The position numbers and the translations under genes were made by a program. DNA of 64,000 bases, from contig JAFDWU010000006.1 in assembly GCA_018268315.1 (NCBI GenBank), forward strand, positions 1-64,000, given 5' to 3'. The notes beneath the pieces were generated by a model. That model saw only the letters and a program-made list of their open reading frames with translations. It was not told where the DNA came from and did not search any database. This DNA comes from Armatimonadota bacterium (GTDB lineage: Bacteria > Armatimonadota > Fimbriimonadia > Fimbriimonadales > Fimbriimonadaceae). Below are positions 1-64,000 of the stretch, one piece after another (positions within the stretch are counted from its first letter, which is position 1; every line of letters starts with the position of its first letter).

Positions 1-516
1 CGCGGTGTTGTAGTTGGGACGGGCCGGCGGGAAGTAGGGAGTCCCTTGATAGCTCGGCGGCATGACCTCAATGTGAGCAGTGGGGGTCTTGGCGCCCTTT
101 TCCCAAGGAAGGGCAGGACCTGCGCTTGGACTTGGCGGATTGTAAGCGCCCCATCCTCTCTGGGCCGAAATCGGGAGGCCGGTAGAGGCAAATAGCATGT
201 TGCTCGCCTCCATCCGCGCCTTGTAGGCTCGCTGCAAGTTGTGCACGGTGGCAAGCTGCTCATCTGACCACAATCCCCGGCGCTCGGGTTCTCGACCGGG
301 ATGCTCGCCCAGATACGGTGTGACTTTCTTGAACTGTTGAGGGCGAGGGGGATGCGCCATCTGCCAGCCCTTGCGCGCAAGCGCAGTAATATTGTCAACT
401 CCGCTGTACACGCCGGCAGGCGATGCCGACACCAGCATGGTGGCCGCAAGAACAAGGGAAGCTTTCCTGAACCACTTGCTCTTTTGAATCTGACGAGTAA
501 ATAACACCCCAATCAT
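1..516 (-). CDS. Secreted protein of unknown function, N-terminal fragment
   Basis: The frame opens with ATG at 514-516 and stays open for 172 codons to the left edge, so the C-terminus is missing. The N-terminus reads like a signal peptide: a basic stretch (FTRQIQKSKWFRK), a hydrophobic core (ASLVLAATMLVSA) and a small-residue cleavage zone near residues 32-36. After that the chain is polar and rich in Pro, Arg and Tyr, with many Pro in the last 60 residues (MPPSYQGTPYFPPARPN). No known domain was recognised. The gene diverges from the small gene at 723, with about 200 bases of AT-richer DNA between. Export is likely; function unknown. Confidence 0.6.
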   Translation of the reverse strand, partial: MIGVLFTRQIQKSKWFRKASLVLAATMLVSASPAGVYSGVDNITALARKGWQMAHPPRPQQFKKVTPYLGEHPGREPERRGLWSDEQLATVHNLQRAYKARMEASNMLFASTGLPISAQRGWGAYNPPSPSAGPALPWEKGAKTPTAHIEVMPPSYQGTPYFPPARPNYNTA

Positions 517-722
517 TAGTTGTATCCCGAACACGTACCAGGCTTGTTCTCCTGGTTTACAAAAGCACTACGGGTTGAGCCAGTCATTTCGTTCCCAATA
601 TTTGTAAGAATTTTGAAAAATGTTGAAAAAGCTGAAAACTAAAGGAGAAACCCAGGTCTAAATACCAGGGAGGGAACCGCCGAGCATTAAGAGTAAGTCC
701 AAGCAGGAGGACGATTAACTAA

Positions 723-926
723 ATGCGACGCGACCTCATCGAGAACCTGATCACTTTCGCTGCCGGCGTAGCCGTCGGCGTGACCGCCGCCAACCTGGTG
801 CGTCGAAACCCGTCCTTCACCCAAGGCCTTAGCTCTAGCGCGGACCAGATCGCCCGCAACTGCGAGAGCGCGATTGAGCAGCTTGAGCGCAGAATCAAGG
901 GCCAGAACGCCGCCATCGCCAGCTAA
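723..926 (+). CDS. Small single-helix membrane protein, YtxH-like
   Basis: A 67-residue protein. One hydrophobic helix (about residues 7-25, LITFAAGVAVGVTAANLV) is followed by an amphipathic Arg/Glu/Gln region (residues 40-60) that could form a short coiled coil. This is the layout of YtxH-type general stress proteins, but the match is by shape only. AGGAGG at 705-710 lies 12 bases before the ATG, slightly far but the only good site. The stop is 16 bases before the next gene on the same strand, so the two are probably co-transcribed. It is likely an inner-membrane protein. Confidence 0.6.
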   Translation: MRRDLIENLITFAAGVAVGVTAANLVRRNPSFTQGLSSSADQIARNCESAIEQLERRIKGQNAAIAS

Positions 927-942
927 ACGGTATCCTGAGCCC

Positions 943-1614
943 ATGCGGCTCTGGATGATTACGATCCCTGGTTCAGTCGTCGTTCTTTTCTCCGCTGCCC
1001 TGGTTTACAACATGGCGGGTGGGGCGCCCAAGCCGTATCCCAGCCCCGTGCTGTCCTCTCGCCACCTCGTCACGCCCGCAATGGAGCAGACCGCCCTGGC
1101 GATGATGAAGAACCCCAAGCTGCAGTTCGAGGGGTTAGACCAAAAGGGGCAGAAATTCGATCTTTCCGAAGCTCTGAAGCACGGCCCAACCTTTGTGTAC
1201 TTCATCATGGACGGCTGCCCGTGCAGCACCGACGTCGAGCCGATGTTCCACCGTCTGTACGAGCAGTTGGGCCACAAGGTGAACTTTGTCGGCATTATCA
1301 ATAAGGGCGTCGACCGGGCCAAGCATTGGGCCACCGAGCAGAACACGCCGTACCCGGTGCTGGCCGATCCTGATCAGAAGATCATCGAGACCTACGGGGC
1401 GACGAACTCGGCGTTCAGCGCGCTGGTAAGCCAGAAGGGCGAGATCGTTAAGGTTTGGCCGGGCTACAGCCGCGATATCTTTACGGAGATGAACGCGAAG
1501 CTCAGCGCGGCGATCGATGCTCCGGTGAAGCCGTTCGATTTGGGCGCTCTGCCCACGGTTAAGACCGCCGGATGCGCGTTCGAGAAGCCAGGGAAGCCTG
1601 CGTCGCAGAAGTAG
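943..1614 (+). CDS. Membrane-anchored thioredoxin-fold protein (peroxiredoxin-like)
   Basis: 223 residues from the ATG at 943; a longer frame upstream overlaps the previous gene and is not needed. An N-terminal hydrophobic segment (residues 5-25) anchors or exports it. The rest looks like an AhpC/TSA or redoxin thioredoxin fold: a beta strand (TFVYFIMDG), then C92-P-C94 at the start of the active-site helix, then a 'YPVLADPDQKIIETYG' stretch typical of redoxins and a final strand before 'GEIVKVWPGYS'. The active site is C-x-C, not the usual peroxiredoxin TxxC or thioredoxin CxxC. A further Cys lies near the C-terminus (AGCAFE). An extracytoplasmic thiol-redox role is likely; the substrate is unknown. 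Confidence 0.7.
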   Translation: MRLWMITIPGSVVVLFSAALVYNMAGGAPKPYPSPVLSSRHLVTPAMEQTALAMMKNPKLQFEGLDQKGQKFDLSEALKHGPTFVYFIMDGCPCSTDVEPMFHRLYEQLGHKVNFVGIINKGVDRAKHWATEQNTPYPVLADPDQKIIETYGATNSAFSALVSQKGEIVKVWPGYSRDIFTEMNAKLSAAIDAPVKPFDLGALPTVKTAGCAFEKPGKPASQK

Positions 1615-1617
1615 AGT

Positions 1618-1693
1618 TGGCCCGCCCGGAGGGATTCGAACCCCCGACCCTCGGTTCCGAAGACCGATGCTCTATCCACTGAGCTACGAGCGG
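1618..1693 (-). tRNA. tRNA-Arg (anticodon UCG), CCA encoded
   Basis: Read on the minus strand, the full cloverleaf folds. Acceptor CCGCTCG (1693-1687) pairs with CGGGCGG (1628-1622) with one G-U pair. The D arm is GCTC/GAGC. The anticodon stem TCGGT/ACCGA encloses the loop CTTCGGA with anticodon TCG. The T arm is GGGGG-TTCGAAT-CCCTC. The discriminator is G and CCA is encoded at 1620-1618. It decodes CGA and related Arg codons. It is a single tRNA just after the thioredoxin-fold gene, on the opposite strand. Confidence 0.97.
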
Positions 1694-1834
1694 AGCGGCT
1701 GATAACTATACCCGGAGGACCCTCGAACCTTCCTGCCCGCGAGCCGGTCAAAGCCATAGAAGAAGGCGCGAAATTCGCCTGACAATCTCTTCAAAAAGTT
1801 GGCGTCCGTGCCGATGAATTAAGGAGAGGAAGAC

Positions 1835-2143
1835 ATGAACCAAACCCTCGAGCAAACCCTGTTCGATCTAGACGCCGGCTTTCCAGAAAGCCTGTACGTC
1901 CTCTGCCATTCATCTACATGCCGATACGGCTGCTTCTGCCACAACGGCATCCACGGTTTGGCGTGCTTTTCTACTGAGAATGCGGCCTTCCGCTTCGCGG
2001 AATGGATCGACTTAAGCGGGCTCTCCGCGCAGCAGGTCAGCTTTGACGAGGCAAGGGAAGTGGCCAAGAATCGCCCGCTTCCGGTTACGTGCCTGATGCT
2101 GCTTGACGACCTGGATTCGCCGCAGATTCACTACATCCGCTAG
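1835..2143 (+). CDS. Hypothetical protein with Cys-rich N-terminal half
   Basis: 102 residues. A strong ribosome site (AAGGAGAGGA, 1821-1830) sits 4 bases before the ATG, so the start is well supported. There are five Cys in the first half (LCHSSTCRYGCFCHNG and GLACF), spaced C-x5-C-x3-C-x-C, and one later Cys, which suggests metal binding or a redox role. The second half looks like a small alpha/beta domain (AAFRFAEWIDLSGLSAQQVSFDEAREVA). No signal peptide or membrane helix is visible. No family recognised. The gene converges on the acetyltransferase gene with 3 bases between stops. Confidence 0.6.
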   Translation: MNQTLEQTLFDLDAGFPESLYVLCHSSTCRYGCFCHNGIHGLACFSTENAAFRFAEWIDLSGLSAQQVSFDEAREVAKNRPLPVTCLMLLDDLDSPQIHYIR

Positions 2144-2146
2144 GCG

Positions 2147-2650
2147 CTACCACGGGTACGGGTAGATGCGCAGCAGCTCCGCGCGCTTGTCCGCCTTCAT
2201 CGCCGCCTCATCGTAGTCGGGCACCGATGCCAGCACCTCTTCCGCGTACTCCCACAGGCCCTTAATTGGCTTCGCGGGCACTCCGCCGACGATGGTATCG
2301 GGCGGCACATCCTTGGTCACCACTGAGCCTGCGGCAACAACCGAATTCGGCCCGATCGTAATCCCCGGCATCAGGATGGAGCCGTAGCCGATGAAGCAGT
2401 TTTCGTGGATGTTGATGCGGCCAAACTTGATGACTTTGGCGAACTTGGCCTGCTGCCTGAATAGGCGAGTCGTGCCGTCGTGGGTCAAGAAAACCACGCC
2501 GCCAGCGATGGTGGTTTTGGCGCCGATGCTGATAAGGTAGGGCTCAGAGCCGAAGACAGGGAGCCCCTCTAAGTGCGCGGATTCATGAAGCTGCAAGCCT
2601 CGCTTCTTGTATTGAGCGATGCGCCAGCGGTAGTAAAGGCCCTTCACCAT
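2147..2650 (-). CDS. Left-handed beta-helix (hexapeptide) acyltransferase
   Basis: 167 residues with hexapeptide repeats from about residue 40 to 130: 'ISIGAKTTIAGGVVFLTHDG', 'INIHENCFIGYGSILMPG', 'ITIGPNSVVAAGSVVTKDV' and 'TIVGGVPAKPIKG'. The last is the typical end of the maltose/galactoside O-acetyltransferase and NeuD/WbbJ-like branch. The His of 'FLTHDG' matches the position of the catalytic His in this fold. Family members transfer acetyl or other acyl groups from CoA to sugars, often for surface polysaccharide. The length fits the short members. There is no sugar operon next to it, so the acceptor is unknown. Confidence 0.8.
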   Translation of the reverse strand: MVKGLYYRWRIAQYKKRGLQLHESAHLEGLPVFGSEPYLISIGAKTTIAGGVVFLTHDGTTRLFRQQAKFAKVIKFGRINIHENCFIGYGSILMPGITIGPNSVVAAGSVVTKDVPPDTIVGGVPAKPIKGLWEYAEEVLASVPDYDEAAMKADKRAELLRIYPYPW

Positions 2651-2681
2651 TCAAAAGGATGACGATGCGAAGGGCCAGAAA

Positions 2682-3317
2682 TTATTCGGCGGTAGCGTGA
2701 GCCTCTTCAATCTCGGCTACGATCTCAGCGGTATCCGGCTCAGCGACGACCTCTTCAACCACGGCGACTTCCTTTGCGCCGCGCTTCTTCTTGGTGGTGG
2801 TGCCAGTCTCGACGCCCACAGCGCCTTCGGTAAAGGTGCACTTCACCCTTACTCGGCGCTTCAGCTCATCGCCGGTAACGGTGGCCCAGTTCACATGGTC
2901 CAGGCTCCACTGCCAGCCGATGTCGGTGTTGGCGTACTGGAACTCGACGCCGTCCTGAAGGATGTCGGCGAGCTTGGTCTTCAAATCGTTTCGCCCCTCA
3001 AGCAGCCTTTCGCCTGCGCTGAGGTTCGGGGTAAGGCCGACGCTAAGGGTAGCGGGCTCTTCTTCGGTGGCAGATTTCTTCTTCACCGGTTCGACCGCGT
3101 CCTGAACAAGCTCGACCTGCGGCACAAGCGCGCGGCTCAGCTTGTCAACGTCTTCCGGCCACTGATACTGCTCTCCATCTTGAAGAGCCAGGGCATGGCG
3201 TCCGGTAACGGAAAGCGCCGACGCAAGCAGTGCGGCATCCGCAGGTTTGACCTTGGGAAAGGACTTGCGGATCTGATCGAGAGCGGTTTCTAGTTTCGTG
3301 AGATGGCAGGTAATCAA
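2682..3317 (-). CDS. Hypothetical protein with charged, low-complexity tail
   Basis: 211 residues from a TTG start supported by GGAGG (3332-3328) ten bases upstream. Residues 1-60 are predicted mainly helical (LETALDQIRKSFPKVKPADA). A globular-looking stretch (about 105-160) contains 'VEFQYANTDIGWQWSLDHVN'. The C-terminus is a low-complexity run of Lys, Glu, Val and Ala (KKKRGAKEVAVVEEVVAEP). It has no signal peptide and no known domain. The opposite strand also carries a long open frame here, but the minus frame has the better start and a more protein-like composition. Confidence 0.6.
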   Translation of the reverse strand: MITCHLTKLETALDQIRKSFPKVKPADAALLASALSVTGRHALALQDGEQYQWPEDVDKLSRALVPQVELVQDAVEPVKKKSATEEEPATLSVGLTPNLSAGERLLEGRNDLKTKLADILQDGVEFQYANTDIGWQWSLDHVNWATVTGDELKRRVRVKCTFTEGAVGVETGTTTKKKRGAKEVAVVEEVVAEPDTAEIVAEIEEAHATAE

Positions 3318-3402
3318 ACGGAAATGGCCTCCGAGGGGTAGGCGCGAACGCGCCGTTGCAAGGCACTATGATACCTCAGGCTGACCGGTTCGTGTCGGCT
3401 GG

Positions 3403-3416
3403 CGGGTTCGAACCCG
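3403..3416. repeat. 14-bp perfect palindrome CGGGTTCGAACCCG
   Basis: A perfect palindrome 13 bases past the stop of the minus-strand gene at 3430-4038. It contains the GGTTCGAA core seen in tRNA T arms, but the flanks do not fold into a tRNA. It could be a short transcription-end hairpin or a protein-binding site; there is no T run next to it. Confidence 0.4.
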
Positions 3417-3429
3417 GGTTGGTAAGACC

Positions 3430-4038
3430 CTACTTAGGCGGCTTCACTACAGAATATCGATCCACCACTGGTCCCGAGCCGACCCACAAAATGGAACTTT
3501 TCCCCCCGGACACTTCGATCAAGAATGGGTTTGAGCTGCCCGTATGCCCATTCGTCGTGCCTGCGTAATACAGCCTGCACGAATAGATTCCAGACGTCAT
3601 TGAGCTGTCCCACAGGTGACTGGCTCGGATACTCTTTCGGATGGTCTTTCCAGGTTCAAGTTCCACGAACTTCTGCGTCTTAGGCGGGACGTAGTTTGCT
3701 GTGTAGTGCTCATTTGAACCAGGCGTTTCAGCAGCCAATTCAACAAGCATGACTGGCTTAAGCATCATATAAACTGATCCCCGTGGCTCAATCTCAACGA
3801 CGGAAAGCTTTGTATTTGAGGTGTTCGTGACTTCCACTGTCAGCGCGTCGCGCGATTCATAAACCGTTGTGATCTTCAGAATGTCGCTCTTGAGGTACTC
3901 GGGGAATGGATCGTCCTGCAAAGGCGCTGGAGCTTTGCTTGCCTCCTGTTCGCCCTTCATCATGGTCACACCAACGGTGACGCCCAATGCGGCGGAGAGG
4001 AGAACCGAGACAACCGACCATATGAGTGTTCGTTTCAC
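3430..4038 (-). CDS. Membrane-anchored extracytoplasmic protein, beta-rich
   Basis: 202 residues from an ATG start. Residues 5-27 form a hydrophobic helix after MKRT, a signal anchor or signal peptide without a lipobox Cys. The exported part looks like an Ig-like beta sandwich: 'ALTVEVTNTSNTKLSVVEIEPRG', 'KFVELEPGKTIRKSIRAS' and 'SGIYSCRLYYAGT', a pattern common in intracellular-proteinase-inhibitor or DUF-type beta domains that describe relative accessory proteins. The exact family was not recognised. A similar layout is seen in the unrelated-looking protein at 59502-59969. Base composition is lower in GC than the surrounding genes. Confidence 0.6.
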   Translation of the reverse strand: MKRTLIWSVVSVLLSAALGVTVGVTMMKGEQEASKAPAPLQDDPFPEYLKSDILKITTVYESRDALTVEVTNTSNTKLSVVEIEPRGSVYMMLKPVMLVELAAETPGSNEHYTANYVPPKTQKFVELEPGKTIRKSIRASHLWDSSMTSGIYSCRLYYAGTTNGHTGSSNPFLIEVSGGKSSILWVGSGPVVDRYSVVKPPK

Positions 4039-4062
4039 TGCTATTTCACAAACCTACGTGTA

Positions 4063-4263
4063 TCAGCCCGTCGGGCTCGGGCTCCGACTGGACCGGTAGA
4101 TGTCTACGAAGTCTTGGGCTTTCATGAGAATGATGGCAAGTACGCAAAGCACTTCACCGACTTGCTCTGTGTGCCGCACTCCCTGGACGAAGCCAATCAC
4201 CATCATTCCAACCCCAGTAGTCAGCGCCGCGCGCATGTCCCAGTTCTTTCCGGAGCGAATCAT
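4063..4263 (-). CDS. Small two-helix membrane protein
   Basis: 66 residues with two predicted membrane helices (about 12-29, LTTGVGMMVIGFVQGV, and 35-50, VGEVLCVLAIILM) joined by a short polar loop. It lies 24 bases upstream of the membrane-anchored gene at 3430-4038, same strand. There is no ribosome site; instead a TATAAT hexamer ends 7 bases before the ATG, the geometry expected of a leaderless mRNA. Function unknown; reality of the gene moderately supported. Confidence 0.45.
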   Translation of the reverse strand: MIRSGKNWDMRAALTTGVGMMVIGFVQGVRHTEQVGEVLCVLAIILMKAQDFVDIYRSSRSPSPTG

Positions 4264-4269
4264 ATCGCC

Positions 4270-4275
4270 ATTATA
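4270..4275 (-). promoter_or_regulatory. -10 element (TATAAT) with leaderless geometry
   Basis: On the minus strand TATAAT is followed by six bases and then ATG at 4263. Transcription would start at or next to the A of the start codon. No convincing -35 box lies at the usual distance. Confidence 0.4.
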
Positions 4276-4348
4276 GGGCTACCCGATGGGAGTCGGGGCA
4301 CGAGCACATCAATAATCATTTAATGCGGCCTTCATTTTCAGGCAGACC

Positions 4349-4795
4349 TTACTTTCTGGTTCTACGAAAGATAATTTCGACTCCGTTCGAAAACTTGTCA
4401 ACCATTCGTAGTCGGTCAGTTTGGGAATCATATCGAAACTTGAAATGACTGACTCCGCCCTTCCCAAACTTGCCCCCGAAATCGCCTAAATCCTTATCTG
4501 AATCCAAATATATTGTGCCGAAGCGAACATGATAAGTACCTGTATCGACAGGCGACATCAAGGTCTTGCCGCCAGTCATAAATTCGATCGGATATGGACC
4601 CATAACGGCGGCTGAACCGGGAATATCCGGTGACAAGCGCTCATAGTCCCACTTCCCGATAATCTGCGACCGTATTGAATAGTCCTGGTAACTGACCCAA
4701 CAAATGGGGATTAGTAAGATAATCAGCAGGATCCCGCTACGTTTCAGTCGCCTCCTGGTCATTTCGAGGCGGAAAGTTTGAGCACGCTCAGCCAT
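4349..4795 (-). CDS. Membrane-anchored hypothetical protein
   Basis: 148 residues from the ATG at 4795; a longer frame to 4918 would run through a good promoter and is unlikely. A cytoplasmic Arg-rich N-terminus (RRRLKRSG) precedes one membrane helix (about residues 20-35, ILLIILLIPICWVSY). The exported part starts 'SQIIGKWDYERLSP', resembling the opening of small lipocalin-like or META-type domains in which 'I-x-GxW' begins the barrel, and ends in beta strands (SHFKFRYDSQTDRLRMV). Family not established. GC content is lower than in the core genes. Confidence 0.55.
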   Translation of the reverse strand: MAERAQTFRLEMTRRRLKRSGILLIILLIPICWVSYQDYSIRSQIIGKWDYERLSPDIPGSAAVMGPYPIEFMTGGKTLMSPVDTGTYHVRFGTIYLDSDKDLGDFGGKFGKGGVSHFKFRYDSQTDRLRMVDKFSNGVEIIFRRTRK

Positions 4796-4895
4796 TATGG
4801 ACACGCCCCGAACTGTGATCGAGCGCGTTCTGCGGGGCAAGATTTGACAAGTGCCCGATGGTCCGCCAAAACTTAGTCTTATCGCCCACACCGCA

Positions 4896-4901
4896 ATTAT
4901 A
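4896..4901 (-). promoter_or_regulatory. -10 element (TATAAT) for the gene at 4349-4795
   Basis: A perfect TATAAT on the minus strand in the 135-base gap between the leuA stop and the next gene. The upstream -35 region (TTTCGC or TTGCTA) is poor. The predicted start leaves a leader of about 95 bases before the ATG at 4795, which supports that start rather than 4918. Confidence 0.4.
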
Positions 4902-4930
4902 TAGCGGCAAAATAGCAAGTGCGAAATGGG

Positions 4931-6073
4931 CTAGCTAACAAGCACCCGGAGGTCCTCGTCGTTGACCTCCTTCTTGTGATCCGCCATCGCGAGGAACTGC
5001 TCGTAAATCGCCTCGAACCGCTCTTCGGTGAAGTTAAACCCAAGCTCCGCAAGCCGGTGCCGCAACCCATGCCGACCCGAGCGGGCGGTAAGGATGATCT
5101 CACTCTTTTCCGCGCCGACAAGGCGCGGGTCGATGATCTCGTAAGTAGATCGCTCCTTAAGGACGCCGTCCTGGTGGATGCCGCTGGAGTGGGCGTAGGC
5201 GTTCGCGCCGACCACCGCCTTATTGCGCTGCACCATCATGCCGGTTAGCTTACTTACCATCTTGGAGGCGGCCAGCAGCAGCTCGGTCTTCACCGAGGTC
5301 TCGATGCCGAAGTAATCCTTGCGAGTGTTCAGCGCCATCACGACTTCTTCCAGCGCGGTGTTGCCCGCGCGCTCGCCGATGCCGTTGATAGTGACTTCAA
5401 CCTGCCTTGCTCCGCCCAAAATGCCGCCGAGGGTGTTGGCGGTCGCCATGCCAAGGTCGTTGTGGCAGTGGCAGCTAAAGACGGCCTTATCGCTGTTGAT
5501 GACGTTGCTTCGAATGTCATGGATAAGCTGGCGATACTCTTCCGGATAGGTGTAGCCGGTGGTGTCGGGCACATTGATGGTGGTCGCCCCGGCGGCGATG
5601 ACCTTCTCGACGACTCGATACACGTAATCCTTCTTCGCGCGGCCCGAATCTTCCATGAAGTACTCGATGTCGTCGGTGTACTTGCGCGCGTGCTTAACCG
5701 CGCGGACACCGGTTTCCAGCGCCTCATCCTCGGTCATCTTCAGCTTGTAGCGCAGGTGGTTTTCGCTGACGCCGAGGCCGGTGTGAATTCGCGGGCGCTG
5801 AGCGGGTTTCAGGGCCTCGCCGGCCGCGTCGATATCCTTCTCGCGGGCGCGGGTTAGGCCGCAGATGGTGACTCCAAGCAGGTGCTTGCTTAGGGTCTCG
5901 ACGGCTTCAAAATCGCCGGGAGAGCTGATGGGGAAGCCTGCCTCAATGATGTCGACACCCATTGCGACCAGCATGTGGCCAATCTCAAGCTTTTCGGGCA
6001 TTGTCAGGTGCACGCCGGGCGACTGCTCGCCATCGCGGAGCGTGGTATCGAAAACGAGGACTCGGTCGTTCAT
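4931..6073 (-). CDS. leuA: 2-isopropylmalate synthase, short form
   Basis: The first committed step of leucine synthesis: acetyl-CoA plus 2-ketoisovalerate to 2-isopropylmalate. The TIM barrel begins '[18 protein letters not shown]', the HMGL-family signature with the metal-binding Asp. The second signature, '[17 protein letters not shown]', supplies the His metal ligands, followed by '[19 protein letters not shown]'. '[13 protein letters not shown]' is typical of true LeuA. The chain stops about 60 residues later at 380 residues, so the C-terminal allosteric leucine-binding domain of 500-residue LeuA proteins is absent. ATG at 6073 is used; an in-frame ATG at 6079 is also possible. It diverges from the histidine kinase gene; ilvC lies 4.4 kb away on the other strand. 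Confidence 0.9.
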
Positions 6074-6108
6074 AAGCATCTCAGTTTTTGGAAAAGTTCT
6101 AGTTTCGT

Positions 6109-6144
6109 TATACACCGCTTGGGCCGCTCCCTGCGCGGTGTATA
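6109..6144. promoter_or_regulatory. Perfect 10-bp inverted repeat in leuA/kinase divergent region
   Basis: TATACACCGC (6109-6118) and GCGGTGTATA (6135-6144) flank 16 bases. The repeat sits 36 bases upstream of leuA and 91 bases upstream of the kinase start. The TATACA end of one arm could serve as the leuA -10 box, so a bound protein would block it. Alternatively the arms form a stem in the leuA leader RNA. Both readings are inference. Confidence 0.5.
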
Positions 6145-6234
6145 AGGACCTCACAGCAAGGCGTTGTACAATCAAATAGACTTAATGTGCTGTTTTAGCC
6201 TGCTTGTAGAAGTAACATTGCAGGCAGAGGGAAG

Positions 6235-7518
6235 ATGCTCACGAACCAAGTGGCAGGGCAAGCGGTGGCCAAGGCCGCGGTGATGACGGGAGATAACGCC
6301 GTGGAAAACTGGAAGATATCGGTGCTTGAATCGATTGTCGAGCGAGAGCCGATAGCGGATCAAGCTGCCAAGCTGTTCAAGGGTCTTAAGGCTGCCCATC
6401 CCACGCTGCATCCCGTTCTTTACACTTTTGATCCCACCGACAAGTTTCTGCACCTTGCCGCCGCCAGCGATTTAACCGCCGATCTCGCCGAGGCGATCCA
6501 GAAGCACGCGATCGGGCCGAAGTCGATGCCCTCCGGGGTTGCCGCTTCGCGCCGTGAGAAGGTGGAGGTCCAGGACCTTTCTATCAACCCGTTGACCACC
6601 GCGCATCGCGCGCTGTTCGAGGCTGCGGGCTTGCGATCGGCGATTTCGATTCCCATCATGGAATCGAACGAGGTGTTAGGCGCGCTTGAGATTTACTTTG
6701 AGGAGTTGAACCTTGGCGGCGGCGCCGCCAATTCGGAAATTCAGCAGGCAAGAGAGCTTGCCGCCCATATCCTTTCCCACCACCAATACTTGCAGGGGCT
6801 GAAGGCGCTAGAGCGCACCGTGCGTGACCAGGAAACCGAGATTCGAGGCTTGCATGTCGAGATTGACGCAGGCAAGAACTCGCTGGCTCATGATGTTCGC
6901 GCGCCACTGAAGGTGCTTCTGAACCAGATCGGGCAGATGCAGGAGATGGCGGTGCTGATGAACGATCACAACGCCCACGATGGCCTCGATAAGATGAGGA
7001 TCACCGCCCTGCGGATGGATCATTTGATCAACGATCTGATCAACATCGCGAACCTGTCTCGCGAAGACCTGATTCTTGAAGATTGCGATTTCTCCGCCGT
7101 GGCTACGCGTGTGGGCAAGCTGGTGGTGGACCGCATGCACCGCAACGATACCCGGGTGCTGGTTCAGCCGGATATCAAAATTCACGCCGACCCCCGCTTG
7201 CTGGAGCTTATTCTTGAAAGCCTGATCTCCAACGCGGTCCGGTTCTCGCTGAAGGCAAGCGACCCTCAGGTTGAGATTGGGGCAAATGTCACTGGGGAGA
7301 AGGTGACCTACTTCGTTCGCGATAACGGCCCTGGCTTCCATCCTCACCAAGCAACGCGAATTTTCGAACCGTTTGAGCGTGTTCACGCGGAGCGCGAATA
7401 CCCGGGAAGCGGCTTGGCGCTGGCGACCATTAAGCGGTTGGCGGAGCGACACGGCGGCCGGGCGTGGGCGATGAGCGCGATCGGCAAGGGCTCAACTTTC
7501 GCCTTCACGGTGGCCTAA
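6235..7518 (+). CDS. Soluble GAF-domain sensor histidine kinase
   Basis: 427 residues, no membrane helix. A GAF domain spans about residues 25-185, then a short coiled coil (185-212). The HisKA H-box is LAHDVRAPL with phosphoacceptor H219. The ATPase domain has N-box 'ESLISNAVRFS' (about 328-338), G1 'DNGPGFHPH' (363-371), F-box 'IFEPF' (376-380) and G2 'GSGLALATIK' (391-400), so it should be active. It would sense a cytoplasmic signal through GAF and pass phosphate to a response regulator. No regulator gene lies nearby, so it is an orphan. It diverges from leuA. Confidence 0.9.
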   Translation: MLTNQVAGQAVAKAAVMTGDNAVENWKISVLESIVEREPIADQAAKLFKGLKAAHPTLHPVLYTFDPTDKFLHLAAASDLTADLAEAIQKHAIGPKSMPSGVAASRREKVEVQDLSINPLTTAHRALFEAAGLRSAISIPIMESNEVLGALEIYFEELNLGGGAANSEIQQARELAAHILSHHQYLQGLKALERTVRDQETEIRGLHVEIDAGKNSLAHDVRAPLKVLLNQIGQMQEMAVLMNDHNAHDGLDKMRITALRMDHLINDLINIANLSREDLILEDCDFSAVATRVGKLVVDRMHRNDTRVLVQPDIKIHADPRLLELILESLISNAVRFSLKASDPQVEIGANVTGEKVTYFVRDNGPGFHPHQATRIFEPFERVHAEREYPGSGLALATIKRLAERHGGRAWAMSAIGKGSTFAFTVA

Positions 7519-7545
7519 GCCGCCCGCTGGTACCATTTTCAACTA

Positions 7546-8652
7546 ATGAAGCCCCGACACTTCGCCATCTTCCTGCCGGACCTTGGGCAGGGCGGCGCGG
7601 AGCGCATGATGGCGAACCTCTCGCGCGGGCTTTTCGAGCGCGGCCACCGGGTTGATCTCGTTCTTTGCCGAAAGGAGGGCGTCTATTTCGACGCCATTCC
7701 GCCGGAAGTGCGCATTTTCGATCTCGGGGTAGGGAACCCGATGCTCGCCACCAAGGCGCTGGTGGCTTATCTGGAAGCAGAAAAGCCGGAGACGATGCTT
7801 TCCGCGCTGAACCAGCCGAACACGGTGGCGGTTTGGGCTCTGGCCAAGTCTCGGCATAAGCCGCGCGTGGTCATTGGGATACGCAATACCCTGACCGAGG
7901 AAGCTAAGCACGCCAAGAGCCTGAAGCTAAAGGTGATGCCGTTGTTCGTAAAGCGTTACGGCCCTCGCGCCGATGCGGTGATTGCGGTTTCGCAGGGCGC
8001 GGCGGATGATTTTGTGCAGCTAACCGGCATGCCCGCAAGCCGGGTCCATGTGGTTTACAACCCGGTGATCGACGATGCGCTGCTGGCGGGGGCGAAGGTT
8101 CGGCCCGAGCACCCGTGGTTTCAGGAGGGTCAGCCGCCGGTGGTGCTTGGCATCGGGCGTTTGAACACGCAGAAGGATTTCCCAACCCTGCTGAAGGCGT
8201 TTGCCAAGGTTCGCGCGCAACGCGAATGCCGCCTGATGATCCTCGGCGAAGGCCCGGACAGGGAAGCGTTGCAGGCCGAGGCGCAAGCGTTGGGTTTTGC
8301 TGCTGACTTCCAGATGCCGGGCTTCGTCTCGCCGCCATTCGGCTACATGGCTCATGCCGGTGTCTTCGTCTTATCATCTCTGTTCGAGGGGCTGCCGGGA
8401 GTGCTGATTCAAGCGCTCGCGAGCGGAGCGCCGTGTGTGGCGACCGATTGCCCAAGTGGTCCGAGGGAAGTGCTTGATGGCGGACGAATCGGCGCACTCA
8501 TTCCGATGAGCGACCCCGTCGCAATGGCCGCCGCTATCTCGAAGGCGCTAGATGGCCAACTTGTAGAAGCATCTACTCAGGACTTACAAAGATTCACGAT
8601 GGAAGCCGCTGTTAGCGGCTACGAGCAAGTGATGACCGAAGGCCTGCCCTAA
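7546..8652 (+). CDS. Family 4 glycosyltransferase
   Basis: 368 residues with the GT-B fold of the GT4 family. The N-terminal domain opens 'FAIFLPDLGQGGAERMM', where GGAERM is the acceptor-side glycine motif. The C-terminal domain has 'VVLGIGRLNTQKDFPTLLKA' and the nucleotide-sugar motif E-x7-E within 'FEGLPGVLIQALASG', followed by 'ATDCPSGPREVL'. Such enzymes retain anomeric configuration and build surface polysaccharide or glycolipid. The closest shape is the capsule/LPS N-acetylgalactosaminyl- or glucosyltransferase group. No other polysaccharide gene is adjacent, so the substrate is unknown. Confidence 0.9.
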   Translation: MKPRHFAIFLPDLGQGGAERMMANLSRGLFERGHRVDLVLCRKEGVYFDAIPPEVRIFDLGVGNPMLATKALVAYLEAEKPETMLSALNQPNTVAVWALAKSRHKPRVVIGIRNTLTEEAKHAKSLKLKVMPLFVKRYGPRADAVIAVSQGAADDFVQLTGMPASRVHVVYNPVIDDALLAGAKVRPEHPWFQEGQPPVVLGIGRLNTQKDFPTLLKAFAKVRAQRECRLMILGEGPDREALQAEAQALGFAADFQMPGFVSPPFGYMAHAGVFVLSSLFEGLPGVLIQALASGAPCVATDCPSGPREVLDGGRIGALIPMSDPVAMAAAISKALDGQLVEASTQDLQRFTMEAAVSGYEQVMTEGLP

Positions 8653-8664
8653 CGGGGTACGGGT

Positions 8665-8683
8665 CCGCGCGGCTCGCGCGCGG
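8665..8683. other. GC-rich hairpin between glycosyltransferase and MFS gene
   Basis: CCGCGCG (8665-8671) and CGCGCGG (8677-8683) form a 7-bp all-GC stem with a 5-base loop, 12 bases past the glycosyltransferase stop and 11 bases before the MFS ATG. There is no T run, so it may slow polymerase or protect an mRNA end. Confidence 0.35.
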
Positions 8684-8694
8684 TGTTAGCCAGA

Positions 8695-9876
8695 ATGATA
8701 GCCGTGTCAGCAAACCGCCGCACACTCGCCGTTCTTATGGCGGCAATCTTCCTCGACCTTGTCGGGTTCGGCATGCTGATTCCGGATTTCCAGCTGCGCG
8801 CCGAGAAGCTTGGCGCGAAGGGATGGGTCATCGGGGCGATCCTTAGCAGCCTATTCATCGTCCAGTTCGTGGTTTCGCCCTTGTGGGGAGCGATGAGCGA
8901 CCGCCGTGGGCGGCGACCGGTCTTACTCGCCTGCTCCGCGCTTTCCGCCTTTGCAATGCTGACCTACGGCTTCGCGGGGAATCTTTGGATCATGCTGGGC
9001 AGCCGCATCATTGGCGGATTTGGCGCGGCCAACGTGGTGGTGGCGCAGGCATATATCGCGGATGCCTTCCCACCAGAGAATCGCAGCGTTGCCCTCGGCA
9101 GGCTTGGCGCGGCATTGCAAGCGGGACTAATTCTCGGCGCTGCGCTTGCGGGCCTGATAACCAAGGTGTTTGGCTCCGAAATCATTGGCTTTGTGGCTGC
9201 CGCCAGTTCGGGGCTCGGCGTGTTGCTGCTGTTCCTGTTCCTCCCTTCGGTTGAGGTTAAGCAAGAGGAGCAGCCCGGCAAGCGGCCGATCATCAATTTG
9301 GCGCTGCTGAAGGACGTTCCCGCGCTTACGCCGCTCTTTATTTTGGCGGCGGTCGCATGGTTCGCCTTGGCGTGCCTTGAAGGCACGTTTGGCCGCCTAA
9401 TCCACCACAATTTGAACTACGGCCAGTACGAGTACGGCATCGTTTTCAGCATCGAGTCGATCACCGGGGTTGCCGCCCAGTCATTCCTTCTCGCCCCTGT
9501 TCAAAAACTAATGAGTTCACGCCTGATGGTAGTGTGCGGCTACCTCTTGCAGGGGTTGGGCCTGGTGCTCATGCCGTTCGCTCCCAGCCTTGCCGCGCTC
9601 GTCATCTTCGGCGCGTGTTATTCGCTCGGCACATCCATCTCCTCGCCCGCCGTTAACGGCGCATGCTCCACCCTCACGCCGGAAGACCGGCAGGGTGAGA
9701 TGTTTGGCCTGATGCAGGGCGCGCGCTCGATCGGCTTTGTGGTGGGCCCGTTGCTTGGGGGAGCGCTGTTCGACTTCCGTCCGGCTTCGCCCTATTTGCT
9801 CGCCGGCGTCGTGTCGCTGGCCGCCGCGTTCCTGGCCCCGTTCGCCATCCCGAAGAAACGCCAAGCGGTAGCATGA
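8695..9876 (+). CDS. MFS transporter, drug:proton antiporter (TetA-like) type
   Basis: 393 residues from the ATG at 8695; a GTG at 8683 lies inside a GC hairpin and is less likely. Twelve membrane helices fit the hydrophobic pattern. Loop 2-3 carries MFS motif A, 'GAMSDRRGRRPVLL', and helix 5 has the 'GRLGAALQAGLILGAAL' pattern like motif C of antiporters. The helix 1 sequence 'LAVLMAAIFLDLVGFGMLIP' is typical of the TetA/multidrug DHA1 group. It likely exports a small molecule using the proton gradient; the substrate is unknown. The next gene starts 4 bases after the stop. Confidence 0.88.
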   Translation: MIAVSANRRTLAVLMAAIFLDLVGFGMLIPDFQLRAEKLGAKGWVIGAILSSLFIVQFVVSPLWGAMSDRRGRRPVLLACSALSAFAMLTYGFAGNLWIMLGSRIIGGFGAANVVVAQAYIADAFPPENRSVALGRLGAALQAGLILGAALAGLITKVFGSEIIGFVAAASSGLGVLLLFLFLPSVEVKQEEQPGKRPIINLALLKDVPALTPLFILAAVAWFALACLEGTFGRLIHHNLNYGQYEYGIVFSIESITGVAAQSFLLAPVQKLMSSRLMVVCGYLLQGLGLVLMPFAPSLAALVIFGACYSLGTSISSPAVNGACSTLTPEDRQGEMFGLMQGARSIGFVVGPLLGGALFDFRPASPYLLAGVVSLAAAFLAPFAIPKKRQAVA

Positions 9877-9880
9877 ATGG

Positions 9881-10432
9881 GTGAATGAGCTTGGGATGGT
9901 GCAGCAAGCCGCGCTTTGGGCGGCGGAGCTTCACGCGGATGAGGTGCGCGATACTCCCAATCCTCTGCCTTACGTGACCCACGTGATGGAGGTCGCCTCC
10001 AATCTTCGCTACACCGGCGGAGTAACCGACGAGGAAATGCTTGCTGCTGCGTTCCTCCACGATGCCGTCGAATCATTCCACACATCGCACCAAGAAGTGG
10101 ACAAGCGGTTCGGAAAGCGTGTTAGCGAATTAGTGAAACTTCTGACACGCGAGGAGCCTACGCCCGCCCAAACTAAAGGGATGACGAAGGACGAAATATG
10201 GCAACTTCGCAGCGACATCTTGCTCGGCGAGATCGAGAAGATGAGCAAGGATGCGATGGCGATAAAGCTTGCCGACCGCCTTGCCAACTTGCGCGAGGCG
10301 CTTTTATTCAAGAAGGGCGATAAGCTCACCCGCTACCTGGCGCAAACCAACCGCATTTTGGAGATCGTGCCGCGCACCGTTAATCCCGGTCTTTGGACCG
10401 CAATTCGGGACCTTGCGAGGCAGGCAAAGTAA
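9881..10432 (+). CDS. HD-domain phosphohydrolase, SpoT/MESH1-like
   Basis: 183 residues, GTG start at 9881; an ATG at 9896 would drop five residues. Conserved metal-site motifs appear in order: 'PYVTHVMEVA' (first His), 'AAAFLHDAVES' (HD pair) and 'AIKLADRLANL' (distal Asp). 'FGKRVSELVKLLTREE' matches the FGxxVaxLVxgvT stretch of RelA/SpoT hydrolases. There is no synthetase, TGS or ACT domain, so it is a single-domain form like MESH1, which removes pyrophosphate from (p)ppGpp or phosphate from NADPH. Its stop overlaps the ilvC start by one base, so the two are translated together. The activity is inferred. Confidence 0.8.
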   Translation: MNELGMVQQAALWAAELHADEVRDTPNPLPYVTHVMEVASNLRYTGGVTDEEMLAAAFLHDAVESFHTSHQEVDKRFGKRVSELVKLLTREEPTPAQTKGMTKDEIWQLRSDILLGEIEKMSKDAMAIKLADRLANLREALLFKKGDKLTRYLAQTNRILEIVPRTVNPGLWTAIRDLARQAK

Positions 10433-11427
10433 TGGCGCGTTTCTTCAAGAGGAGCGAGATCGACGAATCGCTGCTTAAAGAAAAGACGATCGCGATTTTG
10501 GGCTACGGAAACCAGGGTCGAGCGCAAGCGTTGAATCTCCGCGATTCCGGCCACGAAGTCGTTATTGGCGCAAGAACGGGAGGAGAAGGCGCGAAGCAGG
10601 CCATTAAGGATGGTTTCATGGCCCTGCGCCTCTCGGAAGCCGCTTCCGCCGCTGATGTGGCAATGCTCTCGCTCCCTGATACGGAAATGGGTGAGATTGC
10701 CGGCGCGCATATCGATCCCTTCCTCAAGCGCGGCGCGCTTGTTCTGCTATCGCACGGCTTCGCCATTCGGTTTGGCGTTTATGAGCCGCGGGCCGACGTC
10801 AGTGTTGGTTTGGTCGCCCCAAAGGGTGCGGGATGGAAGCTGCGCGCGAACTTCGAAGCGGGCTCTGGCCTTGCGGGAATGGTGGCCATTCATCGAGATG
10901 TAACCGGGAATTCTCTGGCATTGGTGCTTGCCTATGCTTCGGCTATCGGTTGCGCGCGAGTTGGGATCATGGAAACCACGTTTGATGAGGAAACCGTGAC
11001 CGATCTATTTGGCGAGCAAGCGGTGCTTTGCGGCGGGCTTCCGGAAATGCTGAAATCGGCATTTGGGACGCTCGTAGCCGCCGGATATCAGCCGGAAGTC
11101 GCCTACATCGAGTGCTTGCATGAGGCCAAGCTGATCCTCGATTTGATCTATGCGAAGGGGATGGCGGGCATGCGGGACAGCATTAGCGAGACCGCCCTTT
11201 ATGGCGGATTGACGGAAGGCCCAAACGTTGTGACCGACGCAACACGCGAAGCCATGGCGGCGATGCTCAAGCGCATCCAAAGCGGAGAGTTCGCCGAGAA
11301 CTGGATTGCTGAGGCGAAAGCAGGGAAGAGCCGGATGAAGAAGATGGTCCAGACGGAGCGCAGCCATGGCGTTAATACAGCTTTGGACAATTTGCTCAAG
11401 GCAATGCCAGGCTTCAATAAGCTCTAG
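10432..11427 (+). CDS. ilvC: Ketol-acid reductoisomerase, divergent class I
   Basis: 331 residues; the ATG overlaps the TAA of the HD gene (TAATG). The Rossmann motif is 'AILGYGNQGRAQALNLRDSG' (21-40). The magnesium ligands expected for the knotted domain are all present: D191 and E195 (DLFGEQAVL), E227 and E231 (ECLHE), with S251 and the catalytic-site H108 (SHGF). It should convert acetolactate to dihydroxyisovalerate in valine and leucine synthesis. Unusual points: the cofactor loop reads ARTGGEGAKQA and lacks the Ser residues that bind the NADPH phosphate, having E52 instead, and the usual KGPGH motif is KGAGW. No ilvB, ilvH or ilvD is adjacent. Confidence 0.88.
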   Translation: MARFFKRSEIDESLLKEKTIAILGYGNQGRAQALNLRDSGHEVVIGARTGGEGAKQAIKDGFMALRLSEAASAADVAMLSLPDTEMGEIAGAHIDPFLKRGALVLLSHGFAIRFGVYEPRADVSVGLVAPKGAGWKLRANFEAGSGLAGMVAIHRDVTGNSLALVLAYASAIGCARVGIMETTFDEETVTDLFGEQAVLCGGLPEMLKSAFGTLVAAGYQPEVAYIECLHEAKLILDLIYAKGMAGMRDSISETALYGGLTEGPNVVTDATREAMAAMLKRIQSGEFAENWIAEAKAGKSRMKKMVQTERSHGVNTALDNLLKAMPGFNKL

Positions 11428-11440
11428 GTAACCTCAAGCA

Positions 11441-11950
11441 GTGCTTGGGCGTTATCGGGAGCTATTTGAGTGGGAGCGAGATTGCAACGCGAAGATGCTT
11501 GCAATGATCGAATCCGTGCCTGCAGACGCCCGCGTCGACCCTAAGTTCCAGCGCGCGGTTGTGCTGGCCGATCACGTCGCCTTATGCCGAACGAACTGGC
11601 TTGCGAGAATGACCGACCCCGCCGCCCAAGTTTCCAACTGGCAGAACGACCTCGCCAAGCCGGAAGAACTTCGCCAAATCTTCGCCCATATGGAGCGACT
11701 TTGGGAGGAGTATCTTGTCCGCCTAACGGAGCAAGAAGTCGAAAGCGACTTTGAGTTCATCGGCACGGATGGCAAGACTCCCTTTCGATGGTCGATAAAA
11801 GGCCAGATGGAGCAGTTGGTTGGCCACGCCTGCTACCACCGGGGCCAAATCGCACTGTTGGTGGAACTGCTCGGCGGCGAAACGGAAGACACGGACTATC
11901 TTTTCTGGCGCTATCGCCGCGATCCGAAGTACGGAGCGATAACAAGCTGA
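11441..11950 (+). CDS. DinB-family metal-dependent four-helix protein
   Basis: 169 residues, GTG start 14 bases after ilvC. The DinB/YfiT fold is shown by three His at the expected places: H45 (ADHVAL) on the second helix, and H129 and H133 in 'VGHACYHRGQI' on the last helix, which form the metal site. The N-terminal 'YRELFEWERDCNAKML' is the typical first helix (W-x-N/R). Members include DNA-damage-induced DinB and bacillithiol or mycothiol S-transferases; the thiol used here cannot be told. The end overlaps the predicted start of the permease gene by four bases. Confidence 0.85.
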   Translation: MLGRYRELFEWERDCNAKMLAMIESVPADARVDPKFQRAVVLADHVALCRTNWLARMTDPAAQVSNWQNDLAKPEELRQIFAHMERLWEEYLVRLTEQEVESDFEFIGTDGKTPFRWSIKGQMEQLVGHACYHRGQIALLVELLGGETEDTDYLFWRYRRDPKYGAITS

Positions 11951-12726
11951 CCGCCACGCTTGCCCTGCTGATCCTGGCCTCGTTTGCCGCGGGCTTTGTT
12001 GATTCCGTCGCAGGCGGAGGGGGCCTGATTCAGTTCCCGGCACTGATGATCGCCTTTCCCGGCGCGCCGCTTGCCGTGCTGGCCGGCACTAATAAGCTAT
12101 CTTCCATCTGGGGAACGGCCTTCGCTTTTTGGCGATTTGGCCGTTCACTGAAGTTTGATTGGCGAGTCCTGCGCTGGGTGCTGCCTGCTGCGTTTGCTGC
12201 CTCGGTCTTTGGGGCTGTGGTCCTCTCGCGCCTGGATACACCGCGCGTGAAGCCGTACGTGGTCGTCGTCCTCATCGTGGTGGTCATCTTCGTCGGGGCT
12301 TACACCACCCTCCAGAAAGAGCTTGGCGCTTATAGCAAAGAGCACCACCTCGATCTCTCACTTAAGGCGATCATCGGTCGCGCAACCGTGATCGGAGTCG
12401 GCGCCGGATTTTACGACGGATTCTTCGGACCGGGGACGGGCAGCTTCCTGATCTTCGCGTGCATCCTGTGGCTTGGCTTCGATTTCTTGCAGGCTTCGGG
12501 GTGGGCCAAGGCGGTGAACTTTGCCACCAATACCGCCGCCCTCAGCTTCCTTCTCGCATCCGGCAACTTCTACTTGGGAACGGGGCTCTGCATGGCATGC
12601 GCAAATGTGGCGGGTTCGGCGATCGGCTCTCACCTTGCGATTCTCAAGGGGAATGGCTGGATTCGATTTATCTTCTTGATCATGGTTGCGGCTTTGCTAG
12701 TCAAGCTGATTATCACCAGGTCATAG
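11947..12726 (+). CDS. TSUP (TauE/SafE) family anion permease, probable CTG start
   Basis: About 259 residues. The body is typical of the sulfite exporter TauE/SafE family: two repeats, each starting with a Gly-rich helix ('AGFVDSVAGGGGLIQFPALM' near the N-terminus and 'VGAGFYDGFFGPGTGSFLIF' in the middle), and eight or so membrane helices. Members export sulfite or sulfoacetate or take up related anions. No ATG, GTG or TTG lies between the DinB stop and the first helix. A CTG at 11947 overlaps the DinB TGA (CTGA) and has GGAG at 11933-11936 ten bases before it. That is the best start. The next in-frame ATG upstream lies 50 codons inside dinB. Confidence 0.8.
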   Translation: MTATLALLILASFAAGFVDSVAGGGGLIQFPALMIAFPGAPLAVLAGTNKLSSIWGTAFAFWRFGRSLKFDWRVLRWVLPAAFAASVFGAVVLSRLDTPRVKPYVVVVLIVVVIFVGAYTTLQKELGAYSKEHHLDLSLKAIIGRATVIGVGAGFYDGFFGPGTGSFLIFACILWLGFDFLQASGWAKAVNFATNTAALSFLLASGNFYLGTGLCMACANVAGSAIGSHLAILKGNGWIRFIFLIMVAALLVKLIITRS

Positions 12727-12781
12727 AATCTCATTCGTTGCGACCGCTTAGCCGAGTTCAAACAACCATAATGGTAGTTGG

Positions 12782-13687
12782 ATGGCGAGAACTTGGGCTA
12801 CTGCCGATATTGGAAGCAACACGGTGCACCTTCTCGTCGCCACCACCGACGGCAAGAAGCTTGAACGGCTGGTAAACGAAAGCGAGTGGCTCTCTCTTGG
12901 TGAAACTGTCACTAAAGAGGGAATCGTAACCGACGCGAAGCTAAAGCACCTCATCGACACCCTGCGCCGCTTTCGACGCACTGCTCGCGCCCGCGGAACA
13001 GATCGCTTTTACTTATTTGCCACCGAAGCTATCCGGATTGCTCGCAATCACGAGAAGGTTCTGGACACCATTGCGAGCGAGGCGGAAGTGGTGGTCGAAG
13101 TTATCTCGCCGCGGCGTGAGGCGGAGCTATCGGTGCGCGGATGCTGCCTGGACTCTCCCTCGCCTTCGGTGATGATCGAGGTTGGCGGAGGCAGCGTGCA
13201 AATCGCCTCGGCGGAGAATTACGAATTGGTCGACTCCGTCTCCCTGCCGCTTGGCTCTGGCCGGTTGATGGCGGAGGCCGGTCTTCGGTTCCCACCGAGC
13301 CATCACGGCATCGAGATCATCGAAGACCACATCAAGCGCGCCCTTCAAGATTACGAACTTGTCGAAAGCGGTCCCACGCAAGTGGTTGGTTGTGGCGGCG
13401 TGGTGCGCGGGCTGTGGCGCGCTTTGCATCCCGATGGGGAGAAGGTGCTGCTTGTGGAAGAACTAGATTATCTGTCGTTCCAGTGCCGACGCTTGAACAT
13501 CTCAACCATTGCCGCACGGTTTGGTGTTAAGAATCGTCGCGCAGCAACCCTGTTGCCGGGGGCAATGGTGTACAGTGCATTGCTGAAACGGCTGGGAGTC
13601 GAGGAGATTCACGTAAGCGAGTACGGGGTGCGCGAAGGCGCGGTGTTAGAAATGTCCCGAGGCAGGATCGAACCATGTCTAGTTTAA
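12782..13687 (+). CDS. ppx: Ppx/GppA-family exopolyphosphatase
   Basis: 301 residues, the length of the single-core Ppx/GppA proteins without the C-terminal HD part. The actin-like ATPase core shows phosphate loop 1 'TADIGSNTVHLLV' (7-19), the 'LFATEAIRIARN' motif (about 78-89) and phosphate loop 2 'MIEVGGGSVQIA' (about 132-143), with a third Gly-rich stretch 'VVGCGGVVRG'. It removes terminal phosphate from polyphosphate or hydrolyses pppGpp. The stop overlaps the ppk start by 13 bases, and this pairing with polyphosphate kinase supports the polyphosphate role. Confidence 0.9.
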   Translation: MARTWATADIGSNTVHLLVATTDGKKLERLVNESEWLSLGETVTKEGIVTDAKLKHLIDTLRRFRRTARARGTDRFYLFATEAIRIARNHEKVLDTIASEAEVVVEVISPRREAELSVRGCCLDSPSPSVMIEVGGGSVQIASAENYELVDSVSLPLGSGRLMAEAGLRFPPSHHGIEIIEDHIKRALQDYELVESGPTQVVGCGGVVRGLWRALHPDGEKVLLVEELDYLSFQCRRLNISTIAARFGVKNRRAATLLPGAMVYSALLKRLGVEEIHVSEYGVREGAVLEMSRGRIEPCLV

Positions 13688-15759
13688 GCAGCAAACAGCA
13701 GGCGATGCTCAGCTCGGAGCGGTACATAAACCGCGAGCTTTCTTGGCTTGAGTTTAACGCTCGCGTACTTGCGGAGGCCGCCAATCCTGACAACCCGTTG
13801 CTGGAACGCTTGAAGTTCCTTGCCATCTTCGAATCGAACCTGGACGAGTTCTACATGGTCCGCGTCAGCGGCCTCATCGAGCAATACGAGAGCGGCGTCC
13901 TCGATATCTCCCCCGACGGCCTTTCTCCCAACGAGCAGCTGAACCTGATTTCGGAGACCGCATTCCCGCTTCGGCGCGAGGCTTCGCGCATTTTTGAGGA
14001 AGAAATCCGCCCCCAGCTTGGCAAGGAAGGCGTTCATATCCGGCAGATGTCCGAACTGAACGAGAAGCAGGTCGAGGAACTGAACGAGTATTTCGCCGAG
14101 CAAGTTTTCAGCCTCATCACGCCGCTGGTGCTGGATCCCGCGCCGAGCGTGGCGTTTATCTCCAACCGCAGCCTGAATCTTGTTGTGCTGGCGAAAGATG
14201 ATTCCGGCGAGCGCCGCATATTGCGGCTAAAAGTGCCCACCGTTATCCCGCGAGCAGTTCCTGTGCCGCGAAAGAAAAGCGAATACGTGTTGCTGGAGGA
14301 CCTTATCAAGGCAAACCTCGGGCTGCTTTTCCCCGGCGTTCAACTCGAAGGCGCTTACTGCTTCAGGGTCATTCGAGACGCCGATATCGAAATCCGGCAG
14401 CTTGAAGCCGCCGACCTTATTTCCGCCATCGAACAGAGCATTCGCCTCAGGCGATTCGGCGACCCGGTGCTGCTAGAAGTTGAATCAGCAGCGCCCAAAG
14501 CGATCAAAGAATTCCTGCGCAAAATGCACGAGCTTGACCCCGAGGACATGCTGGAAACCGACGGCATTCTTGGCATGGAGATGTTCTGGGAATTGGTGAA
14601 CATTGAAAAGCCAAACCTGCGCTTTCAGCCCCACCTGCCCCACACCGAAGAAAGGTTCAGCACCGCGAAATCGCTGTTCGATACGGTGAAGTCTACGGAC
14701 GTATTCCTACACCATCCCTACGATTCCTTCCGCCCGGTGGAGGAGTTCGTGGCAAGCGCTGCCACCGATCCCAACGTTATCGGCATTAAGCAGACCCTTT
14801 ACCGCGTCGGCGCTGAATCGCCAATCATCGAATCCCTTTTGGCCGCCGCCGAACTTGGCAAGCAGGTCGCGGTGATGGTGGAGCTGAAGGCCCGATTCGA
14901 TGAAAGCAACAACCTGGTTTGGGCGCGGCGATTAGAGCATGCCGGCGTGCATGTAACTTATGGTTTTCCGGAAATGAAGACCCATTGCAAGCTCTGCCTG
15001 GTGGTGCGAAAAGAGGGCAATGGGGTGAAGAGCTACGCCCATATCGGCACCGGCAACTACAACCCCGTCACGGCGCGCCAGTACACCGACCTCGGCATGT
15101 TCACCTCCAATCCGGAGCTGACCCAGGACATCTCGGAGCTTTTCAACTATCTGACCGGCTTCAGTCGCCAGCGCGAGTATCGCCGCATCTTGGTCGCCCC
15201 GCTTAACCTGCGCGAAGGCATCATCGCCCGCATCGAGCGGGAAATGGAAGTCGCCAAGAAGACCGGCTCGGGTCGCCTCATCTTTAAGAACAACGCACTT
15301 GTCGATCCCGAAATCGTTGAAGCCCTCTATGCCGCCAGCGAGGCGGGAGTCGAGATCGATCTCATCGTTCGCGGCGTCTGCTGCCTACGGCCGGGCGTGA
15401 AGGGCATGAGCTCAAGAATTCGCGTGCGTTCCATCGTTGGCCGGTTCTTGGAGCACAGTCGGCTTTACTACTTCCATAACGGCGGAGATTCTGAAGCGCT
15501 GCTTGGCAGCGCAGACCTTATGCGCCGCAATCTCGATCGCCGCATCGAGGTGCTCGCCCCGGTGGTGAACCAGCAGCACATCAAGTTCTTGGTGCATGAA
15601 GTCATGCAACCGTATTTGGAGGACTCCACCAACGCCTGGGTGATGAAGCCGAACGGCGAGTACGACAAGCTGGACGGCAACAAATTTAGTGCGCAGAGCA
15701 ACCTGATGCTGCGCCCGGCAAGCCGCGTGTTTGCCGAGCTAGAAGGCTTGCGCCAATAA
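13675..15759 (+). CDS. ppk: Polyphosphate kinase 1
   Basis: 694 residues, full length for Ppk1. The N domain opens 'YINRELSWLEFNARVL', followed by 'LERLKFLAIFESNLDEFYMVR', the Ppk1 hallmark. The two PLD-like C domains contain 'SYAHIGTGNYNPVTARQYTD', with the phosphorylated His, and 'FLEHSRLYYFHNGG', with the second catalytic His, then 'LLGSADLMRRNLDRRIEV'. It reversibly transfers the gamma phosphate of ATP to polyphosphate chains. The start ATG overlaps the ppx end by 13 bases; an ATG nine codons in would also fit the family N-terminus. It is membrane-associated in many bacteria. Confidence 0.97.
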   Translation: MSSLSSKQQAMLSSERYINRELSWLEFNARVLAEAANPDNPLLERLKFLAIFESNLDEFYMVRVSGLIEQYESGVLDISPDGLSPNEQLNLISETAFPLRREASRIFEEEIRPQLGKEGVHIRQMSELNEKQVEELNEYFAEQVFSLITPLVLDPAPSVAFISNRSLNLVVLAKDDSGERRILRLKVPTVIPRAVPVPRKKSEYVLLEDLIKANLGLLFPGVQLEGAYCFRVIRDADIEIRQLEAADLISAIEQSIRLRRFGDPVLLEVESAAPKAIKEFLRKMHELDPEDMLETDGILGMEMFWELVNIEKPNLRFQPHLPHTEERFSTAKSLFDTVKSTDVFLHHPYDSFRPVEEFVASAATDPNVIGIKQTLYRVGAESPIIESLLAAAELGKQVAVMVELKARFDESNNLVWARRLEHAGVHVTYGFPEMKTHCKLCLVVRKEGNGVKSYAHIGTGNYNPVTARQYTDLGMFTSNPELTQDISELFNYLTGFSRQREYRRILVAPLNLREGIIARIEREMEVAKKTGSGRLIFKNNALVDPEIVEALYAASEAGVEIDLIVRGVCCLRPGVKGMSSRIRVRSIVGRFLEHSRLYYFHNGGDSEALLGSADLMRRNLDRRIEVLAPVVNQQHIKFLVHEVMQPYLEDSTNAWVMKPNGEYDKLDGNKFSAQSNLMLRPASRVFAELEGLRQ

Positions 15760-15859
15760 TCGGTACGGCGCAGTCTGTAGATTGTCAGGTATTACTAAGT
15801 TGCCTCTGCGTCGTGGCACCGTCGCCACATCGCTGAACGCAACTCAGCAAGGTTAAAAG

Positions 15860-17092
15860 ATGACGGAAATTACAATGCCCAAAATGGGCGACGGCATGGA
15901 GGAAGGCACTCTCCTCGATTGGCTTAAGAAGGACGGCGATACCGTCAAGTCGGGGGAAATTATCGGCAACATTCAAACCGATAAGGCCACCATCGAAATG
16001 GAAGCTCCCGGCAGCGGCACCATCACTGGGTTCCTCGTCGCCGCAGGCGAGACGGTACCGGTGGGCAAGCCGATGGCCGCTATTCTGGGCAAGGGCGAAT
16101 CTCTGCCCGCCAATTGGGGAAGCGGGCACGTCGCGGCTGCTGCTCCTGCCGCCGAGGCGCCAAAAGAGAAAGAATTAGTCGGCGCCGGCGCATCTGCTCC
16201 GGTTGCTGCTTCCGCGGCGGCTGCGCCGCCTTCCGGTCGGGTTGCCGCTTCGCCTTTGGCGCGGCGTATTGCCGAGGAACTCGGGGTCGACATCGCTTCG
16301 GTGAAGGGAACCGGACCTGGTGGACGAATTGTCGAGAAGGATGTTAAAGCTGCTCAGAGCGCGCCGGTAGCAAGGCCGCAAGTCGCCGCAGCAGCCATGG
16401 TCCCGACCGCCGAGGATCGCTCCGTCAAGCTAACGAATTTGCGGCGAATCACCGCCCAGCGCACCGCCGAGAGCAAGCAGGCGGTTCCGCACTACTATGT
16501 GTCCGTCGAAGTGGACGTCGAGCGGCTGATGGCCCTGCGTGAGACTTTCGACGAGGAAGGTGGCGGCAAGCTATCGGTCAACGATTTCATCGTTCGCGCC
16601 TGCGCGCTTGCCCTTCTGGATATGCCGGTGGTGAACGCTTCGTTCAACGGCAATGAAGTCATCGAGCATGGCGCGGTCCACATCGGTATCGCGGCGGCGG
16701 TTGAGGAAGGCCTTACCGTGCCCGTTCTGAAGAACGCCCATACGCTGACCCTTCGCGAAATCAATCGGCGCTCGCAAGATTTGGTGGCCCGTGCGCGTGA
16801 GAACAAGCTGAGCCTGGACGAGCTGAGCGGCAGCACCTTCTCGATTTCCAACATGGGCATGTTGGACGTGGATTACTTCGCGGCCATCATCAACCAGCCC
16901 AACGCGGCCATCCTCGCAGTCAGCAGCACCCGCAAGAAGGTGGTGGTGAACGAGGACGATGAGGTGGAAATCCGCCGCCGCATGGCGATCACGGCGTCGT
17001 TCGATCACCGCGTGGTGGATGGGGCGGTAGGCGCGAAGTTCGTAAACGTTGTCCGCGCCTATCTCGAAAATCCGACCCGGCTGCTAAGCTAG
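15860..17092 (+). CDS. pdhC: Dihydrolipoamide acyltransferase (E2) of a 2-oxoacid dehydrogenase
   Basis: 410 residues in the usual E2 order. A lipoyl domain (1-75) has K42 in 'QTDKATIE' to carry lipoate. A long Ala/Pro linker (92-128) follows. The peripheral-subunit-binding domain (about 130-163) is 'SPLARRIAEELGVDIASVKG'. The catalytic domain ends with 'ASFDHRVVDGAVGAKFV', with catalytic H383 and D387. It passes acyl groups from lipoate to CoA. Sequence details fit the pyruvate dehydrogenase E2 of many Gram-positives and related phyla, but branched-chain use cannot be excluded because no E1 or E3 gene is adjacent. The stop overlaps the converging gene by three bases. Confidence 0.92.
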   Translation: MTEITMPKMGDGMEEGTLLDWLKKDGDTVKSGEIIGNIQTDKATIEMEAPGSGTITGFLVAAGETVPVGKPMAAILGKGESLPANWGSGHVAAAAPAAEAPKEKELVGAGASAPVAASAAAAPPSGRVAASPLARRIAEELGVDIASVKGTGPGGRIVEKDVKAAQSAPVARPQVAAAAMVPTAEDRSVKLTNLRRITAQRTAESKQAVPHYYVSVEVDVERLMALRETFDEEGGGKLSVNDFIVRACALALLDMPVVNASFNGNEVIEHGAVHIGIAAAVEEGLTVPVLKNAHTLTLREINRRSQDLVARARENKLSLDELSGSTFSISNMGMLDVDYFAAIINQPNAAILAVSSTRKKVVVNEDDEVEIRRRMAITASFDHRVVDGAVGAKFVNVVRAYLENPTRLLS

Positions 17093-17889
17093 CCCGGCGC
17101 GATCGGGATGGTGGCTTTGCCGGACGCCGTGAGGAAGCCCTCATGGCATTCGATGCTCTCAAGCTGGATCGCGCCTTGCAGGTGCAAGTCGCGGTCAAGA
17201 TCGAGCACCGGCGTCAGCGCCTTCAGTAGCTGATCCCGAGCGAAGCCAACCGTGTAGTAATCGTTCAGCCAAATCTTGGCGTCCGCCAGCACGATCTGCG
17301 TCCCCGCGGCGGGCCTTAGCCGCGCAAGGACCAGGAAGTGGCTTTTCACCAGCACGAACTCTCCATCGCCCTCCACCCAAACCCATCCTTCGCGCAGGGT
17401 CACCTTCACGCTCTTGATCTCGCGGAACTTCTTCAGGATGAAGCGCTCCAAATCCTCTTGGCGCAAGGTTACCGACCCTTGCCCGACTCCACTCTGGCTT
17501 AGCCTCAGCTTGTGCTCATGAAGGGCTAGCCCGGCATCGAACCGGCAGTCGGGGATTCTTGCCGCCAGGGATTCGACTCGCAGGCCCGCCAATGAGAAAT
17601 CGTTCAACGAAATAACAAGCTCCCCCAACCGGCCGCTTTGCGGACGCCAAGGCTGAGTGAAGAGGGGCAGCCCCTCGGTAGAGAAGTGGCGTGCGAGGAT
17701 TTCTCCCCGACGGATGTTGGAGAAGGGAAGACCGAATGGCGGCTCGGGAATCGTCCGCAGCCAGACCTCCTTCGCAGGGCCGGTGAGCTTGGCGGCAATA
17801 TCGGCGGCGGCGTCCCGCTCCACATGCTGGACCTGGGCGCGGATCCCGATCCCGAACAGGGCGGCAATGCCTAAAAGGAGGGGCGCCAT
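17089..17889 (-). CDS. Secreted DUF2993-like lipid-binding protein
   Basis: About 266 residues from the ATG at 17889; a start at 17919 would add ten residues before the hydrophobic segment. The N-terminal helix (MAPLLLGIAALFGIGIRAQ) is a signal peptide or anchor. The body alternates beta strands with repeated short elements ('LGELVISLNDFSLAGLRVES', 'KSVKVTLREGWVWVEGDGEF', 'LLKALTPVLDLDRDLH'), as in DUF2993/LmeA proteins of the tubular lipid-binding (TULIP) fold. The link is by pattern, not a search. A role in lipid handling at the envelope is possible. It faces the E2 gene tail to tail and starts just upstream of the dcw promoter region, divergently. Confidence 0.65.
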   Translation of the reverse strand: MAPLLLGIAALFGIGIRAQVQHVERDAAADIAAKLTGPAKEVWLRTIPEPPFGLPFSNIRRGEILARHFSTEGLPLFTQPWRPQSGRLGELVISLNDFSLAGLRVESLAARIPDCRFDAGLALHEHKLRLSQSGVGQGSVTLRQEDLERFILKKFREIKSVKVTLREGWVWVEGDGEFVLVKSHFLVLARLRPAAGTQIVLADAKIWLNDYYTVGFARDQLLKALTPVLDLDRDLHLQGAIQLESIECHEGFLTASGKATIPIAPG

Positions 17890-18041
17890 AAGTGATTCGC
17901 ATTTTACGGCAAGTGCCACCCCCTAACCAGGGCGAGTGAACTTCACGGGCAACCTTATAGTAGAATAATAGTAGACTTTACAAGTCCTATATTGCAAATT
18001 CCCAAAAACACTCAAATTTAATACAAAAACTCAGAAATTCG

Positions 18042-18071
18042 TTGACACAAATGGGGATTGGTTGCTGTATT
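18042..18071 (+). promoter_or_regulatory. Sigma-70-type promoter of the dcw operon
   Basis: A perfect -35 box TTGACA (18042-18047), then 18 bases, then TGTATT (18066-18071), or CTGTAT with 17 bases. Expected start near 18078, giving a leader of about 138 bases before mraZ. It is the only good promoter seen ahead of the 15-gene run. Confidence 0.55.
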
Positions 18072-18145
18072 GTATCAACAGAAACGTGGCGACGGGGGTT
18101 GGGAGGCTACTTCACCCAGGGCGGGGGCCCAAGTCACGGTTTACC

Positions 18146-18177
18146 GGGGGAGGCGAACCATGAGGGTTTCTTCCCCC
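18146..18177 (+). other. Leader RNA hairpin upstream of mraZ
   Basis: GGGGGAGG (18146-18153) pairs with CTTCCCCC (18170-18177), eight pairs with one G-U, and AACC pairs with GGTT inside, leaving an ATGA loop region. It lies about 40 bases before the mraZ start in the transcribed leader. It has no T run directly after it, so it is a leader structure, not a clear terminator. Confidence 0.45.
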
Positions 18178-18215
18178 ACTAACACCCATAAAATCGAGCG
18201 GAGCGATGAAGTAAC

Positions 18216-18713
18216 TTGCAGGCAAAGAAGAGTAAGAAGCTCGCCGGAGCCGCTCGCCTGGTCGGACGATACTTGTCCACGATGGACTCCCGCGCTCGGG
18301 TCATGGTCGGCCCAAAGTTCCGCGAAGCGCTGGGAAACGATTTTACGATAACGCTTAGTGAGCTCGGGTGTGTAACCATCTTCCCGAAAGCGGCATGGGA
18401 AGCTTTTACCGAAAGGATTTGGGAAAAGGACGACTTTAGCACATCGCGGGAATTGCTGGAACGCCACTTTATCGGTTATGCGGAAGAAGAGCAGAATCTT
18501 GATAGTCAGGGTCGGCTCGTAATCCCTAAAGCGCTCAGAGACAAAGCACAACTCAGCGGAGAAGTGCTTCAAATTGGCCACAGCGGCCGTCTGCATCTTT
18601 GGAATCCCGACGAGTACGACAAGTACGAGTTGGCGATGGACAGTTACGGGGGAGAAAGGCGGCTAAGGCTTGAGCAAGCAAGAATTCGTGTGTTCGGAGA
18701 GGAAGCGCAGTAA
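18216..18713 (+). CDS. mraZ: Transcriptional regulator MraZ
   Basis: 165 residues from a TTG start with GGAG (18200-18203) 12 bases before it. Two AbrB-like SpoVT halves are visible: 'YLSTMDSRARVMVGPKFREAL' matches the first D-x-K/R-x-R half, and 'NLDSQGRLVIPKALRDKAQL' the second, each with the conserved Arg-(x)-P-x-(K/A)-(F/L)-R pattern. MraZ forms rings and binds repeats upstream of its own operon to control it. The N-terminus is about 15 residues longer and more basic (QAKKSKKLAGAARLVG) than usual; if translation starts at a later codon the protein would be near normal length. First gene of the dcw operon. Confidence 0.9.
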   Translation: MQAKKSKKLAGAARLVGRYLSTMDSRARVMVGPKFREALGNDFTITLSELGCVTIFPKAAWEAFTERIWEKDDFSTSRELLERHFIGYAEEEQNLDSQGRLVIPKALRDKAQLSGEVLQIGHSGRLHLWNPDEYDKYELAMDSYGGERRLRLEQARIRVFGEEAQ

Positions 18714-18715
18714 TC

Positions 18716-19702
18716 ATGGCTTTTGCGCTGGCTTTCCACGGAACTTTTCGGCGCTACCGAGACGTGGCTGCGGTTACTGAGGTGACCTATCTTCACGAGC
18801 CGGTGATGGTTGAAGAAGTCCTCGATCTGTTGCCCCTGTCCCCGGGCGGAGTGGCAGTGGACGGCACCCTCGGCCTCGGCGGCCATTCGATGAGATTCGC
18901 CCAGCGAGTCGCCCCCGGCGGCACCTTGTTGGCCACCGAATGGGACGAATCGATGTACGAGCGGGCAACCGCTCGGCTGGCCTCGGTGAAAGATGTTGAG
19001 GTCAAAACCCGTCGCGACGATTTCCGGAACCTGCCCTCGATTCTCAAGGAACTCAATCTTCATCCGAACGGAATTCTCTTCGACCTCGGTTTGAATTCCG
19101 CCCAAGTGGACGACCCGACCCGTGGCATCAGCTTCCAGGCGGAGGGTCCGCTGGATATGCGAATGGATCGCACGAAGGGCGAAACCGCCGCCTCGCTGCT
19201 GAACCGCATGTCGCCGCGAGAAATTGAAGATTTGCTTTTCGAAAACGGCGAGCGCTGGGCGCGAGCCATTGCGAAGTCGATTGTTGAGCGCCGCAAGGAG
19301 AATCCGCTAAGAACCACGAAGGATCTGGTGGATGCTATTCTTGCCGCAGTGCCAAAGGGCGCGCGGGATAAGCGCATCAATCCCGCCACTAAAACCTTCC
19401 AGGCGATTCGGATCGCCGTAAACCGAGAGCTAAACGGTTTGGAAGAAGCCTTCACCGGCGCGGCAGAATCGCTTGCCAAAGGCGGAGTGGTGGCGATTCT
19501 GAGCTACCACAGCGGCGAGGACGCCATCGCCAAGAACGTTTTCCGCGAGCTTGCCGCAACCGGCAAGTTCGAAGAAGTAACCAGGAAGCCGCTTCGCCCA
19601 AGCGAAGCGGAGGTTCAGCGGAACCCCCGAAGCCGAAGCGCCAGATTAAGGGCGCTTAGGCGAATCGGAAGCGGAAGCACGGATAGCGACCGCAAGCAAT
19701 AA
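18716..19702 (+). CDS. rsmH: 16S rRNA (cytosine1402-N4)-methyltransferase
   Basis: 328 residues, ATG two bases after mraZ. The family signatures are clear: 'YLHEPVMVEEVLDLL', the SAM-binding motif 'VDGTLGLGGHS', 'FDLGLNSAQVDDPTRGIS' followed by 'EGPLDMRMD', and near the end 'VVAILSYHSGEDAIAKNVF', where most homologues have a SFHSLEDR motif. It methylates C1402 in the ribosomal decoding centre. The first 20 residues (MAFALAFHGTFRRYRDVAAV) are extra relative to the family, so the true start could lie a little further in. Genomic place next to mraZ is the standard one. Confidence 0.95.
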   Translation: MAFALAFHGTFRRYRDVAAVTEVTYLHEPVMVEEVLDLLPLSPGGVAVDGTLGLGGHSMRFAQRVAPGGTLLATEWDESMYERATARLASVKDVEVKTRRDDFRNLPSILKELNLHPNGILFDLGLNSAQVDDPTRGISFQAEGPLDMRMDRTKGETAASLLNRMSPREIEDLLFENGERWARAIAKSIVERRKENPLRTTKDLVDAILAAVPKGARDKRINPATKTFQAIRIAVNRELNGLEEAFTGAAESLAKGGVVAILSYHSGEDAIAKNVFRELAATGKFEEVTRKPLRPSEAEVQRNPRSRSARLRALRRIGSGSTDSDRKQ

Positions 19703-19719
19703 ATCACGGAAAGATCAAA

Positions 19720-20082
19720 ATGAGCGCACTCTTAGCCCCTCAAGCCATTCCTCAACCTCAGGTTCGACCTCAGGTTCGAACTGCTGCCGTCCGCGTGGTC
19801 ACCACCCAACCGACGGTGCTTGCCCTTGTTCTTTCGGCATCGGCGAAGTTCCTTGCCGTTGCATGGGTGGCAAATTACGCCTGCTCGGTGGCGGGCAACG
19901 CCTACTTGGAGCAGCAGCGCGTTCGCACGCAGGAAGCGGTGCACCGTCTGCATTTTGCCCAGCAGCAGGTGGCGGCGCTCAATCTTGAAATTGGCAAGCT
20001 GACCGCCGATGGCGACGTGCGCCGATACGGGAACGATAACGGGCTTGCGTCAGACCCTGCCTTCCAGCCGTCTGGAAATTGA
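19720..20082 (+). CDS. ftsL: FtsL-like divisome protein
   Basis: 120 residues, between rsmH and ftsI where ftsL normally sits. It has a cytoplasmic N-terminus of about 30 residues, one membrane helix (about 34-55, LALVLSASAKFLAVAWVANY) and a periplasmic coiled coil (about 62-100, with Leu/Val at heptad spacing, AVHRLHFAQQQVAALNLEIG). FtsL bridges FtsB/FtsQ and activates FtsW-FtsI. Identification rests on topology and place, as FtsL sequences diverge strongly. The N-terminus carries a tandem 12-base repeat giving PQVR twice. Confidence 0.75.
   Translation: MSALLAPQAIPQPQVRPQVRTAAVRVVTTQPTVLALVLSASAKFLAVAWVANYACSVAGNAYLEQQRVRTQEAVHRLHFAQQQVAALNLEIGKLTADGDVRRYGNDNGLASDPAFQPSGN
19756..19779 (+). 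repeat. Tandem 12-base repeat inside ftsL
   Basis: CCTCAGGTTCGA occurs twice back to back (19756-19767, 19768-19779), encoding PQVR-PQVR in the cytoplasmic tail of the FtsL-like protein. Copy number could vary between strains by slippage without changing the frame. Confidence 0.8.
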
Positions 20083-20083
20083 C

Positions 20084-22003
20084 GTGGCTTCCCAAACTCA
20101 GGATTTTCGATCTCGCTCAGCAATCGTTGCGCTGTTCCTGGTGGGCGGCTTCATGGTGGCCGGGTTCACGCAGTACTACCTACAGGTCTATAACGCTGAC
20201 GAAGTCCTGAAGAAGGGCAAGGACCGCCAGAAATACACGCTGGACGAAACCGTTCACTCCAACCGAGGCAAGATTTACTCCGCCAATGGCCGCGTGCTGG
20301 CGGAAGATTCCAACACTTACGAGCTTTCGCTGCAGGTCGGCCACGGCAAAACGCCGCTTAGCCACGGCTTCTTTGCGGCGGTAAGCAAGGCCACCGGCAT
20401 CCCGGCTGCCGAAATGGAGGCTTTTGCCTTCGATGCGGCGGCGAAAGTTAAGCCTGAAGACGTCAAGCTGCCAATCAAGTCTTGGCCAAACCCGCTTAGC
20501 CAGCTTCAGGCCGACGAAATTGATCGCATTCGCACAGCGTGGAAGGCCGACGGCCTTTCCACCACCAAGAGCGCCCATCGCAGCTACCCGCTTTGGGATA
20601 TCGCCTCGGCGGTCACCGGCGATTTTGAGGAGAAGCTGGTCACCAAGCAGGTGAATGGCAAGACCGTCTCCGTGATCGACGTCGTGCCTCAGCACGGCCT
20701 TGAGCAGGGAATGGATAACGCCCTGCGCGGCGAAGATGGCGTGGTGAGAGGGCTGGTGGATCGCCACGGCGAGTTCCTGCCGATGCGTATCGACAGCAGT
20801 TCGAAGCCCAAGAAGGACGGTGACGACTTGGTCCTCACCATCGACACCGATATTCAGGAGGCGGCGGCCCGCTCGCTTGAGAAAGCGGTTAGAGATGCGA
20901 ATGCCACGAGCGGAAGCGCAATCGCCATCGACCCTAAGACCGGCGATATTCTCGCGATGGCCAGTTATCCGCAGCTTGGCACGGGCCAAGATGTGAATAA
21001 GGTGAAATCCGACGAGCGCCACCTCGGGCTCTGCCCGGTGGTCGAGGATCGCTTTGAGCCAGGCTCCACGATGAAGACCCTGACCCTCGCTCTCGCGATG
21101 GACCTTGGCCTAGTTCACGATAACGACGAATTCACATGCAACGGCGAACTACGAGTAAGCAAGCGTAATGTGATCCATTGCACCAGCCACCACGGCGGCA
21201 TCGAAAAGCACGGAACCATGCACCCGGAAATGGTGATCGCTAAGAGCTGTAACGTCACCGCAGCCCGATGGGCAATGATGATCGGCCACGACAAGTACGT
21301 CGACTTCATGAAGCGCGCGGGCCTTCTGGATCGCTCGAACATCGGACTGGCGGGCGAGGTCACCGGCAAGTACAACACGAAGGAATACAACAAGACGGTC
21401 CAGGTGGCTACTTTTGGCTTTGGGCAGTCGCTTCGATTACAGCCGCTTTCGCTTGCCAGCGCGCTTACCGCGCTTGCGAACGATGGCGTGCGAATGAAGC
21501 CGCGCATCGTGCAGAAGGTTGGCAATCGGCTTGTTGAGCCGGTTTCAGTGGGGCCGCTTGTTAAGCCGGAAACCGCCCATCAGGTTTCCAAGTACATGGA
21601 AGCGGTGTTCACCTCAACGTCCGGCACCGGCCATCGCCTACAGATCGAGGGCTATCATCTTGCGGGCAAGACGGGCACCGCCGAGCGCATCGGCAAAACC
21701 GTTTCCGGCTACGTTTCAAACTTCGTCGGCTTCGTGCCAAGCGACCGCCCTCGCGCGGTGGTGGTGGTAATGGTCAATAACCCCAAGGGCGAGCGGCACT
21801 TCGGCGCAGAAGTGGCAGGACCGGTGTTCCAGGATATCGCGCGCTCGGTGATTAAGCGATACGACATCGCGCCTGATCCGGCATTGCTCGCGCAGGCCAC
21901 TCAGAAACGTCAATTGCAAGTGGATGCAAAGGACGTGAAGACGGTTTTGGCTAAGCCCACCGCCCCCGCAAAGAAAGCCGCGCAGGTAACCCCGAGGCGG
22001 TGA
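20084..22003 (+). CDS. ftsI: Penicillin-binding protein, septal transpeptidase
   Basis: 639 residues from the GTG at 20084, one base after the ftsL stop; an upstream ATG would overlap ftsL by 74 bases. One N-terminal membrane helix (about 13-32) is followed by the pedestal domain with the class B motif 'VHSNRGKIYSANGRVLAED'. The transpeptidase domain has the three active-site motifs: S328-T-M-K, S388-C-N390 and K529-T-G531. It cross-links septal peptidoglycan with FtsW. There is no PASTA domain, unlike Firmicutes homologues. The C-terminal 35 residues are Lys/Ala/Pro rich. Standard dcw place. Confidence 0.95.
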   Translation: MASQTQDFRSRSAIVALFLVGGFMVAGFTQYYLQVYNADEVLKKGKDRQKYTLDETVHSNRGKIYSANGRVLAEDSNTYELSLQVGHGKTPLSHGFFAAVSKATGIPAAEMEAFAFDAAAKVKPEDVKLPIKSWPNPLSQLQADEIDRIRTAWKADGLSTTKSAHRSYPLWDIASAVTGDFEEKLVTKQVNGKTVSVIDVVPQHGLEQGMDNALRGEDGVVRGLVDRHGEFLPMRIDSSSKPKKDGDDLVLTIDTDIQEAAARSLEKAVRDANATSGSAIAIDPKTGDILAMASYPQLGTGQDVNKVKSDERHLGLCPVVEDRFEPGSTMKTLTLALAMDLGLVHDNDEFTCNGELRVSKRNVIHCTSHHGGIEKHGTMHPEMVIAKSCNVTAARWAMMIGHDKYVDFMKRAGLLDRSNIGLAGEVTGKYNTKEYNKTVQVATFGFGQSLRLQPLSLASALTALANDGVRMKPRIVQKVGNRLVEPVSVGPLVKPETAHQVSKYMEAVFTSTSGTGHRLQIEGYHLAGKTGTAERIGKTVSGYVSNFVGFVPSDRPRAVVVVMVNNPKGERHFGAEVAGPVFQDIARSVIKRYDIAPDPALLAQATQKRQLQVDAKDVKTVLAKPTAPAKKAAQVTPRR

Positions 22004-22007
22004 TCGA

Positions 22008-23489
22008 GTGAGGCTAACCGAACTCTTTGCCGAAAGCGGCGTCGATCCCGACGCCTGCGAAGGCGACCCGAATATCACCGCGCTCTCGGCGGATTCCCGC
22101 GCCGCGAAGCCTGGCAGCATGCACGTGTGCATGCCCTCTGGGCGGACGGATACCCACCACTACGCCGAAAGCGCCGCCAAGGCGGGCGCGATCGCTGTTT
22201 TGAGCTATTCCCGCGAGGGATACGAGTCTCTACGCGGTCGCTTTCCGGGCACCGCGCTGATCGAGGCGGATCGTTATCCCGATGCGCTTTGGCGCATTGC
22301 GCGGGCCTTCCATCAGCAGCCGGGGATGGCGATGAAGATGGTGGGGATTACCGGCACGAACGGCAAGACCACCACTGCGTGGCTGCTTTATCAGGCGCTG
22401 ATGAAGCTGTCTGGTCCTTCGGTCTATCTGGGCACCATAGGGTTTCATCTGCCCGGCGCGGTGCGCGAGGCTGCCAACACCACGCCGTTTCCAGTTGAAC
22501 TGTTTCAGATGCTTGCTGACGCCCGGGATTCCGGTGCGGAGTCGCTGGTGATGGAAGTAAGCAGCCATGCGCTTGCCGAGCGGCGCGCGGACGGCTGCGA
22601 TTTCGACATCGGGATTTTCACCAACCTCACTCAAGATCATCTCGATTTTCACGGCACCATGGAGGCCTATGAGCAAGCGAAGTGGCGGCTGTTTTCGGAT
22701 CTGCCGGACGAATCGTGCAAGCCCTTTACGGCGGTGCTGAACACTGATGACCCCGTCGGCGCGAACTGGGCTTCGGCTTTTCAAGGTTCATTGCTGACAT
22801 ACGGCTTTGAGTCGGGCGATGTTAGAGGTCGTCGGCTGCAGACCCGGCTTTCCTCGCTTGAAATGGCGATTCACTACGGCAAGGATGAGGCGGTGGTGCA
22901 TGCCGGTCTGGGTGGTTCGTTCAATGCTTGGAACATCCTTTCGTCGGTGGCAGGCTTAGTGGCGCTTGGGTACCCGCTTGCGAATGCCGCCGAGGCGCTG
23001 GCAAGCGCGAAGGCTGCGCCAGGGCGTTTTGAATCCGTGAAGAACCATGCGGGCATCGAAATTTTGGTGGATTACGCCCACACTCCCGACGCCCTTGAGA
23101 AGCTGCTCTTGGCTGCCAAAGAACTGACAACCGGTCGGCTGATTGCCGTGTTCGGCTGCGGCGGAGACCGCGATCCAGACAAGCGCCCGAAGATGGCGGC
23201 GGCGGTCTCCAAGATTGCCGATTTGACGATCATCACCTCCGATAACCCGCGCACCGAGGACCCTGAGAAGATTCTTAACCAGGTTGAGAAAGGCATCGCG
23301 CCCGGCGCGGAGTACAAACGCATTTCAGACCGCGCGGAAGCGGTTGCGGCCGCCATTGCCGCGTCCCAGGCCGGCGATACGGTGGTAGTGGCGGGCAAGG
23401 GGCACGAGAATTATCAGATCATCGGCACGACGAAGACTCACATGGATGACCGTGAGCTGATTCGTGACGCTTTAGGAGCGCGAGCTTGA
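22008..23489 (+). CDS. murE: UDP-MurNAc-L-Ala-D-Glu:meso-diaminopimelate ligase
   Basis: 493 residues, GTG start four bases after ftsI. The Mur ligase domains appear in order: an N-terminal uridine-binding domain ('ALSADSRAAKPGSMHVCM'), a P-loop 'GITGTNGKTTTAWLL', 'EVSSHALAERR', 'FTNLTQDHLDFHGTMEAY' and the C-terminal 'VLVDYAHTPDALEKLL' stretch. The substrate-determining motif near residue 412 is DNPR (TSDNPRTEDP), which selects meso-diaminopimelate over lysine. So this organism should have DAP-type peptidoglycan. The TGA stop is inside the murF start (TTGA). Confidence 0.96.
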   Translation: MRLTELFAESGVDPDACEGDPNITALSADSRAAKPGSMHVCMPSGRTDTHHYAESAAKAGAIAVLSYSREGYESLRGRFPGTALIEADRYPDALWRIARAFHQQPGMAMKMVGITGTNGKTTTAWLLYQALMKLSGPSVYLGTIGFHLPGAVREAANTTPFPVELFQMLADARDSGAESLVMEVSSHALAERRADGCDFDIGIFTNLTQDHLDFHGTMEAYEQAKWRLFSDLPDESCKPFTAVLNTDDPVGANWASAFQGSLLTYGFESGDVRGRRLQTRLSSLEMAIHYGKDEAVVHAGLGGSFNAWNILSSVAGLVALGYPLANAAEALASAKAAPGRFESVKNHAGIEILVDYAHTPDALEKLLLAAKELTTGRLIAVFGCGGDRDPDKRPKMAAAVSKIADLTIITSDNPRTEDPEKILNQVEKGIAPGAEYKRISDRAEAVAAAIAASQAGDTVVVAGKGHENYQIIGTTKTHMDDRELIRDALGARA

Positions 23490-24832
23490 CGAAATCCCTA
23501 TTGGAATTGGCGGAACGGTTGGGCGGCAAGCCTTTTGGCGTAACCGATCAGTCGTGTACCGGCTTCGCGCTGGATAGCCGAGAGGTGAAGCCGGGTGATC
23601 TCTTTATCTGCGTGGTCGGCGAGAACGTGGACGGCCATGACTATGCGGCTACGGCATTGGCCCACGGCGCCGTCGCCTGCCTTGCCACACGCGCCATCGA
23701 TGGACCGCATATCTTGGTGAAGGATCTGCCAGATGCTCTCGCGGCGATGGGGCGCAGCTTCCGCAAGGAGTTCACGGGCCCGGTTGTTGGCATCACCGGC
23801 AGCGCGGGCAAATCCAGCACCAAGGAATTCGTGGCGGCGGCACTTTCGCCGCTCGGCGAGATACTGAAAACGGAAGGCAACCGCAACACTGAGCTCACCG
23901 CGCCGCTTCTATGGGTGGAAGCCGATGCCGCACGGCACAAGGCGGCGGTGGTCGAAATGGGTATGCGCGGCTTTGGGCAGATCGCCCACCTTTGCTCCTT
24001 CAGCTTGCCGACTCATGGGCTAATCACGAACATTGGTTGGGCGCATGTGGAGTTGGTCAATGGCCGCGAAGGCATCGCTAAAGCTAAGTCGGAGCTTTTC
24101 GACGCATTGCCAGCGGGCGGCGAAGCGTTCTGGTGGGGTGAGGACGAATACTCCGCCACGCTGAGGCAGCATGCCGGCCAGCGGCCCGGCTTTACCTTTG
24201 GCTTCGGCCCCCAGAACGACTGCGCAATTACTGCTTACGAGATGACCTCGCTGCAAAGTTGCCGGGTCACGTGCCAGGTCGCTGGTCAGCAAGTCGAGTT
24301 GGAAGTTCCCGCAACCGGACGCCACATGGCGATAAACGCGGCCGCGGCGTTGCTGGTTGCGCACCGGTTGGGAGTCTCCTTAAGCGATGCCGCGCGGGCC
24401 ATCGAGGGCGTAAAGCTGCCTCCGATGCGGATGGAGGTTCGGCCCCACGGCAATGGTCAGGTCTTGCTGGATACATACAACGCTAGCCCGCCAAGCATGA
24501 TCGCAGCCCTCGAAACGCTGGCCGAATCCAGCGTGCCGGGCCGCAAGATAGCAATTCTGGGCGAAATGCGCGAGCTTGGCCCCTATTCGGCGGAGGGTCA
24601 CGCGGCGGTCGGGAAGGCGATCAAGCAGCTTTCGCTGAGTGAAGTTCTCTTTATCGGCCCCGATACCGTTCCGATGCTGGTGGCCGCCGAAGGCGGCAAA
24701 GCCGCGGTCATGAGCGCAAGCCTGGACGACGCGCGGTTCCTACTGCAAAACTTGCTGCCAGGCGATCTCGTGCTCCTCAAAGCATCGCGCGCCCTAGCGC
24801 TGGAAACGCTTTTGGAGGAGGCGCATGCTTAA
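23486..24832 (+). CDS. murF: UDP-MurNAc-tripeptide:D-Ala-D-Ala ligase
   Basis: 448 residues. The TTG start overlaps the murE stop by four bases and has AGGAG (23474-23478) seven bases before it, so the start is firm. It shows 'FALDSREVKPGDLFICVVGEN' (N-terminal domain), P-loop 'GITGSAGKSSTKEFVAAAL' with Ser in place of one Thr and Ala for Asn, 'VVEMGMRGFGQIAHLC' typical of MurF, and 'LLDTYNASPPSMIAALETL', the MurF C-domain signature. It adds the D-Ala-D-Ala dipeptide to complete the stem peptide. The stop overlaps mraY by eight bases. Confidence 0.95.
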   Translation: MTKSLLELAERLGGKPFGVTDQSCTGFALDSREVKPGDLFICVVGENVDGHDYAATALAHGAVACLATRAIDGPHILVKDLPDALAAMGRSFRKEFTGPVVGITGSAGKSSTKEFVAAALSPLGEILKTEGNRNTELTAPLLWVEADAARHKAAVVEMGMRGFGQIAHLCSFSLPTHGLITNIGWAHVELVNGREGIAKAKSELFDALPAGGEAFWWGEDEYSATLRQHAGQRPGFTFGFGPQNDCAITAYEMTSLQSCRVTCQVAGQQVELEVPATGRHMAINAAAALLVAHRLGVSLSDAARAIEGVKLPPMRMEVRPHGNGQVLLDTYNASPPSMIAALETLAESSVPGRKIAILGEMRELGPYSAEGHAAVGKAIKQLSLSEVLFIGPDTVPMLVAAEGGKAAVMSASLDDARFLLQNLLPGDLVLLKASRALALETLLEEAHA

Positions 24833-25751
24833 CGCCTTCCTCATTTCGCTGCTGGTCGCGGGTTTTGCAGCACTGCCAATTCTTAACCTGTTGGTGAAGC
24901 TAAAGAGCCGCCAGACCATCAACCAGTACGCGCCTGAGGGGCACCAGGTAAAGCAGGGAACGCCGACGATGGGCGGGCTCATCATCCTCACCGGCTTCTT
25001 CGCCGCCGTTATCTACATGCTGGTGTCAAACCCAGCTTACGCGCAGACTTTCCTCGTCCCCCAATACGCGATTCTTGCAATCGGGTTTGCCCTTGTCGGG
25101 TTTCTGGATGATTACGTCGTCCCCAAGCTGATGACCGGCAAGCGCGGCCTAGGCTGGAAGCAGAAGCTGCTTATGGAGCTGTTGTTCTGCGCGCCGATGG
25201 CGTTATGGGGAGGCGGCCATGGGGCGCTCCAAGCGGGCCTGCTGGTGTTCACCGTCCTCTTCTTCAGTAACGCCTACAACTTCTCCGATGGTCTCGATGG
25301 GCTTGCGGGTTCGCTGCTGCTTTGCATTTGTCTGGGCCTCTACTTCCTCGTCCCCGACGCCCGATGGGCGGTGCTGGCGATGGTGGGAGGAGCGATCCCG
25401 TTCCTGTTTCTGAACGCGCCTCCGGCGCGGGTGTTCATGGGCGATGTTGGAGCGCTGCCCATTGGCGCGGTGCTTGGGGCGGTCGTCTTCCAAGGTTTGT
25501 CAAAAGCGCCTGATCAGGCGCATCTGAACGCCTTGGCTCTGCTTAGCTTAGTGATGGTGGTTGAGCTTGTCCCGGTTCCGCTTCAGATCGCAAGCGTAAA
25601 GCTGCGCGGCAAGCGCCTGTTTCCGTACACCCCCGTCCATCATTCATTCGAGAAGGCGGGCTGGCCGGAATCGCGCGTGGTTTGGACTTTCGTGCTCAGC
25701 CAGCTTGTGCTTACCCTTCTCGCCTTGTGCCTCATCGGGGCAGGAACGTGA
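24825..25751 (+). CDS. mraY: Phospho-MurNAc-pentapeptide transferase
   Basis: 308 residues, short for MraY (usually 320-360), with about ten membrane helices. It shows 'QGTPTMGGLIIL' (family start motif), 'GFLDDYVVPKLMTGKRGL' (DD plus K catalytic loop), 'NAYNFSDGLDGLAGSLLL' (the NxxDGxDGLA loop), 'FMGDVGALPIGAVLG' (the third Asp) and 'YTPVHHSFEKAGWPE' (HHxxEk loop). It joins phospho-MurNAc-pentapeptide to undecaprenyl phosphate, giving lipid I. All key acidic residues and the His pair are present. The TGA overlaps the GTG start of murD. Confidence 0.95.
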   Translation: MLNAFLISLLVAGFAALPILNLLVKLKSRQTINQYAPEGHQVKQGTPTMGGLIILTGFFAAVIYMLVSNPAYAQTFLVPQYAILAIGFALVGFLDDYVVPKLMTGKRGLGWKQKLLMELLFCAPMALWGGGHGALQAGLLVFTVLFFSNAYNFSDGLDGLAGSLLLCICLGLYFLVPDARWAVLAMVGGAIPFLFLNAPPARVFMGDVGALPIGAVLGAVVFQGLSKAPDQAHLNALALLSLVMVVELVPVPLQIASVKLRGKRLFPYTPVHHSFEKAGWPESRVVWTFVLSQLVLTLLALCLIGAGT

Positions 25752-27073
25752 GGACGGTCGCGGTTCTTGGAACTGGCCGCTCCGGCATCGCCTCGGCAAA
25801 GGCTTTGCTTAAGGAGGGCTCGCGCGTGCTCTTGCTTGATGAAGCCACCGAAGCCACGAACCCTGAGGCGGTCTCTGAGCTTGCCTTGGCGGGCGCGGAT
25901 GTTCGGTTCGGCGTTAAGACACCGTTTGATTTCGGCGATGCCAAGGAGTTGGTGGTTTCGCCCGGGGCCGCGCCGAGCTCCCCCGTGGTGCAGGCAGCGC
26001 TAGGGCATGGCATGAAGGTGCTAAGCGAGATTGAGCTTGCATATCAGGTTGCGAAAGCGCCGATCGTCGCGATCACCGGAACCAACGGAAAGAGCACGAC
26101 CACCGTGATGACCTATCTGGCTTTTCGCGGTGCCCGGCTAAACGTGGTGCTTTGCGGAAATATCCACGGCTCCGGCTATCCCGAGGTCCCGCTGACCCAG
26201 GCGGCCTCAGAAAGTCCCGCTGACGCGGTGCTGGTGGCGGAAGTCAGCTCCTTTCACTTCGATTTCACCCATGCCTTCAAGCCAAAGGCGGCGGCGATTA
26301 CCAACATCACGCAGGACCATCTCGACCGCCACGGCACCGTCGAAGCGTATCGGGCGGCGAAGATGCGCATCTTCGAGAACCAAGATGCCTCTGACCTTGC
26401 CGTGATCCCCAACGACGATCCGCTCTTCACCCGGCCCTCCGGGCCGAGAATCCGCACCTTCGGGGCCACCGGGGCGGATGCTGAAGTGTTAGCGGATGGC
26501 GTTAGGATTGACGGCCAAACAATAAGCGCGGCAGCGTTCCCCTTTAAGGGCGTTCACAACCTTCGCAACGCGGCGGTGGCGATGTTGCTGGCGCAGGGCT
26601 TTGGCGTGCCTATCAAAGCCTCAATGAAAGGGCTGCAAGAATTCAAAGGCCTGCAGAACCGGATGGAGGTCGTTGCCGAGAAGGGCGGCGTCACCGTGAT
26701 CAACAACTCAATGTGCACAAACCCGGACGCGGTGGTCGCCAGTTCCGGCTCGCTATCCCAACGCCAGCACCTCCTTATCGGCGGGGTGGATAAAGACCTC
26801 GATTTCGCTCCTCTCCGCCGGTATCTGGAGAGCAGCCCTCACCGGGCCTACATTTACGGCCGCGATGGCCGGTCGATCAAAGACGCATTGGGGACTGATG
26901 GCCCAGTGTTCGAGAACATGCCGGAAGCCTTCCAGCAGGCGATCCAGGCTGCAAAGCCAGGGGAAGTGGTGATGCTTGCCCCCGGTTGCGCCAGCTTCGA
27001 CGAATTCAAAGACTTTGTCGATAGGGGCAACGTCTTTAGAAAGTTAGCCAAAGAATGGAGCGCAAGTAAGTGA
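25748..27073 (+). CDS. murD: UDP-MurNAc-L-Ala:D-Glu ligase
   Basis: 441 residues from GTG at 25748, overlapping the mraY stop (GTGA). The N-terminal Rossmann motif is 'VAVLGTGRSGIASAKALL'. The P-loop is 'ITGTNGKSTTTVMT', and 'ITNITQDHLDRHGTVEAY' marks the Mur ligase Mg site. 'NNSMCTNPDAVVASSGSL' is the MurD C-domain (consensus NDSKATN), here with Met-Cys replacing Lys-Ala, an uncommon change at the position usually held by the lysine that contacts ATP/Mg. It adds D-Glu to UDP-MurNAc-L-Ala. The stop overlaps ftsW by four bases. Confidence 0.94.
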   Translation: MRTVAVLGTGRSGIASAKALLKEGSRVLLLDEATEATNPEAVSELALAGADVRFGVKTPFDFGDAKELVVSPGAAPSSPVVQAALGHGMKVLSEIELAYQVAKAPIVAITGTNGKSTTTVMTYLAFRGARLNVVLCGNIHGSGYPEVPLTQAASESPADAVLVAEVSSFHFDFTHAFKPKAAAITNITQDHLDRHGTVEAYRAAKMRIFENQDASDLAVIPNDDPLFTRPSGPRIRTFGATGADAEVLADGVRIDGQTISAAAFPFKGVHNLRNAAVAMLLAQGFGVPIKASMKGLQEFKGLQNRMEVVAEKGGVTVINNSMCTNPDAVVASSGSLSQRQHLLIGGVDKDLDFAPLRRYLESSPHRAYIYGRDGRSIKDALGTDGPVFENMPEAFQQAIQAAKPGEVVMLAPGCASFDEFKDFVDRGNVFRKLAKEWSASK

Positions 27074-28311
27074 AAAGGGTGTTTCTGCGAAGTGTGCGCG
27101 ATCCGTGGCTGTTCTACACCTCGCTTCTCCTAACCCTCATCGGGCTGTTCGCCATCGGCGATAGTGGCTTCGCCCGCTCGATCGCGGATGGCAAAGGAAC
27201 GGTTCCGCGCGAATTCTGGACCCAGCTCTTCCTGATGGGTATCTCCGCCATTGCTTTCTTGGCTTGCGCAAGCGTGGGCGAGAAATCTTGGCGACGCTGG
27301 GCAATCATCGCCGGGCTCGCGAGCCTAATCGGCGTTGTTCTCGTCGCGGTTCCTGGCTTCAGCAGCGCGGAGGGCGGCTCTCACCGATGGCTTAAGCTCA
27401 TCCCGATCCAGCCTGCCGAGTTCGCAAAGGTGGGCTGCATCGTGTACCTTGCAGGCGTATTCGCCGGTCGCTCGCCGTGGCCGCGATTCAAGCGGATACG
27501 CACCTTCGGTCTTTGGCTGGATAACATCGCCTTTCCCAAGATTGGCCGCGCGATGCCCGCGATCATCGTCGCCACCATCTGCATCCTCGTCGCGATGGAG
27601 CCCGATCTCGGCACTGCCTGCGTCATCGCCGTCAGCGCGTTCGCCATCTTCTGTTGTGGCGGGGTGACCCAGAAATCGATCATCGCCATGCTGGTGATCG
27701 GCGGTGTGGGAACAGCGTTGCTGGTGCGCTTCCAGCCGTACCGAATGGATCGCCTCACCTCGCACTCGCGGCGATGGGAGCCGGAGTACATCGATTCGGT
27801 GGGCTTCCAAACCGTTACTTCGGAGATCCACCAGGCAAGCGGCGGCCTAACCGGTCAGGGCATCGGCATGGGGCATGCCAAGTATTTGATTCCCGCGCCG
27901 ACCACCGACTTCATCATGGCCACCATCGGGGAGGAAACCGGTTTGGTTGGCTCGCTCACCGTTTTGCTGCTGGAACTCATTCTTGTGCTGCGCCTGCTGG
28001 GGCTGGCGGGAGAGGCAAAGACGAAGTTTGCCCACCTCTTCTTTGTGGGCTTTGCGTGCTGGATTGGTGTTCAGACCTGCACAAATATGATGATGGCGAA
28101 CGGCGCTTTGCCTGCCATCGGCATTCCTCTGCCATTCGTGAGCTATGGCGGCTCCAGCCTTTTGGCGCTGTGGATGGCGGTGGGAATTTGCCAGTCGCTT
28201 TCACGCTCGAATCACTTGCGGGAGGTGGCAGAACCTGTACTTGATCGTAACGGGGGGCGGGACCGGCGGGCACGTCTACCCGGCTATCGAAGTCGGCAAG
28301 CGCGCGGCTAG
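27070..28311 (+). CDS. ftsW: SEDS glycosyltransferase FtsW
   Basis: 413 residues, GTG start in a GTGA overlap with murD. Ten membrane helices. The SEDS motifs are present: 'GGSHRWLKLIPIQPAEFAKV' (SHRWL..gfQPSE loop), 'MEPDLGTACVI' (the EPDxG motif with the catalytic-site Asp), 'IGEETGLVG' in the FxxAxIGEExG region, and 'PFVSYGGSSLLALW'. It polymerises septal glycan with FtsI. The last about 25 residues (from VLDRNGGRDRRARLPGY) are Arg-rich, not hydrophobic, and lie entirely over the murG start in another frame, which makes an unusually long overlap of about 77 bases. Confidence 0.93.
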   Translation: MKRVFLRSVRDPWLFYTSLLLTLIGLFAIGDSGFARSIADGKGTVPREFWTQLFLMGISAIAFLACASVGEKSWRRWAIIAGLASLIGVVLVAVPGFSSAEGGSHRWLKLIPIQPAEFAKVGCIVYLAGVFAGRSPWPRFKRIRTFGLWLDNIAFPKIGRAMPAIIVATICILVAMEPDLGTACVIAVSAFAIFCCGGVTQKSIIAMLVIGGVGTALLVRFQPYRMDRLTSHSRRWEPEYIDSVGFQTVTSEIHQASGGLTGQGIGMGHAKYLIPAPTTDFIMATIGEETGLVGSLTVLLLELILVLRLLGLAGEAKTKFAHLFFVGFACWIGVQTCTNMMMANGALPAIGIPLPFVSYGGSSLLALWMAVGICQSLSRSNHLREVAEPVLDRNGGRDRRARLPGYRSRQARG

Positions 28312-29290
28312 CGCGGGCTGGCGTGTTGCCTACGCAGGCAGTCTTCGGGGTCTTGAGGGCAAGGCGTCTACCGCGCTTGGCTGGCCCTTCTTCGGCTTTA
28401 ACACCGGCCCCGTCTATTCGCTTCGCACCCTCGCGGGGATGAAGGGCGCGGTGCAATACGCGCAGGCTCTTGCCGCGACTTCAAAGATGCTGAGGAAAGA
28501 GAAGCCGGATGTCGTTTTCTCGACCGGCGGCTATGCGGCGGGACCGGTGGTTGAATCGGCTCGAAAGCTCGGCATTCCCTATGTCTTGCTGGAGGCCAAC
28601 AGCGTGCCCGGCCGCTCCATCTCTCGATTTGCGCAGCAAGCGGTAGCGGTCGCTACCGTCTTTCGGGGGGCGGAGCAGCACTTTCCCGGTTGCCGGGTGG
28701 AGCGCACCGGCCTTCCCATTCGCGACGCCTTAAGGGAACTTGCCGCCCAACCCGCTGAGCAGAAACGGCAGGTGCTGGTAGTTGGCGGGAGCCGCGGCTC
28801 TGTGTTTCTGAACGAGACCGTTCCAGAGGCTTTCGATGAAAGCATGGACGCTGAGTGGTTGCATGTATCCGGTCCTGACCACTTTGAGGCCACGCGAGTC
28901 CGCGCGGAAGGGAAGCGTGGGTACACAGTTGCCCCATTCCTCGAAGCGGAGGCGATGGCCAAAGCGTATAAAGAATCGATGGTGGTGGTTGCAAGATCGG
29001 GGAGTTCGCTTGCCGAGCTTGCCTTGTTCGGAATTCCCGGCGTCTTAATCCCACTTCCCACATCCGCCGGAGATCATCAGCTTCACAACGCGGAGGAGTT
29101 TGCGGCCATGAAGGCGGCGACCTTGCTCCGGCAATCAGAGGCAACGCCGCAAGCAATCCGCGGCGCGGTTTTGAAGTGGCTGGACGACGAGAGCGAACGC
29201 AAAGCCGCCGCCCTGGCGCTGAAAGAATTTGATGTTCCCGATGCCACCGAACGTATTTGGCAGCTGGTGCAGGCAGGCGCGCGGGCATGA
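28235..29290 (+). CDS. murG: UDP-GlcNAc:lipid I N-acetylglucosaminyltransferase, probable CTG start
   Basis: About 351 residues. The N-terminal motif 'YLIVTGGGTGGHVYPAIEV' is the MurG hallmark, and 'VGFSTGGYAAGP'-like 'VVFSTGGYAAGPVVESA' follows; the C-domain has 'VARSGSSLAELALFGIPGVL', the UDP-GlcNAc site. It converts lipid I to lipid II at the inner face of the membrane. No ATG or GTG is available near the motif. CTG at 28235 has GGAGG (28221-28225) nine bases before it and gives the usual six residues before GGGTGG; TTG at 28241 has a worse 15-base gap. The start lies 77 bases inside ftsW. Confidence 0.92.
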   Translation: MYLIVTGGGTGGHVYPAIEVGKRAASAGWRVAYAGSLRGLEGKASTALGWPFFGFNTGPVYSLRTLAGMKGAVQYAQALAATSKMLRKEKPDVVFSTGGYAAGPVVESARKLGIPYVLLEANSVPGRSISRFAQQAVAVATVFRGAEQHFPGCRVERTGLPIRDALRELAAQPAEQKRQVLVVGGSRGSVFLNETVPEAFDESMDAEWLHVSGPDHFEATRVRAEGKRGYTVAPFLEAEAMAKAYKESMVVVARSGSSLAELALFGIPGVLIPLPTSAGDHQLHNAEEFAAMKAATLLRQSEATPQAIRGAVLKWLDDESERKAAALALKEFDVPDATERIWQLVQAGARA

Positions 29291-31542
29291 GGAAGCAGTC
29301 CGAGATAAACGAGGCGTTTGCCCCCACCGAGCGGCTATCTGGCTTCAACGAGTTCTTCCTGGTGGGCATTGGCGGCGCGGGAATGAGCGCGCTTGCGCGG
29401 TTATTAAAGGCTCGTGGCTTCACTGTAAGCGGCTCGGATTCTACGGCTAGCATCGTCACCGGCAATCTGAATGAGGAAGGCATCCCGGTTACCATCGGCC
29501 ATCGGCGCGAATCCGTACCTGTTGGGGCAGCCGTTATCCTGACCGACGCCATTGACCTGACGACCTCTCCCGAGGTCGCCGCCGCGCGCGAGCAAGGCAA
29601 CCTGATCTTCCGCCGCTCGCAGGCGCTGGGCTGGGTGCTGCAGAACTATCGGCTCATCGCCGTAACCGGGACGCACGGTAAAACCACCACCACGGGGCTG
29701 GTTGGCTTCGGCCTCATTGAGGCGGGGCTCGACCCGCTGGTCGTTGTCGGGGCGGATATCCCGCAGTTTGGCGGCCCGGTGCGGGAAGGCAAGGGCGAGT
29801 GGGCGGTGGCGGAGGCATGCGAGGCGTACAACAGCTTTCACGACCTGAATCCGCAGATCGTCGTGCTAACAAACCTTGAGCATGATCATGTGGATTTCCA
29901 CAAGACTTTCGATGACCTTAAAGGCAGCGTGCTGGAGTTTCTCGCGCGGCTGCCAAAAGATGGCCTCCTGGTGTATTGCGAGGAGGATGCTGGTGCGCTG
30001 GAGATTGCCGCCGCCTATCAGGGGAACAAGATTCCATACCGGGCTAGCCACCTGAAGCTTGCCATTCCGGGCCATCACAACGAGCAAAACGCCAGCGGCG
30101 CACTGGCGGCGATAGAAGCCGCAGGGGCAAACGCCGAGCGCGCAAAAGCAGGGCTGGCCAAATTTGGCGGCGCGGAGCGGCGGTTACAGGTGCTGCACGC
30201 AGGTGAGGTAGCGGTTGTGGATGATTACGCCCACCATCCTACTGAAATCGAGGCGAGCATCCAGGCGCTAAGAGCCCAATTCCCCTCGCGGCGATTAGTG
30301 GTGGTTTTCCAGCCACACTTGTACTCGCGCACCAACGGTCAATTTGCCGATTTCGCCAAGGCGCTGGATAACGCCGACTTGGTCGTCCTAACTGATATAT
30401 ATCCGGCAAGAGAGGATCCCATCCCTGGAGTCTCCAGCGCGCGCATCGTCGAGCTTCTCAAAAAGCCAAGCCTGTACGTGCCCGCTCGTCAACTGCTGGT
30501 GAAACACGTTGCACCAGCCTTGAAGAAGGGCGATGTTGTGGTCGGCATGGGGGCGGGGAATATCGCCAGCTTTGCGCCCGATCTCGTGCGATATCTCACG
30601 AACCAAGCCGACAAGAGCCGCGCCAAGAAGGTCATCGTCCTAAGCGGTGGCGAAAGCGCGGAGCGCGAGGTTTCGCTGCACTCCGGTCGGCAGGTCTTTG
30701 CTGCGCTTCAGCGGCTAGGCTATGCCGCTAAGATTGTCGATCCCACCGCCCTCATGCTTGGCGGCGGCAACCTGACCGAACTGGCAGAAGCGGATGCGAT
30801 TTTCCTAGCGGTACACGGCCCAGGAGCCGAGGATGGCAAGACGCAGGGGTTGCTGGAACTGCTCCACGTCCCCTACACCGGCTGTGGCGTGCTTGCGAGC
30901 GCGCTATGCATGGATAAGCACTGGACCAAGCAGCTTCTAGCCGACGCGGGCTTGCCCGTCCCGAAGGGTGTTCTCTTAAAGAGCGCCAATGAAGAAGTGC
31001 CGTTAACCGGACCCTGGATTGTCAAGCCGAACTGCCAAGGCTCGACCGTCGGCCTCAGCTTTGTGGAGAAGGAAGCCGACCTGAAGCCCGCCATCGCAAA
31101 GGGGCTCGCGTTTGGGGACGTGCTGGTTGAAGAGTGGGTCACCGGTCTTGAAATCACGGTTCCCATCCTGGGCGATAGAGCGCTGCCCATCGTTGAAATT
31201 CAGGCAAGAAACGGCCGCTACGACTTCGGAAGCAAATACGAAATCGGCGCAACTGAAGAAATCTGCCCTGCCCGCATTTCCGCTGAGCTAACCAAGCGAT
31301 GCCAAGACATGGCGCTGACTGCCCACCGCACTATGGGCTGCGAGGGAGCGACGAGGGTCGACATGATCCTCAGGAACAACACGGACCCAATAATTCTTGA
31401 AATAAATACCCTTCCGGGAATGACTCAAACATCGTCTCTACCTAATAGCGCGCGCGCAACAGGCATTGGCTTTGATGAGCTGGTGGACTGGCTGGTGAAG
31501 GACGCAATGACTCGATATGCCGAAAAGAAAGCGAAGGCGTAA
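29287..31542 (+). CDS. murC-ddl: MurC-Ddl fusion: UDP-MurNAc:L-Ala ligase and D-Ala-D-Ala ligase
   Basis: 751 residues, ATG overlapping the murG stop (ATGA). Residues 1-437 are MurC: 'FFLVGIGGAGMSALARLL' (24-40), P-loop 'TGTHGKTTTT' (128-137), 'NLEHDHVDFH' (196-205), 'DDYAHHPTEI' (312-321) and 'VFQPHLYSRT' (340-349). A short basic linker follows (440-448). Residues 448-751 are D-Ala-D-Ala ligase: 'LSGGESAEREVSLHSG' (452-467), 'VKPNCQGSTVGLS' and 'EINTLPGMTQTSSLP' near the end. One chain so makes the first stem-peptide bond and the terminal dipeptide. Such fusions are known in Chlamydiae and a few other phyla. All catalytic motifs look intact. Confidence 0.96.
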   Translation: MRKQSEINEAFAPTERLSGFNEFFLVGIGGAGMSALARLLKARGFTVSGSDSTASIVTGNLNEEGIPVTIGHRRESVPVGAAVILTDAIDLTTSPEVAAAREQGNLIFRRSQALGWVLQNYRLIAVTGTHGKTTTTGLVGFGLIEAGLDPLVVVGADIPQFGGPVREGKGEWAVAEACEAYNSFHDLNPQIVVLTNLEHDHVDFHKTFDDLKGSVLEFLARLPKDGLLVYCEEDAGALEIAAAYQGNKIPYRASHLKLAIPGHHNEQNASGALAAIEAAGANAERAKAGLAKFGGAERRLQVLHAGEVAVVDDYAHHPTEIEASIQALRAQFPSRRLVVVFQPHLYSRTNGQFADFAKALDNADLVVLTDIYPAREDPIPGVSSARIVELLKKPSLYVPARQLLVKHVAPALKKGDVVVGMGAGNIASFAPDLVRYLTNQADKSRAKKVIVLSGGESAEREVSLHSGRQVFAALQRLGYAAKIVDPTALMLGGGNLTELAEADAIFLAVHGPGAEDGKTQGLLELLHVPYTGCGVLASALCMDKHWTKQLLADAGLPVPKGVLLKSANEEVPLTGPWIVKPNCQGSTVGLSFVEKEADLKPAIAKGLAFGDVLVEEWVTGLEITVPILGDRALPIVEIQARNGRYDFGSKYEIGATEEICPARISAELTKRCQDMALTAHRTMGCEGATRVDMILRNNTDPIILEINTLPGMTQTSSLPNSARATGIGFDELVDWLVKDAMTRYAEKKAKA

Positions 31543-32245
31543 GCTGCGAATAGAGGTCTGGCTCTGGGCTGGAATCCTGCTTAATGTGGGGTTCGGGATC
31601 GCCAATAGCCCGATCACCAGCATTACCCGCCTGCGCGTACTTGGCGTCCAGAACTACGACCGCCAGAGAGTTGAGGAATACGCCAAGGGCCTAACCGATG
31701 AGCCGGCGCTGCGCGATGACCCGCGCCAGTTTGAAACCAACATCCTGAATGCCTCGGAGGTCGATTCCGTCGATTTTCGCCGCAACGTCTTCGGTCGCGC
31801 GGAGCTGAAGATCAAGTACCGCGTCCCGGTGGCGGGGATTGAGGGCCGCACGGCGCTCGACGACCAAGGAATGCTTTATCGCACCCGCCAAGACCTGTCC
31901 GGCTTGCCCACGGTAGTCCTTCCGCCGAGCAGTTCTTCCATGATGCTTGCCAGCACTTTGCCGACTGGCGAAATCGCAAAGTTTTTGATGAAATTGCCCA
32001 GCTTCCTGAAGGGCGCGGACACCGTCGTGAGCCTGAGCCCGAAGGGGGCGATATGCTTAAATAGAAGTGGCATTGCGCGAATCCAATTCGGGTCGGAGCG
32101 CGATCTTGACGAAAAGCTCCAGGTGCTTCAAGCGAAGCTTGAAACGAACCCTGATCTGCTCACGAAGTCCAAAGAGGTGAACCTCGTTTCGCCTAAGTAT
32201 CCAAGCGCGACCCCCATGGGCTCGACGGAGTCTAAACCAATATGA
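31517..32245 (+). CDS. ftsQ: FtsQ/DivIB-like divisome protein
   Basis: 242 residues; starts 26 bases inside the murC-ddl gene. A strongly basic cytoplasmic N-terminus (PKRKRRRKLRIE), one membrane helix (about 13-30) and an exported POTRA-like domain: 'ITRLRVLGVQNYDRQRVEEY' matches the 'i..I.V.Gn......v' POTRA start, then 'SEVDSVDFRRNVFGRAELKIKY' matches the P..i.v.r.wPntl.i.v stretch. FtsQ links FtsL/FtsB to the division site. Low sequence conservation means the call rests on topology, POTRA pattern and place between murC-ddl and ftsA. Confidence 0.82.
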   Translation: MPKRKRRRKLRIEVWLWAGILLNVGFGIANSPITSITRLRVLGVQNYDRQRVEEYAKGLTDEPALRDDPRQFETNILNASEVDSVDFRRNVFGRAELKIKYRVPVAGIEGRTALDDQGMLYRTRQDLSGLPTVVLPPSSSSMMLASTLPTGEIAKFLMKLPSFLKGADTVVSLSPKGAICLNRSGIARIQFGSERDLDEKLQVLQAKLETNPDLLTKSKEVNLVSPKYPSATPMGSTESKPI

Positions 32246-32997
32246 GCGTTTTCTCGCCGGCAAAATGGAACTCTAAGGACACCTGGGTGTGGCCCGTATC
32301 GGGCATGTGCCTGGTCCTTGGTTTTCTGCTTTCCCTGGCCTGGACCACCAACATGGCCCGACGCGATTTGAACGCAATCGACCCCGATCTTGGCAACCGA
32401 GTGAGCAATGGATCGATCGATCTTCAGCAGCGGTATCGCGATCTTCAGGCGGAGCTCGCCAAGACACGATCAGAAAAAACGAAGCTTGAAAACGCCGTCG
32501 CCAGTCAAACCGGTCAGGCAACCGTTCTCAACGATGACCTCCAAGACCTGAAGTTCTTTGCCGGGCTCACGGAAGTCACCGGCCCCGGTGTGAAAGTCAC
32601 GCTCGTGGATAGCAATCGATCTGCCGCCCTTGGAAGCGGGGGCGATACGATCATTCACGACAACGATGTGGTGCGCGTGGTCAATGAGCTCTTAGCCGCA
32701 GGCGCGGAGGCGATTAGCGTAAACAATCACCGCGCGGGTCCAGGAACCAGCTATCGCTGCGTTGGGCCGGTTTTGCATGTCGACGGCGTACCTGTAGCCT
32801 CTCCTGTGGTCATCCGGGCTATCGGCGATCCAGAGGCTTTGTTCGGCGGATTGAACCTCCCGATTGGCGTCATCGCCGAAATTCGCAGTACTGATCCGAG
32901 CATGGTCAGCATTGAAAAGGTCTCCTCGATGACCTTGCCGCCCTATGCCGGAACGATGACCAAGCGCTACGCGCACGTGGTTAAGGGGCCCAAGTGA
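32242..32997 (+). CDS. DUF881-family membrane protein
   Basis: 251 residues, ATG overlapping the ftsQ stop by four bases. One membrane helix (about 17-35), then a coiled coil (about 58-100, DLQQRYRDLQAELAKTRSEK), then the DUF881 domain: 'FFAGLTEVTGPGVKVTLVDS', 'IIHDNDVVRVVNELLAAGAE', 'ISVNNHRAGPGTSYRCVGP' and 'ASPVVIRAIGDPEAL'. In Firmicutes and Actinobacteria such genes (YlxW, YlxX) sit beside sbp and the division genes, as here. The domain is thought to bind a ligand outside the membrane; function is not settled. Confidence 0.88.
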   Translation: MSVFSPAKWNSKDTWVWPVSGMCLVLGFLLSLAWTTNMARRDLNAIDPDLGNRVSNGSIDLQQRYRDLQAELAKTRSEKTKLENAVASQTGQATVLNDDLQDLKFFAGLTEVTGPGVKVTLVDSNRSAALGSGGDTIIHDNDVVRVVNELLAAGAEAISVNNHRAGPGTSYRCVGPVLHVDGVPVASPVVIRAIGDPEALFGGLNLPIGVIAEIRSTDPSMVSIEKVSSMTLPPYAGTMTKRYAHVVKGPK

Positions 32998-33413
32998 TCG
33001 CAGTATTTCCCATCATCGCTTTGATTCTTGGCGTCCTTCTGGCGCAACTGGTTCACGTTGGACCGGTTACGTCGGTGGTCGGCGTTTATCTTGCTGTTGC
33101 GTGCCTTGCCGGATTCGATACTGTGATTGGCGGTATTCGCAGTGGCCTTGAAGGGAAGTTTCAGGCGGACATTTTTATTACCGGATTTATCTCGAATGTT
33201 CTCTTAGCCGGTTTTTTGGCCTGGTTAGGTGATAAGATTTCTGTTAACCTGTTCTTGGCGTCCTCGCTGGTCTTTGGTGGCAGGATCTTTCTTAACCTTA
33301 GTCTTATCCGTCGGCTTGTTGTCACTCACATCCAGGATTGGCAAAAGCGAAGAGAATCAGCGGAGGCCCAGCAGCGCGCTGCCAACATGGCGGCAACTGA
33401 GAGCAACGCATGA
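32994..33413 (+). CDS. sbp: Small basic protein Sbp (DUF1290)
   Basis: 139 residues, GTG start in a GTGA overlap with the DUF881 gene. Three to four membrane helices (about 3-22, 24-45, 58-82 and 86-103) with the DUF1290 pattern 'YLAVACLAGFDTVIGGIRSG' and 'FQADIFITGFISNVLLAGFL'. The tail is polar and helical (DWQKRRESAEAQQRAANM). In Bacillus sbp sits between ylxX and ftsA; the same order is kept here. Role unknown, membrane-embedded. Confidence 0.9.
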   Translation: MIAVFPIIALILGVLLAQLVHVGPVTSVVGVYLAVACLAGFDTVIGGIRSGLEGKFQADIFITGFISNVLLAGFLAWLGDKISVNLFLASSLVFGGRIFLNLSLIRRLVVTHIQDWQKRRESAEAQQRAANMAATESNA

Positions 33414-34629
33414 AGCATGAGATGGTGACGGTACTCGACCTTGGTTCGACCAAGGCCGCAATTCTTGTTATGAGCCTTGTCCCTGGTGGGCAGCCACAGC
33501 TTGAGGCTGTTGGCATCGCGCCCTGTAAGGGCGTCCGGCGTGGTGTCGTCGTCGATTTCGACGAGACGGTCCGCGCGATCGAAGCCGCTGCCCAGAAGGC
33601 GGAACAGCAGCTTGGAAGAGAGTTGGGCGACCTCGTTGTCGGCGTTGCCGGTACCCACATTGAGTGCAAGAATGTTCAGGGCTTCATGCCCATATACCCC
33701 CGGTCCCGCACGATCACCCGCGAAGACGTGATGCAGGTTGTCAACCACAGCCGACACTTCGTGCTGCCAGATGACCGCGAGCAAATCATGGCGATACCGC
33801 GCGAATTCAAAGTGGATTCCGAGAAGGGAATTACTCGCCCAGTCGGCATGACGGGCGGAAGCCTTGAAGTCACCACTTTCCTGGTCAATGGCCAGACGAA
33901 TCAGCTGGAAACCATCGAAAAGGCGGTTGAGCAGGCCGGGCGCAAAGTGAGGCAGATGGTTCTCGCGCCGCTTGCCAGCGGGCTCGCGGTACTCAGCGAG
34001 GCGGAATTGCAGCTTGGCACTGCCATCGTAGATATCGGCGGCGGGACTTCGGATTTGGGAATCTTCGTCAACGGCATGATCGCCTACGCGGCAAGCTTGC
34101 CGGTCGGTGGATCGCTGGTAACCAGCGACATCGCGAAGCTTCTCAAGGCTGATCCGGAAGAAGCGGAAGACCTGAAGGTTAATCAAGGCTTCGCGCTTGC
34201 CACCATGGCGACCGATAACGACGTTATCGAAGTGATGCAGCTGGGCCAGACCCACAAGAGGCCAATGCAGCGCCGTGTCCTTTGCGAAATCATCCAAAGC
34301 CGAATGCGCGAGCTTGCGGTGATGGTGAAGCAAAAGATTGAAGAAAGCGGGTTCGACGGCCAGCTAACCGGCGGCATCGTTCTCACCGGCGGCGGAAGCC
34401 TGCTGAAAGGCGCCGATAAGCTGTTCGAAAAGGAGCTGGGCGCTCACAAGGTGCGCGTTGCCGAAGCGAGTCTTGGCGGGCAGGCTGAGCTAGAGGGCCA
34501 TAGCATGGCGACCGCCATTGGCCTTGCCAAATTCATGCTGCTAAGCATGGAGGATGAGCTTGTCCCTGCAGGCGGCTCAACCGATTGGAAAGAGCGCGTG
34601 CGAACCTTCTGGAGCCTGCTCGGCAAAGC

Positions 34630-34633
<4 letters not shown>
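33410..34633 (+). CDS. ftsA: Cell division protein FtsA
   Basis: 407 residues, ATGA overlap with sbp. Actin-like fold: phosphate 1 'VTVLDLGSTKAAILV', the 1C/SHS2 domain start 'VVVGVAGTHIECKNVQGF', phosphate 2 'AIVDIGGGTSDLGIFVNG' and adenosine motif 'GGIVLTGGGSLLKG'. The last 16 residues, 'DWKERVRTFWSLLGKA', form the amphipathic membrane-targeting helix. FtsA tethers FtsZ to the membrane and recruits later divisome proteins. The usual ftsZ gene does not follow; instead flhA ends here from the other strand, with four bases shared. Confidence 0.95.
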
Positions 34634-36681
<2,048 letters not shown>

Positions 36682-36756
36682 CCAATTGGGCGTAGGGGTC
36701 GCCTATTGGAAATATCGGCAATAATGCCGGCAACCTTAGCCCAGATGTTATCCGGC

Positions 36757-37692
36757 TCAGATGTGAGGGTGAGCAATCCAGCCGTAAGGGTGGTACATGG
36801 CGCGCGCTGCGTCGGCAGTCACATCCACAACAGAGAAGCCTTCGTCATAAAGCCCGAGTCTCTTGCCCTTCCACCACTCGCCGCAAACGGAACCGCCGGT
36901 GTAGTAGTTGATGCCAAGGGTTCGGCACGATTCCACAACGTGGGTATGCCCCTGGAAGACCATTTTTACGTTCTTATTGTGGAATAGCTCGTGAATGCCG
37001 CGGGCATTCCTGACCTGAATCCTCTCGCTAGAACCGGTGTTGGCGGCAAAGGCGTATTGGGTAAAGATCGTGAACATCGGGATATGAATCGATACGATCT
37101 TGGGCACCGTCGGACCAGCCTGCTGGAGATCGTTAGCAAGCCAAGCCGCTTGCTCGCCATCAATTTCCCCAAAGTAGCTTCGATCCCTTCGCTGGATCGT
37201 ATCTAGAACGATGAAGTGCCAGCCGCCATGATCAAACGAGTAGTAGGTCTTGCCGCCATCCAAGAACCGCTCTGAGAAGAAGCGCTTACCGTAAAGGGAT
37301 TCATTTTCGGACACCATTGGGTTGCCCCAGCCCCAGATATCATGGTTTCCCAGCGTGTGATAAACGGGCATCTCCAACGGCCTTAGTGCCTCCGTGAGCA
37401 GTCGCGCTTGCGTTTCTGCTCGCTCACGGTTACAGCCGAGCAGGTCGAACATCATATCGCCACCGCAAAGGACGAACTCGGGGCGAGGGTCAAGCTTCAG
37501 AATTGCCTGGACTGCTTTGGCCACGCCGTGAGGCGCATCTAACTCTGGCTCGATATGCAGGTCCGTCATATGTACGAACCGGAATGATCTCGGCGCGCTC
37601 CTTGGTTTTAGCGCAAGCGCTTGGGCGGGAATAATTGACGCTGCCGCGGAAGCAACGCCCAATTGAAGGACTTGCCGTCTCGTTAAACTCAT
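36757..37692 (-). CDS. Tat-exported calcineurin-like phosphoesterase
   Basis: 311 residues. A Tat signal, 'MSLTRRQVLQLGVASAAAS', with twin Arg, ends near ALA-LK (residue 27). The metallophosphoesterase motifs follow: 'VHMTDLHIEP' (D-x-H), 'LCGGDMMFD' (GD), 'HTLGNHDIWG' (GNHD), 'SIHIPMF' (His) and 'VFQGHTHVVES' (GHxH), a complete dinuclear metal site. It would cleave a phosphate ester or diester outside the cytoplasm. It lies 15 bases after pstB on the same strand, which suggests a role in phosphate recovery. Confidence 0.9.
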   Translation of the reverse strand: MSLTRRQVLQLGVASAAASIIPAQALALKPRSAPRSFRFVHMTDLHIEPELDAPHGVAKAVQAILKLDPRPEFVLCGGDMMFDLLGCNRERAETQARLLTEALRPLEMPVYHTLGNHDIWGWGNPMVSENESLYGKRFFSERFLDGGKTYYSFDHGGWHFIVLDTIQRRDRSYFGEIDGEQAAWLANDLQQAGPTVPKIVSIHIPMFTIFTQYAFAANTGSSERIQVRNARGIHELFHNKNVKMVFQGHTHVVESCRTLGINYYTGGSVCGEWWKGKRLGLYDEGFSVVDVTADAARAMYHPYGWIAHPHI

Positions 37693-37707
37693 GTCGTCTC
37701 TATCTCA

Positions 37708-38487
37708 TTAGCCGAAGCGCCCCGTGATGTATTCACGGGTTGGCTGCTGCTGAGGTGTCATAAACAGGTCGTAGGTCGGACCTATCTCTAACATCTCACC
37801 ATGCAAGAAGAATGCCGTTACATCACTTGCACGCTGGGCCTGTTGCATATTGTGCGTCACAATTACGATCGTGAACTCGCTTTTTAGCGAGGCGATCAAA
37901 TCTTCAATACGCGCTGTGGCAATAGGATCGAGCGCCGAACACGGTTCGTCCATTAAAATGACCTCAGGCTTAACGGCGATAGTGCGAGCGATGCAGAGAC
38001 GTTGCTGCTGACCGCCTGAGAGGGCGGAGCCGCTTTCTTTGAGCTTATCTTTGACGTCGTCCCAGAGGGCTGCTCCTCGAAGACTGGTCTCAACAATTTC
38101 TTCAAGTTCGGAACGCTTACGAACTCCGTGAATGCGCGGGCCGTACGCCACGTTTTCCCAAATCGACATCGGGAATGGATTTGGCTTTTGAAATACCATT
38201 CCGACCTTGCGGCGCAGTTCCACCGGATCGACATCGCTGCCGTAAACGTCCTCGCCGTCGAGCGTGAGAGAACCGGCAAAGCGCGTGTTGTCGATGAGAT
38301 CGTTCATCCGGTTGATGCACCGCAGGAAGGTGGTTTTGCCGCAGCCGCTGGGCCCGATGAGAGCGGTGACTTTGCGATCCGGGATGTCGAGCGAGATACC
38401 TTTAAGGGCCTGGAAATCGCCGTAGAAGAAGTCTACGTTCTTAGCGGAAATCTTCGTCGCAGTGCCGACCGCTTGTTCTGCTAACAT
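37708..38487 (-). CDS. pstB: Phosphate ABC importer ATPase PstB
   Basis: 259 residues. Walker A '[20 protein letters not shown]', where the last stretch is the PstB hallmark; Q-loop '[21 protein letters not shown]'-type sequence is also specific to PstB; signature '[17 protein letters not shown]'; Walker B '[14 protein letters not shown]'; and H-loop '[15 protein letters not shown]'. It powers high-affinity phosphate uptake with PstC, PstA and PstS, none of which lies nearby. PhoU is also absent. The gene sits between aroC and the phosphoesterase gene in one direction. Confidence 0.95.
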
Positions 38488-38532
38488 CCGACTGGAGAGT
38501 TTACTGCACTCTGCCTTATCGCACTTCGTTTC

Positions 38533-39621
38533 TTAACAATTGCCGCATTGCGCTTCGTGCCTTAGCGCATGGTCGATCAGCACGAGCGCGGCCATTGCTT
38601 CCACCATCGGAACGGCCCGCGGAAGGACGCATGGGTCGTGTCGCCCCCTTCCTTTGATCGTGGTGTTCTCGTATTCAACATCAACTGTTCGTAGTTCGGT
38701 CATCACGGTTGCGGTGGGTTTGAACGCCATCCGGCACAGGATAGGCATGCCGTTCGAGATGCCCCCTTGAATGCCCCCGCTGTTGTTGCTGAGGGTCGTC
38801 ACATGCTTCTCGGCATCAGATCGAAATTCGTCGGCGTGCTGGCTACCGGTTTTCAGCGTCCCTGCGAAGCCGCTTCCCGATTCGAATCCCTTGCAGGCGG
38901 GAAGTGACAGCATCGCTTTGGCAAGGTCGGCCTCAAGCTTGTCGAAGACCGGCTCGCCCCAGCCAGCGGGAACGTTCTTGGCGCATAGGGCGATGACGCC
39001 GCCAAGGGAATCTCCATTTTTTCGGGCTTCCTCGATCAGCGAAATCATCTGCTGGGCCATATCGGAATCGGGGCAGCGCACAGGTGTGGATTCCACCATT
39101 TCTTGGGTTACCGAGTTGGGATCGATGGGGGTGGAAAGGGAAGCGATGCTTTGAACGAAAGCCAAGACTTCCACTCCGTAGCGAGCCCTTAGCAACTGCT
39201 TTGCTACCGCGCCTGCTGCGACTCGTCCGACGGTTTCTCGCGCGGAGGCCCTGCCGCCGCCCGAGGCGGCGCGGATGCCGTATTTCTGAACGTAGGCGTA
39301 ATCCGCGTGGCTCGGCCGGAATTTCTCCGCCATCTCATCGTAATCCTTTGGCCTTGCGTCCTCGTTGTTGACCATTAGCAGAATGGGCGTGCCGAGCGTC
39401 AGGCCATCTTCCATTCCGCTGAGGATATGGATTGTGTCCGATTCCTTTCTCTGGCTCACGAGCGAGCTTTGCCCTGGCCGCCGGCGGTCTAGTTCAGCCT
39501 GGATATCCTCAATCGAGAGAGGAAAGCGGGGCGGGCAGCCATCGATGACGACGCCAACCGCCTTTCCGTGGGATTCCCCAAAGGTCGTTATCCGAAACAG
39601 CGTGCCGAGGAAACTCGCCAT
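38533..39621 (-). CDS. aroC: Chorismate synthase
   Basis: 362 residues. It shows the N-terminal signature '[20 protein letters not shown]', then '[16 protein letters not shown]' (RRxpGxs), '[20 protein letters not shown]' (the second signature, [12 protein letters not shown]) and '[16 protein letters not shown]'-type flavin-site sequence, then '[20 protein letters not shown]' (the third). It removes phosphate from 5-enolpyruvylshikimate 3-phosphate to give chorismate, using reduced FMN. It starts two bases after gcvT and is 45 bases upstream of pstB. No other shikimate gene lies in the window. Confidence 0.96.
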
Positions 39622-39623
39622 GC

Positions 39624-40712
39624 TTACTTGGGCTGGCGCAGGAATCGCTTACCGACGATCTCGCCTGGCTCCGGCTTTCCGCGAAAATCAACCGCGCACG
39701 GCGTTCCCAGGGCGATGGCGGAATTGATGTAGGCAAACGCGATGCCGCAATCAAGCGTCGGCGAGTAAACACCGCTGCTGATTTCGCCAACTTTGACTCC
39801 TTCAACCGTGACTGCTGAGCCGGGTACCGCTACCCGCTTTGTTCCGAATTTGATTCCCAACAGCTTGTGGCTCGTTCCGTTCTTGCGTGCTTCGTTGATG
39901 AACTTGGAGCCGATGAAGGTCTTGGTCTTGCCAAGCACCCAGCCAAGTCCGGCGGCGATTGGATTCATGTCGTCAGTCAGCTCATGGCCGTAGAGGGGAA
40001 GTCCTGCCTCTACTCGCAACGTATCGCGTGAGCCAAGGCCGCAGGGCATTACGCCCATATCAAGAAGGGCGTTCCAAAGCGCTTCACCCTGATTCGCCGC
40101 GCAGATGATCTCGTAACCATCTTCGCCTGTGTAGCCGGATCGGGCCGCAAAGCAATGAGCTACATCACCGATAGTGCAGTTCACGACGCCGAAAGCAGGC
40201 GCGTTCTTCAGGGCTTCATAGCTATCGCTATGCTCGGCCAGAAGCTCAACCGCATGGGGACCCTGGACAGCGATCATCGCGGATTCATCGGTGAGGTCCT
40301 CGATCTTCACCCCAAATTTGTTTTGGCTGTTCAGCCAGTTAACGTCCTTCTCGTGGTTCGCGGCGTTCACCACCATCGCGTACTCGTCGTCGTGGATGTG
40401 ATAAACGATGATGTCGTCCACGACTCCGCCGCGCTCGTTCGGCAGCATGGAGTATTGGCCACGGTTATCTCCCAGCGTTGCAACGTCATTCGCGGTGACC
40501 CACTCGAGGAACTCCAGTGTCCGCTCGCCGGTAAGGCGCAGGCGCGCCATGTGGCTAACATCGAACATGCCGGCATGGGTGCGAACCGCTTTGGATTCTG
40601 CGATGATGCTGGCGTACTGAACCGGCATATCGTATCCGGCAAACTCGACCATCCTGCCTCCTGCGCGAATGTGCGCATCGTGGAGCGGGGTCTTAAGGAC
40701 TGTTTGGGCCAT
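39624..40712 (-). CDS. gcvT: Aminomethyltransferase, glycine cleavage T protein
   Basis: 362 residues from the ATG at 40712, 22 bases after the livG stop; a longer frame would overlap livG and lacks family sequence. '[20 protein letters not shown]' is the standard N-terminus, then '[15 protein letters not shown]', '[19 protein letters not shown]' and '[14 protein letters not shown]'-like '[14 protein letters not shown]'. The folate-binding Asp region '[20 protein letters not shown]' is intact. It moves the aminomethyl group from lipoyl-H protein to tetrahydrofolate. No gcvH or gcvP lies nearby and no glycine riboswitch was found upstream. Confidence 0.95.
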
Positions 40713-40734
40713 GATCTCAGTATAACCAGTCAGA

Positions 40735-41499
40735 CTAGACGGGTTCACCGAGGTAGGCGGCAATCACTTGCGGATTATTGCGAACTTCTGCCGGGCCGCC
40801 CTGGGCGATTTCCTCGCCGTGGTCGAGTACCACGATCTTCTCGCACAGGTTCATCACGAACTTCATATCGTGCTCGATCAATAGCACGGTTCGGCCAAAT
40901 TCGTCTCGCAGGCGGCGCACGGTGGCGCGTAGGTCTTCCGATTCTTGCGGATTCATGCCCGCTGCGGGCTCATCTAAGAGCAAAAGGTCAGGATTGGTGG
41001 CCATCGCCCGGGCAATTTCCAGGCGGCGCTGCTTGCCGTAGGGAAGATCGCCACTTTGGTGGTGGGCAACATCGGTGAGATCCATCACCTCCAGCCAGTG
41101 CATGGCCTGTTGGCGCAGTTCCTCAGTTTCCTTAATGGCTGAAGGCATGTAGCCAAGCGCGGAAAGCAAGCCAGTTTTGTGGCGGAGAAAGCCCCCAACC
41201 ACGACGTTATCCAGAACGGAGAGGGAGCTGAACAGGCGAATGTTCTGGAACGTGCGGGCGATGCCTTTCTCCGCAATCTTGTTTGGCGCCAAGCCTCCGA
41301 CTTCCTGACCCTTGAACAGGATCTTGCCGGACGTGGGTTTATAAACGCCGGTGATCAGGTTGAAGCAGGTGGTCTTGCCCGCCCCGTTCGGCCCGATGAG
41401 GCCGAAGAGATCGCCTTCCTCTACCGCAAAGCTGACGGTGTTGACGGCGATGAGGCCGCCAAAGCGAATCGTTGCATCTTTTAGCTCAAGCAGGCTCAT
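40735..41499 (-). CDS. livG: Branched-chain amino acid ABC importer ATPase LivG
   Basis: 254 residues. Walker A 'GLIGPNGAGKTTCFNLITG', 'GIARTFQNIRLFSSLSVLDN' (LivG Q-loop), signature 'DLPYGKQRRLEIARAMA', Walker B 'LLLLDEPAAGMNPQES' and H-loop 'VLLIEHDMKFVMNLCEKIVV'. The C-terminal 'NNPQVIAAYLGEP' helix is the LivG-type tail. It pairs with LivH/LivM in uptake of leucine, isoleucine and valine or similar amides. The start overlaps the livM stop by four bases. The second ATPase, LivF, is missing from the expected next position, where gcvT lies. Confidence 0.95.
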   Translation of the reverse strand: MSLLELKDATIRFGGLIAVNTVSFAVEEGDLFGLIGPNGAGKTTCFNLITGVYKPTSGKILFKGQEVGGLAPNKIAEKGIARTFQNIRLFSSLSVLDNVVVGGFLRHKTGLLSALGYMPSAIKETEELRQQAMHWLEVMDLTDVAHHQSGDLPYGKQRRLEIARAMATNPDLLLLDEPAAGMNPQESEDLRATVRRLRDEFGRTVLLIEHDMKFVMNLCEKIVVLDHGEEIAQGGPAEVRNNPQVIAAYLGEPV

Positions 41500-42716
41500 A
41501 ATTCGGTTGCCATCCTGCGGTTGGGCATGAACACTCGCTTAAGCCAGTCGAGCGAGAACTCGGAGCGGCCAAGGATTCCGCTTGGCCGGATGAGCATGAT
41601 CACGATGAGCGTGAGGGCGAAGATGACCATGCGAAGCTGCTCGGCAGGAATTTGCTTCTCTGCCATCGGCTTAACTAGTGTGAGTAAGGGGGTGAGCGCG
41701 AGTTTCGCGACGATCAAGACGGCAATGGAAGAGCCAGTGGCGATCAACCGACCCTTGAGGTTGCTTGCATGCTCCAACATCCTCTTTAGCAGGGCCGCCG
41801 AACCGAGGGCGCTGAGTATGCCTGCAACGATGGACGCGCCGGAGATCATCAGCGCCTGGTGGTTTGCATCCTGCAATGTTCGCAGATACTCGGGAAGGTA
41901 AGAGAGGAAGCATGCGGCAATTACGGAGCCGGTAATTGACCCCGTGCCGCCGAGCACCACCATCGTCAGGATAATGAACGAGGTGTCCATCGAGAACATC
42001 GGCGGGCTCACGAAGCCTTCAAACATCGCCAGCAGAGCGCCGGCGGCGCCGGCGAACATCGAGCCAATGACGAACGCGGTTACCTTAACTCGGGTTATGT
42101 TCACGCCCATCGCAAGGGCGGCAACTTCATCTTCACGAACAGCGAGGAAGCTTAGACCGTGCGCGCTTCGGAGCAAATTGCGGCAGGTGGCAATGCAGGT
42201 GGCCGCGAGCAGCCAAACCGCCCAAATGGCGTAATCCTTCGGGATGTCCTTCATGCCGTAGGAGCCGCCCAGAGCATCCGAGTTTTGCACGATGATGCGG
42301 ATGATTTCGCCAAATCCGAGGGTTACGATCGCCAGGTAGTCGCCCCGTAGCCGCAGAGAGGGAAGGCCAACCGTAAAGCCGGTGATCGCCGCCGCGATTC
42401 CGCCCACAACGACCATCAGGAACATCCAGGCGTATCCGCCCATATGCAGTTGGGTCATGTAATGAACGCTGATGAAGCCCGCCGCATACGCGCCAACTTG
42501 ATAGAACGCCGCGTGTCCGATAGAGAACTGGCCCGTGATGCCGTTGATCAGATTCAGGCTAACAGCAAGCGTGACATAGAGCCCGGCCAGGATGATCAGC
42601 CGCTCGTAGTAGGTGTTGCCGAGCATGTGGGCGACGCTCTGTATCCCGAAACAAAGAGCGATGCCCAACAGGCAAGAAATCAGGCGGATGAGCCAGAAGC
42701 GTCCTGAGGAAGCCAT
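41496..42716 (-). CDS. livM: Branched-chain amino acid ABC importer permease LivM
   Basis: 406 residues from the ATG at 42716, which shares one base with the livH stop (TGATG); a longer frame reading into livH is ignored. About ten membrane helices. The LivM signature 'YVTLAVSLNLINGITGQFSI' is followed by 'GHAAFYQVGAYAAG', and the ATPase-contact loop 'AVREDEVAALAMGVNITRVK' carries the EAA-like motif. Residues about 320-390 add extra helices between the core and the end, longer than the usual 300-420 range allows to judge. It forms the inner-membrane channel with LivH. Confidence 0.93.
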   Translation of the reverse strand: MASSGRFWLIRLISCLLGIALCFGIQSVAHMLGNTYYERLIILAGLYVTLAVSLNLINGITGQFSIGHAAFYQVGAYAAGFISVHYMTQLHMGGYAWMFLMVVVGGIAAAITGFTVGLPSLRLRGDYLAIVTLGFGEIIRIIVQNSDALGGSYGMKDIPKDYAIWAVWLLAATCIATCRNLLRSAHGLSFLAVREDEVAALAMGVNITRVKVTAFVIGSMFAGAAGALLAMFEGFVSPPMFSMDTSFIILTMVVLGGTGSITGSVIAACFLSYLPEYLRTLQDANHQALMISGASIVAGILSALGSAALLKRMLEHASNLKGRLIATGSSIAVLIVAKLALTPLLTLVKPMAEKQIPAEQLRMVIFALTLIVIMLIRPSGILGRSEFSLDWLKRVFMPNRRMATEL

Positions 42717-43891
42717 CAGACTTTCTCCACCTTGGCGCTGCCAAGCAAGCCGCCGGGTCGGTAAAGCAGGATAAAGATGAGAACAACGAAGGCGATCGCG
42801 TCGCGGTACTGCGAGAAGCCAATCCAAACGACCAGATTCTCGGCAACGCCCATGAGGATGCCGCCAAGCGCTGCGCCGGGGATATTGCCAATGCCGCCAA
42901 GCACGGCCGCTACAAATGCCTTAACACCAGGCTGAACTCCGTATTGGGTCGTGAGCGGAGTCCCGAGGAAGGTGGCGGTCATCATTGCGCCCGCGCCTGC
43001 CATCGCCGAGCCGATCACGAAGGTCCAGGTGATAACCCGGTCAACGTTGATGCCCATAAGGGCAGCGGAATCGAAATCAAGCGACACCGCGCGCATGGCC
43101 CTTCCCGCCGGTGTCTTCAAAACGAGGTAGCGCAGACCGAGCATCAGCACAATCGCGGTAAGCAGCATTGTGAGCTGGCCGCGTTGGATGGTGACTTTGA
43201 CGCCGGACGTCTCGAGCTTTCGCTTGGCGTCCATGTAGGATTGCTCAGCCGCCTGCTTGGCGTCACGCTTTGCAACCACCTGCGGGTCGGAACTGAACTC
43301 CTCCTGGCCGGTGGAGGCAAGGTACTCCTCTAAGTCTTTCTTCTTCTGCTCGTAATCGGGCTGGGTGGCTTTCACGACCTCGCTCAGCTTGGCGTCGGCA
43401 GGAATAATCGGTACCGAGAATGCGCCTCCAAACGGGTTCACTTTCTCCGCCACACTGGGAGGCGGGCTGTTGGGCAGGAAGAGCGCGCCTCCGTACTGGA
43501 ACAGCAGCGATACGCCAATGGCGGTAATTAACGAGGCGATGCGTGAGTTGTTTCGCATCGGCCGGTAGGCAAAACGTTCAATAAGCACGCCGATAATGGC
43601 GCAAACAATCATGCTGCCCGCTAGCATGATCAGAAGAATCCAGAAGCTCGAATTCGGATATTGGTTGAGGTTCGGCAGGAAGCCGAAGTACCACGAGGTG
43701 AACAGGGCGGTGTACGCGCCGAGCATGTAAACCTCGCCGTGGGCGAAGTTGATGAGCTTGAGCACACCGTAAACCATGGTGTAACCCAGCGCAATAAGCG
43801 CGTAAATGGCTCCCAGAAGGAGCCCATTCACCAGCTGTTGAGGCAGGGCTGTGAAATCCAGCCCTGCCACAATTAGGTAGCTAGGATGCAT
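42716..43891 (-). CDS. livH: Branched-chain amino acid ABC importer permease LivH, with insertion
   Basis: 391 residues; most LivH are about 290-310. The core is clear: 'GLLLGAIYALIALGYTMVYG', 'LKLINFAHGEVYMLGAY' (family start), 'ERFAYRPMRNNSRIASLITA', then 'GRAMRAVSLDFDSAALMGIN' (ATPase-contact loop) and 'GVKAFVAAVLGGIGNIPGAA'. Between the fourth membrane helix and the next one lies an 80-90 residue polar insertion (about residues 150-235), rich in Lys, Glu, Asp and Gln ('DYEQKKKDLEEYLAS', 'AKRDAKQAAEQSYMDAKRKL'), likely a coiled coil outside the membrane. It starts seven bases after livK. Confidence 0.93.
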   Translation of the reverse strand: MHPSYLIVAGLDFTALPQQLVNGLLLGAIYALIALGYTMVYGVLKLINFAHGEVYMLGAYTALFTSWYFGFLPNLNQYPNSSFWILLIMLAGSMIVCAIIGVLIERFAYRPMRNNSRIASLITAIGVSLLFQYGGALFLPNSPPPSVAEKVNPFGGAFSVPIIPADAKLSEVVKATQPDYEQKKKDLEEYLASTGQEEFSSDPQVVAKRDAKQAAEQSYMDAKRKLETSGVKVTIQRGQLTMLLTAIVLMLGLRYLVLKTPAGRAMRAVSLDFDSAALMGINVDRVITWTFVIGSAMAGAGAMMTATFLGTPLTTQYGVQPGVKAFVAAVLGGIGNIPGAALGGILMGVAENLVVWIGFSQYRDAIAFVVLIFILLYRPGGLLGSAKVEKV

Positions 43892-43898
43892 TCGTAGG

Positions 43899-45203
43899 CT
43901 ACTTCTGCCCCGTGCTTCCCGCTGCCGCGCCCTTCATGACCTCGTCCCACTCGTAGGCTTTGGCCGGTATGAGTTCGCCCTTTCCAACCTGTACGATCAG
44001 GGCTCGCTTGGGCGGATCGCCGCCGTTGCCCTTAAGCGTAACCTTGCCGGAGATTCCCGGGAAGTCGGTGGTGTCGGCGATAGCATCGATCAGAGCCTTG
44101 GAGTCCTTGGTCTTTGCTCGCTTAAGCGCATCCAGCATGAGCATGGTTGCGTCGTAGCCGAGAGCGCCCATTGCGGTTGCGGGCTCCTTGCCAAACTTGG
44201 CCGTCCAGCGGGTGATGAAGTCCTTAACTTCCGGTCGCTGCTCCTTGTTGCTGTAATGGTTGCAGTAGTAGCCACCCTGGATCGCCTCGCCGCCGGAGGT
44301 GAACAGGTCGCTGCTGTCCCATCCGTCGCCGCCGAGCATCTTCACATTAAGACCGGCGTCCTTTGCCTGTCGGGCAATCGGGCCGACCTCGGTGAAGTAG
44401 CCGCTCATGAACAGGCCGTCCGGGTTCTTCGCCTTGAGGTTCGTAAGCTGGCCGCTAAAAGTGGTCTGGCCGCTCTCGTAGAACTGCTCGTCAACGATTT
44501 CACCGCCAAGCTCTGCGAACTTCTTGCGGAAGCTGTCAGATAGGCCGGTGGAGTATGGTTGCTTCTTGTCCGTCATCATCGCAACCTTGCGAAGACCGAG
44601 GTCCTTATAAGCAAACGTTGCCATGACCGGGCCCTGGAAGGCGTCCGTGTAGCAGACGCGGAAAATGTTGTTGCCCTTGGCAGTGAGGTCAGTGCGAGTA
44701 GCGCCCACCGCGATAACGGGAATGCCCTTCTCAAACGCGGAACCGGCAATCTGAATGGTAATTCCTGAGGCGACTTCGCCAACGATTCCAAGCACGCCGT
44801 CAGAAATCAGCTTCTCCGCTGCGCTCTTGCCTTGCTCAGGCTTGGAGTTGGAGTCTCCGATTCGCAGATCGATCTTCTTGCCGTCGATGCCACCCTTAGC
44901 ATTGACTTCCTCAACGGCAAGCTGTCCGCCCTTGACACAGTCATCACCCCACGGCTTCAATTCACCGTTTACGCTGGCAACCATGCCAATAAGGAGCGTG
45001 TTGCCGCCTGCCTTATTTCCAGCGCCGGGGCTTACCGGACGGGCAGCAGCAGTTGCATCGGGAGTCGTTTCCGGTCCCTTGGAGGTATTCGTTGCGGTGC
45101 CATTTGGCTTGGCGCCTCCGGTCTCCGGAGAGCCACAGCCAATAAGTATGCCGAGCGCTGCAACGGCAGCGATCTGGCCAGTAAAGCGTTGTATAAGTGT
45201 CAT
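43899..45203 (-). CDS. livK: Branched-chain amino acid binding lipoprotein
   Basis: 434 residues. A lipoprotein signal ends 'ALGILIGC', so Cys 23 should be lipidated. A Thr/Pro/Ala/Gly-rich linker (about 25-68) follows, then the periplasmic binding domain: 'LLIGMVASVNGELKPWGDD', 'AVEEVNAKGGIDGKKIDLRI', 'VGEVASGITIQIAG', 'IPVIAVGATRTDLTAKGNNI', where the ALS/T substrate-contact site is changed to VGATRTD. It delivers branched-chain amino acids or a related compound to LivHM. First gene of the minus-strand run; it diverges from the TPR gene. Confidence 0.92.
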   Translation of the reverse strand: MTLIQRFTGQIAAVAALGILIGCGSPETGGAKPNGTATNTSKGPETTPDATAAARPVSPGAGNKAGGNTLLIGMVASVNGELKPWGDDCVKGGQLAVEEVNAKGGIDGKKIDLRIGDSNSKPEQGKSAAEKLISDGVLGIVGEVASGITIQIAGSAFEKGIPVIAVGATRTDLTAKGNNIFRVCYTDAFQGPVMATFAYKDLGLRKVAMMTDKKQPYSTGLSDSFRKKFAELGGEIVDEQFYESGQTTFSGQLTNLKAKNPDGLFMSGYFTEVGPIARQAKDAGLNVKMLGGDGWDSSDLFTSGGEAIQGGYYCNHYSNKEQRPEVKDFITRWTAKFGKEPATAMGALGYDATMLMLDALKRAKTKDSKALIDAIADTTDFPGISGKVTLKGNGGDPPKRALIVQVGKGELIPAKAYEWDEVMKGAAAGSTGQK

Positions 45204-45234
45204 CCTGTCGTCACCCTAAAACTGTTAAGATTCA

Positions 45235-45253
45235 CGGCAAACAGCCGTTGCCG
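45235..45253. promoter_or_regulatory. Small inverted repeat upstream of livK
   Basis: CGGCAA (45235-45240) and TTGCCG (45248-45253) with a seven-base spacer, 32 bases before the livK start in the divergent gap (45204-45348). It may be an operator or a leader hairpin; no -10/-35 pair was clear. Confidence 0.3.
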
Positions 45254-45348
45254 CAAGTATACAGAAATGAGGTGTCCGATGCTAGGTACCTCGCCTGCAT
45301 CTTAATGGCGCAAAGGAACGTACAACTTACCAAAGGGGTACCTGATTC

Positions 45349-46170
45349 TTGTCATCTGAACAAATCCAAAAATTCATCAACGAGGCGACGCTGTCCATCA
45401 ACGGGGGCCAGTTCGATCAAGCGGCCAAGCTGGCCGGTGAAGCCCTCGCGCTTGATCCCAACTGCAGCGATGCCATGGTTATCCAGGCGATCGCCTTTTC
45501 GCAAACGGGGAGATCAGAGCAGGCGACGGCGGTATTTCGAAACGCCTTGCAGGTCGATCCGCACAATCCGAAAACCCATTTCAACTTTGCCGTTCACCTG
45601 TACGGGATGGGTCTGAAGAACGACGCGCTGGCGGAGGCGCAGACGACAGCCAATCTCGATCCTTCTCACGTAAGCGCGGCAAACCTCGTTGGGCAGCTTC
45701 AGCAGGAACTGGGACTGACGACTTCCGCGCCGCCCATTCCAACGATGAGCCGCCCCGAGCAAATAAGCATGCCGATGCCCGGTTTCGAAAGCTCACTGCG
45801 GGGCCATAGCATGGATTTCATCGCAAAGAATGACGGGGTGTGGACATTTACAGGGTGGTTCTTGTCGCTCAGCAATCTCGTCATCTTTGGCGTCACAACG
45901 GCCATGATGCTCCCGTTCTTTGAAAAAGTAATGGCGGCAGCCGCCAGCGGCTCGAGGACCTCGCCAGATTTCGCCTCGCCAGTGCCTGTCGGACTCTCGA
46001 TCATAAGTTGGCTCGTTATTCTTTTGATGATCACCTGGATGGCGATGGATATTGCTGACAGACGAGGCAACTGGATTTGGATCGTCCCCGGGGCAATCTG
46101 CACGGTTTGTTGCGGGCTTGGTTGGCTTATCCTACCAATTTACTTGCTTGCGGGCCGTAGGCCGTTGTAA
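45349..46170 (+). CDS. TPR-repeat membrane protein
   Basis: 273 residues from a TTG start with AGGGG (45334-45338) ten bases before it. Residues 1-115 hold three TPR units ('GGQFDQAAKLAGEALALDP', 'GRSEQATAVFRNALQVDP', 'GLKNDALAEAQTTANLDP'), each with the A8-G-Y-A20-P32-type pattern. A Pro/Met-rich linker (about 120-140) leads to three membrane helices (about 160-185, 208-230 and 240-268). The TPR part would face the cytoplasm and bind a partner protein. Partner unknown. It precedes the aspartic protease gene by 23 bases, same strand. Confidence 0.8.
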   Translation: MSSEQIQKFINEATLSINGGQFDQAAKLAGEALALDPNCSDAMVIQAIAFSQTGRSEQATAVFRNALQVDPHNPKTHFNFAVHLYGMGLKNDALAEAQTTANLDPSHVSAANLVGQLQQELGLTTSAPPIPTMSRPEQISMPMPGFESSLRGHSMDFIAKNDGVWTFTGWFLSLSNLVIFGVTTAMMLPFFEKVMAAAASGSRTSPDFASPVPVGLSIISWLVILLMITWMAMDIADRRGNWIWIVPGAICTVCCGLGWLILPIYLLAGRRPL

Positions 46171-46193
46171 CATTGTAAGCGTTTAGGCTTCCT

Positions 46194-47399
46194 ATGAATG
46201 TGGTCGCGCTCCTTCCGTTTTTGCTCACGTCGCTTTACCAGAAGCCCACGCCTCTGGCGGAGATTCCTTTCCGCGTGGGGGAAGCGGCCATCATCGTTGA
46301 TGCCGAGATTAACGGGCACAAGATGTCCCTCCTGTTTGACACCGGTTTTGCGGGTTATGCGGACGTAGATACGTCAATTGACATCGGCAAAGTAGACGGC
46401 GAAGCGGGGATTATCGACTTCGTTAGGGCCTCAACGGTGGGCACTGTCACCCTGAAGTCGATGAAGATTGGGGGATTTCCAATTAAGCTGGACCCGGACG
46501 CCTATGCCTACAGCCACGGGGTCGGCGACTTGACGTTTACCAATGGCGTCCACGCCGATGGCCTGCTGGGTCTCGCCCCTTTCCTTGACTACGTAACGGA
46601 GATCAACTTTGAAAAGCGCAAGATCTACCTTTATCCCAGCACCTACGATATCTCTCACATTCGAGGCGATGGAAAGCGGCTCTTTACAACTCGAATGCTG
46701 CCGGAGGGGCTTAGGTCGATCCAACTTGAGGCGCGCGTGGGCTCGAAGCCGGATGATCGCCTTGTGCTTGCTCTCGATACCGGAAATGCCTTTTTCCTTG
46801 CAACGCATAAGGATTCGCTGCAACGAATCGGGGTTTGGGGCGATGCGGAAGGCAAATACACGCGATCGAACCAGATCGCATCCGGCAGCGTGAAGACGTT
46901 CTTCGTTCGCGTCACCGACAGCACGATATTTGGAGTGCCGGTCAAGGATTCCGTTTGGGACGTGATGGACCTGCCTTCCTCGAACGCGATTGACGATGGG
47001 ACGGTGGGCTACGAATTCCTGAAGAACTTCAATATTACGTTCGACTTCCTTCGCCGACGAGTGATTTTCGATAACTTTAATGGCCAGACTGGCAACGAGA
47101 TGCGCGGCGATGTGGGAATGACCGCAGTTTGGAGCAGCCTTGATAAGGAGGTTGTGATTGTGGCAGTCTCGCCCGATAGCCCGGCGGCAAAGGCAGGCAT
47201 TCAGAAGGGAGATCACCTCCTAAGCATTGACGACACCGATTTCACGGGGGCCATCGGATTCATCCGCTTGCGCAATATCTTGCAGGGTCCGGTGGGCTCG
47301 AAGGTGAACTTGGCAACCTCGCGCAACGGCAACTATCGCCGCTGCACGGTCACGCGGGAATTTCTGGTTAACAACCTGCTTTCCCCCAGCGGCGGATAA
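46194..47399 (+). CDS. Retropepsin-like aspartic protease with two DTG motifs and PDZ domain
   Basis: 401 residues. A short hydrophobic N-terminus ([16 protein letters not shown]) suggests export. Two aspartic-protease half-domains follow: '[18 protein letters not shown]' (DTG near residue 49) and '[17 protein letters not shown]' (DTG near 195), each with a downstream hydrophobic flap-like stretch ('[10 protein letters not shown]' and '[19 protein letters not shown]'). So one chain may form the full two-Asp active site. A C-terminal PDZ domain (about 305-390, '[20 protein letters not shown]') would bind substrate tails. It likely acts outside the cytoplasm. The 3' end overlaps udgB by 32 bases. 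Confidence 0.85.
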
Positions 47400-48042
47400 C
47401 CTCGTCCAGCATCGGTTCCGTCAGACGCTTGGTGAACGTGTTTTGCTGGCTTGGGTGATAGCTGGCGAAGATCGTTAGCCCCGTTTCCAGTCTGCTTTCT
47501 GCGCCGTGCGAGAACTTCGGCGCGCTCGCGCCCAGCGCTTTGTGAACCCGCTCCCAGGCAATGCCCCCAAGGCACAGGATTGCCTTCCATTCTCGCTCTG
47601 CGAGTACTGAGTGCAGGTATGAGCTGCAGTTCTTGATCTCTTCCGTCGTCGGTTTGTTGTCAGGCGGGGCGCAATGGCAAACGGCCGTGATGAGCACGTC
47701 ATGCAGCACAAGCCCATCTTGGGCGTTATCGGCGTTCGGCTGGTTGGCAAAGCCGGCTCTGTGCAGCGCCCGGTAGAGCCAATCTCCGCTCCGGTCTCCG
47801 GTGAACATCCTTCCCGTTCGATTAGCGCCATGGGCGGCGGGCGCGAGCCCGACGATGAGCCGCGTTGCCTTCGGATCGCCGAAGTTGGGAACTGGTCGAC
47901 CCCAATACTCTTCATCCTTGAAAGCCGCGCGCTTTTCCAGGGCGACTTGCTCGCGCCAGGCAACGAGGCGCTCGCAGCGGCGACAGTTCGTAATGTCTTC
48001 CACGAATTGCCAGCTTACAAGCTGAAACCGCAGGGCTGCCAA
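47368..48042 (-). CDS. udgB: Family 5 uracil-DNA glycosylase (UdgB type)
   Basis: 224 residues, TTG start. The N-terminal '[16 protein letters not shown]' gives two iron-sulfur ligands (C20, C23); the other two are in '[12 protein letters not shown]' and '[10 protein letters not shown]'. The catalytic motif '[20 protein letters not shown]', with Ala in place of the usual Asp or Asn, and the second motif '[14 protein letters not shown]' are characteristic of family 5 enzymes, which remove uracil and some other deaminated bases from DNA. Convergent overlap of 32 bases with the protease gene; head to head with the FmdB gene. Confidence 0.95.
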
Positions 48043-48064
48043 TCGTCGTACATACTTCTTGAAG

Positions 48065-48349
48065 ATGCCGATCTATGAGTACGAGCCGGTTGATCACGAC
48101 TGCAAGCAGTGCCACGGACGCTTTGAGATGCTTCAGCGCGTGGATGAAGAGGCGCTAACCGTTTGCCCGACCTGTGGGAAGGCGTGCCGCCGCGTAGTTA
48201 GTCGCCCCAGCTTCAAAATGGACACGAACACCAGCCCTGACAAGGCGGCAGAGAAGGGCTTTACCACCTACAAGCGTAGCGGCAAAGGAAACTATGAGCG
48301 GGTGGCAGGCTCGGGCGGACCGGAAACCTTATCCGCTGACGACGTCTAG
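48065..48349 (+). CDS. FmdB-type zinc ribbon protein
   Basis: 94 residues from the ATG at 48065. It opens '[20 protein letters not shown]', the FmdB/CxxC_CxxC_SSSS start, with zinc ligands C-x-x-C (DCKQCHG) and C-x-x-C ([12 protein letters not shown]). The rest is a flexible polar tail ending 'LSADDV'. Members are named after a putative regulator of formamidase, but their molecular role is not settled. It diverges from udgB with a 22-base gap and overlaps the gpmA tail by 21 bases. Confidence 0.88.
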
Positions 48350-48952
48350 GCCAAGCACGCGCTTGGACATCACTTTTCCGGATTCTTCAATTTCGTAAAC
48401 CAGCGGGATGCCGGTTTCCAATTCCAGCGCGAGCACTTCTTCCTTCGAGAGGTTGTCCAGCATCATCACGATGGACCGGTTCGAGTTGCCGTGAGCCACG
48501 ACGAGGACATCCTTGCCCTGCTGGATATCGCCCATGATGCAGCGCTCGAAGAAGGGAAGCGTACGCGCGGCCGTATCCTTTAGAGCCTCGCCGCCGGGAG
48601 GCGGTACGTCGTAGCTTCGCCGCCAAATCTTTACGTGATCCGCGCCAAACCGCTTGCGGGCGTCATCCTTGTTCATGCCCGCCAAATCGCCGTAATGGCG
48701 CTCATTCAGCGCCTGGTCTCGGATAACGGGAACGTTCTTATCGAGGGTCTCTAAGATGATCGCGAGAGTGCGCTGAGCGCGGGTGAGGGCGCTGGTATAG
48801 GCAACCTGGAAGGGAACTGCGCGCATAAGCTCCGCCGCTCGGCGAGCCTCGGCTTCGCCCTTGGCGGTTAAGGGAACATCAACCCAGCCGGTAAAGCGGT
48901 TCTCTTGATTCCAGAGCGACTGGCCGTGGCGGACGAGTGTAAGGGTTGGCAT
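48329..48952 (-). CDS. gpmA: 2,3-bisphosphoglycerate-dependent phosphoglycerate mutase
   Basis: 207 residues, the short bacterial form. The RHG motif 'LTLVRHGQSLWNQENRFTGW' contains the phosphorylated H9, and it is followed by 'DVPLTAKGEAEARRA', 'ALNERHYGDLAGMNKDDARK' (with the Glu acid/base) and 'VLVVAHGNSNRSIVMML' (second His). 'RRSYDVPPPGG' is typical of GpmA. It interconverts 3- and 2-phosphoglycerate in glycolysis. It ends inside the FmdB gene and starts 21 bases after the molybdoenzyme stop. Confidence 0.95.
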   Translation of the reverse strand: MPTLTLVRHGQSLWNQENRFTGWVDVPLTAKGEAEARRAAELMRAVPFQVAYTSALTRAQRTLAIILETLDKNVPVIRDQALNERHYGDLAGMNKDDARKRFGADHVKIWRRSYDVPPPGGEALKDTAARTLPFFERCIMGDIQQGKDVLVVAHGNSNRSIVMMLDNLSKEEVLALELETGIPLVYEIEESGKVMSKRVLGLDVVSG

Positions 48953-48973
48953 AACCCTTTGAGTCTAGCCGAA

Positions 48974-49834
48974 TCAAAGGCCGGCGTACCAGTCGTAGCC
49001 CCGCTCACCCCAATAGTCGTCCGGCCGTTCGGCGGTGTACCGCATAACGCCAACCCACTTGATGTTCTTGATGCCGTACTTGGAGGGGATGACGAGGCGA
49101 AGCGGCCCCCCGTGGTTATGCGGCAGAGGCTGACCGTTCATCTCGAACGCGAGGAGCGTTTGCGGGTGCATCGCGCTCTTCATATCGATTGCCACGTAGT
49201 AATCGCCTTCCATCGTCTCCATGTAAATCCATTCGGCCTTCGGGTCGGCGGGCGGGTACTTCATGACGATCTCGGCGAGCGGCACACCGGCCCACTTTAT
49301 GACCTGGCTCCAGCCCTCCACACAGCAGAACTTCGTCGTCATTTCTGTTTTGGAATAGGTCTGGAGTTCGTCAAAGTCGATCGTCAGCGCCGGCCTGCCG
49401 TCATTACCCACTTGGGCATCGGGCTTTGGCGCAACGCTGGAGCCGTCGATGACCAGCAGGTAGTCGTCGCGGCTTATCTCCTTCTCCGGAATGCCAATCC
49501 CGTTTACCTTGGGGTTTGGCGTTATTTCTGAGTCGGGATAGGTTGGCGCAAGGCGCTCGGTGGAATACATGCCCTTCCAAACCGATTCGTTGAGCTGCAA
49601 CCCTTTCCGCAGCACCGCAGGCAGGCCGTCGGTCTCTGGGGAAGTCGCGATCCATCGGATAAAGCCAAGCCCTGCCATCGTCGCCATTCCTGCCCAAATG
49701 AAGCTTCGGCGGGAAATCCGCTTCATTTCCGCTTCTGGGTTGGGTTCGACTTCAGCAAGCTGCTCGCCGATGGTCGCGCGTCCGGGTTCCTCCTCGATCA
49801 TTGGCTGTTCTGAGGGGGTCAGTTCGTCAGACAT
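48974..49834 (-). CDS. Tat-exported or anchored molybdopterin oxidoreductase (sulfite oxidase fold)
   Basis: 286 residues. The catalytic fold is that of the sulfite oxidase/YedY family: 'KFCCVEGWSQVIKWAGVPL' carries the Mo-ligand Cys, then 'METMEGDYYVAIDMKSAM', 'ALLAYEMNGqPL'-like 'LLAFEMNGQPLPHNHGGPLR' and 'KYGIKNIKWVGVM', the molybdopterin site. A Tat motif, SRRSFIWAG (R42-R43), starts only at residue 41, behind an acidic 36-residue extension. AGGAG before 49834 supports this longer start. The gene overlaps the cytochrome b gene by eight bases, so the pair likely forms one membrane redox unit. Substrate unknown. Confidence 0.85.
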   Translation of the reverse strand: MSDELTPSEQPMIEEEPGRATIGEQLAEVEPNPEAEMKRISRRSFIWAGMATMAGLGFIRWIATSPETDGLPAVLRKGLQLNESVWKGMYSTERLAPTYPDSEITPNPKVNGIGIPEKEISRDDYLLVIDGSSVAPKPDAQVGNDGRPALTIDFDELQTYSKTEMTTKFCCVEGWSQVIKWAGVPLAEIVMKYPPADPKAEWIYMETMEGDYYVAIDMKSAMHPQTLLAFEMNGQPLPHNHGGPLRLVIPSKYGIKNIKWVGVMRYTAERPDDYWGERGYDWYAGL

Positions 49835-50516
49835 TGGGTGTCTCCTCTACCGGGGCTAGCTCAAAGCCGGTCACCATCGCGCGGAAGTTATTCCATCCCG
49901 CTCGAACGACCTGCATCACGTGAACCAGGAAGAAGGCGACGAACGCGAGCATGAAAACAAAGTGCAAAATGCGCGCGAATTCGTAACCGCCTAGCAGGCC
50001 GGTAAGGCGGCTGAACTGCATCGGCTTGTAAATCGCGACGCCGGTCAGCAGTTCCATCAGGCCAAGTAAGACGATGCTGGTGTAGGCAAACTGCTGAGCG
50101 CCATTGAATTTGCGGCGGGGCGGGGTTTTCTTGGTCAGAAACATGTCGTGAAGCACAACCAGAATGGCTTCCTTCACCGAATTGCGGTTAGGGAAGAGGT
50201 AGCGCCACTCGCCGGACACCAGAAGGAAGAGCACATACAGGAGGCCGTTGATTGCGAATATCCAGGCAAAGAAGAAGTGCCACCCCATCCCCTCCGCTAG
50301 CCGCTTATCCAGGCTAAACACCTCGTAGAAGCGGGTGGGAAAGAAGGTGAAGTAGGTTCTGCCGCCGAGAGTGATTGAGTAGTAGCCGGTCGCCCAGTAG
50401 ATTAGCAACCCGCTCCACACCATGATGGACATCACGGGGAAGTTGATCCAGTGGAACCAGCGAATCGCCAGCGGATGCTTCTTCTCTAACCTAAGTTTTT
50501 CGCCTGAACCGGACAT
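49827..50516 (-). CDS. Cytochrome b561-type membrane subunit
   Basis: 229 residues with four main membrane helices (about 23-45, 75-100, 145-165 and 180-205). The pattern is that of the Ni/Fe-hydrogenase or thiosulfate-reductase cytochrome b family: 'HPLAIRWFHWINFPVMSIMV' (heme His in RWFHW), 'GMGWHFFFAWIFAINGLLYV' (heme His), 'LTGVAIYKPMQF' and 'ARILHFVFMLAFVAFFLVHV' (two His). It would pass quinol electrons to the molybdoenzyme translated from the overlapping downstream gene. Confidence 0.9.
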   Translation of the reverse strand: MSGSGEKLRLEKKHPLAIRWFHWINFPVMSIMVWSGLLIYWATGYYSITLGGRTYFTFFPTRFYEVFSLDKRLAEGMGWHFFFAWIFAINGLLYVLFLLVSGEWRYLFPNRNSVKEAILVVLHDMFLTKKTPPRRKFNGAQQFAYTSIVLLGLMELLTGVAIYKPMQFSRLTGLLGGYEFARILHFVFMLAFVAFFLVHVMQVVRAGWNNFRAMVTGFELAPVEETPNV

Positions 50517-50577
50517 TCCTTTCCCCTAATGCTGTGGGGACGGACGAGGTTCCTGCAATGTTGATGAAATCTATGTT

Positions 50578-51378
50578 TCATGCGCCGACGCTTATGAGGG
50601 ACTCAAGCAATCCCGCCCTCAGCCTGCGCTGATACTCAAGGGGCGCTATCGGCAGATGATGATGCTTTCGTATGGCGACCTTGACGTTCTTCTCGCCATC
50701 GACCGAAGATTCCAAGCTGGCGATGCTGCTCAGCAATCGAGTGATGTTGATCTCGCGGTCCTTATTCCAAATAATGAAATCGCCTGCTCGCGCGGTGAAA
50801 TTCCACTGATGGAATCCTTCATAGCCTTCAGCTTCCGCCTCGTTTTCGAAGTGATTCAAGTAGACATAGCCGCCTAACTTGCACACAATGAGCATTTCCA
50901 ATATTCCCCAAACCGGCTCAATCGAGTGGTCGAGCGCGTTGCGGCTGGTTACCAAATCAAATTCATCTGGGGCAAAGCGTGTGCTGAGATCTTCGGCGAA
51001 GGAGAACTGAGTGACCACTGGCGCGGTCACACCAAACTTTGCCATCAGCCCCGCGTATTGTCTTGCCAAAGGATCGGTCGCAGCAAAGGTGGATTCCCTA
51101 TCGGGCACATAGGTGCCAATGATCGTGATCGGCCCTGCGCCAACATCAAGCACTTTGCAGGGACCGCTGGGAGGTAGCAATTTAATGAGATGCTCGCCGA
51201 GCGGTTGAGGCTTGATACGCCTTGCATAGCTCTCCGGCCAGCGGGAACCCTTGGTTTCAAACCACTCAGACCAGAACTGCACCTCGTAGTCGATTCCTGC
51301 ACACCACTTCTTGATTGAAGCTGCCAGCTTGACGCCGCCCTCGGCGAACAGCTCTTCCAAGTAGTCGTGAAGTTCCAT
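50578..51378 (-). CDS. SAM-dependent methyltransferase
   Basis: 266 residues from the ATG at 51378. A possible GTG at 51417 lies inside a perfect hairpin and is unlikely. The Rossmann motif I is 'CKVLDVGAGPITIIGTYVPD', motif II has the acidic 'FAATDPLARQYAGL', and 'EFDLVTSRNALDHSIEPV' is motif IV with the NAxDH variant also seen in small-molecule methyltransferases. The N-terminal 75 residues are helical and specific to a subgroup ('LEELFAEGGVKLAASI'). No substrate can be named. Same strand as the cytochrome gene, 61 bases upstream of it. Confidence 0.8.
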   Translation of the reverse strand: MELHDYLEELFAEGGVKLAASIKKWCAGIDYEVQFWSEWFETKGSRWPESYARRIKPQPLGEHLIKLLPPSGPCKVLDVGAGPITIIGTYVPDRESTFAATDPLARQYAGLMAKFGVTAPVVTQFSFAEDLSTRFAPDEFDLVTSRNALDHSIEPVWGILEMLIVCKLGGYVYLNHFENEAEAEGYEGFHQWNFTARAGDFIIWNKDREINITRLLSSIASLESSVDGEKNVKVAIRKHHHLPIAPLEYQRRLRAGLLESLISVGA

Positions 51379-51413
51379 GCTGATGTGCGAAATTGAGTAC
51401 AGCCAATGGTACA

Positions 51414-51443
51414 CCAACCCTCAGAATTCGTTCTGAGGGTTGG
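51414..51443 (-). terminator. Perfect 13-bp hairpin after the serine hydrolase gene
   Basis: CCAACCCTCAGAA (51414-51426) and its exact complement (51431-51443) enclose the tetraloop TTCG (CGAA on the minus strand). It starts eight bases past the stop of the minus-strand hydrolase gene, the right place for an mRNA end. There is no T run on either side, so it may stop processing or need a factor. Confidence 0.6.
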
Positions 51444-51450
51444 GCGGCTT

Positions 51451-53490
51451 TCAGCCACCGAGGCTTATCGGAGCAGGGGCGCCAAACTTAACGGAATCCA
51501 GCGTTTGCACAATCGTTCCCAGCGTTTGGGTCTCTGCCGTGATCTTGTGGGCGATCATCACACCGCTTTCTGCCCGGTAATCCTCGTACTTCACCGTCTG
51601 CGGGCCAGCCTCTAGGGCCAGGATAAGGAAACTGGTCTTAGAGATTGTATAGGTGAGTTTTGCTCCTAGAGGGGAAGACATCACGACGAGATAGGCGTCC
51701 TCTTTCCCAACCTTGGTTTCGCCGGTGATGACCAAGGTGTAGCCGAGCTTTTCGAAGCTGCTGAACGGAGTATAAAGGGACGCCAGCGCCATCCCTTCCA
51801 GGTCGGCCCCTTGAGCTTTCTCGGAAGGCGCAAACGAGAGGTTTGTCGCGCCGTTCTTCCCATCGTAGATCGTATCAATGATGCCAAGGGATTTGCCAAG
51901 TCCGCGCAGATCCGTTGATTGGGCGCTGCGGTTCTTCGCATCTTTGTACTCGTGGATGAAAGCGTAGATGCCCTGGTTTTCAGCGACTGCGCTCCAGTCA
52001 AGAACCATGCTTGGCTTCTTGGCAAGTTCCTCTTCGCCCATAGCTTTGGCAACCTTTGCCGCTAATTCATCTGGCCGGATTGGAGAAATGAATGGCTTTG
52101 GCGTGGAAAACTTAATCTTCGCACCCGCTTGGTCCAGAACGAAGCTCTTCATCGGCTCTTCCTTTGTCGGGGGCATGAATTCGATAAAGATCTTATCTGG
52201 CGCGGGCGGGCCGATCTTGTAGCGGCGGCCACCCTGGGGAATCAGTTCCAAGTTCGGTTGTCCCTTTGGCTGAGCGAACAGCTTGCCCTCCTTGTAGGTG
52301 ACGGTAATCGAGAGGTTGATTGCAGAAGCAGTGTAGGTTCCCACCTCTGCCTCAGGGGCGGTCGCCTTGGCGGTGATTACCGGCTCTGCCGGCGTGTCAA
52401 TCAGCGAAGCCCACACCATATCAGCGACCTGGCCCTGAATCGGCGCGGCATCGAGGTTAGTAAGCAGCACGAACCCTAGATTCTCGCCGGGAACAAATGC
52501 AACTTCGGCGCTGAAGCCATCGATATTTCCACCATGTTCAACATACTTCCTTCCCTTCCAATCGCGAAGGAACCATCCGTACCCATAGTCGATCCCTGGA
52601 GCTACCGTGTTGTGCTTGGACGTGATCGCCTTATAGCTGTCTTCGCTGAAGAGCTGCCCGGAAGCCGTCTTGCCATGTGCAAGCATCAGCTTCACCCACT
52701 TGGCCATATCGGTCGCGTTGGAGGCGATGCTTCCGGCGGGCGCGATTTCAGAGATATCTCTAGGCTTCAGTAGGTTTTCTTTGCCGCTTGCTGCGCTGAA
52801 GCGGTAAGGATTCGCCTGATCGGTTGAGGCGCCTCGGTTTGTGGGCCACATGGGAATGGTGGAGTCCATGCCGAGCGGCTTTAGAATGCGGCTGCTCAGC
52901 AGTCCATCCCAAGTCGTTCCTTCCGCGTTAGATTCCGCAACGCCAGCACACAGAAACATCAGGTTTGAGTACTGAAACTTGCCGGGAAACGGAACGGTGG
53001 GTTTGATATGTTGCACAAGATCGATGCATTCCGACTGGCTGAGCTTGCCGCCGTACCAGGGAAGGTCGACGCGCATCAGGCCGCTGTTGTGGCACATCAG
53101 GTCGGAAAGCGTGATCTTCTCATCCGCCTTCTTGTCGTACATTTTGAAGCCGGGAACGTACTTCTTGGGGGAGTCCGTTAGCTTGAGCTTGCCGTCTTCC
53201 TGCGCTATGAGCATCAAAGCCGAGGTGAAAGCTTTGCTTGAGGAGCCGATGGCAAAGATGGTGTTCGGAGTCACCGGCAGCTTGTTTTCCAGGTCGCGAT
53301 AGCCAAAGCCTTGGGTGAGAATCACCTCGCCGTCCTTAACCACCGCGATCGCCATTCCCGGCACGTGAGACTGCTTTCTGGCAATTTCCAGCTTTTCAGA
53401 GAGCGTCTTGAGCTTGGTCGCCATATCCGGCGCGGAACCAAACGACAACGAAACGAGCGCGAGCGCGCAGAGTGCAATTCCTTTCCTCAT
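51451..53490 (-). CDS. Secreted beta-lactamase-fold serine hydrolase with C-terminal extension
   Basis: 679 residues. A signal peptide (MRKGIALCALALVSLSFGSA) is cleaved near residue 20. The class C beta-lactamase/esterase domain (about 25-370) has 'IFAIGSSSKAFTSALM' (SxxK), 'GKFQYSNLMFLCAG' (YxN) and 'KYVEHGGNIDGFSAEV' (HxG). A DUF3471-like beta domain (about 400-480) follows. The last 200 residues resemble outer-membrane lipoprotein-sorting LolA-type repeats ('KLGYTLVITGETKVGKEDAY', 'KVKYEDYRAE'-like 'TVKYEDYRAESGVMIAHKIT'). It may cleave cell-wall peptides or esters outside the cell; this is inferred. Confidence 0.85.
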   Translation of the reverse strand: MRKGIALCALALVSLSFGSAPDMATKLKTLSEKLEIARKQSHVPGMAIAVVKDGEVILTQGFGYRDLENKLPVTPNTIFAIGSSSKAFTSALMLIAQEDGKLKLTDSPKKYVPGFKMYDKKADEKITLSDLMCHNSGLMRVDLPWYGGKLSQSECIDLVQHIKPTVPFPGKFQYSNLMFLCAGVAESNAEGTTWDGLLSSRILKPLGMDSTIPMWPTNRGASTDQANPYRFSAASGKENLLKPRDISEIAPAGSIASNATDMAKWVKLMLAHGKTASGQLFSEDSYKAITSKHNTVAPGIDYGYGWFLRDWKGRKYVEHGGNIDGFSAEVAFVPGENLGFVLLTNLDAAPIQGQVADMVWASLIDTPAEPVITAKATAPEAEVGTYTASAINLSITVTYKEGKLFAQPKGQPNLELIPQGGRRYKIGPPAPDKIFIEFMPPTKEEPMKSFVLDQAGAKIKFSTPKPFISPIRPDELAAKVAKAMGEEELAKKPSMVLDWSAVAENQGIYAFIHEYKDAKNRSAQSTDLRGLGKSLGIIDTIYDGKNGATNLSFAPSEKAQGADLEGMALASLYTPFSSFEKLGYTLVITGETKVGKEDAYLVVMSSPLGAKLTYTISKTSFLILALEAGPQTVKYEDYRAESGVMIAHKITAETQTLGTIVQTLDSVKFGAPAPISLGG

Positions 53491-53511
53491 CCCACCTGTT
53501 AGGTTAGCATG

Positions 53512-53523
53512 GCGTTATAACGC
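53512..53523. promoter_or_regulatory. 12-bp palindrome between divergent genes
   Basis: GCGTTATAACGC is a perfect palindrome in the 94-base gap between the hydrolase (minus) and quinone reductase (plus) genes. Its TTATAA core and position fit an operator controlling one or both, perhaps one responsive to oxidative or electrophile stress; no regulator gene is adjacent. Confidence 0.4.
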
Positions 53524-53584
53524 GGGTGAGTTCTTGGACCTAACTGTGCGAGGATAAGGAAGCGCGGGTACCGTAGAAGAGGTC

Positions 53585-54289
53585 ATGGCGCGGATTCTTA
53601 TTGTCTTTGCTCATCCGGAAATCAAATCGTTCAACGGTAGCCTGTTGCGCTTTGCCGTCCGCGCTTTGGAGCAGCATGGGCACACCGTTGAGACTTCAGA
53701 ACTGTTCCAGATGGGCTTTAACCCTGTGAGCGGCCCTCACGATTTCGATCATCCGGTCGACAAAGAATATTTCAGCTATTCCGAGGAGCAAAAGCGCGCG
53801 GTTTCCCAAACCTCCTTCGCCCCCGATGTTGCCGTCGAGCAAGACAAGGTGAGCCGTGCAGATGTGGTGATCTTCCACTTCCCGCTTTGGTGGTTCTCTA
53901 TGCCCGGCATCATGAAGGGCTGGGTAGACCGCGTGTTCGCCCATGGCTACGCCTATGGAGGCGGACGATGGTTTGATGATGGTCCCTTTGCCGGTAAGCG
54001 CGCGATGCTCATCGTCTCGACCGGAGGCGCGCGGGCGGCTTACGGTGAGCATGGCCTGCAAGGAGATATCGACCAGATTCTGTGGCCGATCCACCACGGA
54101 ATCCTTCGCTTCACCGGCTTCGACGTCCTGCCGCCGTTTGTGATTTACGGCGATGAAGTTGGCGAGCCAGAGAAGGTTGAGGCGAGGCTGGCGGCAAGGC
54201 TTGCAAGGCTTCTTATGGAAGGGCCGCTTCAATTTCCAAGCGTTCACGACTATGACGACCAACTACGACGGAAAGGGACTGGCGTCTGA
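53585..54289 (+). CDS. NAD(P)H:quinone oxidoreductase, flavodoxin-like (MdaB/NQO type)
   Basis: 234 residues. The flavodoxin fold opens 'ILIVFAHPEIKSFNGSLLRF', where HPxxxSFN is the FMN/FAD phosphate loop. 'VIFHFPLWWFSMPGIMKGWV' followed by 'DRVFAHGYAYG' is the NQO1/NQO2/KefF signature, and 'MLIVSTGGARAAYG' the second flavin contact. It reduces quinones by two electrons and protects against redox cycling. The C-terminal tail overlaps the alkyltransferase-like gene by 38 bases. The start is ATG, two bases after an 'AGAGGTC' stretch. Confidence 0.92.
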   Translation: MARILIVFAHPEIKSFNGSLLRFAVRALEQHGHTVETSELFQMGFNPVSGPHDFDHPVDKEYFSYSEEQKRAVSQTSFAPDVAVEQDKVSRADVVIFHFPLWWFSMPGIMKGWVDRVFAHGYAYGGGRWFDDGPFAGKRAMLIVSTGGARAAYGEHGLQGDIDQILWPIHHGILRFTGFDVLPPFVIYGDEVGEPEKVEARLAARLARLLMEGPLQFPSVHDYDDQLRRKGTGV

Positions 54290-54575
54290 GCTCTACGAGC
54301 GCGTAGCCGAGATCCCAGAAGGGTATGCCACCAGTTACTCTGCTCTGGGGCGCTCGCTTTCGCGCCCGGTGTCCGGATTGCTTGTTGGCAAATGGATGCA
54401 TCGCTGCCCTTCAGATCACCCTTGGTGGCGGGTCTTAGCCGCCGATGGCAGTCTGGTGGTTGGCCGCAAAGACCCGATGGCCGGGCATGAGCAGCGCGAG
54501 CGCTTGGAAGCTGAAGGCTTCGCATTTACCGCCGATGGCTGCCTGATATTTGGCGAGCGATTCTGGGAGCCTTAG
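54252..54575 (+). CDS. Alkyltransferase-like (ATL) DNA repair protein
   Basis: 107 residues from the ATG at 54252, inside the quinone reductase gene. The fold is the DNA-binding domain of O6-alkylguanine transferase: 'LYERVAEIPEGYATSYSALG' (helix-turn-helix region) and 'LLVGKWMHRC'. The active-site motif PCHR is P57-W-W-R60: the alkyl-accepting Cys is Trp, and the next His is also Trp. So it binds alkylated DNA but cannot transfer the alkyl group; in other bacteria such ATL proteins hand lesions to nucleotide excision repair. It converges on xthA with a four-base overlap. Confidence 0.9.
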   Translation: MTTNYDGKGLASELYERVAEIPEGYATSYSALGRSLSRPVSGLLVGKWMHRCPSDHPWWRVLAADGSLVVGRKDPMAGHEQRERLEAEGFAFTADGCLIFGERFWEP

Positions 54576-55345
54576 AACTCGGCCAACACAACCGTGTGAT
54601 CGCTTGGCTTAGTGCGCTCGCGCGGCAGGCGGTCGATTTCGCATCGAATGCAGCGCGTTCGCATAGGTTCGGTGGCGTAAATGTGGTCAATTCGCCAGCC
54701 TAAGTTGCGCTCGTAGCCTCGCGGCAACACGAAATCCCAGAACGTGTAGTGGCCTGCGCCCTGATGGAACTGGCGGAAGAGGTCCGTAAGCCCAAACGCC
54801 TTGATGCGATCCAGCCGCGCGAACTCATCCGGGTGGTGGCCCACTTTGCCTCGCATCTTAACGGAATCGTAAACATCGTCCGGTGTAGGCGCGATGTTGA
54901 TGTCGCCAAGCCACAGCAGCTTGTCGTCCGGCCGGAAATTCTGCTGCAAGTAGAGCGCAAACCGTTCAAGCCACTTCATCTTGTAGTCCCACTTCTCGCT
55001 GCCGACCGTGTTGCCGTTCGGCACGTAGGTGTTGATAATCCAGATGCCGTCGATTTGGCAGGTGATGATTCGCCCGTCTTGCGGGAAAATGCCATCCCCG
55101 AAACCGGCTCGAACCGCGGTTGGCTCAACTTTGCTTAGGGTTGCCACGCCGTTCCAAGCCTTGATGCCGTGAAGGGCAACGTGGTAGCCCAAGTCCTCGA
55201 AATCCTCGCGCGGGAATTTGTCGTCTTCTACCTTCGTTTCCTGAATCGCGAAGATGTCCGGGTCGTTTTCAGAAAGCCACTCAAGAATGAGATCGAGGCG
55301 GGCGCGCACGGAGGCTGCGTTGTAGGTGGCGACTAGCACCGCCAA
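54572..55345 (-). CDS. xthA: Exodeoxyribonuclease III
   Basis: 257 residues, normal length. It shows 'LVATYNAASVRARLDLILEW', 'PDIFAIQETKVEDDKFP' (catalytic Glu), 'YHVALHGIKAWNGVATLSK', 'IINTYVPNG' (Tyr), 'LLWLGDINIAPTPDDVYD' (Asp, Asn), and 'LGWRIDHIYATEPM' plus 'KPSDHTVVLAEF' (Asp-His). All metal and catalytic residues are present. It cuts at abasic sites and removes 3' blocking groups in base excision repair. It faces the ATL gene tail to tail, and udgB, which makes abasic sites, lies 6.5 kb away. Confidence 0.96.
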   Translation of the reverse strand: MAVLVATYNAASVRARLDLILEWLSENDPDIFAIQETKVEDDKFPREDFEDLGYHVALHGIKAWNGVATLSKVEPTAVRAGFGDGIFPQDGRIITCQIDGIWIINTYVPNGNTVGSEKWDYKMKWLERFALYLQQNFRPDDKLLWLGDINIAPTPDDVYDSVKMRGKVGHHPDEFARLDRIKAFGLTDLFRQFHQGAGHYTFWDFVLPRGYERNLGWRIDHIYATEPMRTRCIRCEIDRLPRERTKPSDHTVVLAEF

Positions 55346-55348
55346 ACT

Positions 55349-56101
55349 TTACCGCGATGGGGCAGGCAGTGTTCGGTAGATGTCGGGAAGACAGAACGTT
55401 GCTTTGCGGCGTCGGCCCTTCGATGAAACCCGAACGGTGAACCGGTGGGGCATCTTCTCGGGAACGGCAACCGTAGCAATGTAAAGCCGACCGTAATAGC
55501 TGCCCAGCGGATAGCCGGGTGCGCAGGGCTCTGAGTCGCCAGTTGGCGCGAGGCTCGGCATCCAGTGATACCAGGGCAGATTAAGCGCCTCCCCGCGATC
55601 CTGCGTCTGCCTTTCCTCCACTTGCCTAAGCTCGAGCGGCACAAACGTAGGCTCGGCGGAAGAATCAAATTCTAGGAATGCGCGAACACTATCAAGGTCT
55701 TGCATCGGGGTTGGGCCAACTTCATCATCCGGCTCCAGGGCAGAAATTCCGGGCAAGGCTGAGAGGCGGATCATGAACGTGAGCCGGCCTTGCAGCATCT
55801 CGCTGGCCCCAAGCCAACGTCGAGTTAGCTCATCTTGGCTCCATCCTTCCGACTGCTGCATTCCGCCTAGCCACCTTGAAACGGAGGCGGGGTTCAGCCA
55901 CACGATCTCTTCCGTATCGCGCATTGCCGCGCCGTCGAAGGACGAAGCAAGCGCCATCCGGCTTTCTTCCAGCGTGCGTTCGGGACCCTTGCCGCGAGCG
56001 CAAATCTGTTGACCGCGGCACAATTCCGCCGGGCTCGGCGTGGGCATAAACCGCAATGGGTTTACCGTCGCGCCGAAGGTTGCCAGGGCGAGTGCAAGCA
56101 C
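55349..56101 (-). CDS. Secreted hypothetical protein paired with the zinc protease
   Basis: 250 residues, GTG start four bases after the protease stop, so co-translated with it. A short signal-like N-terminus (MLALALATFGATVNPLRF) is followed by a region with four Cys in total: 'AELCRGQQICARG', 'SEPCAPGY' and 'ATFCLPD'. The central part (75-175) is helical and acidic. 'LPWYHWMPSLAPTGDSEPC' and 'GSYYGRLYIATVAVPEKMP' suggest a compact beta C-domain. No family recognised. The coupling suggests it helps, inhibits or is processed by the protease; this is inference. Confidence 0.65.
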   Translation of the reverse strand: MLALALATFGATVNPLRFMPTPSPAELCRGQQICARGKGPERTLEESRMALASSFDGAAMRDTEEIVWLNPASVSRWLGGMQQSEGWSQDELTRRWLGASEMLQGRLTFMIRLSALPGISALEPDDEVGPTPMQDLDSVRAFLEFDSSAEPTFVPLELRQVEERQTQDRGEALNLPWYHWMPSLAPTGDSEPCAPGYPLGSYYGRLYIATVAVPEKMPHRFTVRVSSKGRRRKATFCLPDIYRTLPAPSR

Positions 56102-56105
56102 GTGA

Positions 56106-58832
56106 TTACCTCGGCTTGTCCGCGGTTAGACCTTTTGAGATGGCCGTGCGGCACTCTCGCAGGTAAAGCTGCGTCATTCGGTCAGTCGCCTTCGGCTCGG
56201 CGGCGGCGTATCGCGCTTGAAGTCGTCGAAGAGCGTCCGAGGCGATGGAGCGCGCGTCCTCGCTGATGGCAAGGCTTGGCGCGGAAGCCTGGTCGATCAG
56301 TATTTGCAGCGTGAAGCGCTGCAAATCTCGCCGGACCGGATCGATCCTCGTCGAATTTCCAACCTCACTGAACACGGATGAAAGAACGGCGGCATAGTGC
56401 TCATCAAGCGAGTAGTCATCCTTGCCCCCGATCTTAAAGCTATTTTCCGCAACGCGGTCAGTTGTCTCTGCGCTGAGCATGGTGGCCACCATCATCGACT
56501 GAAGGCGGGCAAGAATCTCGCGCATCGGCGCGGTCCAAGTTTGGCCCTCATAGTTATCCTCCGTCAGGTTCGAAAGGACGTTCGGAGGCATTTCAAAGGC
56601 GTCCCGCGAAAGGCAGTGGCGTGCGATTAGCTGGACGGCCTGACGTTGGAGCGCCGGGTTCACCGGCGAAAGAGTCGCTTGGTTATGAGCGCCGGTGGCG
56701 AACTCGCGCCGAGCGTGCAGACCGCCGACAAATCGGGCTGCCATGCGGCCCTGTCGGAACGACTCGATGACACTTGCCAAGATCAGGCGTGTGCGATGCT
56801 CATAGCTCTCGCCCGGCGTAGGCAGCTTGGCGATGGCATAATTGCGCATCTTCTGTGCAGCCTGGAGCAGCTTCTCGCTGTAAGCGATCGGGTCGTTGCC
56901 ATCGTCGTAGGCGACGACGTACGGATCCCAGGAATCCACGTTCTCGTCCGAGTTGTAAGCATGGCCCGGCTGGGTTGATTCGGCGGCAATCGTCTGCAAC
57001 TTAAAGCGCTCGTCGTCGGGAGTATCGGCCTCGATTGGCGTGTAGCCGTATTTGATCGCCCACTCGTCATAACTGCCAATCACCGGCGAGAAGAAAACGC
57101 CTCTGCCCTTCAGGACTGCTTGCACGTTCACCGGCAGGTAATCCATCACGCTGGCAGACATGCCGTTGGTTGCAAGGAAACGGTCGTCGTTTAGCTCCGC
57201 GAGCGATCGGGCGGTAGAGCCCTCAAAGTTGTGGCGAAGGCCAAGGCAGTGGCCGACTTCATGACAAATAACGTCGGAAATGAATTGGCGCGCGTAGGAT
57301 TCGCGGTCGACTTTCATACCGGCGATTGCTTCCATCATGTTCAGGCCCAGTCCGGCGGAGTGGGCAAGCCCTTCCGCGTATTCACAGCGCATCACGTTGA
57401 AGCCGCGCTGGGTCAGCGCGCGGTTGAAGCGCTGCTTGGCCATCCACTCGTCCGATTCCCAGATGAGCTGATCGGTGGTGAAGTCCTTCTTCTCTAAGCG
57501 CAAGGCAGCCTGAGCCGCTCTTGCAACATTGGAGGCCGCCGGCGCGGCAAAATCTTGATGCTCAGCAAGCGCGTAGGCAAGGAAGTTGGCATCGAAGGTG
57601 ATTGATGCGCTCAGAATCTCTCCCGTTATCGGGTCGATGCGCGGGATCGCCAGCGAGTAAGCCGTGCTCGGTGAGAGGGTCCAGCGGACCACGTTGTAGC
57701 GAGTGTCCGCGTGGTTGTAATACTTGTCGGTGTCGGTGGTGACCACGAGCGCGCCCTTCAGACCGATCTTCTCAAACGCCTTGTTCCAGCGCAGGATGCC
57801 TTCCTTCACGGATTCCCGATAAGCGGTTGGGATGGACTTATCCAGCACCCAAACCATCGGGTTCTTCACTTCTTTCGTGCCCGGCTTTTGCTCAAAATGC
57901 ACACGGTCGATGAATCGTTCGGTGCGGTCCGGCTTAAAGAAACGATCGAGCGAGTAGAAGCTTTGCGTGAAGAAGCCAACGCGCGGGTCGGCCAGCCGGG
58001 GCATGATCTCCTCTTCGGGGCGGTACCACAGGTGGTAGGAAAGCTCGAGCGGGACGCTTCGCGTGTCCTCAAGCTGGTTTTCCGGCCGCATGATTCCAAG
58101 CAGGATGGCGAGCGGGTTCATCTCACTGCCGCCACGGGTGCCGCTAAAGTGGAAGTGCATTCTCAAGACGGTCTCATCGTGGAAGCCCTTCACTTCATCG
58201 ACCGCGCTAAGTTCGCGGTCAAGCGTGTACTGGCCGCCAACCGCCATCGATAGCGCTTCGCTTACCAGGCGGGCCTGGTTCATGAAGAGGGCGGTGGCAT
58301 TCACGAGAATCTTCTTGTTGACGGTGTCTTCGGCTTCGATGCGGAAATCGCCAAGAATCGCTTCAGGGAAGCTGCGTTCGGCGGCTTCGTTCAACAGGTG
58401 GGTGCTGCTCCATCGGAAGCGCAAATTGGGCCGGACCAGCATGATGCGGTTGTCGTCGCGCTCCCATCGGTAAACGTCGGCGGTGGAGTCTCCCACCGGA
58501 TCACCCGCCTGCAGAACAGGGCTGACGCCCGTTCCGAGGGTGGTCTGCATCATGAACGTATCGCCCAGGTGGGCTTCGGTTAGCTCAAGCAGGATTTCGT
58601 GGCCGCGCAGGTACACCGGAAACGCCCCACCGATTCGCTCCAGGCCCTTGATCGTGGATTCATACTTCTCAGTCGACTTGATGTCGGTGGTCGGCTCCTG
58701 CTTGGTAGCTGGCTGTTCCTTCGCCTTGGCTTCGGCAGGCATGGCAGGCTCACCCGGCGGCACTGCGAAGGCGTGGCCCGAAAGGGCAAGACTCACGATG
58801 ATGGGCAGGAAGATCATTTGCGGGGGCCTCAA
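56106..58832 (-). CDS. Large secreted zinc metalloprotease (DUF5117/DUF4953 type)
   Basis: 908 residues. The signal peptide (IFLPIIVSLALSGHAFA) is cleaved near residue 23. A Lys/Glu/Pro-rich stretch (25-55) leads to a long N-terminal region with 'FPVYLRGHEILLELTEAHLG', typical of the DUF5117/5118 proteases. The zinc motif HEVGHCLGLRHN lies at 524-535, followed by a 'MSASVMDYLPVN' Met-turn at about 560, which places it in the metzincin clan. The C-terminal 300 residues are helical (DUF4953-like). It would digest proteins or peptides outside the cell. It is co-transcribed with the 250-residue gene. Confidence 0.9.
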   Translation of the reverse strand: MRPPQMIFLPIIVSLALSGHAFAVPPGEPAMPAEAKAKEQPATKQEPTTDIKSTEKYESTIKGLERIGGAFPVYLRGHEILLELTEAHLGDTFMMQTTLGTGVSPVLQAGDPVGDSTADVYRWERDDNRIMLVRPNLRFRWSSTHLLNEAAERSFPEAILGDFRIEAEDTVNKKILVNATALFMNQARLVSEALSMAVGGQYTLDRELSAVDEVKGFHDETVLRMHFHFSGTRGGSEMNPLAILLGIMRPENQLEDTRSVPLELSYHLWYRPEEEIMPRLADPRVGFFTQSFYSLDRFFKPDRTERFIDRVHFEQKPGTKEVKNPMVWVLDKSIPTAYRESVKEGILRWNKAFEKIGLKGALVVTTDTDKYYNHADTRYNVVRWTLSPSTAYSLAIPRIDPITGEILSASITFDANFLAYALAEHQDFAAPAASNVARAAQAALRLEKKDFTTDQLIWESDEWMAKQRFNRALTQRGFNVMRCEYAEGLAHSAGLGLNMMEAIAGMKVDRESYARQFISDVICHEVGHCLGLRHNFEGSTARSLAELNDDRFLATNGMSASVMDYLPVNVQAVLKGRGVFFSPVIGSYDEWAIKYGYTPIEADTPDDERFKLQTIAAESTQPGHAYNSDENVDSWDPYVVAYDDGNDPIAYSEKLLQAAQKMRNYAIAKLPTPGESYEHRTRLILASVIESFRQGRMAARFVGGLHARREFATGAHNQATLSPVNPALQRQAVQLIARHCLSRDAFEMPPNVLSNLTEDNYEGQTWTAPMREILARLQSMMVATMLSAETTDRVAENSFKIGGKDDYSLDEHYAAVLSSVFSEVGNSTRIDPVRRDLQRFTLQILIDQASAPSLAISEDARSIASDALRRLQARYAAAEPKATDRMTQLYLRECRTAISKGLTADKPR

Positions 58833-58958
58833 TTAAGGAAATCATCGGAGAGTGCAAGTCACTTCATCCGAGTTGAGCCAGTAAATTGCGCAGAAAACTC
58901 GCAATTAGTCTGAGTTCCTTATGAGCCGCAATGTGGCAACGGGCGCGAAGCCTGTTGT

Positions 58959-59369
58959 TTAGAGGGCGAAGATGCCGAGGATCGCAACGACGAAATAGGC
59001 GGCAATGGTGGCCGCGCCAGCGTAATCCTTTGCGATGCGCTGCCCAAAGAACAGCATCAAGAGGGCCACGCAGTCCATCACCCAAGCAAGCGCGATGAAG
59101 CTGTGGTCTTTGCTGAGAATTGCCAGCACTCCGCCGATCAAGGAGAGCGCGCCCGCGACAAGCTCCACGATGGTGATCGTTCCCACCATTTGCGGCACGA
59201 GCTTCGCCAGCGGAGATTTCTCGAAGTGCCCCGTGAGCCAGCCAAGATTGTCTTGGAAGTTGAACACTTTGTCGAGGCCCGATTGCAGGAAGACGGTGCC
59301 GAAGAAAAGCCCGTAGAACAGGGCGAACAGGTGCCCGGAGTTGTCCTTGATCGTTGCCGCGAAGTTCAT
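58959..59369 (-). CDS. DoxX-family membrane protein
   Basis: 136 residues with four membrane helices (about 14-31, 60-85, 92-110 and 115-135). The DoxX pattern is 'FYGLFFGTVFLQSGLDKVFN' in helix 1 and 'AGALSLIGGVLAIL' in helix 2, with 'VMDCVALLMLFFGQRIAKDY' later. Members are linked with quinol oxidase assembly or with thiosulfate and sulfoxide metabolism, but most have no known role. It is transcribed away from the secreted-protein gene at 59502; 126 bases separate it from the protease gene downstream. Confidence 0.82.
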   Translation of the reverse strand: MNFAATIKDNSGHLFALFYGLFFGTVFLQSGLDKVFNFQDNLGWLTGHFEKSPLAKLVPQMVGTITIVELVAGALSLIGGVLAILSKDHSFIALAWVMDCVALLMLFFGQRIAKDYAGAATIAAYFVVAILGIFAL

Positions 59370-59501
59370 CTGAGCAACTAGACGATCTGGCGAATTGGAA
59401 AGCCGTCAGGGAAGTCGTCCTTCTGTTGGCGGGCGCCGCGAGAACCTGACATTGTGATATGGTATTAATGGTCGGACGCTTCCGCCAAATGGAATTTGAC
59501 A

Positions 59502-59969
59502 ATGGTTCTAACAACGATAATTCTTCTGCATAGTCAGCCTGCGCCTACGGACTTTACACAACTGGTGATCGATAAGCCGGCGGTCGAGATCAAGCTGTCG
59601 GAGGCTTCAAATGCGTCATTTCGGGTCGGCTACCGGAACATCACCAAAAGAAACGTGCAGATCCGCTTCTCTCCCATCCAATGCATCTTGCTTGACTCAA
59701 AAGGGGAGGAGGTGCAAAGGAACTCGTATGGAGCGAAAACCAAACTGAATCAAATGACGGGAAACAAGGCGAAGCTGTATTCGCTTGCACCGGGAGAAAC
59801 CCGCTGGTTTGCATACGGCGCTCCGCTAAAAGAATTCAATATCGCGCCTGGCCGGTACTCGCTAATGTTCGATGCGGTAGGGCAAGCTGGCTACGCACTT
59901 AAAGGTATTGGTTGGCCATACGACCAGACGTTGGTTTCCCAGAAGATTACGGTCACGATCAAACCCTGA
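59502..59969 (+). CDS. Secreted or anchored beta-sandwich hypothetical protein
   Basis: 155 residues from ATG at 59502; a TTG two codons earlier is possible. The N-terminus (MVLTTIILLHSQPAP) may be a short signal peptide. The rest has the strand pattern of an Ig-like domain: 'KPAVEIKLSEASNASFRVGY', 'NVQIRFSPIQCILLDSKGEE', 'LYSLAPGETRWFAYGAPL' and 'FNIAPGRYSLMFDAVG'. The 'LxPGExRWF...PGRYSL' layout resembles that of the protein at 3430-4038 ('LEPGKTIRKS...SGIYSCRL'), so the two may be distant relatives. Function unknown. Lower GC than neighbours. Confidence 0.6.
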   Translation: MVLTTIILLHSQPAPTDFTQLVIDKPAVEIKLSEASNASFRVGYRNITKRNVQIRFSPIQCILLDSKGEEVQRNSYGAKTKLNQMTGNKAKLYSLAPGETRWFAYGAPLKEFNIAPGRYSLMFDAVGQAGYALKGIGWPYDQTLVSQKITVTIKP

Positions 59970-59997
59970 AGTCCGGCGCGGGTAAACTCTAGGTTCG

Positions 59998-60705
59998 ATG
60001 ACCCAACTCGGGAACCGAACCATCGTCGCCCTCGATACGCATGACCCGGAGGAGGCGAAACGGCTCGTTCGTCGCCTCAGCCCTCACGTACACGCCTTCA
60101 AAGTAGGACCGGCCCTAGTGTTGCCCACCGGCTTCCAGGTCCTTGACGAACTTGAAAAAGCAGGCGCAAGCCGCTTCTTCCTCGATCTGAAGTTCCACGA
60201 CATTCCCAACACGGTGGCGCTTGCGGTGCGCGAGGCCGCTCGCCGGGGAATCTGGATGCTGACGGTCCACGCCTCCGGCGGGCTAGCCATGATGCACGCC
60301 GCGGCAGAGGAAGCCTCCAAGCACGCCCATCGACCCCTCGTTGTTGGGGTGAGCGTGCTCACCTCGCTCGATCAGAATGCGCTGAGCGATGAGCTGGGAG
60401 TCCACCGAAATCTGCAAGATCACGTCCTTGCCCTCGCCTCGATGGCGCAGGATGCGGGGCTGGATGGCCTCGTCTGCTCCGGCCACGAAGTGGTGCCCAT
60501 CCGAAAGGCGCTCGGCGGAAAGCCGCTGCTGGTAGTGCCGGGAATTAGGCAAGCGGGCAAGGGGACTCACGACCAGGCGCGGGTGATGACCCCTGAAGAA
60601 GCGGTTGCCCTTGGGGCGGATTACCTTGTCATCGGCCGCGCGCTCACCGACGTCACCGACCTTGACCTTGCGCTGAACGAGCTTGGCCTCGTCGCCACGG
60701 CATAA
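59998..60705 (+). CDS. pyrF: Orotidine 5'-phosphate decarboxylase
   Basis: 235 residues, typical length. TIM barrel: 'TIVALDTHDPEEAKRLVRRL', 'AFKVGPALVLPTGFQVLDEL', then 'FFLDLKFHDIPNTVALAVRE', which holds the catalytic D-x-K-x-x-D array, 'GLDGLVCSGHEV', 'LLVVPGIR' and 'GADYLVIGRALTDV' (phosphate-binding). It makes UMP from OMP, the last step of de novo pyrimidine synthesis. No other pyrimidine gene lies in the window. The trhO ATG starts seven bases after its stop. Confidence 0.97.
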   Translation: MTQLGNRTIVALDTHDPEEAKRLVRRLSPHVHAFKVGPALVLPTGFQVLDELEKAGASRFFLDLKFHDIPNTVALAVREAARRGIWMLTVHASGGLAMMHAAAEEASKHAHRPLVVGVSVLTSLDQNALSDELGVHRNLQDHVLALASMAQDAGLDGLVCSGHEVVPIRKALGGKPLLVVPGIRQAGKGTHDQARVMTPEEAVALGADYLVIGRALTDVTDLDLALNELGLVATA

Positions 60706-60712
60706 TCGCGAT

Positions 60713-61444
60713 ATGTGGCAGGTCGTAACGTTCTACCGGTTCGTCGATCTGCCCGACTACGCCGATTGGCGGCCACGGCTAGCAGAACTGGCCGCTAGGC
60801 ACGGGCTTTGCGGGACGATTCTTCTGGCAAGCGAAGGCATCAACGCTACTGTGAGCGCCCAGGGTGAGGCGCTAAACCAATTCCTTGAAGAACTGGAAAG
60901 CCACGCGCCATTTGCCCAGCTAGAAAAGAAGTTCTCGCAGTGCGAAGAGAAGCCGTTTCAGCGCATGAAGGTGCGGCTGAAGAAGGAGATCGTGCGCATG
61001 AAAGCGCCCGAGGCGCGGCCCAATGAGGGCGTGGGGAAGTACATCGAGCCGAAGGATTGGAACGCCGTGATCTCCGATCCCAACACCCTAGTCATCGACG
61101 TTCGTAACGACTACGAAATCGAGATGGGCACGTTCTGCGGCGCGGTCGATCCTAAGACGAAGGAGTTCTGGCAGTTCCCGGCGTTTGCGGAGCAGATCAA
61201 AGAGAAGAACAGGCCGATCGCGATGTTCTGCACCGGCGGAATCCGGTGCGAGAAGGCCACCGCCTACATGCTGAAGCACGGCTTTACGAACGTGATGCAC
61301 CTGCACGGCGGAATCCTGAAGTATCTGGAAGAGGTTGATGAAGGCGAATCGATGTGGGAAGGCTCGTGCTTCGTCTTCGATGAACGCGAGGCGCTGGAGC
61401 ACCAGGTCCGCCCAATCAAGAAAAGCAAATCGGCTAAGATTTAG
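60713..61444 (+). CDS. trhO: tRNA U34 hydroxylase TrhO (rhodanese family)
   Basis: 243 residues from the ATG at 60713. The N-terminal domain opens 'VVTFYRFVDLPDYADWRPRL' with 'CGTILLASEGINATVSAQ', the UPF0176 signature. The rhodanese domain (about 115-220) has 'TLVIDVRNDYEIEMGTF' and the active-site loop 'MFCTGGIRCEKATAYML', with the catalytic Cys in CTGGIRCEK. In E. coli it hydroxylates uridine 34 of several tRNAs without oxygen. The length matches the shorter form without the C-terminal Cys-rich tail. A signal-bearing gene follows after one base. Confidence 0.95.
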   Translation: MWQVVTFYRFVDLPDYADWRPRLAELAARHGLCGTILLASEGINATVSAQGEALNQFLEELESHAPFAQLEKKFSQCEEKPFQRMKVRLKKEIVRMKAPEARPNEGVGKYIEPKDWNAVISDPNTLVIDVRNDYEIEMGTFCGAVDPKTKEFWQFPAFAEQIKEKNRPIAMFCTGGIRCEKATAYMLKHGFTNVMHLHGGILKYLEEVDEGESMWEGSCFVFDEREALEHQVRPIKKSKSAKI

Positions 61445-61445
61445 C

Positions 61446-62063
61446 GTGCACAGGTTCCTGATTCCCGCTTTTCTGCTCCCGGCCCTTGCCCTTGCCAACA
61501 CGAAGGGGCTGAACCAAATCGTCACCCCTGACATTCAGCCGACGCAGTTGCTTTCCGTGAGCTTCCAGGCCGAGCACCAGGCGCTTGGCAACTACTATCA
61601 GGCGCAGTACGAGTATGGGTTTACAAAGAATTTTGAAGCGGCGGTGTATCAGGGGCTAAAGCCCGGCTCTTTCCAGCTCGATGCCGAGCTGGGGCTGTAT
61701 GCAAAGGGTCCGTGGTTGGTTTCAACGGGGTTCTTGAATTGGGGGACGCAGGGCAGCAGCACCAAGCCGCAGTCGTTCTTGGAGGGCGGTTTTTACAAGG
61801 GCCAGTGGAGGCTCACCGCTGGCGCGCAGAGGGTTTCCGACCGCACGCTTGGCCTTGCGGGAGCGGCCTATCAGGCGACGCCGCAGCTGACGCTTGCGGC
61901 GGATTATCTTTCCGGTCGGGACAACTACGCAACTATCGGGTTCACAGTGCAGACCAAGGATGGCTCGCTCTCCCTCAACCCGGCGCTGTACTACGCGAAC
62001 GACGATAGCAAGCGGCTTTACCCGTATGCGGTGCTGTCGTACAACGTTCAGCTAGGGAAGTAA
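61446..62063 (+). CDS. Exported, probable outer-membrane beta-barrel protein
   Basis: 205 residues from GTG at 61446, one base after the trhO stop. A signal peptide (HRFLIPAFLLPALALA) ends near residue 17. The rest alternates amphipathic strands of 8-12 residues with short turns: 'QYEYGFTKNFEAAVYQGL', 'DAELGLYAKGPWLVSTGFL', 'GQWRLTAGAQRVSDRTL', 'LTLAADYLSGRDNYATIGF', and it ends 'YAVLSYNVQLGK', consistent with a barrel of about 8-10 strands. No family recognised. The reading matches a diderm envelope, which supports the host guess. Confidence 0.7.
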   Translation: MHRFLIPAFLLPALALANTKGLNQIVTPDIQPTQLLSVSFQAEHQALGNYYQAQYEYGFTKNFEAAVYQGLKPGSFQLDAELGLYAKGPWLVSTGFLNWGTQGSSTKPQSFLEGGFYKGQWRLTAGAQRVSDRTLGLAGAAYQATPQLTLAADYLSGRDNYATIGFTVQTKDGSLSLNPALYYANDDSKRLYPYAVLSYNVQLGK

Positions 62064-62064
62064 G

Positions 62065-62733
62065 CTATGGGCCTCCCGCATAGTCGCCTTGTAGCTGGTC
62101 CGAAGTCAGCGATCGGGCGTGGCCGTCTGCAAAGAAAGTGTTGTAACGGTAGTCCTCGATCTTGTCTCGAGCGGAATCGCTTGAATCACCTTTGGTAATT
62201 GCAGACCCAAGACCGTGCCAGCAACCTGCCATGTCGTGAAGGACTATCGAAAAGGCAACATCTTCAAGAGATGATTCGGTCAGTTCTTTGAAGGCCAATG
62301 TTGTGTTGTAAGCGTAGCTCGAACCGAAGGCGTTGTAGATGCCGTTCGGAAAGTTAAATAGGTGCTCATAGAGAAAGGTTGCTCCTAAGTCGCGCGGACA
62401 TCGGAAAACCTGGGCTCGCGCCCCGTAATCCCTCAGCGCGGCAGGCATATCCTCCATGTTTGGGATTCTCGATTGCCAATCTGGATGCGACGACCAGATA
62501 CTTGGCTTTGCTCGGTCGATGGCGTCGACCATCTGCGGGTAGTAGTCATCGTAATCGTTTTGATATATGGACACGGATGTGCCAAGCTGCCTTAAGTTCG
62601 AGAGGCACGAAGTGCTGTAGGCTGTTCGACGCGCTGAAGCAAACACGGGAAACAAGGTTGCCATTAGCACGACGACGATGGCGATGACCGCCATGAGTTC
62701 AACCATGGTGAACCCGGATACCCTAGCCCTCAC
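62065..62733 (-). CDS. Type IV pseudopilin-like protein (prepilin N-terminus)
   Basis: 222 residues, GTG start. A prepilin motif GFTMVELMAVIAIVVVLMA at residues 7-25 (cut after G, Glu at +5) starts the long hydrophobic helix. 'CLSNLRQLGTSVSIYQNDY' and 'DYYPQ' follow, and the C-terminus has 'NTFFADGHARSLT', the HxxxDG-type end seen in the DUF1559-like prepilins of Armatimonadota and Planctomycetota. Such proteins are exported by a type II or IV pilus machine and are often present in many copies per genome. It overlaps the upstream gene by 11 bases. Confidence 0.9.
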   Translation of the reverse strand: MRARVSGFTMVELMAVIAIVVVLMATLFPVFASARRTAYSTSCLSNLRQLGTSVSIYQNDYDDYYPQMVDAIDRAKPSIWSSHPDWQSRIPNMEDMPAALRDYGARAQVFRCPRDLGATFLYEHLFNFPNGIYNAFGSSYAYNTTLAFKELTESSLEDVAFSIVLHDMAGCWHGLGSAITKGDSSDSARDKIEDYRYNTFFADGHARSLTSDQLQGDYAGGP

Positions 62734-63727
62734 TTGTAACCTTTCGTCGTCTCACAACATAGAAGACGGCGCTCACTGTCAATAAAGCAGCGGACGAAAT
62801 GATAAAGATAAGTCCAGGAAGCCCTTGTTTACGGTGAAAGTGGTCCGTTGCTCCCTTGTCCACAACATAGCGACCTCCTTTTATTCTGCCGATTGTTTGA
62901 TTGATGTTGTCGCGCACCCACGCTCCTTCCTTCCAATTGGGGACAAAGTCGCTTTCAGAGGGCGTTTCAGGCAAGACCTCAATTGTTGCTGTTAGCGTCT
63001 TAGTAGCGCTTCCGTACCGAAAAAGGGTTACAACCTCAGCTGGGATCGATACTTTGCCGTGCTCTTGCCACCGGGTTATTGATGTAGTCTGCTCGTCGTT
63101 ACCTACTTTTAGATCGTATACTGAGACTTGGCCCTGATGATCAGGCGACACGGTCAGAGTTTCGTTTCCGATCTCTATCTTGGTTCCTTCAAGCCTTCCG
63201 TTCCCCTCTGCAACATACTGCCAGTAAGACTTTCCTTCGGGATGGCGCAGACCTGCAAGAATTGCTGGTGTATATGCAATCCCCTTTAGATGGTCGGGAC
63301 TATCAATTGTCCCCTGATTTGCCTCCGAAACAGACGTCTCGACGTGATCTTCCGAAGCGATTATCTTCTGGTCTAGGGCAACCCCTTTGACCTTGACCCC
63401 CGTTATTGCGTCTGTAGTCAGGGCAAACGTTCTGTCTCGGATGCTAACGATCCACACGCGCGTCGCACTATGATCTCCCCACGATACTGTGACCGATCCA
63501 TCAGTCTTAATGTCTTTATGTTCTGGCGCGCCAGGCACCTCTAAATGCTCCGTAATGCGAACCTTAAACGCTCCCAGTTCTCTCTCTAGTTGGCTCTGCG
63601 ATTGGGACCAGGCAGCTGTCGGTGTCTCCCCGTAGTTACTAGCTGGTCCCAGGAAAACGATTAATGCAATTGCGGTCCTCGTCGCCCGGCGCCCCTTGCT
63701 GGGCGCTATCGACGGCTCCAAGATCAT
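62723..63727 (-). CDS. Type I membrane protein of unknown function
   Basis: 334 residues from the ATG at 63727; a TTG at 63754 would overlap the previous gene. Residues 15-35 (RTAIALIVFLGPASNYG) form a signal segment after a basic N-terminus. The exported part (about 40-290) is mostly beta: 'SVTVSWGDHSATRVWIVSIR', 'ETLTVSPDHQGQVSVYDLKV'. A membrane helix (about 305-325, LPGLIFIISSAALLTVSAV) and a positive stop (VRRRKV) end it. It follows the cysteine-rich gene by five bases and overlaps the pseudopilin start, so the three form one unit. No family recognised. GC is lower than in the core genes. Confidence 0.65.
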   Translation of the reverse strand: MILEPSIAPSKGRRATRTAIALIVFLGPASNYGETPTAAWSQSQSQLERELGAFKVRITEHLEVPGAPEHKDIKTDGSVTVSWGDHSATRVWIVSIRDRTFALTTDAITGVKVKGVALDQKIIASEDHVETSVSEANQGTIDSPDHLKGIAYTPAILAGLRHPEGKSYWQYVAEGNGRLEGTKIEIGNETLTVSPDHQGQVSVYDLKVGNDEQTTSITRWQEHGKVSIPAEVVTLFRYGSATKTLTATIEVLPETPSESDFVPNWKEGAWVRDNINQTIGRIKGGRYVVDKGATDHFHRKQGLPGLIFIISSAALLTVSAVFYVVRRRKVTSEG

Positions 63728-63732
63728 AAAAC

Positions 63733-64000
63733 TCACGGAGGTGTGCAGCCCCAATTGTTAACATACGTTTCCGAGACGAATATCGAACAATGGATATCGC
63801 TGTAGTCAATATGATGATTACATAACCTGTACGTCATGCTGCAAACGCTATCAGGGTTCCCTACATTGCAGGAACCCATGGGATACCAAAAATCATAGAC
63901 CTTCGTTATCCATGAACACCCGTCGGTATTGTTGCAATGGTCCCCTGCGCTGCACTCCATGCTTTGGACGACGTAGCCGTCGGCAACAACCCCGCTTCCC
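63733..64000 (-). CDS. Cysteine-rich secreted-looking protein, C-terminal fragment
   Basis: The frame is open to the right edge, so the N-terminus is missing; at least 88 residues are visible. The first ATG inside is at 63960, but the frame reads on (GSGVVADGYVVQS) before it. Eight Cys lie in the last 75 residues, at spacings C-x5-C-x5-C-x15-C-x8-C-x6-C-x10-C-x13-C, with many Asn, Asp, Ser and Tyr and few hydrophobic runs. An even number of Cys and this composition suggest an exported disulfide-bonded domain. No known family. It ends five bases before the next gene, same strand. Confidence 0.5.
   Translation of the reverse strand, partial: GSGVVADGYVVQSMECSAGDHCNNTDGCSWITKVYDFWYPMGSCNVGNPDSVCSMTYRLCNHHIDYSDIHCSIFVSETYVNNWGCTPP

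Follow-up and report, generated by a model that had tools for sequence, protein, structure and literature searches.

How the dcw cluster of division and cell-wall genes is controlled is a long-standing question, in which MraZ is usually tied to the dcw promoter. A candidate cis-acting structured RNA, the mraW RNA motif, reportedly lies in the mraZ/mraW cluster of Actinobacteria, and is presumably counted among the Rfam families. Leaders bound by CsrA/RsmA, such as those of glgC, hcnA, flhDC, and Bacillus subtilis hag, present A(N)GGAX in short-stemmed hairpins of the 5′ leader, in loops of five or six bases (PMC7652899, PMC4005645). RsmE, as seen in solved complexes with RsmZ, binds A(N)GGAX loops of 5–8 nt on C-G-closed stems, and the core bases reportedly allow no substitution (PMC4005645, in excerpt). 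In flhDC, the mRNA is shielded from RNase E by a pair of CsrA sites close to its 5′ end, and CsrA bridging is reported for 10–63 nt (PMC7652899, in excerpt). A long 5′ leader before dcw, limited to one bacterial family, is described for Rhodobacter sphaeroides, where a Rho-independent terminator within the leader ends the sRNA UpsM (PMC5089854, in excerpt).

Here, we describe the leader of mraZ in a 64,000-nt stretch of DNA (hereafter, the window) from a bacterium of the Fimbriimonadaceae, together with its counterparts in relatives. These leaders resemble the known CsrA-bound leaders in loop sequence, loop size, stem length, and 5′ position, and those of relatives have two sites, as in flhDC. 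They differ in that a GGGG-loop hairpin, kept across the family, stands between the sites, that they precede a dcw operon, and that the sites do not lie over the ribosome-binding site; furthermore, the CsrA sites are predicted from sequence, and the window is without the core. The UpsM leader, compared by description rather than by sequence, is similarly a long, family-restricted leader before dcw, but differs in its terminator. The mraW RNA motif shares with the present leaders its place in the mraZ/mraW cluster and its candidate status as an RNA acting in cis; it differs in being a motif of Actinobacteria, and no Rfam family matched the present leaders at gathering score. The conserved leader was found described neither in Rfam nor in the literature searched, which covered CsrA, mraZ/dcw leaders, Armatimonadetes RNAs, and structured RNA motifs as far as the accessible texts extend.

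The mraZ Leader of the Window

The features of the leader are collected in Table 1, in which HP1, HP2, and HP3 denote three hairpin positions in 5′ to 3′ order. The original prediction had described a G-rich structured leader with many runs of five G and a strong hairpin. The hairpin, HP3, agrees in both position and strength: it folds as GGGGGAGG-c-GAACC[AUGAG]GGUUU-CUUCCCCC with −21.1 kcal/mol (z −3.90), none of 200 shuffles is equally stable, and 6 of 25588 33-nt stretches, taken every 5 nt on both strands of the 64-kb window and including HP3 itself, fold as well. Unusual stability holds for this hairpin but not for the leader as a whole (18077–18235), the stability of which is close to that of shuffles (z −0.08; 95 of 200 as stable). 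"Many" G runs was an overstatement, as 18075–18215 contains three (at 18094, 18123, and 18146), although at least three five-G runs per 141 nt are rare, being found in 0.13% of the 141-nt stretches sampled on the leader's strand.

Table 1. Positions of the mraZ leader features in the window
Feature	Position	Strand	Basis
Possible promoter, TTGACA (18042–18047) and TATTGT (18068–18073), spacer 20	18042–18073	+	Recognized by eye; putative
HP1 position, degenerate in the window's species	18083–18115	+	Without A(N)GGA and without a stable hairpin
HP2–HP3 match to covariance model from 54 other loci	18105–18182	+	24.5 bits, E 0.0073
HP2, GGGC-GGGG-GCCC	18119–18130	+	Fold and model alignment; same hairpin in relatives
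HP3, 13 pairs, loop AUGAG at 18160–18164 (A(N)GGAX in most relatives)	18146–18177	+	Fold, model alignment, and loop comparison
GGAG, likely mraZ ribosome-binding site	18200–18203	+	12 nt 5′ of TTG
ATG-AAG-TAA frame, probably incidental	18206–18214	+	Present, not conserved
mraZ, TTG start	18216–18713	+	Pfam MraZ E 1.9e-22; open reading frame list

The TTG start of mraZ is plausible, because the frame upstream of it is closed by TGA at 18207 and because TTG is the inferred start in 8 of 78 mraZ genes, the window's included. A consensus promoter scan did not report the TTGACA/TATTGT pair, its sole listing being a weaker site at 17942–17969. At the HP1 position, folding is equal to that of shuffles (z 0.04), and A(N)GGA is absent 5′ of HP2. 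A further candidate hairpin, AUCG[AGCGGAG]CGAU at 18193–18207, would cover the ribosome-binding site; it was rejected, since the surrounding 18190–18235 folds no better than shuffles (z 1.31). Of the ten cluster proteins scanned, nine have Pfam matches, comprising MraZ, MraW/RsmH, a penicillin-binding transpeptidase, Mur ligases, MraY, FtsW/RodA, DUF881, FtsA, and a Mur ligase–D-Ala-D-Ala ligase fusion. The fusion is encoded by a single reading frame at 29257–31542, and by position its Mur ligase part is MurC.

Conservation and Covariation in Relatives

The mraZ loci of relatives were collected, and their leaders were anchored on the MraZ domain. A contig search with the MraZ of the window alone found no relative, and a search with an MraZ alignment found 19 named loci. 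The best MraZ matches to the window are 36–41% identical, and no second member of the genus is among the genomes searched. Two nearly complete 1.5-Mb genomes of genus g29 in the same family (G028 and G047) gave no MraZ match.

Leaders of the families f1 and f5 share one order of elements: HP1, HP2, HP3, and then a ribosome-binding site that is often weak. The loops of HP1 and HP3 contain A(N)GGAX, HP3 having the longer stem, and the loop of HP2 contains GGGG or GGG. This arrangement is common to the Fimbriimonadaceae (Armatimonadota) and a sister family, with stems that vary and pairing that is kept. In a sequence-only alignment of HP2–HP3 from 30 leaders, which were chosen for clear visible hairpins (A1), 83.2% of the paired cells can pair, compared to 67.7% after shuffling, and the covariation is 0.486 compared to 0.236, neither value being reached in 500 shuffles. 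Sliding the partners by 1–3 columns lowers the covariation to 0.08–0.22, and changes on both sides are seen in 12 of the 15 pairs. When 74 model matches are aligned, the values are 89.1% and 0.578, obtained from an alignment that is structure-fitted and holds a few chance matches. The G loop of HP2 is the most invariant stretch of alignment A1, with three invariant columns.

For HP1, 63 leaders were examined, of which 4 are without A(N)GGA (L007, L026, L085, and the window) and 59 remain. Alignment A4 contains 48 of these, without the near-duplicates L014 and L089, the leaders with a distant site (L038, L053, L075, L078, L084, and L092), and L042, L046, and L047; the near-duplicates L013, L035, and L044 were further removed before alignments A5 and A6. 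As the A4 leaders were chosen after the pairing had been seen, a choice that could flatter the result, the count was repeated with all 59 leaders (37 with five-base and 22 with six-base loops). The five-base-loop class (28 rows) shows 74.1% pairing against 44.0% and a covariation of 0.624 against 0.182 (0 of 500 shuffles), and the pairing in all 37 leaders is 70.3% against 43.3% (0 of 500). The six-base-loop class (17 rows) shows no significant covariation, with 54.4% pairing against 50.1% (97 of 500) and a one-column slide that covaries more; with all 22 leaders, pairing is 50.0% against 45.1% (76 of 500). In addition, an outer helix round HP1 scores 523 in 44 leaders, compared to 403.5 ± 26.3 in a swapped-partner control (0 of 200).

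In the window, Rfam gave nothing on the leader at gathering score, the single match overall being a tRNA elsewhere, and among 15 loci of relatives searched at E up to 5 it gave three minus-strand matches to other families, all below gathering. By comparative analysis, HP3 of the window is part of a conserved structured leader with compensatory changes in its stems. The check proposed with the original prediction, conservation of the hairpin in relatives with co-varying pairs, had a positive outcome in most of the family genomes searched, and for this reason a regulatory leader of the dcw operon is well supported.

The motif is closely associated with mraZ. At E 0.01, a first covariance model (R1) matches 47 of 76 family genomes, the window's own being among the 29 without a match. 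Of the 48 matches, 46 lie before an mraZ gene; by coordinates, 45 are just 5′ of MraZ protein-search matches, one (L201 in G104) stands before a divergent MraZ-like gene absent from the protein-search results, and the remaining two, which fall within other long reading frames, appear to be chance matches. Across the order, 53 of 113 genomes match (50 in f1 and 3 in f5), and of 151 genomes sampled from the phylum, 12 match at E 0.001, every one of them in f1. For a second model (R2), the training set consisted of 54 loci that R1 matches at E 0.01 or lower; the window was excluded, and L014, L024, L047, and L089 were omitted although they match R1. At E 1, R2 matches none of 30 mraZ loci from f2, f3, other phylum members, and one second copy.

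In the 64-kb window, the best R2 match is the one listed in Table 1, with no non-standard pair flagged, and the next best scores 9.3 bits. R1 gives 17.9 bits for the site (E 0.019 in 64 kb), and in the whole genome of the organism the site, again with 17.9 bits, is the third of four weak matches (E 0.84). Because of this rank at the genome scale, the membership of the window in the motif rests on score together with position before mraZ.

CsrA-Type Sites and Their Predicted Role

Hairpin A(N)GGA sites were counted in 68 leaders, a set that excludes f2, f3, other phylum members, L082, leaders shorter than 120 nt, and any leader separated by fewer than 25 mismatches from another already in the set. 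There are 84 such sites, compared to 10.6 ± 3.3 in shuffled leaders, no set of 200 having more than 19. At least one site is found in 54 of the 68 leaders (9.9 shuffled) and at least two in only 25 (0.67 shuffled), which under this strict rule leaves 14 leaders with none. The csrA gene is present in 91 of 101 relatives, own genome included, and fliW in 39 of the 41 searched. In the genome of the window, csrA encodes a protein of 68 aa and adjoins fliW. Family f2 has csrA, and the leader motif is absent there.

Flagellin leaders of the order served as a control for CsrA specificity, and 29 of the 30 fetched could be placed (loci L171–L199, own genome included). They contain 21 hairpin sites in 15 of the 29 leaders, compared to 4.4 ± 1.9 in shuffles (0 of 200), several of them near the start codon, a position that hag-type CsrA control would predict. 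The flagellin leader of the window's own genome (L198) carries UGCCA[AGGGAA]UGGCA. As hairpin A(N)GGAX sites are enriched in these leaders, the CsrA of this order appears to have the usual specificity.

On these comparisons, we consider it reasonably probable that the conserved and structured RNA before mraZ acts in cis as a CsrA-responsive leader of the division and cell-wall operon. CsrA would bind the loops of HP1 and HP3, and this binding would set the stability or the translation of the dcw operon mRNA. A mode similar to that of flhDC, acting on mRNA stability or leader folding, is favoured over direct ribosome blocking, because the sites lie a long way 5′ of the ribosome-binding site, which is mostly weak. 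A family-wide rule in which this site is directly occluded was rejected, with only 27 of 78 loci having a match of at least four bases to AGGAGG, 3–13 nt from the inferred start. The core-to-core distance between HP1 and HP3, about 60–69 nt in six examples (L011, L013, L020, L025, L029, and L048), is at or beyond the reported range of CsrA bridging. A CsrA reading does not account for HP2.

The leader of the window is a member of the family and also an exception within it. HP2 and the HP3 stem are intact, and R2 aligns the HP3 loop AUGAG with one base missing from GGA. A(N)GGA is absent from the entire leader, which is one of 2 among the 68 without it. Given the AUGAG loop, the degenerate HP1, and the lack of any remaining A(N)GGA, CsrA control has probably been weakened or lost in the window's species, in which HP2 and HP3 may still act through structure. 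Loops of the type ANGAG (AAGAG or AUGAG) replace A(N)GGAX in HP1 of L007, L026, and L085/L086 and in HP3 of L030 and the window; ACGAG in L033 and a second ANGAG-type loop in L085/L086 are located elsewhere in the leader. By PMC4005645, ANGAG loops should not bind, and yet they recur across leaders. Since CsrA in the order appears to have its usual specificity, loss or weakening of a site is likelier for the AUGAG loop than a new site.

Alternative Explanations

It is possible, if rather unlikely, that the conserved RNA is read by a factor other than CsrA, such as a small molecule or another RNA-binding protein, the GGGG loop of HP2 then being the core, and the A(N)GGA loops belonging to the fold. 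The G loop of HP2, with its invariant columns, and the retention of HP2 in a window that has lost the GGA cores could be explained in these terms. However, A(N)GGA loops on changing stems are a known signature of CsrA, their strong enrichment recurs in the flagellin leaders of the order, and no Rfam riboswitch matched the window or the 15 relatives' loci.

There is little likelihood that the G-rich stretch acts as DNA, providing promoter binding sites for MraZ or another protein. In f2, repeated GTGGA/GTGGT words, which presumably resemble the MraZ boxes of other bacteria, occur just before mraZ in place of the RNA leader (L066–L071 and L093–L098), and single GTGG words were seen by eye near the promoter in several f1 leaders. 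The changes in the stems are nevertheless paired while the loops are constant, which argues for RNA, and the motif lies 3′ of the presumed transcription start. It is similarly improbable that HP3 is a terminator or that the leader gives rise to a free small RNA, as the dcw leader of R. sphaeroides does with UpsM (PMC5089854, in excerpt): the + strand of 17850–18300 has no terminator-like site, of the UpsM type or otherwise, and no U run follows HP3 in the window, nor is one obvious in the leaders of relatives, which were judged by eye.

The original prediction had also drawn attention to the two-codon frame before mraZ. Direct reading confirms that ATG-AAG-TAA is separated from the TTG by the single C at 18215, and that GGAG ends 2 nt before its ATG. 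Spacing of 2 nt is very short for initiation. ATG frames of at most two codons ending 0–6 nt before the start occur in 3 of 78 loci (L001, L003, and L057), with unrelated sequences; this count exceeds dinucleotide shuffles (0.3; 0 of 200), as does that of mini-frames near the start (ATG or GTG, at most five codons), found in 14 of 78 loci against 4.3 ± 1.9 (0 of 200). Within 70 leaders, however, mini-frames of at most five codons number 12 in the start bin and 1–15 in the other 18-nt upstream bins, within the range, and two-codon ATG frames number 6 against 0–5 elsewhere, just above it. The frame, which is not conserved in relatives, was rejected as a conserved element and is probably incidental. 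That ribosomes start at 18206, stop at the TAA at 18212, and then restart at or block the TTG, thereby setting operon expression, is scarcely credible: nothing supports it beyond the presence of the frame and the excess of mini-frames over shuffles, and against it stand the short spacing, the lack of a shared sequence, and a frequency not clearly higher near the start than elsewhere in the leaders.

Biological Implications

Through a CsrA-type leader with covarying stems, division and wall synthesis would be connected to a global RNA-binding regulator, and the few species that have lost the loop cores offer a natural experiment. The CsrA-FliW switch is known for flagellin. A more speculative extension, which we regard as possible yet on balance doubtful, is that in the Fimbriimonadaceae this switch also runs the dcw operon through the two-site leader, with HP2 as a second input, and that species like the present one have dropped the GGA cores and kept the scaffold. 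If this is true, growth and division would be tied to the motility or carbon state through CsrA-FliW.
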